Positions 1-33,732 of a stretch of 33,732 nt of DNA are shown in pieces. The notes under the pieces were generated by a model. It saw nothing but the letters and a program-made list of their open reading frames with translations. It was not told the origin of the DNA and did no database searches. The stretch comes from a virus: IMG/VR virus record IMGVR_UViG_3300046467_001001, positions 1-33,732 of that record. One strand, given 5' to 3'. The position numbers and the translations under genes are program-made. Numbering within the stretch: position 1 is the first letter of the stretch; each line of letters opens with the position of its first letter.

Positions 1-42
1 CTCGTTAGCTGTACGCGTAGCATGGCGTGTGATGATATCCAT
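1..42 (-). CDS. 5' end of an unidentified leftward gene (partial)
   Basis: The first 14 codons of a leftward reading frame (MDIITRHATRTANE) start at an ATG at 42-40 and run off the left edge. An AGAGGA ribosome-binding sequence lies about 9 bases upstream (complement of 52-58), which supports the start. Too little protein is visible to name it. It lies divergent to the terminase gene. If the molecule is circular, it would abut the truncated winged-helix gene at the other edge, which is on the same strand but one base out of frame with it. Confidence 0.45.
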   Translation of the reverse strand, partial: MDIITRHATRTANE

Positions 43-204
43 ATTCACTATTCCTCTTATTCGCATTGTGTTAATCGGCATTCACACGCACGACGATGTG
101 AAATCGCAAAGCATTGTAACTACGTCTCATTGTCCGGGGGGTTGACAGGTTCTGGTAATCTGGCCTCTCTTAGTTTCCCACGCCGTTCGTAAAGGAGTTG
201 ATCG
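43..204. promoter_or_regulatory. Divergent control region between leftward gene and late operon
   Basis: This 162-base gap separates a leftward and a rightward gene. It contains an inverted repeat TTCACA-N10-TGTGAA at 81-102, the size of a dimeric repressor operator. A perfect -35-like TTGACA lies at 142-147 reading rightward, with no convincing -10 hexamer at the usual 16-18 base spacing. A strong ribosome-binding site (AAAGGAG, 191-197) precedes the ATG at 205. Operator and promoter roles are inferred from sequence alone. Confidence 0.4.
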
Positions 205-657
205 ATGGGTAAGGCAGTGACCAAGAAGAAGCGGTCTAAATCATCGCTTAAACATCCAGTCCAAGGACTCCCCGACATCAGCCTCACACAGCGGCAACGA
301 AAGTTAGCCGATATCATGGTAGATGGTGTAGCGGATGAAGATGGCGTGACAAAGCCAGTGACCGTGACAAAGGCTGCACAGATCGCTGGATACGCCAAGG
401 GTGAGTCAGGTAGGACAGTAGCGTCTAGGACGTTGCGACTGCCTCACGTTCAAGCATACCTCTTCCAGAGGGTAGCAGAGGGCATAGGTTTGAGCGCCAT
501 TAGCGCAGGGCATGTGGTGCATAGATTGGCTCTGACAGCCAAGTCTGAGTACGTTAGGCTTGAAGCAAGCAAGGACATTCTTGATCGGTCAGGCTTTAAA
601 GCTCCAGACAAAGTTCACCACCAGCACGAGGTAGCGATAACTATCGACCTCGGTTGA
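205..657 (+). CDS. Terminase small subunit (putative)
   Basis: A 150-residue protein that probably recognises the packaging site on phage DNA and hands it to the large terminase. Residues about 25-95 have the layout of a small-terminase helix-turn-helix domain: a segment starting LTQRQRKLADIMVDG, then VTVTKAAQIAGYAKGE, then a TLRLPHVQAYL helix. This resembles the HTH of many phage small terminases in which a serial-numbered gene set proceeds to the large subunit. The N-terminus is basic (KKKRSK). The start is supported by AAAGGAG 7 bases upstream. The large subunit lies about 1.8 kb downstream with several small genes between, so the pairing is by context and motif, not adjacency. A generic HTH regulator is the alternative. 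Confidence 0.65.
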   Translation: MGKAVTKKKRSKSSLKHPVQGLPDISLTQRQRKLADIMVDGVADEDGVTKPVTVTKAAQIAGYAKGESGRTVASRTLRLPHVQAYLFQRVAEGIGLSAISAGHVVHRLALTAKSEYVRLEASKDILDRSGFKAPDKVHHQHEVAITIDLG

Positions 658-674
658 GAGAACAGGGTTGCCTT

Positions 675-788
675 ATGACAAGACCCCCCCTCCGAAAGAA
701 GGCCGGTCATGTTACACATAAGGTCCACCACGCCTATAATTGTTTCAAAAGGCTCTTCGCTTCGTTACTGATATTATTTTGGCTTTGA
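675..788 (+). CDS. Possible 37-residue peptide, basic then hydrophobic
   Basis: A short frame in the 658-833 gap encodes 37 residues: a basic first half (starting MTRPPLRKKAG) and a hydrophobic end (FASLLILFWL). The shape is that of a small membrane-active or membrane-anchored peptide. The ribosome-binding site is weak (AGGGTT), and nothing identifies a family. It may be chance; the rest of this gap holds no clear terminator or promoter. Confidence 0.2.
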   Translation: MTRPPLRKKAGHVTHKVHHAYNCFKRLFASLLILFWL

Positions 789-833
789 AAGGCATTTATT
801 GTATGGCCCATGAGAATATGGAGAAGGCGGGAT

Positions 834-1262
834 ATGAGTGAGCATACTGTTACCGATAGAAGTGGGCGGGCCTATCAGGTTCAGGATATTTGGGCAGAGG
901 TTGTTGTTCAAGATGAGGTCGCCGACCGTATTGGTGCAGATGCCCTTCGATCCGAACTGGTTAAAAGTTTATCTGAGGCGCTTGGCCGGGGTGTGTTGAA
1001 GGCCGGGGATTTGCAGGTGCAATCCACTCCCGGTGTTGGCCAGACAGTCCATACCTGCCGAACCTATGTGCTGGCGAACCCCATGCAGATCGAATATTTT
1101 GCGCAACTAGATCGGCTGATGAATGAACGCCGCATCGATGCCGACAGAGATCGTATTGTTAAGCTGATGAAACAGCCCGGCGCTTTGGTGGATTTTGAAA
1201 TCTTGATAGAACAGATCAATGCACCCCATGAAGAAACGCCATCCGCCAAGGCGGCAGAATAA
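834..1262 (+). CDS. Hypothetical phage protein
   Basis: A 142-residue soluble protein of unknown function. I start it at the ATG at 834 (MSEHTVTDRSG), because GAGAAGG lies 6-7 bases upstream; an ATG at 810 would add eight residues but has no ribosome-binding sequence. The body mixes short beta-like stretches (YQVQDIWAEVVVQDE) with a helical second half rich in charged residues (IEYFAQLDRLMNERRIDADRDRIVKLM). It sits between the small terminase and the basic-peptide cluster, so it probably belongs to the packaging or virion module. No motif was recognised. Confidence 0.7.
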   Translation: MSEHTVTDRSGRAYQVQDIWAEVVVQDEVADRIGADALRSELVKSLSEALGRGVLKAGDLQVQSTPGVGQTVHTCRTYVLANPMQIEYFAQLDRLMNERRIDADRDRIVKLMKQPGALVDFEILIEQINAPHEETPSAKAAE

Positions 1263-1305
1263 AATTTCTTGCCCTGCCGAGCAATTTCCTACTAATGTCT
1301 CAACA

Positions 1306-1383
1306 GACCCAGGTGGCGAGCGGTTATTCCTCCCGTGCGTCGCTCCCGCGAGTCATGTGTGCGCCGTAAACGCTGCCTGGGTC
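1306..1383 (+). other. Inverted repeat enclosing a foldable 78-base segment
   Basis: An 8-base inverted repeat (GACCCAGG at 1306-1313, CCTGGGTC at 1376-1383) brackets this segment in the 141-base gap between two genes. A second short pairing lies inside (GAGCG 1318-1322 with CGCTC 1341-1345). The overall size and a trailing GACCA resemble a tRNA acceptor end, but D-arm pairing, T-arm pairing and the TTC T-loop are absent. I see a structured untranslated element, not a tRNA. Confidence 0.35.
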
Positions 1384-1403
1384 GACCATAGAAGGAATGA
1401 TTG

Positions 1404-1520
1404 ATGCCAAAAGGTAAAGGCTACGGCGAAAAGCCGCGTAGACAGACGGGCTCCAAGACAGGGCCAAAGCCAGCAACCCGCCCTTCACGTAAGCCCCGCA
1501 AACCGCGTAAAAGGAAATAG
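1404..1520 (+). CDS. Very basic 38-residue peptide
   Basis: Thirty-eight residues beginning MPKGKGYGEK and ending in an Arg/Lys/Pro-rich tail (PRKPRKRK). A GAAGGA ribosome-binding site lies about 6 bases upstream of the ATG. Small basic peptides with an MPKGKGYG-like start occur near packaging genes in other podoviruses (from memory); their role is unknown. It is followed at once by two further basic proteins, forming a cluster. Nucleic-acid binding is the obvious inference from charge, and nothing more specific can be said. Confidence 0.6.
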   Translation: MPKGKGYGEKPRRQTGSKTGPKPATRPSRKPRKPRKRK

Positions 1521-1522
1521 CT

Positions 1523-1900
1523 ATGGCAGGTAAAAAACAAACTAAGGGCAGGGCTAAGGGGTTGCCTAAATTAGATAGGCAGGTCAGAAAGATCATTGCT
1601 AGACAGGCTAAAGAAGACAGGCATGATGCCAAAGTAACAAAACACAATAGTAAGGTTGCTAAGAAGGGCAGTCCTCAAACTAAGGGCAGGGCTAAAGTAG
1701 CGCTATCTTCTGATAAGATTGTTGCGGCTAGCGTGAGTAAAATACATAAAAGTATCAGGAAAGCCGCTGCCATTGCTAATAATGACCGTAAGGGGCGAGC
1801 TAGGAAAGCAAGTGGACCAGAGAAATCTATGATTGTTTCTGCTGGTGCAAAAAGGAAAAAGGCCAAAGCCCTTATGAACAGACCCCAAAGGATGAAATAG
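1523..1900 (+). CDS. Lysine-rich histone-H1-like protein
   Basis: A 125-residue protein very rich in Lys, Arg and Ala, with almost no hydrophobic core; it resembles bacterial histone-H1-like or phage DNA-condensing proteins in composition only. A duplicated element QTKGRAK occurs near residues 6-12 and 52-58. It is matched by a perfect 20-base direct repeat in the DNA (1538-1557 and 1676-1695), a sign of internal duplication. The gene begins two bases after the stop of the preceding basic peptide, so the two are co-translated. Function (DNA binding or packaging aid) is inference. Confidence 0.65.
   Translation: MAGKKQTKGRAKGLPKLDRQVRKIIARQAKEDRHDAKVTKHNSKVAKKGSPQTKGRAKVALSSDKIVAASVSKIHKSIRKAAAIANNDRKGRARKASGPEKSMIVSAGAKRKKAKALMNRPQRMK
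1538..1695 (+). repeat. 20-base direct repeat pair inside basic gene
   Basis: Two identical 20-base copies (1538-1557 and 1676-1695), spaced 138 bases apart and in the same frame, both encode QTKGRAK. The spacing is a multiple of three, so recombination between them would delete or duplicate 46 codons without a frameshift. Copy number may therefore vary between related phages. Confidence 0.7.
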
Positions 1901-1901
1901 C

Positions 1902-2168
1902 ATGGCCGCAATAAAAAAACCCGCTGGATCAAGCAAGCCAAAAAAGAAAAAGGCACCGGTCTGGCGCGATAAGCCATTCTCCGAAGAGATGGATGCCGTC
2001 AACAAATCGCACATACGACGGGAAAAGGCCAAGGCAGAAGCTGCCAAAGCAGCAAAGCGTAAGGCCGCATCCTCAAAAGCCGCCAAGGCAAAGAAGAAGA
2101 AGCCGCCAAGCAAGAAGTGGGAGCAGATACTCCCCAAGAAGAAGCCTCTAAAGAAGACGAAGAAATAA
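1902..2168 (+). CDS. Lys/Ala-rich basic protein
   Basis: An 88-residue protein with roughly a third lysine, including runs KPKKKKAP, AKAKKKKPPSKK and a KKKPLKKTKK tail. The central segment (KAKAEAAKAAKRKAASSKAAKAK) has the Lys/Ala repeats typical of histone-H1-like tails. A short less basic island (VWRDKPFSEEMDAVNKS) near residues 20-36 may fold or bind a partner. It is the third basic product in a row, starting one base after the previous stop. Its composition suggests DNA or RNA binding; no family was recognised. Confidence 0.65.
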   Translation: MAAIKKPAGSSKPKKKKAPVWRDKPFSEEMDAVNKSHIRREKAKAEAAKAAKRKAASSKAAKAKKKKPPSKKWEQILPKKKPLKKTKK

Positions 2169-2171
2169 TCT

Positions 2172-2471
2172 ATGGTAAATGTTGACCACTCTACGAGCCA
2201 TAATTATCTCTGGTTCTCTAGTTTGTCGATTGAGGATTTGAGGCGGCTTCGAGCGTCGGTGCGCCGGGTTCAAATGAAACATTATCCCTCACGCCATATC
2301 AGCGACAATGAAACAGACAGGATTATCGCGTCTATGGGTCCGCTGGCTGCCGAGAATCAAGTCAAGAAATTGGTAGATGTGGGGCATCTCGATGCAAAAA
2401 TAATTAGTCTGCCCGGTAAGCCTCAACCCATTCATGACGCTGCCGGGTTTAAAATAACACGCCGAGAGTAA
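2172..2471 (+). CDS. Hypothetical protein upstream of large terminase
   Basis: Ninety-nine residues, two bases before the terminase start. The centre is helical and basic (IEDLRRLRASVRRVQMKHYPSRH), and the rest shows no known motif. Tight spacing to the large terminase suggests joint expression and a packaging- or head-related role, but no homology is recognised. The lower lysine content clearly separates it from the three basic proteins before it. Confidence 0.65.
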   Translation: MVNVDHSTSHNYLWFSSLSIEDLRRLRASVRRVQMKHYPSRHISDNETDRIIASMGPLAAENQVKKLVDVGHLDAKIISLPGKPQPIHDAAGFKITRRE

Positions 2472-2473
2472 TA

Positions 2474-4006
2474 ATGGCGGCTATTACCTACAAACCTGAC
2501 GGGCCTGTTCTCAAGTCGTTTATGAAGTCGGACAAATTCGTGCGCGGTATTCGAGGCCCGATTGGCTCCGGTACATCAACCGCATGCTGCGTCGAGCTAT
2601 TCCGCCGGTCATGTGCCCAGGCACCCGATGAAAAGGGCAAACGCCGTACCCGGCACGCCATTATCCGTAATACCTTCCCGGAACTGAAATTAACTACCGC
2701 AAAAACATGGCTTGAGTGGTTTCCAGAGGAAGATTTTGGACATTTCTCTTGGTCGCCGCCGTTCATCCATATGGTGAAGGTGAATGATATCGAGATGGAA
2801 GTGATATTCCTGGCACTCGATAAACCCGAGGATATCAAAAAACTTCTGTCACTTGAGCTTACATGCGCGTGGATTAATGAGGCCCGTGAAGTCCCAAAAG
2901 CCATCGTTGATGCCGCGACATCAAGACTGCGCCGTTTTCCCGCCGTGAAAGATGGCGGGGCTACATTCTCCGGGCTTATTATGGATACCAATGCTCCGAA
3001 TGAGGAACACTGGTGGCCGATTATGGCCGGTGAGGTCGAGCCACCTGACTGGATGCCCGAACAAGACAAGCTAACACTGATTACACCGCAGAATTGGGAG
3101 TTTTTCACCCAGCCGCCCGGAATGCTTGAAGAACGCGATGCTCTGAATCAGATTACAGGCTATAAAATAAATCCGCACGGTGAAAATGTGCGTCATCTCG
3201 ATCCGGCATATTATCCGGGCCTGATTGAAGGCAAGGGCAAGGATTGGATTGATGTTTATGTCTTGAACAAGCTCGGAGATCATTCGACAGGCAAGGTGGT
3301 TTATCCCAGCTATAATTCCGACGTTCACAATGCCAGTGAGACTATCCCTTGTAATCCTTACGCTGACGTTTGGGTTGGCATTGATTTTGGGCTAACACCG
3401 GCAGCAATCTTCGCCCAAAACGTCGGTGGCCGGTGGTTTGTTCTGAAAGAATTAATTCGTACCAATATGGGCGCGGTACGCTTTGCCGCAGACCTGAAAA
3501 AGACTATGGGCGAGTTTCCACTGGCTGAAGGCCAGAAATTTATGGTGTACGGCGATCCGGCTGGCGATCATCGTGCACAGACCGACGAACGGACGCCATT
3601 TAAAATCCTCAAGGCCAATGGCATTCTTGCCCAGCCGACGCATACCAATGATCCCGATATTCGAATTGAAGCGGTTGAAGGCGTCTTGAATCGTATGGTT
3701 GATGGCAATCCGGGTTTATTAATCGATCCGCGCTGCACGGTCTTAAAGCAGGGCTTTGCAAGCGGGTATCATTATAAAGCGCTCTCTGGCACGATGGACG
3801 AATACCAAGAGCGACCGGCAAAGAATATGTCCTCGCATCCGCATGACGCATTTCAATACTTGATGCTTGGCGCTGGTGAGGGTAAATCTCTTACCCGTGG
3901 TCGTAATCCACCGGAGCCTCATGTGATGCACCATAAGCGAAATGTGTTTGACCGGCATAGAGGGAGGACATCCGAATCTCGGAATCAAAGATTTGCCATC
4001 CGTTAA
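2474..4006 (+). CDS. terL: Terminase large subunit (packaging ATPase/nuclease)
   Basis: A 510-residue motor that pumps DNA into the prohead and cuts the concatemer. N-terminal ATPase: a P-loop-like segment GPIGSGTST at residues 28-36, and a Walker B-like strand CAWINEA (131-137) with catalytic Glu136. C-terminal RuvC-like nuclease: VGIDFGLTP (Asp304), MVYGDPAGD (Asp361) and HPHDAFQY (Asp458), the expected three-acid arrangement. Length and order fit phage large terminases. Oddity: the P-loop has Thr34 where the catalytic lysine usually stands; Arg24 or Arg27 just before it could compensate, as in terminases with a displaced Walker A basic residue. Identification is secure. Confidence 0.93.
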   Translation: MAAITYKPDGPVLKSFMKSDKFVRGIRGPIGSGTSTACCVELFRRSCAQAPDEKGKRRTRHAIIRNTFPELKLTTAKTWLEWFPEEDFGHFSWSPPFIHMVKVNDIEMEVIFLALDKPEDIKKLLSLELTCAWINEAREVPKAIVDAATSRLRRFPAVKDGGATFSGLIMDTNAPNEEHWWPIMAGEVEPPDWMPEQDKLTLITPQNWEFFTQPPGMLEERDALNQITGYKINPHGENVRHLDPAYYPGLIEGKGKDWIDVYVLNKLGDHSTGKVVYPSYNSDVHNASETIPCNPYADVWVGIDFGLTPAAIFAQNVGGRWFVLKELIRTNMGAVRFAADLKKTMGEFPLAEGQKFMVYGDPAGDHRAQTDERTPFKILKANGILAQPTHTNDPDIRIEAVEGVLNRMVDGNPGLLIDPRCTVLKQGFASGYHYKALSGTMDEYQERPAKNMSSHPHDAFQYLMLGAGEGKSLTRGRNPPEPHVMHHKRNVFDRHRGRTSESRNQRFAIR

Positions 4007-4017
4007 CCTGGAACGTC

Positions 4018-4395
4018 ATGTTTATGGACTATGGCAATCTCCGTCAAACTCGCTGGGCGCGCATCTGGACGCGCAAAGGGTTTCGTCATGTCATGGCGGT
4101 GGCCTATGACCCCCATTATGAGAATTGGATATTGGTGGAGCCACAACCCGGACAGTGTCTTATCCGGGTGGTCGAAGGAACCGACATTGAGAAATATATT
4201 GCGTTTTGTAAAAAACACGGACAGGCTCTTGCCTGGACTGAGCGGCATCGGCCAACCAACGGCTATTCGATAAGGACTTGTGTGGCAATGATGAAGGACG
4301 TTATCGGATTCAACGAATGGTGCATTACCCCTTATGGAATGTATCGACAGATGTTAAAGGCCGGTGCAAAACCAGCCTGGAACGTAGCCGAATAA
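4018..4395 (+). CDS. Conserved-looking small phage protein, Cys-containing
   Basis: A 125-residue soluble protein; an ATG at 4024 is an alternative start. It is rich in aromatic residues, with a C-terminal motif TCVAMMKDVIGFNEWCITPYGMYRQML (given in parts: TCVAMMKDVIG, then NEWCITPYGMYRQML). From memory, small proteins with this Cys-Val...Thr-Pro-Tyr-x-x-Tyr pattern sit near terminase or portal genes in many phages, without an assigned function. The layout (an early HxxxW half, then Cys and helices) could suit a cysteine-hydrolase-like fold, but that is speculation. The stop overlaps the next start (TAATG), implying translational coupling. Confidence 0.65.
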   Translation: MFMDYGNLRQTRWARIWTRKGFRHVMAVAYDPHYENWILVEPQPGQCLIRVVEGTDIEKYIAFCKKHGQALAWTERHRPTNGYSIRTCVAMMKDVIGFNEWCITPYGMYRQMLKAGAKPAWNVAE

Positions 4396-4619
4396 TGGGC
4401 GGGTTCTTTGGCGGCGGCGATAAAGGCGGTGATGGCGGGGCGGCGGAAAAAGCGCGCCTAGCGGCAGAGGCCGCAACCCAAAAGGAAAAAGATCGCATTG
4501 ATAAAATTGAGAAAGAGGAAGAATTGCAGCGCGAACGTGGCAAGCGCGGCTTCAAAAGTCTTTTAACCGGCAATCAGCTTGGGTTCCCGGAAGATAATTC
4601 AAACTTAGGAGGCGAGTAA
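4395..4619 (+). CDS. Gly-rich/coiled-coil small structural protein
   Basis: Seventy-four residues. The start MGGFFGGGDKGGDGG is followed by a charged helix of about 45 residues (Ala/Glu/Lys-rich) likely to form a coiled coil, then LLTGNQLGFPED. I start it at 4395, where ATG overlaps the previous TAA; a longer in-frame start at 4278 would intrude into the preceding gene. MGGFFG-type small proteins are common beside head genes of T7-like phages and are often virion-associated (from memory). No function can be assigned. Confidence 0.65.
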   Translation: MGGFFGGGDKGGDGGAAEKARLAAEAATQKEKDRIDKIEKEEELQRERGKRGFKSLLTGNQLGFPEDNSNLGGE

Positions 4620-5128
4620 TGGGCCCACCAAAGAAAACTACCATCAGAGGACAGAGGCATAGTCTGGCCTATATCACTGCCGGAGAAGCCAAACTTCTTC
4701 GTTCAAGTGGTGGCGGCGTAACCCCAACCGGCGGCCAGTATCGCGGTCCTGATGGGATTCCTAGTTTTTTTTCTGGCGCTCCCGGTCCCGGTCCCAGTGG
4801 TGACGGATCAGGCTCTCCTGGCGGTGTAGGTGGCGGTTCGGGTGGTGGTGTTCCTAGTACTCCAAGCTCTACTACAAGCTCTACTCCCACCGGCCCCACC
4901 TTTGACGGCTACCGCCGTAATATTGACCGGCAAGGCGCGCAAGTCCGACGTGATGATGACATTTATCCTGTCGCTAAAGGCGATACTTCTGGAACTGGTC
5001 TGTCGTCAGATAGCACGGCGCAGCCGATAAGCACCGAGGCGGCTGCGGTTAAACGACGGGAAGCTCTAGATAATAATCGAGGCCTATCCGGTATTGAGGA
5101 GCGCGACCCAATCGGTCTGAGTGGCTAA
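4619..5128 (+). CDS. Low-complexity Gly/Ser/Pro protein, likely virion-associated
   Basis: A 169-residue protein coupled to both neighbours by one-base TAATG overlaps. The N-terminus has a recognisable pattern LAYITAGEAKLLRSSGGG...GPDGIPSFF (residues about 16-51, quoted in part), which I recall from short proteins adjacent to portal genes in many podoviruses. The middle is Gly/Pro/Ser/Thr low-complexity (about 53-92), probably a flexible linker. The C-terminus is charged, with no fold visible. Its position between terminase and portal supports a head-related role. Family function is unknown to me. Confidence 0.65.
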   Translation: MGPPKKTTIRGQRHSLAYITAGEAKLLRSSGGGVTPTGGQYRGPDGIPSFFSGAPGPGPSGDGSGSPGGVGGGSGGGVPSTPSSTTSSTPTGPTFDGYRRNIDRQGAQVRRDDDIYPVAKGDTSGTGLSSDSTAQPISTEAAAVKRREALDNNRGLSGIEERDPIGLSG

Positions 5129-6741
5129 TGGTCGCAGTCCAAAATAACATCCCCGGAACATCGATCAATACTCCTTCTGGGGAGAGCCCGGTAGAAAAGA
5201 TCATCCGTCGCTACACCAAAGCTCATAAGAAACGTGAGCGATGGCTGCCGCGATGGCAAGACTGCTATGATCTGGCCCTGCCGAACCGCGAAGGGTTCTA
5301 TTCGTCCCAGGCCGGAGAATCCAGGACCGATCTCATTTTCGATTCTACCGCCGTTCATTCCACACAGAATTTCGCATCTCGGGTTAAATCATTCACCACA
5401 CCGAATTTTGCCCATTGGTCAGAACTCCGCGCCGGGTCTGAGATTCCCAAGGATCAGCACGACGAAATTAACCTTCAGCTTGATCCCATTAATGAATATT
5501 TCTTCGATGTAATCCAGAATGGCTCGAATTTTGATCAAGAAGACCATGAAGCCAATGTTGATCTCGCCATCGGAACAGGCGCGCTGATTGCAGAGGAAAG
5601 CGACGATCCAGAAAAGGATGTCGAGTTTCGTGCCGTGCCTCTGCCGGAGCTTGTGCTTGAAGGCGGGCCGTTTTCTACAGTAGGGGCAATCTTTTGGCCG
5701 CGCGTTATGACCAACGGCGATATCAAGGATATGTGGCCGCAATCCGAAATTCCAAAGGAAATGGCTGACGATATTCGAGATAATCCAGAGAAAGAAGTCA
5801 CGATTGTTACGGCCACGCTCCGGGACCGTTCTGCCAAGCAAGAAGAACATGATTTCAAAGTGTTTTCCTTGCAACATCAGGAGATCATTCTTGAAGACCG
5901 CCTTATCGGCGCCGGGTCAAGTCCGTGGATTATTTTCCGCTGGTCAACGTCCTCTGGCGAAGTCTATGGCCGTGGGCCCCTGTTGAACGCCTTACCGGAT
6001 ATCAAGGTCGCAAATCTGACTGTCGAGCTAATCCTAGAGAATGCCGAGACGTCGATTATCGGGATGTGGCAGTACGACGACGACACAATCATCAATCCGC
6101 ATACCGTTCAGATGGTATCTGGCACTATGATCCCGGTATCTGCTGGTTCGAACGGCATCAGGCCGTTAAAGCCGGGCGGAAATTTCGATGTGGCTCAATT
6201 GGTGCTTGAAGACTTGCAGAATAAAATCCGCATGGCATTGTTTGACAAGCCACTTGGCGGTCTTGAGCAGCCGGTGCGATCCGCGACAGAAATCAGCGAG
6301 CGTCTGGCCGAATTTTCTCGCGAGACCGGCTCACCGTTCGGGCGCATTCAGACCGAGAAAACCCAGCCGATCATGCGCCGGATTTCGTACATTCTTAAGA
6401 AGGGCGGCAAGATCAACCTGCCCAAGATTGATGGCCGAGAAATCCGCACTCATGCCGTATCACCGATTGGCCGCGCGCAAGAGCAACAAGATATCACTAA
6501 CCTTGATAGATTCTTGGAGCAGGTTTTAAGCCGCTTCGGCCCGCAGCTAATGAATATCATGGTCGAGCAAGAAGAGGTTGTTTCCTTCCTCGCCCGCAAG
6601 TGGGGTGTATCGGAAACCCTAATCCGTTCGAAAGTAGATCGTGAGGAATTGACTAAACAAATGGCTCAACAAGCGCAAAGCGCAATTGAGCAGGGCGTGC
6701 CGCCCGCAGATATAGCCAAGGCCATTGGCGGCGCACAATGA
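5128..6741 (+). CDS. Portal / head-tail connector protein (T7 gp8-like)
   Basis: A 537-residue portal, which forms the dodecameric ring at the unique vertex through which DNA enters and leaves. Diagnostic for the T7-type head-to-tail connector family are an N-terminal helix (KAHKKRERWLPRWQDCYDLALPNREGF, residues about 31-57, quoted for position only in part), a NFASRVKSFTTPNFAHW segment (81-97), and GEVYGRGPLLNALPDIK (277-293). Length matches the family (about 500-560). The C-terminal 60 residues are Gln-rich helices (QMAQQAQSAIEQG). The gene is coupled to both neighbours by overlapping stop/start codons (TAATG before, ATGA after). Confidence 0.92.
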   Translation: MVAVQNNIPGTSINTPSGESPVEKIIRRYTKAHKKRERWLPRWQDCYDLALPNREGFYSSQAGESRTDLIFDSTAVHSTQNFASRVKSFTTPNFAHWSELRAGSEIPKDQHDEINLQLDPINEYFFDVIQNGSNFDQEDHEANVDLAIGTGALIAEESDDPEKDVEFRAVPLPELVLEGGPFSTVGAIFWPRVMTNGDIKDMWPQSEIPKEMADDIRDNPEKEVTIVTATLRDRSAKQEEHDFKVFSLQHQEIILEDRLIGAGSSPWIIFRWSTSSGEVYGRGPLLNALPDIKVANLTVELILENAETSIIGMWQYDDDTIINPHTVQMVSGTMIPVSAGSNGIRPLKPGGNFDVAQLVLEDLQNKIRMALFDKPLGGLEQPVRSATEISERLAEFSRETGSPFGRIQTEKTQPIMRRISYILKKGGKINLPKIDGREIRTHAVSPIGRAQEQQDITNLDRFLEQVLSRFGPQLMNIMVEQEEVVSFLARKWGVSETLIRSKVDREELTKQMAQQAQSAIEQGVPPADIAKAIGGAQ

Positions 6742-7052
6742 TCGAACAACGTAAAACCGGGAAATCCTGGGACCAGCTTCGTGATTTGATGGAAGGCAAG
6801 CAGCCCTCACATATCTACGGCCTGGACGGAATTACGCGAAGTCAAAAGGCCGAACGTGACCTAAACTCGCTTCTCTCTGGCCTGTTTGAGGGGCCACAAG
6901 GCAAAGAGGTTTTGAATTATCTGCGCTCAATAACATTGAATAATGTTTCTGGGCCGGGTATTGAAGATAGAGTATTGCGGCATCTTGAAGGCCAGCGCTT
7001 CTTATTTGGAATAATCCAACAACGTATAGACAGAGGAATTAAAGGCGTATGA
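6738..7052 (+). CDS. Bbp19-like phage protein
   Basis: A 104-residue protein immediately after the portal. The pattern LFEGPQGKEVLNYLRS (49-64), followed by a short spacer and a closing helix HLEGQRFLFGIIQQRID, matches my recollection of the Bbp19 family named from Bordetella phage BPP-1: a GTPxGxxVLxxL-like helix, then EGxRxxxxxI. The family lies in head operons; its role is poorly defined. Overlaps at both ends (ATGA) place it in the same translational unit as portal and scaffold. Confidence 0.6.
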   Translation: MIEQRKTGKSWDQLRDLMEGKQPSHIYGLDGITRSQKAERDLNSLLSGLFEGPQGKEVLNYLRSITLNNVSGPGIEDRVLRHLEGQRFLFGIIQQRIDRGIKGV

Positions 7053-7888
7053 AGTTTCCGACACCATTATTTGAAGCGGAGGGCATTGGCGGGGGCGGTG
7101 GCGCAGATGAAGGTGCTGGCACTCGACCCGAGTACGTGCCTGAGAAATTCTGGAATGCTGAAACCGGCCAAACCAATGTCGAGGCAATGGCTACGTCCTA
7201 TTCGGAAAGTGAAACACGCCTGAGTGAAATCACCCGTGGCGGCAAGACTGCCGAGGAATGGGATGTTGAAGCTCGCGCAAAGATCACTGAGGAATTAAGC
7301 GCGGAGTCCTTGGCCGGTCGGCCCGAAACATCCGAGGCATATGAATACGTTATGCCGGACGATCTCGAATTGCCCGAAGGCGTCGAATGGACAATGGATG
7401 AGAACGATCCGCTTTTGGCTTGGTGGAAAACCACCGCGTTCAACAACGGAATGACGCAAGAGCAATTCAACGCCGGAGTTGGTGATTATATCAAGCAACA
7501 GGCGGGATCGCTTCCTGACTACGATAAGGAAATGAAAGCGCTGGGTGAGAATGCTCAACGGCGCGTCGATGGTGCGAACCTTTGGGCCAAGGCCAATTTG
7601 AGCGAGGGCGCATTCTCCGCACTTGAAAGCTATATGACCGAGGCTAAGGGAATTGAGCTTGTTGAGGAAATTATGGGACTAACTAAAGTTGGCAGGATGA
7701 ATCCTGGTGGTGAAGCCCCCAAATTGGCCAAGGTTAAGTCCAGGACTGAATTGATCGAGATGCAAAAAGATAAACGGTATTGGGATTCCAATTACCGTGA
7801 CGAGTCATATGTTGCTGAAGTTAGCGCGGCTTGGGCTGCTGCTTTCCCTGGCGACACAAGTACTGCACCCCTAAACCCATCCGGGTAA
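7049..7888 (+). CDS. Capsid assembly scaffolding protein (putative)
   Basis: A 279-residue acidic protein just upstream of the major capsid gene. It has a Gly-rich, low-complexity start, a long acidic/helical body, and a C-terminal helix-turn-helix-like tail (MQKDKRYWDSNYRDESYVAEV, quoted in part). Composition, size and position match T7 gp9-type scaffolds, which line the prohead interior and leave before packaging. The motif KFWNAETGQTNVEAMATSYSE (around 34-54) also recurs in podovirus scaffolds. No catalytic residues are expected or seen. I call it from context plus composition. Confidence 0.75.
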   Translation: MKFPTPLFEAEGIGGGGGADEGAGTRPEYVPEKFWNAETGQTNVEAMATSYSESETRLSEITRGGKTAEEWDVEARAKITEELSAESLAGRPETSEAYEYVMPDDLELPEGVEWTMDENDPLLAWWKTTAFNNGMTQEQFNAGVGDYIKQQAGSLPDYDKEMKALGENAQRRVDGANLWAKANLSEGAFSALESYMTEAKGIELVEEIMGLTKVGRMNPGGEAPKLAKVKSRTELIEMQKDKRYWDSNYRDESYVAEVSAAWAAAFPGDTSTAPLNPSG

Positions 7889-8007
7889 AGGCGGCAGAAG
7901 AAGGTCAACTTGCGGCCCTGTTGAAACCGTGCCGGCCCCGAAAGGCATAACCGGATCACGACAAGATGGCATAACCGACAGACCGAAGATGAAACGTGGA
8001 GTAAATC
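7889..8007 (+). promoter_or_regulatory. Leader region before the capsid gene with 10-base repeats
   Basis: This 119-base untranslated gap is the longest within the head genes. GGCATAACCG occurs twice, at 7944-7953 and 7968-7977, exactly 24 bases apart. A TTGAAA hexamer lies at 7921-7926, with no matching -10 at standard spacing. The capsid ATG has a GGAG ribosome-binding site (GTGGAGTAAATC). A dedicated promoter or regulator-binding site for high capsid output is plausible but unproven. Confidence 0.35.
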
Positions 8008-8823
8008 ATGGCTAATACCATTGATACCGCCTTCGTCGAACAGTTTGAGGCCGATGTTCATCTTGCCTATCAGCGGCAGGGTTCGCGTTTGCGGAACACC
8101 GTTCGAACGAAGAATAACGTAGCGAACAAAACCACCTTCCAGAAAGTCGCCAAGGGCGCGGCTTCTCAGAAGTCTCGTGGCGGGGATGTGACGCCGATGA
8201 ATTTGGCTCACACCAACGTATCCGTGACTCTTGAGGACTGGTACGCATCCGAATATATCGATGATCTAGACGAACTACGGATCAATATCGATGAGCGGAT
8301 GGTTGCGGCTAGCTCGGGCGCATGGGCACTTGGTCGAAAGACCGACTCGCTTATTACGACCGCGATGGACGCTACCACTGCTGAGATTGCTCACGGCTCT
8401 GCTGGTCTGAATAAGGCCAAAGTAACCGAGGCTTTCGAAACTTTCGGTAACAACGATGTACCGGAAGACGGACAGCGCTATTGGGTGGTCGGATATCAGC
8501 AATGGACCGATCTCATGGATTTGACGGAGTTCGCCAATTTGGACTTCATCGGCTCCGATGGCCCGTGGCCTTCCGGCGTGACCGCGAAAAGTTGGCTCGG
8601 TTTCAACTTCTTCGCATTTTCTGGCTTAGATATTGCGGCTACCACCCGCAAGACCTTCGCCTATCACCAGTCGTCAATGGGTCATGCCATTGGCGCCGAT
8701 GTAGAGCTTGATGTTACTTGGCAGGGTCAAAAACAGGCTCATCTGTTTGTGAATAAGATGCAGATGAACTCGGTTTTGATTGATGCCAACGGTATCATCG
8801 AAGTCTCCTGCACTGAAGTATAG
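8008..8823 (+). CDS. Major capsid protein (HK97-like, BPP-1-type family)
   Basis: A 271-residue shell protein. The start (MANTIDTAFVEQFEADVHLAYQRQGSRLRNTVRTK, given here for recognition by its parts FVEQFEADVHLAYQRQGS and LRNTVRTK) and the internal SVTLEDWYASEYIDDLDELRIN pattern are typical of the short, roughly 270-330-residue capsid proteins of the BPP-1/Bbp17-like group. Those adopt an HK97-type fold with altered topology (established for BPP-1). Location after the scaffold and before a decoration-sized gene, plus the strong ribosome-binding site, support the call. No signal for proteolytic maturation is visible. Confidence 0.88.
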   Translation: MANTIDTAFVEQFEADVHLAYQRQGSRLRNTVRTKNNVANKTTFQKVAKGAASQKSRGGDVTPMNLAHTNVSVTLEDWYASEYIDDLDELRINIDERMVAASSGAWALGRKTDSLITTAMDATTAEIAHGSAGLNKAKVTEAFETFGNNDVPEDGQRYWVVGYQQWTDLMDLTEFANLDFIGSDGPWPSGVTAKSWLGFNFFAFSGLDIAATTRKTFAYHQSSMGHAIGADVELDVTWQGQKQAHLFVNKMQMNSVLIDANGIIEVSCTEV

Positions 8824-8838
8824 GAAGGGAGATATAAG

Positions 8839-9102
8839 ATGGCATTTTCATATACCAGCCTTACCAATCTCGCTTATGGCAACGGCTTTACGCTGTGGCA
8901 CTACGTCAGTGCTGACGCCAAGGCCACAGTCGATGCGGCAAGTTATTTTAATACCGCTGCCGATTTGCTCAAGGTGAATGACGTTATTATCTGCGTTGAT
9001 ACTGCCACGCCGACTGTCACCCTCATGGTAGTTCTCTCTAATACGGGGACTGTTGTGGATGTGTCAGATGGTACGGCTATCGCACTCACCGACTCTCGTT
9101 AA
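8839..9102 (+). CDS. Putative head decoration / stabilisation protein
   Basis: Eighty-seven residues, 15 bases after the capsid gene with a GGGAGATATA ribosome-binding region. Predicted all-beta; motifs GFTLWHYVSADAKATVDAASYF (quoted by parts GFTLWHYVSADAK and TVDAASYF) followed by LLKVNDVIICV. Small proteins of this pattern follow capsid genes in many phages (from memory) and are plausible cement or trimeric decoration proteins. The function has not been shown here; it could also be a fibre-associated beta-protein. It ends just before a stable hairpin. Confidence 0.55.
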   Translation: MAFSYTSLTNLAYGNGFTLWHYVSADAKATVDAASYFNTAADLLKVNDVIICVDTATPTVTLMVVLSNTGTVVDVSDGTAIALTDSR

Positions 9103-9121
9103 CTACTATACGAACAGGAGC

Positions 9122-9143
9122 GGGCGTCCCTTCGGGGGCGCCC
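9122..9143 (+). terminator. Stable hairpin with UUCG tetraloop after capsid genes
   Basis: Nine base pairs (9122-9130 with 9135-9143, one G-U) close on a TTCG loop, the exceptionally stable cUUCGg type. There is no U-tract after it, so it is not a classical intrinsic terminator. Position after the capsid and decoration genes matches where T7-like phages place a partial terminator, and it may instead protect the abundant capsid mRNA from 3' decay. Confidence 0.55.
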
Positions 9144-9162
9144 TAACCTCTCGGAGATATAA

Positions 9163-9753
9163 ATGGCAGCCACAAATATCGCTGTAATCAATCAATCCCT
9201 GATCAAAGTCGGTGGTCAAGTTATCACCGCGCTCACGGATGGCACTACAGAATCAAAAGTGGCCTCTATTCTGTATGAGGATTATGTGCGTGGTCAGCTT
9301 GGCTTGGTCCGTTGGAATTGGGGCAAGACACAATTCTCCTTAAATCAATCATCAGCAACGCCTTTAGAGGGATGGGATTATGGATATGACATTCCAAGCG
9401 ATCTTCTTATTCTCCATCGCGTTACTGCTGGTGATAATGATATTTCATTTGAACGATTTAAAGATAAAATCTTCACTAATGAAGACAACGACGCCGACGA
9501 TGTCGTTTCTCATTACACCTACCGAGTCTCTGAAATTGACTGGCCAGCAGATTTTACTCTTGCCGTTGTCACAGGACTAGCCGCTGACTTCGCGCTGTCT
9601 CTTGCGCGTGATGCAGAATTATCCGTTACTATGGAGCAAAAGGCGACGGTCTTGTTCGCCCAGGCGCGGCGTAATGATGCCCAAGGGCAGACGTCTAAAG
9701 TCCTCAAAATGAAACGTATCACCGGATCACGGCTCGCTAGTTCAGGTCGTTAA
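9163..9753 (+). CDS. Tail tubular protein A / head-tail adaptor (T7 gp11-like)
   Basis: A 196-residue protein expected to form the adaptor ring between portal and tail nozzle. It shows the family pattern: start AATNIAVINQSLIKVGGQ, then ILYEDYVRGQLGLVRWNW (SKVASILYEDYVRGQ region around residues 35-52), then YDIPSDLLILHRV (75-87), and a C-terminal helical half (LALARDAEL-like) ending in a basic tail. Length matches gp11-type proteins. It is followed at once, with no gap, by the nozzle gene, the usual order. A GGAG ribosome-binding site precedes the ATG. Confidence 0.85.
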   Translation: MAATNIAVINQSLIKVGGQVITALTDGTTESKVASILYEDYVRGQLGLVRWNWGKTQFSLNQSSATPLEGWDYGYDIPSDLLILHRVTAGDNDISFERFKDKIFTNEDNDADDVVSHYTYRVSEIDWPADFTLAVVTGLAADFALSLARDAELSVTMEQKATVLFAQARRNDAQGQTSKVLKMKRITGSRLASSGR

Positions 9754-11676
9754 ATGACAAAAGTTCGTCGTATCCAAAACTCGTTTGTCGCCGGGCAACT
9801 TGATCTCGGTATGCGAATGCGGTCTGATATTGGAGCGTATGCCAACGGCTTGGAAACATGCCTGAATTATCGCTTGCTTCTGCACGGCGGCGCTAAACGC
9901 CGACCCGGCACGAAATATAAATCTACGCTCAATAAGAAATCCCGCCTTGCTAAGTTCGTATTCTCTGAGAGCCAGCAATATGTCGTTGCTTTCCAAGCCG
10001 CGCGCATCGAGGTGTATGGCACGGACGGTCTTCTCGATCAGGCCATCACCTCAAGTGTGCCATATACAGAAGTACAGTTAGATGAAATTCGCTGGGCGCA
10101 AGCCGGTGATACCATGATTGTTGTGCATGAAGATCATCCGATTTGGCAGTTGAAGCGAACTGGCGCGACAACCTTCACCTGGACACTGTTTGCCTTTGAG
10201 CAAGCCACAGCCGGATTTCCCTTGCATCAGCCCTATAATAAATATGCTGCGGCGGGGAACACACTGACGCCATCGGGCACGACAGGATCAATAACCTGCA
10301 CCCTTTCTGCCGCTCATTTCACCACTAATTTTATTAATGAAATCATCCGGTATAAAGGCAAGGAAATATTGCTCACGGCGTTTACTTCAACCACCATTAT
10401 GACCGGGACTGTTAGAGATACACTTGTCGGTACTGATGCCGATGCAGATTGGGATGAACCTGCTTTTCATAGTGTCGTTGGATACCCAAGAACAGCGCGC
10501 TTTCATTTACAGAGGCTTATATTCGGCGGCGCCAAGACAATGCCTGATTCCATCTTTGGTTCAAAGATTGGGGCGTTTTTCAATTTTGATCTTGGAACCG
10601 GCCTTGCTGCCGAGGGCATTCAACAAACAATTGGTAGCGATCAGGTCAATACGATCATGCACATGGTTTCATCGCGCCATCTGCAAATATTCACCAACCA
10701 AGCAGAATATTTTATTCCGACAACTGAAGCCGTGCCGTTTACGCCAGCGAATGTTGCATTTCAAGAGCAGACCGATTTCGGCAGCCTCGATGTTCCGCCG
10801 CGCAAAATGGATGGTGTTACGCTATTCCCTGACAGAACAGGTAAGCATCTAAGGGAGTTTCTATTCTCAGATATCGAGCAAGCATATTCATCTGAATCCC
10901 TATCCAAGCTGGCTCCTGAAATATTCGGGACGCCAAAAGACTGTGATGTTCTGTCTGGCTCGACAAATCATCCAGAACAGTATCTCTATATCATCGATAC
11001 CGATGGCTTTATGGCGCAACTGAATACTATGCGATCCGAGAATATCTCTGGATGGTCGCAATGGAAAACTCGCACTGGAGATAAATTCATTTCCATTACC
11101 GAGGCAAACGACGATATCTTTTTGTGTGTGGAACGATCTATCAATTCGTCCACTGTCTATTACCTTGAGGTATTGGACTACACCAGCACCCTTGATTGCA
11201 ATATCACGCTCACATCCGCCGCTACAACGGCCTGGAGCGGCCTTACAGTGCTTGAGGGCGAAGCGGTGGACGTTTACGACAATACGGATATCACGCACGG
11301 TGGCGGCTATACTGTGGCCTCTGGAGCCATAACCACGACTAATAATCATACAGATATCGACGTTGGCTTTGATATCACAACTACGATCAAAGATTTACCC
11401 CCGCAAGTTCAATTGGCCTCCGGCTCAATTGCTGGCGAGATGAAGCGAATCGCGCGAATTAATGTGTCTGTCCTTGATTCGTACACTTGGACAATCGGGG
11501 ATGATATCGTTCAGTTGTATGAAACCACCGACGATCTCAGCGCTGCACCGATTGCCAAGAGCGGTATGTATGAGTTCTTCCAGCTAGGCTTTGGTAGGCT
11601 GCGTCAAACCACGATCACGCAAGATGCGCCACTTCCCCTGACAATCTTGGGGCTTGAGAAGGAGATTGTTTTTTAA
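9754..11676 (+). CDS. Tail tubular protein B / nozzle (T7 gp12-like)
   Basis: A 640-residue tail nozzle protein, the hexameric tip that gates DNA and carries the fibres. The N-terminus has the family signature: QNSFVAGQLDLGMRMRSDIGAYANGLETCLNY, then HGGAKRRPGTKYKS (residues about 8-57; quoted in parts FVAGQLDLG and GGAKRRPGT). Size is near T7 gp12 (794) but on the shorter side, as in many marine podoviruses. The body is predicted beta-rich, with many small repeats. It begins directly after the adaptor stop codon, and its stop overlaps the next start (TAATG). Confidence 0.87.
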   Translation: MTKVRRIQNSFVAGQLDLGMRMRSDIGAYANGLETCLNYRLLLHGGAKRRPGTKYKSTLNKKSRLAKFVFSESQQYVVAFQAARIEVYGTDGLLDQAITSSVPYTEVQLDEIRWAQAGDTMIVVHEDHPIWQLKRTGATTFTWTLFAFEQATAGFPLHQPYNKYAAAGNTLTPSGTTGSITCTLSAAHFTTNFINEIIRYKGKEILLTAFTSTTIMTGTVRDTLVGTDADADWDEPAFHSVVGYPRTARFHLQRLIFGGAKTMPDSIFGSKIGAFFNFDLGTGLAAEGIQQTIGSDQVNTIMHMVSSRHLQIFTNQAEYFIPTTEAVPFTPANVAFQEQTDFGSLDVPPRKMDGVTLFPDRTGKHLREFLFSDIEQAYSSESLSKLAPEIFGTPKDCDVLSGSTNHPEQYLYIIDTDGFMAQLNTMRSENISGWSQWKTRTGDKFISITEANDDIFLCVERSINSSTVYYLEVLDYTSTLDCNITLTSAATTAWSGLTVLEGEAVDVYDNTDITHGGGYTVASGAITTTNNHTDIDVGFDITTTIKDLPPQVQLASGSIAGEMKRIARINVSVLDSYTWTIGDDIVQLYETTDDLSAAPIAKSGMYEFFQLGFGRLRQTTITQDAPLPLTILGLEKEIVF

Positions 11677-12122
11677 TGGGTTATGTCACCATTGCCATAG
11701 CCGTTATTGGGCTCGTTATGCAGATGAAATCTGCTGGCGAGGCAAAGAAGGCTGCAAAGTTTGAGCGCGAGCAAGCCGAGCAACAGAAGCTCGCTATTAA
11801 GACTGAAGCTCTTAATCAGGAGACAAACCGGCGCCTGGATTTCTTTGCCGCCGACCAAGCCAATATGGCGCAGGATGCAGCGAACGGTGTGGCCATTCTC
11901 GGAGGGACGGCGGACGCAATGAAGCTGGGAAACAAGTTTGCTTTGGACCGTGATATTGCCACCCTTAGGGCAAACGCGGCTTCTGGTATTCGCACTGCTG
12001 GCCTTAGATCATCTGCCATTGGTGCACGGGCACGCAGCGCACAATTCGCGGCCGTCGGCCAAGGACTTTCGAATGCGGCCTCGATTTATAAAAAGTCCCA
12101 AACCCAAAAGACAATAGAATGA
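11676..12122 (+). CDS. Internal virion protein, gp14-like
   Basis: A 148-residue Ala-rich protein: an N-terminal hydrophobic segment (VTIAIAVIGLVMQM, residues 4-17), then a long helical, Ala/Gln/Lys-rich body suited to coiled coils (KKAAKFEREQAEQQ at about 25-38; DAANGVAILGGTADAMKLG mid-protein). This is the size, composition and position of T7 gp14-type ejection proteins, which insert into the outer membrane at infection. The start overlaps the nozzle stop, and its stop overlaps the next start (ATGA). Homology is by pattern and order only. Confidence 0.7.
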   Translation: MGYVTIAIAVIGLVMQMKSAGEAKKAAKFEREQAEQQKLAIKTEALNQETNRRLDFFAADQANMAQDAANGVAILGGTADAMKLGNKFALDRDIATLRANAASGIRTAGLRSSAIGARARSAQFAAVGQGLSNAASIYKKSQTQKTIE

Positions 12123-15100
12123 GAAAAGAATTTAAGTCAAAGATCAGCCTGAATATTCAGCCGATTGTTCCGGCTGGTGATCACGGCGAGGGTTCATCGG
12201 CATTTGGCACTCAATTGACTAATTTCGCCGAGGGACTGCAAGCCGATAAAGCGATAGAGCTAAAGAGAGAAGGTGAGAGGGCTGGGGCTAAAGCCGGGAT
12301 TGACCCTAATTTTAAGCCTCGCGACGATGAGAGCCAAGTTTTTAATGCCGCTTTCAATGCAGCCGGTGAAACGGCGTATATTGCACAATTAAAAATTGAT
12401 TCGTTTGCTGCTATGAGCCAAATTGAAAGGGATAACGCGCAAGACCCTATAAAATACCAAGCCGCTTCAGACGCCTATATTGCCTCAACCGTTGGGGCAA
12501 TTGATCCGCGATTAAAAACCCAGGCCGAGCAAATGCTACGGAGCCGTCAGGCGGCATCCGGTGTCCGTGTCGCTGATATGCGATTCTCTATCATTAAGCA
12601 ACAGCAACACATAGCTGTTTCAGCCGCGATCACGATGGATGAGACAGAGCATTTTGACAGAGTTCGAGAAACAGGCGTTGTCGATCAAGGCGCAAAAACC
12701 GCCATATCCGAACAGGTGGTTAGCGCCCTGGCGTCGGGTATCTACGGTTCTGCGGATTCCGCAGCTTTTACCAAGCAGCACCAATATCGTGAGCATTTAT
12801 CCCTGGCCTATTACGAGATGGAAAAAATCACCTCAACTGAGGATTCCTCCGGCTCGAAATCGAATCAATTTCTTCAGGACGTTGCTGCTGGCGAGACAAA
12901 TCTCACTGAGGGTTTAAGTACTCAGCAGCGGATCAACCTAGTTTCCGCTATGAGGACAATGCGGGATTCGCTCAACTACGCAAAAGATACTGAAGCGAAT
13001 GAGGCGGCTATCTGGCAGACGAAGGCGCAAGTGCTGCGGAAAGCCCAGATTAGCCTTTCGACTGAACAGGCAAAGCCCATGCTAATTCAATCTATTGCTG
13101 ATGGTAATTTGGCTACTGTTCTGAACTTTCAGAAAGAACATGGTGCTTCAATAGATATAGATATTGCCAGCGGCGCGCTTACTGGCTCCCAAGGCCTATC
13201 CGAGAAAGAAGCTCTCCAAAGTTTTCTGAATACTCAGCTTGCCTTGCATCAAGACGTAACGCTTGCGCGTGAGTATATTGATGCAAATATAACACTCAAT
13301 CGGCCCATCCCGTTTACTAAGGACGGTATAGGGGCGACTGAAACGGTGGCGTCTGATAATCTTAATCGCGGAGAATGGGAGCTTTATAAGCGTACTGATG
13401 ATGGTGCATACGATGAAGAGGCTATGCTGAAAATGCAGCTTTATATCGCATCGACCGGCCATCTTTCTCAAGAATTTACAGGTCGGATTAAAACGACTCA
13501 ATTAATGGGACCAGAATTAGCATATTGGGCTCAGTTCTATGCTCCGATTTTATCCAATGAGTATACCGGCGATACCATATTGGCTCAACTTCCGAATGAG
13601 ACACGGGGGCTTATTGTAACGATTGCTCAGATGCACCGAGACGGACAAGCGACCCCTGAAAAATTAGAGTTGATGCTTAAAGATAGAATGGGGCGCACTC
13701 TTGAAAATCATCAAATAGAAGTTCTTGCTAGTTATGGCAGGGTTGTTGGCCCGGGTGATACTGTTGATAGCGCATGGCGCGATCTTGCTAGTGAAACTGG
13801 TATAATTGATGATTTTGTTCAAGCCGGAAAGCCGACTTGGTTCGAGAATGTTACGAATAAAAATATCCGGTATACACGCGGCACCTTCGGAATTATTGGC
13901 GCTGCGGTTAATTCGATAAAGCATTTAATTCAAGCTGGCGACGATATGGAATGGTTTGATCCTAAAATCCCGCCTGAGTTTCAAGAGACTATTCTAAATT
14001 ATTTCACTCAGTCCTCGATGATGTACGACACCGATAAGAAGTCGCAAGAAAACGCAATGGCTGATGCGATGACTTCGGCTCTGCAAAATACCAATTGGGG
14101 AGTGACTACTTTCGGCGGCAAGCTCGCTTTTGTTAAAGCGCCCGTTTCCAAATGGGAGCATAACGATTTTGTGGTTCTTCCTGAAGGCTGGGATCATGCC
14201 AAAGAGCTTATGGTTGAAATGGCTGTTTATGACGCCATTGTCGAGGCAGGTCTGATTGATAGCGCGATGATTGCCGATAACGACGGCAATGCGGGCAATG
14301 TCGTAAATACGTGGGATGGCGAAAGCATTAACTATCAGGAGATGCTTGAAGATGGCCGTGTGAATTTGGTGGTAATAGGCGATCCCGTTGTCGGAGTTAT
14401 TCCGAGCTATCATATTGTAATTCAGAAAAAAACCGGCCAGCAAAAAATACTTCAGGTTAGAGAGCGGAGCGAAGACGGGACAACGGGGCCAGATTCCCAG
14501 TTGATACCGTTGGTATTCACATATCCGCAATCCGGCGGAGATGGCCAAAGCGAAATCGGGAGCGAATACCGTACTCTTGCGATAGAAGCGGCGGCAGAGG
14601 CCAAGGCATTCGTTTCAAGAATTATGGGGCCGAATGATTTTGTTGAAGAGATGGTTTTCAATGAATATTTCTACGAGAAAATTAGGGTCAACCGTGAAGG
14701 CATGGCCCCAAAGCGTAGATATACAGGGTTAAGCGGCATACTGAAAAAAGATTCTGATACAATGATTATGAATGCAAAGCATCTGGCTGGCAGTTCTCTC
14801 CCGGCAAATGATGCCATCAACGAAGGCAGCGAGAATATCCCGCTCGCTATTGATGATAATGCTATCTCGGTAGAAATGCCTAAGTCCTCTAATGATGTTG
14901 TGCCGGGTCAGGTGAATTTTGATCCAAATTCATCAGAGGTTTCAGAGGCGCAAATACCCTCGATTGAGGCTGCGGCGGCTGATTTAAAGGCTAACCCAGA
15001 ACAGAAAATCAGAATTGAGGCGTTTTCTTTCAGTGGAGACAGTCTTTCTGACAATCGCAAGCAATCATTGAGCCGGGCGATGGCTATTCGTCAGCGTCTT

Positions 15101-15253
15101 GTGAAAATGGGCATTGATCCCTCAAGAATTGAAATCAATTCTCGCGGTAAGCAGGCCCGCCCCGGCAAAGGCATAAATGAAGAAAAGCGCCGGAATAAGA
15201 TGCGCTCCCAGACTTTTAGCAATGGTGTTGATTTAATTATGGTAAATGAATAA
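12119..15253 (+). CDS. Large internal virion protein with C-terminal OmpA-like domain
   Basis: A 1044-residue protein between gp14-like and gp16-like genes, in the slot of T7 gp15, which with its neighbours forms the channel that ejects DNA across the periplasm. The first ~900 residues are mostly helical without a familiar motif. Residues about 932-1044 form an OmpA/Pal-like peptidoglycan-binding fold: VNFDPNSSEVSEAQ, IEAAAADLKANPEQKIRIEAF, DNRKQSLSRAMAIRQRLVKMG (quoted by parts), IDPSRIEINSRG and a closing VDLIMV strand. The conserved Arg of the N-x(6)-RA motif is present, but the usual Asp of GxTD is not. It overlaps both neighbours. Confidence 0.75.
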   Translation: MRKEFKSKISLNIQPIVPAGDHGEGSSAFGTQLTNFAEGLQADKAIELKREGERAGAKAGIDPNFKPRDDESQVFNAAFNAAGETAYIAQLKIDSFAAMSQIERDNAQDPIKYQAASDAYIASTVGAIDPRLKTQAEQMLRSRQAASGVRVADMRFSIIKQQQHIAVSAAITMDETEHFDRVRETGVVDQGAKTAISEQVVSALASGIYGSADSAAFTKQHQYREHLSLAYYEMEKITSTEDSSGSKSNQFLQDVAAGETNLTEGLSTQQRINLVSAMRTMRDSLNYAKDTEANEAAIWQTKAQVLRKAQISLSTEQAKPMLIQSIADGNLATVLNFQKEHGASIDIDIASGALTGSQGLSEKEALQSFLNTQLALHQDVTLAREYIDANITLNRPIPFTKDGIGATETVASDNLNRGEWELYKRTDDGAYDEEAMLKMQLYIASTGHLSQEFTGRIKTTQLMGPELAYWAQFYAPILSNEYTGDTILAQLPNETRGLIVTIAQMHRDGQATPEKLELMLKDRMGRTLENHQIEVLASYGRVVGPGDTVDSAWRDLASETGIIDDFVQAGKPTWFENVTNKNIRYTRGTFGIIGAAVNSIKHLIQAGDDMEWFDPKIPPEFQETILNYFTQSSMMYDTDKKSQENAMADAMTSALQNTNWGVTTFGGKLAFVKAPVSKWEHNDFVVLPEGWDHAKELMVEMAVYDAIVEAGLIDSAMIADNDGNAGNVVNTWDGESINYQEMLEDGRVNLVVIGDPVVGVIPSYHIVIQKKTGQQKILQVRERSEDGTTGPDSQLIPLVFTYPQSGGDGQSEIGSEYRTLAIEAAAEAKAFVSRIMGPNDFVEEMVFNEYFYEKIRVNREGMAPKRRYTGLSGILKKDSDTMIMNAKHLAGSSLPANDAINEGSENIPLAIDDNAISVEMPKSSNDVVPGQVNFDPNSSEVSEAQIPSIEAAAADLKANPEQKIRIEAFSFSGDSLSDNRKQSLSRAMAIRQRLVKMGIDPSRIEINSRGKQARPGKGINEEKRRNKMRSQTFSNGVDLIMVNE
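14912..15250 (+). other. OmpA-like peptidoglycan-binding domain (residues ~932-1044)
   Basis: The domain order is beta strand (VNFDP), helix, strand (KIRIEAF), helix starting SLSRAMAIRQRL, strand (SRIEINSRG), final strand (VDLIMV). The SLSRAxAxRxxLxxxGI-xxxRI pattern is what I recall from a subgroup of OmpA-family proteins of Alphaproteobacteria, ending in a VDLVV-like strand. It ends the virion protein, so it could grip the murein sacculus during ejection. An AFSFSGDS segment replaces the canonical GHTD ligand loop, so binding strength is uncertain. Confidence 0.65.
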
Positions 15254-18200
15254 TGCCATCTCATCAGCCCATTCCCATTGATATTGATCCGGCAAAGCCT
15301 ATTATTGGTGAGCCGCAAGATATCAATCCCGGTGAATCTTTTGTACCGCAAGACGCCGCAGCTCTGCCGATCAATCGCCGGAATGATTATAACTTTGAGC
15401 CGCCAGCCGGGCTTGATAGGGGCCAGTTTCAACCTGCTAGGCCGATTATCAATATTCGTGACCCTGACTTCTCCCCGTGGGAAGCCTTTACGGAAGCATT
15501 CAAGCGGAATAATATCTTTGCGGCTGACGCTGCTAATGATGCATTTCGTAGATCGCTTGATTATGCCGAATCTAATCAAAACGGCGCGCCTATAGACCCG
15601 TTTGAAATCAGCGAATTTGCGACTAGATATCCGCTTCAGTATTCCGGGCTGACAACTCGGACGGGTGTTTGGCTCACTGACCAGCGGATTAAAGAAGGCC
15701 TTTACGCTCAACAGAAGATTCGTTCAAATGGTTGGACCGGAACGATTGGCGCCTTTGCTGGCGCTGTCACTGACCCGTTTCAAATCTTCTTTCCGTTCGC
15801 TGGACTGCGAAGGGGCGTCGGGTTCATCAAGGGTTTCAAGCGAACCGCTTCTCCGGTATTCACCGCAACAATTGTCGATGAGATGCTTATCAGTGAGGCT
15901 TATCCAACTAGGACAATGGATGAGAGCGCTATGATCGTGGCGATGGCAACTGGAATTACCGGCCTGTTGGGCGGTACTGTTGGCAGCTTTGGTCGTAGCT
16001 ATTCAGATCGGGTCATTTCACGGTACATGGATGATATTGCTGATTATGAAAAGGCGGCAACAGGGCGATTGGGTGAAAGTCCTGAGCCGCGTGGTGGGCC
16101 GACATTTAAAAGTGCTGGCTCTGGCGCTACTAATGAAGGCTTGGCTGCAAAGACGCCCACAGAAGAACTTCATGGCGAAGGTCTGGTCCGGGCAGCGGGG
16201 TTGGAAAAGTTGCCAGAGTCGCCGTATAAGCGAAATCTTCAATCGATGTTTCTTTCGGTCAGAGAGTTCACGGTTGGATTGATCGAATCTCCGGGGCTGT
16301 TCCAGAATAAGAATTTTAAGCTGGAAGCAACTGAGCTTTCGGTAGAGACAAAAATCCGTCCTTGGCAATATGAGATGGTCGAGGCGCTGAATAACATGAC
16401 GCACCAATGGGGGCTGTCACGCGGAACGACACTTGGTAAAACCGGCACAAAGCAAACCATTGGCCTCGCAAAGATGGCCGTCAAAGACAAGCTCGGCAAT
16501 CGGCCTGTCGGAACATTATCTCATACAGAGTTCCGTGAAGAGGTGTCTCATGCTCTACGCAGCAATGAGCCTCACTCAAACCCCTATGTTGAGGCGTCTG
16601 CTGTTAAAATCCGCAAGCTGTTTGATAAGCTAAAAGATCAGGCCGTCGAAGCTGATTTATTTACTGCGGCGCAGCGGTCAAAGTTAAAGCAAGGGACCAG
16701 TGAAGCTGCTGAGATGAAGGTCCGACAGGATCAAAATGATGCCGATATCTTGGAGCTTCAAGCCAGTCTGAAAAGCAAGCGCATTGATATCACGAAGAAG
16801 CACGGCAAAAAGGCAGAACATAATTCAGAGAAATGGGTGGCATACGATAAAGAAGCCGCTCGCCTGAAAACTATGGTTTCTCGTAGCTTCGACTCCAAGA
16901 AGCAATTGAGTTCCAAGAATAAAACCTTGCGCGCCCTTGAGGAAGAGATTGATCGCATCCGCGAAGAAGGGCCGACCGTCTTTAATGATAAGGGTTATGT
17001 CCCGCGTATTTGGCGGATCGATAAGATTGACGCGAATATGGCAGAGTTTCGTCAAATCATTGGCGGCTATTTGACTAAGCGTGGAGTTGCTAAAGGCGAC
17101 TTGGAATTGTCGATTACTGAAATGCTAGAGCGGATTCGCCGCGACCATAATTTCAATCAAATCAAAGAGTTTGATCCTGGCATTGCGCGGTCTGCGCGCG
17201 AGCGGTTGATTGAAATTGACGACAGCCTTCTCACCAAATTCATTGAGAATGACATTGATATAATCATGCGGCACCATGTTCGCACATTCTCGACCGACCT
17301 TGAGCTAGTAAAGCGTTTCGGTACTATCGATCTATTCGATCAAATAAAGTTGATCAAAGAGGAGGGGGCTGAAGCTATTGTTAAGGCCGCTCCTTCTGAG
17401 CAAGCTGCTCTTCGCAAGCAACTGTCGAACAATCTTCGAGACTTCATTGCTCTACGTGACAGGCTGCGCGGCACCTATGGTCTGCCAGATGATCCTTACC
17501 GGCCCCTCTCGCGCTTCTATCGAGTCATGAAACAATGGAATTATCTTACCTTTCTCGGCGGCGTTGTTCTTTCGGCCCTGCCTGATCTGGCTCGTCCAAT
17601 TATGACTGAGGGGTTTATGCAAACCATGCGGCCCACCTTTGCCGCATTAAGCCAGGGTAGATATATTCGGCAGATGGCTGCGAAAGAGGTTCACCGATCT
17701 GGTACTGCACTGGATATGATTTTGAATACTCGAGCTATGGCAATCGCAGATACCGGAGATATATTTGGGCGGCAAACTGGTCTTGAACGAGCTCTCCATC
17801 GTGGGGCTGAAGCCTTCTCGATGATTAATCTTCTTAATCCATGGAATACCGCCGTCAAAGAATGGGCCGGAACCGTGATTGCTGCGCGTATTTTTGAAAG
17901 TGCGGACCTGTTTTCAAAGTATTCTGGCCCGGCAAAAGGCGCAAACCATGATTTTGTTAAGCTAGCGCGCTCTGGCATCGATAAGCCAATGGCGGAACGC
18001 TTAATGAAGCAGTTTTATGAGCATGGCGATATCGCCCACCGGGACGGATCGTTGATGCGGGATACCCTTGAAGGGCTCACTGGCAAGGAACTAAGGGCCG
18101 GGATCGATAAGCACATAGCCAAATCCAGAAGAGAGGGAGGCGTCTTTCTTCCCAATACTGATTTATGGGCAGACCTTGAGGCGACGGCCTCATTTCGGGG

Positions 18201-18798
18201 TGCGCTTTCCCAGGATGTTGACCGGGCTATTGTTACCCCTGGTGCAGCAGATAGACCTCTCTGGATGAGTACCGAGCTTGGAAGTGTTATCGGCCAGTTC
18301 AAGGGATTCGGGGTCAGCTCTGCTCAACGGGTTCTCACATCGGCTCTTCAGGAGAAACAAGCCTACAATATCCACGGCCTTGCTATGATGGTAGGCATGG
18401 GAATGATTGTTAATCAGCTAAAGCACTCGCTATCAGGATATAATTTTGGAGAAGAAGGTCTGGCAAAGTCAATTCTAGGTGGAATTGATCGATCAGGTGT
18501 CCTTGGCATTTACAGCGATCTTGACAATGCAATCGGTGCTTTGAGCGATGGCGCTATAGGAATGAGTGCATCCGTTAGTGATCAGCCCGTCAATGAACGG
18601 GGCTTAGTAAGTGCGGTGTTTGGTCCTACGGCTTCAAAACTTCTTGATATACGAACGGTAGTGTCCGATGTTGGTAATGGCCGTTTCGACACAGGAACCT
18701 CCGGTGCGCTTCGTCGGTTTATTCCATTACAAAACCATTTTGCTCTTAGTCACGGTTTTGCGGAAATGCAGAAGTCAGCCCCACCGGCCACACAATAG
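15253..18798 (+). CDS. Largest internal virion / DNA ejection protein (gp16-like)
   Basis: An 1181-residue protein at the end of the ejection-protein series; in T7 the equivalent gp16 forms the trans-envelope conduit. Visible parts: a Pro-rich start; hydrophobic stretches around residues 155-185 (GTIGAFAGAVTDPFQIFFPF) and 228-248 (MIVAMATGITGLLGGTVG); a charged helical/coiled-coil zone around 480-570; another hydrophobic segment near 767 (TFLGGVVLSALPDLARP); and a C-terminal region with FKGFGVSSAQRVLTSAL and NQLKHSLSGYNFG. I see no lytic transglycosylase or polymerase motifs. The TAATG overlap with the previous gene indicates coupling. Confidence 0.75.
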   Translation: MPSHQPIPIDIDPAKPIIGEPQDINPGESFVPQDAAALPINRRNDYNFEPPAGLDRGQFQPARPIINIRDPDFSPWEAFTEAFKRNNIFAADAANDAFRRSLDYAESNQNGAPIDPFEISEFATRYPLQYSGLTTRTGVWLTDQRIKEGLYAQQKIRSNGWTGTIGAFAGAVTDPFQIFFPFAGLRRGVGFIKGFKRTASPVFTATIVDEMLISEAYPTRTMDESAMIVAMATGITGLLGGTVGSFGRSYSDRVISRYMDDIADYEKAATGRLGESPEPRGGPTFKSAGSGATNEGLAAKTPTEELHGEGLVRAAGLEKLPESPYKRNLQSMFLSVREFTVGLIESPGLFQNKNFKLEATELSVETKIRPWQYEMVEALNNMTHQWGLSRGTTLGKTGTKQTIGLAKMAVKDKLGNRPVGTLSHTEFREEVSHALRSNEPHSNPYVEASAVKIRKLFDKLKDQAVEADLFTAAQRSKLKQGTSEAAEMKVRQDQNDADILELQASLKSKRIDITKKHGKKAEHNSEKWVAYDKEAARLKTMVSRSFDSKKQLSSKNKTLRALEEEIDRIREEGPTVFNDKGYVPRIWRIDKIDANMAEFRQIIGGYLTKRGVAKGDLELSITEMLERIRRDHNFNQIKEFDPGIARSARERLIEIDDSLLTKFIENDIDIIMRHHVRTFSTDLELVKRFGTIDLFDQIKLIKEEGAEAIVKAAPSEQAALRKQLSNNLRDFIALRDRLRGTYGLPDDPYRPLSRFYRVMKQWNYLTFLGGVVLSALPDLARPIMTEGFMQTMRPTFAALSQGRYIRQMAAKEVHRSGTALDMILNTRAMAIADTGDIFGRQTGLERALHRGAEAFSMINLLNPWNTAVKEWAGTVIAARIFESADLFSKYSGPAKGANHDFVKLARSGIDKPMAERLMKQFYEHGDIAHRDGSLMRDTLEGLTGKELRAGIDKHIAKSRREGGVFLPNTDLWADLEATASFRGALSQDVDRAIVTPGAADRPLWMSTELGSVIGQFKGFGVSSAQRVLTSALQEKQAYNIHGLAMMVGMGMIVNQLKHSLSGYNFGEEGLAKSILGGIDRSGVLGIYSDLDNAIGALSDGAIGMSASVSDQPVNERGLVSAVFGPTASKLLDIRTVVSDVGNGRFDTGTSGALRRFIPLQNHFALSHGFAEMQKSAPPATQ

Positions 18799-18806
18799 GA
18801 TAAATT

Positions 18807-20618
18807 ATGGCAATAACAATCACTGACACAACGCCCCGAGTGATCGATGTTATCGGCGGGACGCCTCAAACTGCCATTACGGTTGGTTTCGAGTGGTTCG
18901 CTGATGCAGACCTCAAGGTCTACAAGGACGGCGTTCTTCAAACCCTGACCACGCATTACACGGCAACAGGTGCCGGTGTATCGGGTGGCGGCACTGTAGA
19001 TTTTGTCGTTGCCGTTTCCAATGTCACAATCACCGTCATTCGAGATATGGCGATTGAGCGCACTACAGATTTTCCCATTTCAGGGTCGTTTAAAATCGAC
19101 GCGCTGAATACCGCCCTTGATAAAATCGTCGCTATGATGCTCCAAGTGGAGCGAGATGTGGAAGTTCTGTCGTTGACGGCTGATCCGTTCGATACAGTAA
19201 ATGATTTTACAATACCAATTAAGGCAACAAGGGCCTTAAAAGTATTTGGCTTTGATGCCAATGGTGACCCGGAAACTACTCTACCTACAGCAAATCTCAC
19301 AACACTTGGGACAATTACATCTGATATCACGACCGTCGCCGGCATATCCGCAAATGTGACGACGGTTGCGGGAATAGCCGCAAATGTTACCGCCGTCGCT
19401 GCCGACGCAACTGACATTGGCGCGGTTGCGGCCAAGGCTACCGAGATTGGCCGACTTGGCACGTCGGATGCCGTCGCCGATATGAATACCTTGGGCACGG
19501 CTGCAATCGTGACCGACATGGACCTCCTAGCCAGTAGTGCAAACGTGACCGCCATGGGGTTGCTGGGCACCGCTGATGCCGTGAGCGATATGAATACCTT
19601 GGCCACGGCTGCAATCGTGACCGATATGGATTTGTTAGCCACCAGTGCAAATGTAACTGCGATGGGGGTGCTGGGCACCGCTGATGTCGTAACTGACATG
19701 AACGTCCTAGCTACCTCCGATGTTGTAGCGGACATGAACACTCTTGGTACTGCCGCTATTGTCACAGACATGGATTTGTTGGCTACAACTGCAAATGTGA
19801 CCGCGATGGGCCTACTTGGCGTAGCTAGTGTTATTACCGATATGGGCATTTTGGGTACTGCCGACGTAGTAACGGACATGAATGTGCTCGGCACCGCCGA
19901 TGTCGTAACTGATATGAACACCCTCGGCACGGCAGATGTCGTAACTGATATGAACACCCTGGCCACCGGTGCCAACGTGACCGCGATGGCGACCGTAGCA
20001 ACCAACATCGCTGGCGTTAACTCGTTTGCTGAACGCTATCGCGTAGCATCGAGCGATCCTGTAAGTAGCCTCGATGAGGGCGATTTACACTACAACACAA
20101 CAGCCAACGTGCTGCGATTTTATAACGGGTCGAGTTGGGCGGATACGGTTGCCACTTCACAAGTGACCTCTGTAGCCGTTACCGGAGCCGATGGCGTGAG
20201 CATTTTATCTGGCTCACCCATCACAACCAGTGGAACGATTGCACTCAGCGGCACTGGCCTCACGCCGCGCACAAGCGCGACTGGTAGTGCGAATGTACCA
20301 GCAGGCACAACTGCACAACGCGACGGCTCCGCCGCCGTAGGGATGTTTAGGTACAACAGCACCACCAATGAGTTTGAGGGCTACTCCGGTGCAAGCCCAG
20401 CCTGGGGATCAATCGGCGGCGGCGCCGGATATTTCTTAGGCAACACAGCCGCAACCGGCGATACGACTGCCGGTCTTGAAGACATCTTCCGCGTTAACAG
20501 CGCGACTTGCGACAACTCCTGTGAAATCGCCAGCGGCACGAACGCCAGCGCCACGGGGCCGCTTACGGTTTCGAGCGGGGTCACGGTGACCGTGACCGGC
20601 GTATTGGCAGTGATATGA
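18807..20618 (+). CDS. Tail fibre protein, T7 gp17-like N-terminus
   Basis: A 603-residue fibre that attaches to the tail via its N-terminus and meets the host with its tip. Residues 1-125 match the T7-type tail-attachment domain (VGFEWFADADLKVYKDGV, HYTATGAGVSGGG, IERTTDFPISGSFKIDALN). A shaft of short repeats follows: TTVAG-type at about 170-210, then fifteen 12-residue units at 217-396. The C-terminal third has VLRFYNGSSWADTV and a short beta-rich tip; no chaperone (intramolecular) domain is recognised. The ribosome-binding site is weak (AGGATAAATT). Fibre exchange by repeat recombination is plausible. Confidence 0.85.
   Translation: MAITITDTTPRVIDVIGGTPQTAITVGFEWFADADLKVYKDGVLQTLTTHYTATGAGVSGGGTVDFVVAVSNVTITVIRDMAIERTTDFPISGSFKIDALNTALDKIVAMMLQVERDVEVLSLTADPFDTVNDFTIPIKATRALKVFGFDANGDPETTLPTANLTTLGTITSDITTVAGISANVTTVAGIAANVTAVAADATDIGAVAAKATEIGRLGTSDAVADMNTLGTAAIVTDMDLLASSANVTAMGLLGTADAVSDMNTLATAAIVTDMDLLATSANVTAMGVLGTADVVTDMNVLATSDVVADMNTLGTAAIVTDMDLLATTANVTAMGLLGVASVITDMGILGTADVVTDMNVLGTADVVTDMNTLGTADVVTDMNTLATGANVTAMATVATNIAGVNSFAERYRVASSDPVSSLDEGDLHYNTTANVLRFYNGSSWADTVATSQVTSVAVTGADGVSILSGSPITTSGTIALSGTGLTPRTSATGSANVPAGTTAQRDGSAAVGMFRYNSTTNEFEGYSGASPAWGSIGGGAGYFLGNTAATGDTTAGLEDIFRVNSATCDNSCEIASGTNASATGPLTVSSGVTVTVTGVLAVI
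19455..19994 (+). repeat. Fifteen tandem 36-base repeats in the fibre shaft
   Basis: Fifteen units of 12 residues, consensus LGTADVVTDMNT, with three flavours: LGTADxVxDMNT, LGTAAIVTDMDL and LATSANVTAMGL. They occur as a higher-order triplet of 36 residues at least three times (first units, units 4-6, units 8-10), followed by near-identical copies at 19854-19962 that share a long stretch at DNA level. This is strong evidence for recent expansion by unequal recombination. A regular fibre shaft is likely; whether coiled coil or beta structure cannot be told by eye. Confidence 0.85.
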
Positions 20619-20628
20619 GGAATAAACA

Positions 20629-21456
20629 ATGAGTACACTTAAAGCCGACGCAATATCATCGGCCAGTTCAAATACGGACTGTGTCATAACTGGCGCAGGA
20701 TCAGGTGTCCCTGACATCGAGGCCTCGTTCAAAGTTGGCGGGGTTGCAGGAGTACCCACGGCGTCCATTAGAGACGATGCCGTAACTTTAGCCAAACTAG
20801 CAACTGGGACCGATGGCGAACTTATAACTTGGGATGCAAGTGGCGACCCTGCGGCAGTTGCCGTTGGGACCGCTACTCATGTACTTACGTCAAACGGGAC
20901 TGGGGCTGCTCCGACATTTCAGGCTGCAGCGGGAGGTGGTGCGTGGACTTTAATTGGAACAGTAGCAGCTTCAACTAGTGCGACCTTAACGGTTACTGGA
21001 ATAGATACTACTTACGGTATTTATGCTATCGGTTTGAGTGCAATCATTCCTACTGCGGATAATTATCAATTAGGTTTACGAGTTGGCGACTCTGGTGGAA
21101 TAGATTCTGGGGCGACCGATTATGAATTTCATACCTGTCTAAATGAACCCGATAGTGCGACTTATCAAGCCACTGCTAGTACAGGAAGTAATTGGATTAT
21201 GTTACATGACGGCATAGGTAATGCTTCAGGAGAAAGTGGTGGAGGAATGTTTTATCTGACGAATGGGGGTGATACTTTATTGCCCCAAATCTCTGGTATA
21301 ATGCAGGGTACGGCTTCTCCCGGAATTTTTAGAGCGGGTACTGTTCTTGGGCAAAGAAAGGCTTCTATTGCAGTAACACAAGTGCAAATCCTTTTCCAAG
21401 CTGGTGCTAACATACTTTCTGGTCGATTAACCGTATGGGGAATTGCACATGCCTAG
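20629..21456 (+). CDS. Receptor-binding / fibre-tip protein, cassette 1
   Basis: A 275-residue protein. The N-terminal part (STLKADAISSASSN, then GAGSGVPDIEASFKVGGVAGVP, then VLTSNGTGAAPTFQAAAGGG near residues 85-104) resembles tail-fibre linker segments common in phages. The C-terminal ~170 residues are a beta-rich tip ending LSGRLTVWGIAHA. It shares the N-terminal module SGVPxxEAxFKVGGVAGVP with cassette 2, and the general plan with cassette 3. It is directly followed by a tail-assembly chaperone whose start overlaps it. The tip half looks more A/T-rich than its neighbours, consistent with exchange (impression, not measured). Receptor specificity is unknown. Confidence 0.7.
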   Translation: MSTLKADAISSASSNTDCVITGAGSGVPDIEASFKVGGVAGVPTASIRDDAVTLAKLATGTDGELITWDASGDPAAVAVGTATHVLTSNGTGAAPTFQAAAGGGAWTLIGTVAASTSATLTVTGIDTTYGIYAIGLSAIIPTADNYQLGLRVGDSGGIDSGATDYEFHTCLNEPDSATYQATASTGSNWIMLHDGIGNASGESGGGMFYLTNGGDTLLPQISGIMQGTASPGIFRAGTVLGQRKASIAVTQVQILFQAGANILSGRLTVWGIAHA

Positions 21457-21748
21457 ACATCACACAATCTGGGATGCGGCCCAACAAAAACAGATAGACG
21501 TACCGTTCTCACCGGCAGAGGAGGATCAGAAAGACGCCGAGGAGCAAGCCTGGGCAAACGGTGCAAATGATAGGGCTTTCGTCGAACTAAGAAAAGAACG
21601 CAACAGTCTTTTGGCGGCTACCGATTGGTGGGCGTCGAGTGATCTAAGTATCACTGACGCTCAGACTGCCTATCGCGCAGCCCTCCGCGACCTCCCGGCG
21701 AACACCGCCGATCCGACGAACCCCACATGGCCAGAGGAGCCTAGCTGA
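21449..21748 (+). CDS. Tail fibre assembly chaperone, cassette 1
   Basis: Ninety-nine residues from the ATG at 21449 (a TTG at 21443 is also in frame). The C-terminal pattern LRKERNSLLAATDWWASSDL...TAYRAALRDLPA...PTWPEEPS is that of the phage tail-assembly-chaperone family (tail fibre assembly-like), which helps fibres fold and attach. The start overlaps the end of the receptor-binding protein, and the stop overlaps the next receptor-binding gene (TGATG), so it is made in step with both. Two more copies follow in this window. Confidence 0.75.
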   Translation: MPRHHTIWDAAQQKQIDVPFSPAEEDQKDAEEQAWANGANDRAFVELRKERNSLLAATDWWASSDLSITDAQTAYRAALRDLPANTADPTNPTWPEEPS

Positions 21749-22935
21749 TGACCTCAACTTTGAAGGCTGACGTTCTTACCAGCAAAACGACCAACGGCGA
21801 TTTGACGATCTCCGGTGATGGGTCCGGTGTTCCTAATTTGGAAGCTGGCTTTAAAGTTGGTGGGGTTGCTGGCGTCCCTGGCGCATCGATACGCAATGAC
21901 GCTATCGACAGCCAACACTACGCGGCTGCCAGCATCGACTTAGAGCATATGTCGTCTGAAAGCGTGGATGAGGACAATATTCATATTTCCAATGCTGGCA
22001 GCAACGGTGAATTTCTAAGCAAGCAATCTGGTGCTGCTGGTGGCTTAACCTGGGCGGCGGCTGGTGGCGGTGGGTTCACCGTGGGAACGGAGCAAGCTAC
22101 TGCGTCAGGAACCAGCTTTACATTTACTGGAATACCGTCCGGCACGACGATGGTGATCCTAACATTTGCCTCGATAAGCATGACTTCGACCGACGCATTT
22201 GACGTTACCATTGGCGATAGCGGTGGCTTGGAAACGTCTTCTTATAATGCCAATAGTATTCACATTGATAACAATACAGCGGCGGGCGTCGGAAACGCAT
22301 CAGCGTTTTTAATGAAGAACCACCACGCTTTGCGAAAGTACTCAGGTTCGATGATCCTCATGCTTGAAGATGCGACAAACCACACTTGGGTATGCTCTTC
22401 AGTTTTTGGCGGGTCTGATGGTGCGGGTGATTCGGCTGGAATCTCGGGTGGCTCAAAAACGCTGAGCGATGAACTTACACAAATATCTCTCAGTGGCGGC
22501 ACCTTTGACGCTGGCGCGTGCAACATAATGTATCAATGAGAAGGGCTGTAGAATGAAAAACTTCATAGCAATCGTGCGTTCTACGGATGGTGTTCTGGAC
22601 AAGTTTCAAGACTTTGACACTCAAGCAGAAGCTGACACTCATATCGCTCAATATGGTGGCTGGGTGGCTCCCAACCCCGGAGGCAACAACAAGAATTTTT
22701 GGGTGATTAACGAACAAGCCAAAACACTGGCGTATGACCAAGCGAGCCAAGATGCTGGCGCGGTTGCGCGGCAATGGGCCGAGGTGCGAGCCAAGAGAAA
22801 TCAATTGCTCGCTGAGTCGGACTGGCGTGCGATGTCTGATCTCACGATGAGTGACGCCTGGAAGACCTACCGCCAAGCACTGAGAGATGTCGGGGGACAA
22901 GCCGATCCCAGCAATATCACATGGCCAGAGGAGCC
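21724..22935 (+). repeat. 18-base identical repeat ending cassettes 1 and 2
   Basis: CACATGGCCAGAGGAGCC occurs at 21724-21741 and at 22918-22935, in the same position near the chaperone 3' ends (encoding the WPEEP motif). Together with the roughly similar chaperone C-termini, these stretches give recombination targets that would delete or add a whole receptor-binding cassette in frame. Confidence 0.65.
21748..22539 (+). CDS. Receptor-binding / fibre-tip protein, cassette 2
   Basis: A 263-residue paralogue of the cassette 1 protein. It has the same opening module (TSTLKADVLTSKTTNGDL, SGVPNLEAGFKVGGVAGVP) and a different tip of about 150 residues with a VTIGDSGGLETSSY motif, also seen as VGDSGGIDSGATDY in cassette 1. 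The shared GDSGG pattern shows both tips belong to one structural family despite low identity. It ends with a Cys-containing strand (GACNIMYQ). Its own chaperone follows 13 bases later. Target receptor unknown. Confidence 0.7.
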   Translation: MTSTLKADVLTSKTTNGDLTISGDGSGVPNLEAGFKVGGVAGVPGASIRNDAIDSQHYAAASIDLEHMSSESVDEDNIHISNAGSNGEFLSKQSGAAGGLTWAAAGGGGFTVGTEQATASGTSFTFTGIPSGTTMVILTFASISMTSTDAFDVTIGDSGGLETSSYNANSIHIDNNTAAGVGNASAFLMKNHHALRKYSGSMILMLEDATNHTWVCSSVFGGSDGAGDSAGISGGSKTLSDELTQISLSGGTFDAGACNIMYQ

Positions 22936-22942
22936 AAGTTAA
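22553..22942 (+). CDS. Tail fibre assembly chaperone, cassette 2
   Basis: One hundred and twenty-nine residues. Residues 1-55 form an extra N-terminal part (FIAIVRSTDGVLDKFQDFDT...NNKNFWVI) not present in the cassette 1 or 3 chaperones. The C-terminus has the family pattern RAKRNQLLAESDWRAMSDLTMSD, TYRQALRDVGGQADPSNITWPEEPS (in parts). The last ~50 residues are almost identical to the cassette 3 chaperone. The stop is immediately followed by the next receptor-binding ATG. It probably folds or loads the preceding tip protein. Confidence 0.75.
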   Translation: MKNFIAIVRSTDGVLDKFQDFDTQAEADTHIAQYGGWVAPNPGGNNKNFWVINEQAKTLAYDQASQDAGAVARQWAEVRAKRNQLLAESDWRAMSDLTMSDAWKTYRQALRDVGGQADPSNITWPEEPS

Positions 22943-23713
22943 ATGAGTACCATCGAATCTGATGCCGTCACAGCGGCAACCGGCACCAACACGGCACTTA
23001 GCCTCCGAGGCAAGGGAACCGGTAAGGTTGCGCTGGGCGATGCCGCGCTACTAGTGCCCGATGCAGATGGGGCGGCGGGGCAGATACTTACCACTAACGG
23101 GAGTTTAGCGCTGACCTTTGCAGCAACGCCCGGCAGTTCGGGGAACGTTTTGACCTCGAACGGATCGGCGTGGACAAGTGCGGCGGCGGCTGGCGGTGCT
23201 TGGGCGGTTAAAAGCTCTGGTTCTCATTCGGGCACCAGTCTGGAAATTACCGGGTTGGCTAAGACAACGAAAATAATCCTGACAAAGTATTACCAAAACG
23301 GCACAGACGGTCTTAAAGGGGCTTTTAGCTCGAATAACGGCAGTTCATGGGATAACGGTACAAACGCCTATATGGAAGATAAGTTATCTTGGTACAACCA
23401 GGACACGAATTACAACTACTCTATGGGGCGTACAGAAATCTCCCTTATGGGGTACATATTCCCCGGTGAGCTAACCGTAAATGACCGGGGGTATATGGAG
23501 CTGAACATACTTGAACCTCAAGCATCAGAATACACTTTAATTGATAATTACTTTGTAGGTGCCTCAGTTGGAACCCCCGGCGACAATGGAACTGGTGAGA
23601 TAGGGATGGTGCATTGTATCGCGCACCACCTTACAGGGGCAGCACAAAATGGTTTTAGAATATCCGCTAGCACAACATTCACTTGTGATTACACTGTATT
23701 GGAGTTGAACTAA
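22943..23713 (+). CDS. Receptor-binding / fibre-tip protein, cassette 3
   Basis: A 256-residue fibre-tip protein. The N-terminal module (LSLRGKGTGKVALGDAALLVPDADGAAGQILTTNGS..., by parts GKGTGKVALGD and GQILTTNGS) is typical of phage tail-fibre shafts and differs from that of cassettes 1 and 2. It also has a VLTSNGSAWTSAAAAGGA linker like cassette 1. The C-terminal ~170 residues are beta-rich with many aromatic residues (SWYNQDTNYNYS), as expected of a binding tip. Its stop overlaps the chaperone start (TAATG). It is the most divergent of the three tips. Confidence 0.7.
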   Translation: MSTIESDAVTAATGTNTALSLRGKGTGKVALGDAALLVPDADGAAGQILTTNGSLALTFAATPGSSGNVLTSNGSAWTSAAAAGGAWAVKSSGSHSGTSLEITGLAKTTKIILTKYYQNGTDGLKGAFSSNNGSSWDNGTNAYMEDKLSWYNQDTNYNYSMGRTEISLMGYIFPGELTVNDRGYMELNILEPQASEYTLIDNYFVGASVGTPGDNGTGEIGMVHCIAHHLTGAAQNGFRISASTTFTCDYTVLELN

Positions 23714-24000
23714 TGAAAACAGTAGTGAACCTCCGTGACAAGACAAGTATCCAGCAAGCACTCTCTGACGCAGAAACGGCAGAGTTAGAAACTGTTCAAG
23801 CGGCATGGGCCGCTGGCGCAACTGACCGGGCGTGGGTAACGGTGCGCGCCAAGCGAAATCAATTACTCGCCGATTCCGATTGGCATGGCATGTCAGATTT
23901 GACGATGAGTGACGGCTGGACGACCTACCGCCAAGCGCTCAGAGATGTGGGCGGTCAGGCCGATCCCTCAAATATCACTTGGCCCGACGCACCGGCATGA
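23713..24000 (+). CDS. Tail fibre assembly chaperone, cassette 3
   Basis: Ninety-five residues. After a short divergent start (KTVVNLRDKTSIQQAL), the family core VRAKRNQLLADSDWHGMSDLTMSDGWTTYRQALRDVGGQADPSNITWPD (by parts) is nearly the same as in cassette 2; the DNA also remains similar there. This conservation next to divergent tips indicates gene duplication with tip replacement. The gene ends the fibre module; a 109-base gap follows. Confidence 0.75.
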   Translation: MKTVVNLRDKTSIQQALSDAETAELETVQAAWAAGATDRAWVTVRAKRNQLLADSDWHGMSDLTMSDGWTTYRQALRDVGGQADPSNITWPDAPA

Positions 24001-24031
24001 TGAAATGTTTTTACATTTTTATGTAGCGATT

Positions 24032-24051
24032 GGCGCGTCACACGCAGCGCC
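24032..24051 (+). terminator. Hairpin after the fibre module (possible weak terminator)
   Basis: GGCGC (24032-24036) pairs with GCGCC (24047-24051) around a 10-base loop in the 109-base gap (24001-24109). Just before it, AAATGT-TTTT-ACATTT (24003-24018) forms a weak A/T hairpin followed by two further T residues. Neither is a textbook intrinsic terminator, but the gap marks the boundary between fibre and lysis genes. No convincing promoter was found. Confidence 0.3.
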
Positions 24052-24109
24052 TGAATTGTGGGCCTTCATGGCGCTTCGATGGACCTAAACAGACAGAAGG
24101 AATGCCGAC

Positions 24110-24286
24110 ATGAAAACAATTCTAAAATTTATAACCGACAGATCGATTGAGCCTTCAAGCTGGGCCGCAGCAGGAGCAATCGTCATTGGCGTTTCGGTTC
24201 TTGTAGACAGCTTTTGGTGGATTTCACTTATAGGGATTGCCGTGGCTGGCGTGGCCATTTTGATCCGTGAACGTCCGCTAATCTAA
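24110..24286 (+). CDS. Two-TM membrane peptide (holin-like candidate)
   Basis: Fifty-eight residues, MKTILKFITDRS then two hydrophobic spans (about residues 18-33, AGAIVIGVSVLV, and 36-52, ISLIGIAVAGVAILI) and a basic end (RERPLI). The ribosome-binding region is AGAAGGAATGCCGAC. Small two-TM proteins at the start of a phage lysis region are often holins or pinholins, but no family signature is visible. A better holin candidate exists at 26061-26519, so this could be an antiholin, a superinfection-exclusion peptide or another membrane function. Confidence 0.6.
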   Translation: MKTILKFITDRSIEPSSWAAAGAIVIGVSVLVDSFWWISLIGIAVAGVAILIRERPLI

Positions 24287-24300
24287 GTAGATAATGACTG

Positions 24301-24783
24301 ATGTGGATGCTTGTGATGATAATGGCGACAAGCGTCTCATTAAGTAGCACTTTGTTTCGACCGGACATCACCATCACACCTGATTTGATTTGGCCCGATA
24401 AGGCTGCGTGCGACGTTGTGCGCGAGGCACATCTATCGAAGCACCCGCCGCCGGACCATGCCGGGCTTATCTGCCTGCGCGTGCCGGACGCTATCGCCAA
24501 GAAGTATTTACCTTCGAAACCTCCGATCATCGACGCAGGTGCGCAAGAGATGCGGTGCGGGACGCACGCTGACACTATGGGATATCTGAAAGACTCCGAA
24601 GGACAGACCATTGTGTGGGAAGGGTGGTCTTTGAACGGCTACCATATTCGTCTCTACCAAAATTCTAGCGATAACAGGTGGACGACCACGGTGGACCGGC
24701 ATGTTAATATTGATTACGAGTGCGTTTATAGCAAAGGTAGTGCGGGCAGCTCTTCGCCTATAAACTACGATTCCGAGACATGA
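24301..24783 (+). CDS. Hypothetical exported or membrane-anchored protein
   Basis: One hundred and sixty residues with a hydrophobic N-terminus (MWMLVMIMATSVSLSS) that could be a signal peptide or anchor, followed by a soluble domain with several Cys (CDVV, LICLRV, MRCGTH, ECVYS) that could form disulfides in the periplasm. The start is uncertain because several in-frame ATGs occur in the first seven codons (24301, 24307, 24319) and no clear ribosome-binding sequence precedes them. No family was recognised. It lies between the two-TM peptide and a virion-like beta protein. Confidence 0.55.
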   Translation: MWMLVMIMATSVSLSSTLFRPDITITPDLIWPDKAACDVVREAHLSKHPPPDHAGLICLRVPDAIAKKYLPSKPPIIDAGAQEMRCGTHADTMGYLKDSEGQTIVWEGWSLNGYHIRLYQNSSDNRWTTTVDRHVNIDYECVYSKGSAGSSSPINYDSET

Positions 24784-24827
24784 GACTCATGACCCCAGAA
24801 ACTATGTAATGTAATAAGGAATATGCA

Positions 24828-25163
24828 ATGTCCCTACTTTCTCAAAGTGAGATCGAACCGCGTCAGGAACACTATAAAACCATTACGCATTCGACCACAG
24901 CAACTGGCTCCGCAAGTGGAGTCGCCATTGCTGCGAATGTAAATCGCCGCTATCTTCGTATTCAGAATGACGATGCTACCGATCCGGCTTATATCATGAT
25001 CGGCGCAACGGCTGTCGCCAACCAAGGTATCAAACTTGTTGCTGGTGGTGTCTTTGTGATGTCTAAGGAAGAAGGAAATCTTTCGACTGTCGTTGTTAAC
25101 TGCATCCAAGGCAATTCAGCGGAAGTTTTGCTGATTGCAGAGGGGGTAAACTTGGTATCGTAA
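24828..25163 (+). CDS. Small beta-rich phage protein
   Basis: One hundred and eleven residues, all-beta in appearance. The core RRYLRIQNDDATDPAYIMIGATAVANQGIKLVAGGVFVMSKEEGN (by parts YLRIQND, YIMIGATAVANQGI, LVAGGVFVMS) is a pattern I recall from small phage virion proteins with an Ig-like or decoration-like fold. A TAAGGAATATGC ribosome-binding region precedes the ATG. Its position between fibre and lysis genes, far from the capsid gene, leaves open whether it decorates head or tail. It stops two bases before the degraded fragment. Confidence 0.6.
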   Translation: MSLLSQSEIEPRQEHYKTITHSTTATGSASGVAIAANVNRRYLRIQNDDATDPAYIMIGATAVANQGIKLVAGGVFVMSKEEGNLSTVVVNCIQGNSAEVLLIAEGVNLVS

Positions 25164-25164
25164 T

Positions 25165-25335
25165 TTGGCTTTTGGCATCCAAATTGCCGATCTCTGCTTA
25201 TTGGTGGTTCGTCCGGTTTTGCACCACATTGATTTCTGGTCCGAAGCGGCTGAAGAACTGGTTATTGAGACGGCTCTGACCGAGAACTATCCTGTGGATA
25301 TGCTTTTCATCGACACAGGTGCGTCATCGATTTAG
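25165..25335 (+). pseudogene. Truncated remnant of a phage structural/lytic-like gene
   Basis: A frame with no ATG near its start (it could begin only at TTG 25165) encodes about 56 residues. The central stretch LVVRPVLHHIDFWSEAAEELVIETALTE resembles, from memory, the N-terminal signature (RPxLxxIGLxSPAAExLLLGTAxxES) of a phage protein family with a lysozyme-like look. After TALTE the similarity ends, the frame reads unrelated residues (NYPVDMLFIDTGASSI) and stops. It reads as the leading part of a gene whose remainder was deleted. Family identity is moderate confidence; truncation is well supported by the reading frame. Confidence 0.5.
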
Positions 25336-25400
25336 ATATATTAAAGTCCTTAATCCCACTTGTTTTAGCGGCAGGTGCGATTACGGTCGCTCTGGTAAAA

Positions 25401-25673
25401 GTGAAAAGTAAGGGGGAGCAGACCGCTCAGGATGCTACTGCTCTCAGAAAGGATGTGGATAGGTTGGAGGCGTCGGGGCATGACACTACACAACTTAAAG
25501 CGCAAATGATCCAGGTAGAGAAAAACATTTCTACTCTGTGGAGTGCTGTTAATGACATGTCAACGGAGCAAAAAAGAGCAGAGGCTAATCTCATCGGGAA
25601 AATAGAGCGCTTGCGCGATATCTTGGACGAACGAGCAAATGCGCTGAGAGATAAAATCAATGGCGCTAAATAA
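25401..25673 (+). CDS. Coiled-coil protein; TM segment encoded upstream without a start codon
   Basis: From GTG at 25401 this is a 90-residue coiled-coil protein (ALRKDVDRLEASGHDTTQLKAQM..., by parts). The same frame is open upstream to 25269 and encodes a clear transmembrane helix (DILKSLIPLVLAAGAITVALVKV), but no ATG, GTG or TTG precedes it. An ATC at 25326 (ATC GAT TTA GAT) sits 4 bases after AGGTG, where an ATG would be expected. TM-plus-coiled-coil is a common Rz-spanin or lysis-accessory shape. I infer loss of the original start, or a non-canonical start. Confidence 0.55.
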   Translation: MKSKGEQTAQDATALRKDVDRLEASGHDTTQLKAQMIQVEKNISTLWSAVNDMSTEQKRAEANLIGKIERLRDILDERANALRDKINGAK

Positions 25674-26057
25674 GTGAGTGGAATGCGTTATGCAAAGTGG
25701 TCTGAAGTTCCGCCTCGCGTGTGGCCTTGCAAGTTTTTCAAACCGCATGAAATTGCGTGTAAGGGGACCGGCTCCATTCTCATTCACGCAGAGGCGCTGC
25801 TGGCGCTGGACGAGCTAAGGATGAACCTTGGGACGCCTATCTATTTGTCATCTTCCTATCGCTCCCCTTACCATAATTCATGTGTGGGTGGCGCGCCAAA
25901 ATCGAGTCATTTAGAGGGCCATGCGCACGATGTCCAATTGAGGGGCATGGACAAAACCAAGCTGCGAGCCGAGGCAGAGCGCGTCGGTTTCAAGGGGTTC
26001 GGGATGCGGTACAGGACATTTATGCACATCGATATGGGCAGAAAGCGAGAGTGGTGA
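25674..26057 (+). CDS. M15-family peptidase endolysin
   Basis: A 127-residue zinc peptidase that probably cleaves cell-wall peptides at lysis. The M15_3-type signature is complete: FFKPHEIACKGTG (21-33), then a helix, then SSYRSPYHN (60-68), SSHLEGHAHDV with His79 and Asp86, and FMHID with His118 as the third zinc ligand. Length fits single-domain phage M15 endolysins, and no signal peptide is present, so a holin is needed. The start is GTG at 25674 directly after the previous stop; an ATG at 25683 is equally possible. The holin gene follows three bases later. Confidence 0.88.
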   Translation: MSGMRYAKWSEVPPRVWPCKFFKPHEIACKGTGSILIHAEALLALDELRMNLGTPIYLSSSYRSPYHNSCVGGAPKSSHLEGHAHDVQLRGMDKTKLRAEAERVGFKGFGMRYRTFMHIDMGRKREW

Positions 26058-26060
26058 ACA

Positions 26061-26519
26061 GTGTTTGATTTTTTGTTGACGGCGATTTCTGGCGGTGCAA
26101 CTGGCATATTTGGATCAGTCTTGGGGAAAGCATTTTCATTTATTGACTCCTGGCAAGCAGAGAAAAAGGCCAAGAACGACCATGCCAGAACTGTAGAAAT
26201 GACACGGCTTCAGAATGAGTTACGCTCACAGGAACTTGAAAGTGAGTTAGGTATCGTTGAGGCTCAAGCCGCAAGTGACGCGAAGACAGCAAGTTATCAG
26301 CACGATATATCTGTTGGAGTAAGTTATCCGTGGGTAGCGGCAATATTACGACTGGTGCGCCCATTTTTGACATTCGCTCTGATAGGTCTGATGACCTTCA
26401 TTTACATCAGAGTTAGCGATCTTGCTCAACAAGAGGCCATCATTCAAAGCGTGATCTATATGGCCAGCACTGGGGTGCTTTGGTGGTTTGGCGACAGAGC
26501 TATGCGGCCCAAGAGTTAA
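26061..26519 (+). CDS. Holin of the GTA three-TM type
   Basis: A 152-residue membrane protein starting at GTG 26061, three bases after the endolysin stop. There is a hydrophobic N-terminus (FDFLLTAISGGATGIFGSVLG), a charged coiled-coil zone (residues 33-75), then two TM helices (91-116 and 127-143) and the closing WWFGDRAM motif. The RPFLTF and WWFGDR patterns are those of the GTA-holin family known from alphaproteobacterial gene transfer agents and many phages. It would release the endolysin to the periplasm. It is the last gene of the rightward block. Confidence 0.82.
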   Translation: MFDFLLTAISGGATGIFGSVLGKAFSFIDSWQAEKKAKNDHARTVEMTRLQNELRSQELESELGIVEAQAASDAKTASYQHDISVGVSYPWVAAILRLVRPFLTFALIGLMTFIYIRVSDLAQQEAIIQSVIYMASTGVLWWFGDRAMRPKS

Positions 26520-26524
26520 TTTAG

Positions 26525-27148
26525 CTACCACCACTTAGGTTTGCGTTGCTCTTGCATGCGCCCTATTTGTATCTGTGGTTGTCCGGGCTGCACCAAGGCG
26601 ATCAGTTTCTCGAAGGCGTGCGCTTCGATCTGGCGCACTCGTTCACGCGAGATGCCGTACATCTCGCTCAATTCCAACAACGTAGCGGGCTTGTCCAGGC
26701 TGCGGTATTTGACCGACTGAAGCAGCCGCCGCGTTCTCAATATGTACTTCTCGCGCTCGTTGAGCGGATAAGTGCCTGGATCGAGGTCTACTTGACGCCA
26801 CTGATCGCCGAGCCGGTCGGCCTGATCCTTGAACGGCAGATATTCAGGCTCGGGCGTGCGCTCTGCTCGCTCGTCGGCTAAGACATGGTGCAGAGGCAGC
26901 GCAAAGAAACCCTTCTTCAAGCCATACTTGTCTTCGATTTCCTCCGCTCTCTGGCGGATGAAGTTTGTTGTGCCGCTCTCAATCCGCGACACCATATAAT
27001 GCGACCAGCCTAGCTCCTCGGCCATAGCTTTGGAACTCAACCGCAACTCAAGTCGCCTTAAAATTCTCAGCTTCTGACGACAATATAAAACCGGGCTCTT
27101 GGGGCGCCCACGTTTTCGTTTCTGCTCACTTATTAGCTGCTCACTCAT
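26525..27148 (-). CDS. XRE HTH / sigma-70 region 4 fusion regulator
   Basis: A 207-residue transcription factor with three parts. Residues 9-19 are basic with an AT-hook-like GRP core (KRGRPK). Residues 22-80 are an XRE-type helix-turn-helix (LSSKAMAEELGWSHYMVSRIESGT). Residues 129-186 are a sigma-70 region 4 (LNEREKYILRTRRLL, then LLELSEMYGISRERVRQIEAHAFEKL), closest by eye to RpoH. Regions 2 and 3 of sigma are absent, so it cannot melt a -10 alone. It is the last gene of the leftward block, and its start shares a base with the XRE gene stop. Late-gene activation by gripping host RNA polymerase is inference. Confidence 0.85.
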   Translation of the reverse strand: MSEQLISEQKRKRGRPKSPVLYCRQKLRILRRLELRLSSKAMAEELGWSHYMVSRIESGTTNFIRQRAEEIEDKYGLKKGFFALPLHHVLADERAERTPEPEYLPFKDQADRLGDQWRQVDLDPGTYPLNEREKYILRTRRLLQSVKYRSLDKPATLLELSEMYGISRERVRQIEAHAFEKLIALVQPGQPQIQIGRMQEQRKPKWW

Positions 27149-27408
27149 TAACTCACTCCTCTATTTTGCTCTCCATCAATTGGTGTTCGCCCCGGTTGAA
27201 TCTCAATCTCATATCCAAGCGCTGCGAGGATAGCGTCAATCCTGACTAGGTGCATATTGCCCTTGCCGCTTTCAAAGTTGGCCAGAGATGCTTGAGTGCA
27301 GTCGGCCATGTTCGCGAGCTTGAATTGACTTAGACCCTGCTCCTCGCGAAGTTTTTTAATCTCTTTGCCAATCCAGTGCGGAGCCATCGGTGATTTAACT
27401 CTGGTCAT
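27148..27408 (-). CDS. XRE-family HTH regulator
   Basis: Eighty-six residues with a classic Cro/CI-type HTH: IGKEIKKLREEQGLSQFKLANMADCTQASLANFESGKGNMHLVRIDAILAALGYEI (by parts LSQFKLANMADC and QASLANFESGKGN). The end (LAALGYEIEIQP) resembles HipB-like antitoxin or repressor proteins, but no HipA partner is present. It is translationally coupled to the sigma-4 fusion gene by a TAATG overlap, so the two probably act together, for example one setting and one resetting the early/late switch. The nearby dyad TTCACA-N10-TGTGAA (81-102) is a speculative target. Confidence 0.85.
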   Translation of the reverse strand: MTRVKSPMAPHWIGKEIKKLREEQGLSQFKLANMADCTQASLANFESGKGNMHLVRIDAILAALGYEIEIQPGRTPIDGEQNRGVS

Positions 27409-27418
27409 TTATATCCGC

Positions 27419-27847
27419 TCAATTTTGTCGCCTGTTCAATGTTCCCTGAAGATTCCTGAAGGCCATTTCTGTCGATTGAACGGCTTCTTTCAGGCGTGTT
27501 TCGATCATCTTGTAAGAGTATAAAACGGTGGTCGGGTCGCGTTTGATTACCGTGCCGATTTGCTTAAGACTTTTGCCTGTTCTTATTTTTGCGAGGTAGC
27601 AATACATCTGCCGAGGTAGGACAAATTCACGCGACCGTATTTCTGTCCTGACATCGCCCGGCGCGGCGCGATAATAATCGCAGCACGCTTGGAATATTCC
27701 TTCCAGGGCCATTTCAGATGGAGCCCACCCGGTAAGGTGTGGACTGAAAAAGTTCGGATCGTGTCCGTTCAGAATTTCTGGGAGATCGCGCTTCCATCCA
27801 TTCATTAATGCTTGGTGCATTTCGTTTAGAGGTACGGGGGCTCTCAT
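27419..27847 (-). CDS. DnaA domain IV-only protein
   Basis: A 142-residue protein whose residues about 55-120 match the DNA-binding domain IV of the replication initiator DnaA: YYRAAPGDVRTEIRSREFVLPRQMYCYLAKIRTGKSLKQIGTVI then KRDPTTVLYSYKMIE (by parts). The ATPase domains are missing. I start at the ATG at 27847, which has GGAG upstream and overlaps the previous stop (ATGA); a TTG at 27859 would add four residues. The signature RDHTTV appears as RDPTTV (103-108), so the base-contacting His is Pro. Alphaproteobacteria have a similar domain-IV-only protein, HdaB. It may bind an origin or interfere with host DnaA. Confidence 0.8.
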   Translation of the reverse strand: MRAPVPLNEMHQALMNGWKRDLPEILNGHDPNFFSPHLTGWAPSEMALEGIFQACCDYYRAAPGDVRTEIRSREFVLPRQMYCYLAKIRTGKSLKQIGTVIKRDPTTVLYSYKMIETRLKEAVQSTEMAFRNLQGTLNRRQN

Positions 27848-28254
27848 TTCTTGCTCCAATATTTATGATCAACAAAGGACAGGCATAGTGCAGCGCCTGG
27901 GCTAAACATCGGTAATTTGTGTGATGTTTGGATTTTACTGGTGAAAAGTGTGGCGACGTATTGATCTGATGAGGGACAATCTATTGTCCAAGTGAATCCA
28001 TGATCTTCAACGATCCTCATTGCTACACTCATTCTCAATAATGGATTAGGCATTGTTAAATATGTGACTTCTTTTCCGTCAATGAATTGAAGGCCATCTG
28101 TATTGCCTATTTCATTAATCAACCACCCGGCTGAGATTAAGACTGCCGCTCCTAGATAAAAATCGGGCTCCTTGGCGTTGATTAGTTTATCTCTGAGATT
28201 ATAGATATCCTTCCCAAGGGTTTCGATTTTTTCTTTTGTGGATTCATCATGCAT
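27844..28254 (-). CDS. Hypothetical early protein
   Basis: A 136-residue protein from the ATG at 28254 (MHDESTKEK), with GGCGGAAGA upstream; a GTG at 28290 would add 12 residues and overlap the preceding gene further. It has a short N-terminal coiled helix (KEKIETLGKDIYNLRDKLI) and a globular remainder with hydrophobic strands (FYLGAAVLISAGWLINEIG). No family was recognised. It sits between the small membrane peptide and the DnaA-IV gene, overlapping both by a few bases, so it is part of the replication operon. Confidence 0.6.
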   Translation of the reverse strand: MHDESTKEKIETLGKDIYNLRDKLINAKEPDFYLGAAVLISAGWLINEIGNTDGLQFIDGKEVTYLTMPNPLLRMSVAMRIVEDHGFTWTIDCPSSDQYVATLFTSKIQTSHKLPMFSPGAALCLSFVDHKYWSKK

Positions 28255-28471
28255 TTTTCTTCCGCCTGTCCTTGCCTGAACGGGGTTCACTACCGGATCG
28301 CTCCTCTCTCATGTGATGCCGATCTTGGGATTGCTGTGGCCGCCTGTTCTGGTGTTCCCCCTTCCATCGTTGAACAAGACGGTTTTTGAAATATAGCGCG
28401 GCTATTACCATCGTTAGCCCAATACCGATTCCGAGCATAACCAGGAATCCGAAGTTTATTGCGAATGACAT
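28247..28471 (-). CDS. Single-TM peptide with basic tail
   Basis: Seventy-four residues. One strong TM helix at residues 4-27 (AINFGFLVMLGIGIGLTMVIAAL) is followed by a basic, Arg/Gln/Lys-rich tail (NRRPQQSQDRHHMREERS) with no fold visible. The predicted topology places the basic tail on the cytoplasmic side. Small TM peptides inserted in phage replication operons are often of unknown use. The gene starts 8 bases after the SSB stop, and its end overlaps the next gene. Confidence 0.6.
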   Translation of the reverse strand: MSFAINFGFLVMLGIGIGLTMVIAALYFKNRLVQRWKGEHQNRRPQQSQDRHHMREERSGSEPRSGKDRRKKNA

Positions 28472-28479
28472 ATTGCCCT

Positions 28480-28917
28480 CTAGAACGGAACGTCGTCGTC
28501 AACGCCGGGGTCGGTATCGACTGTCTGATTATCGCTGCCCTGGGGTTGATTTTGACCGCCACGATCAATATCTTTTTTCGGGCCGTCGAGCATCGTCATA
28601 TTCCCGGTGAATCCAGCACAGACGACTTCAGTAGAATATTTGTCGTTGCCATCCTTATCTTGCCATTTTCGGGTTTGAAGCTCGCCTTCGATATAAACCA
28701 GAGAGCCTTTGTTGAGATAGTTGTTGGCGATATCGGCCAGCTTGCCGAACATAGCAATACGATGCCACTCAGTTTTCTCCTGAGATTCGCCTGATTTCTT
28801 ATCTTTCCACTTCTTAGAAGTTGCGAGGCTCAGGTTGGCGATAGAATCTCCGTTTTGTGTCTGACGTAGCTCGACATCTTTTCCGAGCCGCCCGATTAGG
28901 GTTACTTTATTTAGCAT
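28480..28917 (-). CDS. ssb: Single-stranded DNA-binding protein
   Basis: A 145-residue SSB that coats single strands in replication and recombination. The OB-fold start [17 protein letters not shown] (2-18) and the later [34 protein letters not shown] (by parts [12 protein letters not shown] and [11 protein letters not shown]) are diagnostic. A short linker ends in the acidic tip DDDVPF, the usual partner-binding hook. I start at ATG 28917 with GGAG seven bases upstream; a longer in-frame extension exists but lies within the preceding gene. It overlaps the Rad52 gene by 11 bases. Confidence 0.92.
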
Positions 28918-29596
28918 TCTCACTCTCCAATATGTTTGCGGATTTCTCGGCCAGAGCATCGACAAGTTCTTGACCTGCTTCTTTGTTGCGCTGGTAGATG
29001 AATGTAAATTGTTCTCTGATTTCGTCCTTCCACGCTTCGAATGTTTTGTTATCCCATTCGCTTTCATTACAATTCTTGATGGCCTCATTGATCCAGAGTT
29101 GATCTTCGCTGGTGGCGGCTGACTTCTCTTTAGCAGCTTCCTCCTTTGCTGCTATCGCTGTGCCGACTTCAGCTTGATCCTTATCATAAAGAGCAAGGCC
29201 GAACTGATTACCGAAAGTCACAAGCGCCCGTTTCATGGCGTCTGTCTCGGCCTCCTTGCTTGCAGATTCATGGTTCTGCCCGGCGTCTTTCATGGTGCCA
29301 TGACCGGCGCCAGTTCCTTCCCGGAATATAGTAATACCGTCGTCTGCCAATACACCCACTCGAACCCGAGCGATGTATGTGCATTTCTGTACGCCTTCTG
29401 TGACGCATTCCATGGAAAGTGTCTCACGGGACCAGTTGCCGAAGCCGAAGATACGGTTTGCCTCTGCGATTGCGTGCCATCCTTCAATGTAGGACACATT
29501 CATTCCTGCTTGAGGGCGCTTTTTGATAGCCGATCTATCGAGCTTATCCTTCAGCAATTTTGTTTGATTCGCGTCAAAGCGCTGAATACTGCCCAT
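28907..29596 (-). CDS. Rad52/Rad22-type single-strand annealing protein
   Basis: A 229-residue recombinase that anneals complementary single strands. The core matches Rad52: [21 protein letters not shown] (36-56), EGTGAGHG (93-100), and [18 protein letters not shown] (108-125), with the long helix carrying DNA contacts. The C-terminal third is helical and divergent, as usual in phage Rad52-like proteins. It sits just before SSB and near the Cas4-like nuclease, so an exonuclease/annealing pair is likely, as in lambda Red but with different families. The start ATG is 1 base after the preceding stop. Confidence 0.9.
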
Positions 29597-29597
29597 T

Positions 29598-30089
29598 TTA
29601 ATCTTCCTCGTTATCTAACGGAAGCACTGGGAAAGGAGCTGACTTTTCTCTAGCCGTTTCTTCTGGCGACATATATGAAGGGCCTCTGGCTTTAACTGGT
29701 ATAATTGAGCCGAAAGATATGGGAGCTGGTATAATTGGGTCTTCTTTGTGTTCCGCTTTTGCCTTCTCATGCTCTGCGGTTTTTATTTCATCCACTTCGG
29801 CGCTATAATTAATAACGTCATTATTCATTGGGATAATATTTAAATCATAGATTTTGCTTATCCGATTAAGAACGTTATTGACTGCGCCCAACGGCGATTT
29901 GTCAAAAATACCTTCGCGTCTTATCTCGATGTTTTTAATCGAGACTTTGTAATATTTATATTGATTCTCGGAAGGAACTTTTATCCCATCAATATATCGG
30001 CTGGGCGCAATCTTTGCCAAATCGTTGGCTGCTGTGCTGGTGAAGTCGTCCAGGGCCGATCCGGGTAATGGTTTTATAGTATTAGTCAT
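29598..30089 (-). CDS. Hypothetical early protein
   Basis: A 163-residue protein with no recognised family. Residues 30-90 are mixed strands (YKYYKVSIKNIEIRREGIFDK, then VNNVLNRISKIYDLNIIPMNN) that could form a small fold; the remainder is a Pro/Glu/Lys-rich low-complexity tail (AEHEKAKAEHKEDPIIPAP). It lies two bases upstream of the Rad52 gene and probably shares its mRNA. The ATG is preceded by GAAAGG. A 188-base structured gap separates it from DUF932. It may be a recombination accessory, but this is only neighbourhood. Confidence 0.6.
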   Translation of the reverse strand: MTNTIKPLPGSALDDFTSTAANDLAKIAPSRYIDGIKVPSENQYKYYKVSIKNIEIRREGIFDKSPLGAVNNVLNRISKIYDLNIIPMNNDVINYSAEVDEIKTAEHEKAKAEHKEDPIIPAPISFGSIIPVKARGPSYMSPEETAREKSAPFPVLPLDNEED

Positions 30090-30277
30090 TTTCGAGCCTT
30101 TCTCTTCTTAGGTTGATGTTGGTCATAGCGTCACAATCTTTTTTAGTACGTCGGGTGGACTGATTGCCCACCTGGGGCTCTGAACAAGATTGCTTAGGGT
30201 GGGATAACTCCCTGGGAGAGTAAGGAGTGCCGCAGGCGGCCACTATGAAATACCCCTGAAAGGTCGCCCCTTAGACA
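30090..30277 (-). other. Structured 188-base gap in early operon
   Basis: The longest gap in the leftward block contains three potential hairpins: GGTGG/CCACC with extension to 7 bp and a 9-base loop (30152-30174), CTCCCTGGGAG (30208-30218), and GCCGCAGGCGGC (30229-30240). No U-tract follows any of them on the leftward strand, so it is not a plain terminator. A 14-codon leader frame overlaps the next start. Candidates are an attenuator, processing site or small RNA; no promoter is obvious. Confidence 0.4.
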
Positions 30278-31345
30278 TTACGCAGCTTGAGCCATTGTCT
30301 GCCATTCGTTACGCGGCAGTTCGATGATAGCCCCGCCTAGATTTTCCAGATCACTTGCACGATCATAGGATTCAACGTCCTGGGAAAAGCGTGTCACGGC
30401 ACTTGAGATACCAAATACCGATGTATCTCCGCCCTCGATTAGATAAGCGAGAATCGATTTGCCTTCTCCCTGGGATATCCAGCCTCGCTTTTCGATCTGT
30501 TCGATTGAGCCGACAGGGTCAGAAACCTTGATATTTTTTGCCTCACGAAATTTGTTCAACGATTTGTCGAACTCGACTGCATCAAACGAGGCTCGTAGTG
30601 CGTCACGCATACGCAGCATCAGTGCCTTATCTTCAGCTTCCTTCGTGTCGTCGCCTATGACTTCCTGAATGTCCTCGGAGTCACCAGCGGCTCTGCCAAT
30701 ATGGTATTTTGCCAAGCCCTTGCCGGTGGAGCAGCCATTGAGGCACCAAAGGAAATAAGCGAACGGGCTGATTGATAAACTGCCCATGCCGATTTCCGAG
30801 TTGGTGATAATGACTCCGGCTTGTACTTGTTGACCAACGACTACTTCGCCTTGAACTTTCGGCGTCACGGCTTTGATGTAGAGTTTCTTGTCGGTAACCT
30901 GACAGGAAATGATTTCCAGCTCAGGCATTGCCATCAAGATCGGCAACGTCATTGCCGCAACGTCATCGTTATCGATAATCCTATACCTATTGGATAGGAC
31001 TGCCCGAACGCCCTCACGGTTTGTGCGGAACAGACGCTTTGACGGCTGCTTTGCAAACCAATGGTTTACATTGTTACAAAGCAATTCCGGCGCATCTTTG
31101 ACCATGCGATCCATATACTTTGCAGGTATGTTCTGGTGCGCTCCGATTTGACGGAGAGCGTGGTGACTTAGGCGAGGATTCCCGCCGATGATATCCCGTT
31201 TTAACATCATACCGGCTAATGAAATCGATCCATTGCCTTCCGGGTATGCGGTTAAGATATTTGTGCTGGCGAGATAGTCCTTATTCCAAAGAGCGTTCTC
31301 TTCCAGCCGCGCCGCCAATTGCGGCAAAGCTAATCCTTGTTTCAT
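30278..31345 (-). CDS. DUF932 family protein
   Basis: A 355-residue protein of the phage/plasmid DUF932 type. Recognisable parts: LSNRYRIIDNDDVAAMTLPILMAMPELEII (residues about 115-145), KLYIKAVTPK, VQAGVIITNSEIGMGSLSISPFAYFLWCLNG (by parts, about 178-208). This NSEIG...NG pattern is diagnostic for the family. The function is not established; it occurs with recombination and replication genes. The start has TAGGAG eight bases upstream. It precedes the nuclease stop by an 83-base gap in the same direction. Confidence 0.85.
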   Translation of the reverse strand: MKQGLALPQLAARLEENALWNKDYLASTNILTAYPEGNGSISLAGMMLKRDIIGGNPRLSHHALRQIGAHQNIPAKYMDRMVKDAPELLCNNVNHWFAKQPSKRLFRTNREGVRAVLSNRYRIIDNDDVAAMTLPILMAMPELEIISCQVTDKKLYIKAVTPKVQGEVVVGQQVQAGVIITNSEIGMGSLSISPFAYFLWCLNGCSTGKGLAKYHIGRAAGDSEDIQEVIGDDTKEAEDKALMLRMRDALRASFDAVEFDKSLNKFREAKNIKVSDPVGSIEQIEKRGWISQGEGKSILAYLIEGGDTSVFGISSAVTRFSQDVESYDRASDLENLGGAIIELPRNEWQTMAQAA

Positions 31346-31428
31346 TGTGTCGTTCTCCTAGTTGAGTGATATTAAAAAACATCCGATCAAGGCGATCAGG
31401 AACCGGCCAAGCAATTTGGCTACGTCCT

Positions 31429-32403
31429 TTATTTCATGTCCTCCGTTGAGTTAATTCGTGCCCACTGATTGCAGAACTGCGACACATCGCAATAATCCTG
31501 GCAGCGGCGGTTGATGCCGGGGCGGGTTTCGATGCTGACGCCTTTTTTAAATTCGTAGGTATCTTCGGGGGCTTGGGTCGCGTGGCCCTTGTTGATTGCC
31601 CATATGATCAATTTCTTATGATCTTCTTCGACCTTCAAGGCGCTTTTCCGGCCTTCTTTTTTGAGAGCAAAGGTTGTCTCGGTTGCCCACCGTTCATCGT
31701 CAGTGCATTCGGGGAGATTGCCTATTTTTCCGGCGTTACGCAGTTCGTCTGCTGTGCGATGAATCTGAAGACGTTCCTTGACGAAAGCCTCTTGCCGTTC
31801 ACCGTCCCATCGATTGATGGGATAGATGCCGACTTGGTTTTGCGGATATGTTTCGTCACCCGCCTTCTTGCGCCGGCCAGCTTCCGGCTTTGACCAATCG
31901 CGGAAGATGCCCACGACTTCGAGCCGGTTGATGGGCGGATAAGTACGATCTGACCGCTGGTTTACCTTGAGCAACCAATCCAGCACATTCAACTGCTGTG
32001 TTTTCTCCGGGCGAAGGCCATAAATGACCTCGTAAATGGACATTTGCTTATAATCCTGCAAAATCCATTCGGACCCGGTATTGGTTTCTTCCTCGACCAA
32101 GGCGATTGAGTCAAACGCGCCGCCAACAACCCAGCCGTCAACCTCGGCGTAAACCCGCTTTTCTGTGATGCCGGTAATGTTAGCGCGTTCCAACACAACG
32201 TGCATGGCTTGCCCCATGAGGGCGTAAATGCGGTCGGAAACATCCTCGACCATTTCATTCCGACAATGCTTTCTCAGCGCTACTTGCTGTGGCGGGGAGA
32301 GCAATTGCGTTACGGTGATATCGGATTCTCCGGGTGAGTATGGGTCATTCTTGACGGCTTCAGCGATTGCGGTTGGAAAATTTAGGCGGTTGGTAAATCT
32401 CAT
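31429..32403 (-). CDS. PD-(D/E)XK exonuclease with Cas4/AddB-like Fe-S cysteines
   Basis: A 324-residue nuclease of the RecB/Cas4-like superfamily, which likely resects DNA ends for the Rad52-type annealer. Active-site pieces: MGQAMHVVLE (63-72), GGAFDSIAL with Asp98, DYKQMS with Asp117 and Lys119, then QQLNVLDWLL. Four cysteines arranged like a 4Fe-4S clamp flank it: Cys47 at the N-side and Cys301, Cys305, Cys311 at the C-terminus (CQDYCDVSQFC). AGGAGG lies upstream, and the start overlaps the preceding stop (ATGA). This is a fused iron-sulfur cluster nuclease, not lambda Exo. Confidence 0.82.
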   Translation of the reverse strand: MRFTNRLNFPTAIAEAVKNDPYSPGESDITVTQLLSPPQQVALRKHCRNEMVEDVSDRIYALMGQAMHVVLERANITGITEKRVYAEVDGWVVGGAFDSIALVEEETNTGSEWILQDYKQMSIYEVIYGLRPEKTQQLNVLDWLLKVNQRSDRTYPPINRLEVVGIFRDWSKPEAGRRKKAGDETYPQNQVGIYPINRWDGERQEAFVKERLQIHRTADELRNAGKIGNLPECTDDERWATETTFALKKEGRKSALKVEEDHKKLIIWAINKGHATQAPEDTYEFKKGVSIETRPGINRRCQDYCDVSQFCNQWARINSTEDMK

Positions 32404-32774
32404 TTTGTCCTCCTAAGACGGTCGAGATAATGTTTATTGGCTTTCATCGATGCTACCCGGTGCAGAATCAGACGGCGTTCCTTCATTTCATCGGCAACTT
32501 GCTCACGGAAATGTGCGGGCTTTGGTGGTGTCGGATAGACATAGGTTCGCATCAATCTGCTTACAGCATCCCAAATCAGGTCCGGCGGTATATCGGATAT
32601 GGCCTCAATATAGGCAGTAGACGCGGCCAGAGAGAGCGGGGAGTACGAGAGGGCTTCCCAGACAGTATCGATGGCCTGGGCGACGGTGGCGTCTGGTGAC
32701 CCCTCTATGGCCACTTGAGCCACTATTTCCATAGAATCTAGACATTCAAGATCGAAATCCTCACGCCACGGCAT
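32400..32774 (-). CDS. Probable replication accessory protein (loader-like, uncertain)
   Basis: A 124-residue protein if started at ATG 32774 (MPWREDFDLECLDS). The same frame stays open upstream to 33026, but that part overlaps the preceding gene by over 240 bases, so I take the shorter form. The C-terminal part SRLMRTYVYPTPPKPAHFREQVADE has the helix then PTPxxFxxxV pattern I recall from phage helicase-loader or replisome proteins, but no Walker motif is present. It lies between the DnaT/gpO-like gene and the nuclease. The function is an inference from context. Confidence 0.5.
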   Translation of the reverse strand: MPWREDFDLECLDSMEIVAQVAIEGSPDATVAQAIDTVWEALSYSPLSLAASTAYIEAISDIPPDLIWDAVSRLMRTYVYPTPPKPAHFREQVADEMKERRLILHRVASMKANKHYLDRLRRTK

Positions 32775-32784
32775 ACGCCATTGT

Positions 32785-33099
32785 TCATTTTCGGAGGTTT
32801 TTTCTGTCAAAAACGGCTTGAGCAAGGTTAGTGCGGCGCTCGCTTTGCGAATCGCCACCTGGCTTACGGCCTTCTCGCTTGTCGCGATCTCTTTTGAACT
32901 CGACGGCTTTAAGGAGCCAGTTACGCCAAGCCTGATCCCACCGGACGAATCGTCGGGCGTTTGCCCTGTAATAGGATTCGAACTTGTCGGTTTCGTGTCC
33001 GATATCAAGTCCGCTAATTTTCTCATCTGCCCAAGCCTCCATGACTGGTGTTACTTCAAAGTCTTCGGGTATTTCGGTGCCACGGTTTGCATTTGCCAT
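32785..33099 (-). CDS. Phage replication protein, DnaT/gpO C-terminal-like
   Basis: A 104-residue protein. The pattern IPEDFEVTPVMEAWADEK, then a DKFESYYRAN segment and WDQAWRNWLLKAVE (residues about 9-66, by parts) matches the short C-terminal module seen in phage replication initiators of the O/DnaT group that binds single strands or the helicase loader. The N-terminal DNA-binding half of such initiators is missing, so this is a stand-alone module. It begins 6 bases after the RusA stop. The last 30 residues are charged and variable. Confidence 0.65.
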   Translation of the reverse strand: MANANRGTEIPEDFEVTPVMEAWADEKISGLDIGHETDKFESYYRANARRFVRWDQAWRNWLLKAVEFKRDRDKREGRKPGGDSQSERRTNLAQAVFDRKNLRK

Positions 33100-33105
33100 T
33101 TCTAA

Positions 33106-33555
33106 TTACAATTCCTCCACGGTTATAATCATGCACGGATTTGCGCTGTAGCGTTTCAATCCCGAGACTTGTTGAACTTGAGCGTCGTCCTTGTAGACAA
33201 CGCCGTTTAGAGCATCGAGAACAATCTTGAGATAGTTATCGAGGTCCGGCTTGCCGGGACGCACCGTGAGGCCATCAATGGCCAGAAGGTGTTTCGCTTT
33301 CGACCAGCTTTTTGGAATTTCTATATTGGCCATGATGGTTACGCGCATGAATCCGAGCCAAGGAATGGGATCGCGCAGGGTATATCCGCCGTCTAGCTTC
33401 CAGGCATTTATGGCAAGTGAGGCCGACCATTCAATCGCCGTTTCATATACTGTCGTTGCACGAGGTGTATAATGATGGCCAGCTTTGGTTGAACGGGCAC
33501 GGCCCTTGCTTTTTGGCTGTCCCGGCACTTCGAATGTTATGTTTTTACGCGCCAT
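33106..33555 (-). CDS. rusA: RusA-type Holliday junction resolvase
   Basis: A 149-residue endonuclease that resolves four-way junctions before packaging. The diagnostic motif GKPDLDNYLKIVLDALNG (101-118), then YKDDAQV (121-127), carries the acidic residues that bind metal (Asp104, Asp106, Asp114 region, Asp123/124). The opening FEVPGQPKSKGRARST is typical too. Length is near E. coli RusA (120) plus small insertions. The start overlaps the wHTH gene by 19 bases, and the gene belongs with Rad52, nuclease and SSB as a recombination set. Confidence 0.92.
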   Translation of the reverse strand: MARKNITFEVPGQPKSKGRARSTKAGHHYTPRATTVYETAIEWSASLAINAWKLDGGYTLRDPIPWLGFMRVTIMANIEIPKSWSKAKHLLAIDGLTVRPGKPDLDNYLKIVLDALNGVVYKDDAQVQQVSGLKRYSANPCMIITVEEL

Positions 33556-33731
33556 ACAATCGCATTCCTTCCGCTGTTGTTCTTCCGTCGAATCCCGCTA
33601 TCCTCGATCATATCCTGCTTGACGAGTTCCGTCACTCTTGGCCGAATGGTCAGAATGCCCAAGTCTTTATTTTTGTTCAGAATGATGGCGACTTCATCTG
33701 CCGTCAGTCCTGCTGCGGCTTTTTTAAAGGT
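33537..33731 (-). CDS. Winged-helix DNA-binding protein (partial)
   Basis: The last 64 residues of a protein cut by the right edge. The pattern LTADEVAIILNKNKD, IRPRVTELVKQDMIEDSG, IRRKNNSGRNAIVWRV is that of small phage winged-helix proteins, with the typical RPRVTEL recognition helix and the closing beta-wing ending in VWRV. These are common beside RusA in phages of Alphaproteobacteria (from memory) and may regulate or assist replication. Its 5' end lies outside the window. Confidence 0.75.
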   Translation of the reverse strand, partial: TFKKAAAGLTADEVAIILNKNKDLGILTIRPRVTELVKQDMIEDSGIRRKNNSGRNAIVWRVKT

Positions 33732-33732
33732 A

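Follow-up and report, generated by a model that had tools for sequence, protein, structure and literature searches.

The C-terminus of a putative ejection protein encoded in the viral genome analysed here is, as judged from sequence and predicted structure, a genuine OmpA-like domain, and by comparison with related phages this "OmpA tip" is a private C-terminal addition of one phage (n=1). The window, i.e., the whole stretch of DNA that was analysed, is a 33.7 kb IMG/VR virus record (33,732 nucleotides), the gene content of which reads as a podovirus structural module. It includes genes for a small terminase (phrog_2538), a large terminase (phrog_2), a head-tail connector (PF12236, E=1.4e-82), a T7-type scaffold (PF05396), the major capsid protein (phrog_3437) and tail tubes (phrog_394, phrog_376), and an early gene block running leftward encodes SSB, Rad52, RusA, a helix-turn-helix protein and a protein with a DnaA C-terminal domain. 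Downstream of the tail tubes, the genes follow the T7-like order gp14, gp15, gp16 and then tail fibre:

11676..12122, + strand: gp14-slot small ejection protein, weak match to internal virion protein phrog_418 (E=0.0017)
12119..15253, + strand: gp15-slot protein of 1044 aa, putative periplasmic tunnel protein, continuous open reading frame
15253..18798, + strand: gp16-slot large ejection protein of 1181 aa, phrog_342 (E=2.4e-56)
25674..26057, + strand: M15 peptidase, probable endolysin of the lysis cassette (Peptidase_M15_3, E=1.1e-20), 89% identical in the related phage L099

The tail fibre (18807-20618) contains many near-identical TADVVTDMN / ANVTAMG repeat units with a weak LED_rpt match. 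It is followed at 20629-24000 by a repeated, fibre-plus-chaperone-like cassette, pieces of which are shuffled in L099:

20629-21456, 21748-22539 and 22943-23713: three fibre-like paralogues, alternating with Phage_tail_APC genes
21443-21748, 22553-22942 and 23713-24000: three small Phage_tail_APC genes (PF16778)

The product of 12119-15253 is probably a podovirus gp15-type ejection protein, an assignment based on gene order and remote homology, and we infer its presence in the virion. The gene is placed between the gp14-like and gp16-like genes, and homologues of the gp14-slot gene sit at the equivalent place in L099, L100 and L102. Residues 395-519 align with the gp15-slot proteins of relatives (hhalign probability 93.8, E=1.7e-7, 113 columns), a WGVT-G motif further along is collinear with these proteins, and the N-terminus is homologous to gp15 of L012, L099 and L102. 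AlphaFold predicts a helical body (residues 25-560), a mixed alpha/beta region (575-800) and further helices (812-890); the entire protein of 1044 aa is devoid of cysteines. Like T7 gp15, it is a large helical protein with an expected periplasmic role, encoded by a gene flanked by gp14 and gp16. T7 gp15 is shorter (747 aa), and no sequence or fold match between the two proteins is detected: the gp15 profile had no significant match when searched against PDB sequences, and T7 gp15 is absent among the listed fold matches of the full-length model (mean pLDDT 62.6). Single-sequence searches of phage records and IMG/VR with the whole protein found no relatives.

The feature that sets the protein apart from T7 gp15 is its C-terminal domain, the elements of which are as follows:

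14789..14905, + strand: flexible linker, residues about 891-929, without secondary structure and with pLDDT below 50
14918..15187, + strand: OmpA-like domain, residues 934-1023 (Pfam PF00691, AlphaFold, Foldseek), the fold running to about residue 1041
15020..15031, + strand: AFSF, residues 968-971, replacing G-H/Y-T-D (ungapped alignment to Pal 4g4v; host OmpA domains)
15074..15076, + strand: Arg986, kept in alignments and equivalent to the ligand-binding Arg286 of A. baumannii OmpA

The domain matches Pfam-A OmpA (PF00691) with E=1.3e-12 and 48.3 bits, as compared to a curated cut-off of 27.2, and the last 113 residues alone reach E=3.8e-14. Every PDB chain retrieved with the sequence is of the OmpA/Pal type, the best being the Pal structure 4g4v (E=3.4e-6). 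An AlphaFold model of residues 916-1044 shows the order beta-alpha-beta-alpha-beta-alpha-beta with a core pLDDT of about 75-91, and Foldseek matches it to OprF, Pal and OmpA C-domains with a probability of 1.00, E-values of about 1e-7 and TM-scores of up to 0.70-0.82; this model is not independent of the sequence matches, since OmpA homologues formed its alignment. The full-length model was built on an alignment of gp15-slot proteins only, with zero OmpA rows, and Pal/OmpA are still its top Foldseek matches (probability 1.00), at an E-value of only 0.26. E-value and fold together rule out a chance or weak motif match. An earlier note, made from the letters of this DNA, had put the protein in the gp15 slot and recognised in residues 932-1044 the OmpA-like order of elements, the SLSRAMAIRQRL motif and an altered GxTD loop. 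The flanking genes, PF00691, the alignment to Pal and the AlphaFold and Foldseek results bear out these points, the SLSRAMAIRQRL motif being present in the domain, and only the bounds require adjustment, to a folded core of about 931-1041. A contig chimera was considered and rejected: the reading frame is continuous, neither GC nor GC3 differs between the domain and the remainder of the gene, and the gene's stop shares bases with the start of gp16 (TAATG at 15251-15255).

The tip shares with Pal, the OmpA C-domain and OprF the PF00691 fold, the RxA motif and the Arg of the ligand pair, yet it is fused to a phage ejection protein, whereas the cellular domains are carried by a lipoprotein or a barrel. 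A second difference concerns the ligand pocket. In OmpA-type domains an Asp and an Arg together bind diaminopimelate (PMC12108004; PMC6572160); for A. baumannii OmpA, the D271A and R286A changes reportedly reveal both residues as critical for diaminopimelate association (PMC6572160). The tip retains only the Arg of the Asp271/Arg286 pair: the GHTD of Pal reads AFSF, such that Phe971 occupies the position of the ligand Asp, and the usual NRR motif has lost its Asn as well. Canonical diaminopimelate binding is therefore doubtful.

In the mechanism that we propose, a T7/P22-type podovirus would use the OmpA-like tip of its gp15-slot ejection protein to hold the DNA tunnel to the cell wall, a reading whose chances we put at about even. 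The protein would be packed in the head, threaded through the tail and refolded in the periplasm as a component of the DNA tunnel. There, the tip, a type of domain native to the periplasm, would fold at the end of its roughly 40-residue flexible linker and act as a grapple, fixing the tunnel to the wall during DNA entry, with one copy per tunnel subunit and presumably several per tunnel. It might recognise some part of the wall other than diaminopimelate, or it might grip via Arg986 alone. In favour of such an anchor are the OmpA fold, the gp14-gp15-gp16 order, the linker together with independent folding, and the lack of cysteines; the main argument against wall binding is the missing ligand Asp, and relatives without the tip evidently manage.

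T7 gp15 refolds in the periplasm, its C-terminal half is mobile, being stabilised late by gp16, and in one model this half is splayed towards the wall (PMC8954989). The earlier note had contrasted the phage with T7, "which cuts the wall". Indeed, a search of the window for a transglycosylase, which that note had advised, yielded none, and the M15 peptidase is the only wall-cutting enzyme recognised. The contrast itself holds less well, as the T7 gp16 transglycosylase is required only when the wall is highly cross-linked, P22-like phages do without it, and a swap of the hydrolase to gp15 is known (PMC8954989). The window's gp16-slot protein matches phrog_342, an "internal virion protein with endolysin domain", best over its residues 66-932 (profile 216-1009), a match that omits the N-terminal 215 positions of the profile; no transglycosylase domain is seen in this protein. 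No Pfam hydrolase was found in the gp15-slot and gp16-slot proteins, a search by which distant enzymes could be missed.

Possible clues to the target come from the cellular relatives of the tip. Among about 35 host OmpA domains collected by similarity, the nearest are 28-36% identical to the tip, and Arg986 and the fold-defining residues are kept. The Asp is missing from only four other full-length domains, all members of a single subfamily characterised by R-R-[LI]-SLSRA. In a tree, the tip branches with these four (support 97/98; 97/97 for a reduced set), although long branches meet at this node, and profile scores are equivocal (58 bits for the Asp-less group, 50-66 for random canonical sets). 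Since the Asp-less subfamily groups with the tip, the altered loop was perhaps inherited rather than invented by the phage. As a separate observation, a gene named by eye as MotA/TolQ/ExbB-like adjoins three of the four Asp-less domains, and the subfamily is found near such genes across several bacterial genomes (L115, L117, L129).

It is thus possible, albeit unlikely, that the tip binds a protein of the host envelope, for example the partner of the Asp-less subfamily, and thereby directs the tunnel towards the inner membrane or the proton motive force. The tree position agrees with such a role, as do the R[RK]xSLSRA motif and the near-equal loop length that the tip shares with the Asp-less domains (L115, L117, L129 and also L121), and the proton-channel type of the adjoining genes; against it count the long branches and the overlapping profile scores. 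The tip is only 28-32% identical to the subfamily. Equally tentative is a combined proposal, in which the ejectosome would be moored by non-catalytic OmpA-like domains derived from the Asp-less subfamily, the target being a MotA/TolQ-type partner or an element of the wall distinct from diaminopimelate.

The phylogenetic distribution of the tip was assessed in about 55 gp15-slot proteins of relatives, found with gp16 and capsid as hooks (45 in the main set), and none of them carries an OmpA tip. The closest phages have capsids 85-91% identical to that of the window (90% in L099, L101 and L142, 85% in L102) or, in the case of L012, a gp16 that is about 51% identical. Their gp15-slot proteins share the N-terminus with the window, end without the tip, contain no recognisable wall-cutting enzyme and are 22-25% identical or give no blast match. 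A clade trait is ruled out, given that L012, L099/L101/L142 and L102/L146 lack the tip, and it is the absence from about 55 relatives, including these closest phages, that marks the tip as private. The gp15 gene is the most divergent of the module, and its divergence, far above that of its neighbours capsid (85-91%) and gp16 (about 50%), suggests rapid change or replacement.

These two findings would also fit a tip that has no role in ejection, i.e., one that functions in assembly of the head or was acquired recently as a near-neutral addition. We regard this as improbable: the retention of Arg986 and the fold at only 28-36% identity suggests that the domain has been kept for a long time, and this, together with the absence of a stop codon and a base composition equal to that of the gene, disfavours recent neutral capture. 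That the product is an adhesion or tail protein which binds the wall and sits in the gp15 slot by chance is very improbable, since the exact gene order, the overlap with the gp16 start, the collinear remote homology to relatives' gp15-slot proteins and the N-terminal homology to gp15 of L012, L099 and L102 outweigh the undetected homology to T7 gp15, by sequence or fold, and a virion location that is itself deduced.

Wall anchoring by the gp15-slot protein gains plausibility from the wider family, in which wall-cutting enzymes are often encoded in the gp15-slot gene, at residues about 226-370. They comprise SLT (Escherichia phage TL-2011b), GH108 (ctHz2215, L021), glucosaminidase (L019), Phage_lysozyme2 (L022) and Phage_lysozyme (L038) domains; VanY is likewise among the wall-active domains tallied, and the "endolysin" PHROG is matched by 27 of 46 gp15-slot proteins. 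The presence of such domains suggests that the product of this gene meets peptidoglycan, and wall binding would most simply account for the fold and for the history of the gene. The gp15-like proteins of K1E and K1-5 and gp37 of TL-2011b (F365_gp37, "endolysin") likewise carry a wall-active domain in the gp15 slot (PMC8954989), but theirs is a cutting enzyme (within 263-342 in TL-2011b), whereas the window has a non-catalytic, binding-type domain at the extreme C-terminus. An in-place swap of a cutting for a binding domain is ruled out by these different positions, and because close relatives have neither hydrolase nor tip, a missing cutter alone does not explain the tip.

Two features of relatives lie outside this comparison. 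The gp16-slot protein of a distant relative (L155:10805-13492) resembles polyvalent proteins, with weak ART-PolyVal (458-532) and SLT transglycosylase (631-677) matches, and L012 encodes downstream of its tail fibre a trypsin-like serine protease with a signal-peptide-like start (L012:10193-11029), a counterpart of which was not seen in the window.

Other phages also encode OmpA domains. Maribacter phage Molly (gp018) and Cellulophaga phage phi17:2 do so in separate proteins of about 330-340 aa that are not fused to an ejection protein, the Molly gene lying near a tail fibre gene. The tip alone retrieved no phage from IMG/VR and weak matches only from phage records, and a search for prophages across 398 genomes of a single phylum, with gp16 as the query, turned up two distant matches. 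Neither the open-access papers nor the collections searched yielded a precedent for a pairing of OmpA with an ejection or internal virion protein, which does not prove absence elsewhere.

The finding bears on how the ejectosome of a podovirus locates and crosses the cell wall and remains anchored in it. Wall-cutting domains are already known to swap between ejection proteins, and the OmpA tip, as identified from its sequence, adds to this mosaicism a domain of a new type. If true, a gp15-slot gene that encodes a purely binding domain would represent a solution different from wall cutting, and residues 926-1044 would constitute a small, soluble module on which this can be tested. The gp15 gene would then be a general acceptor site for envelope-active domains.
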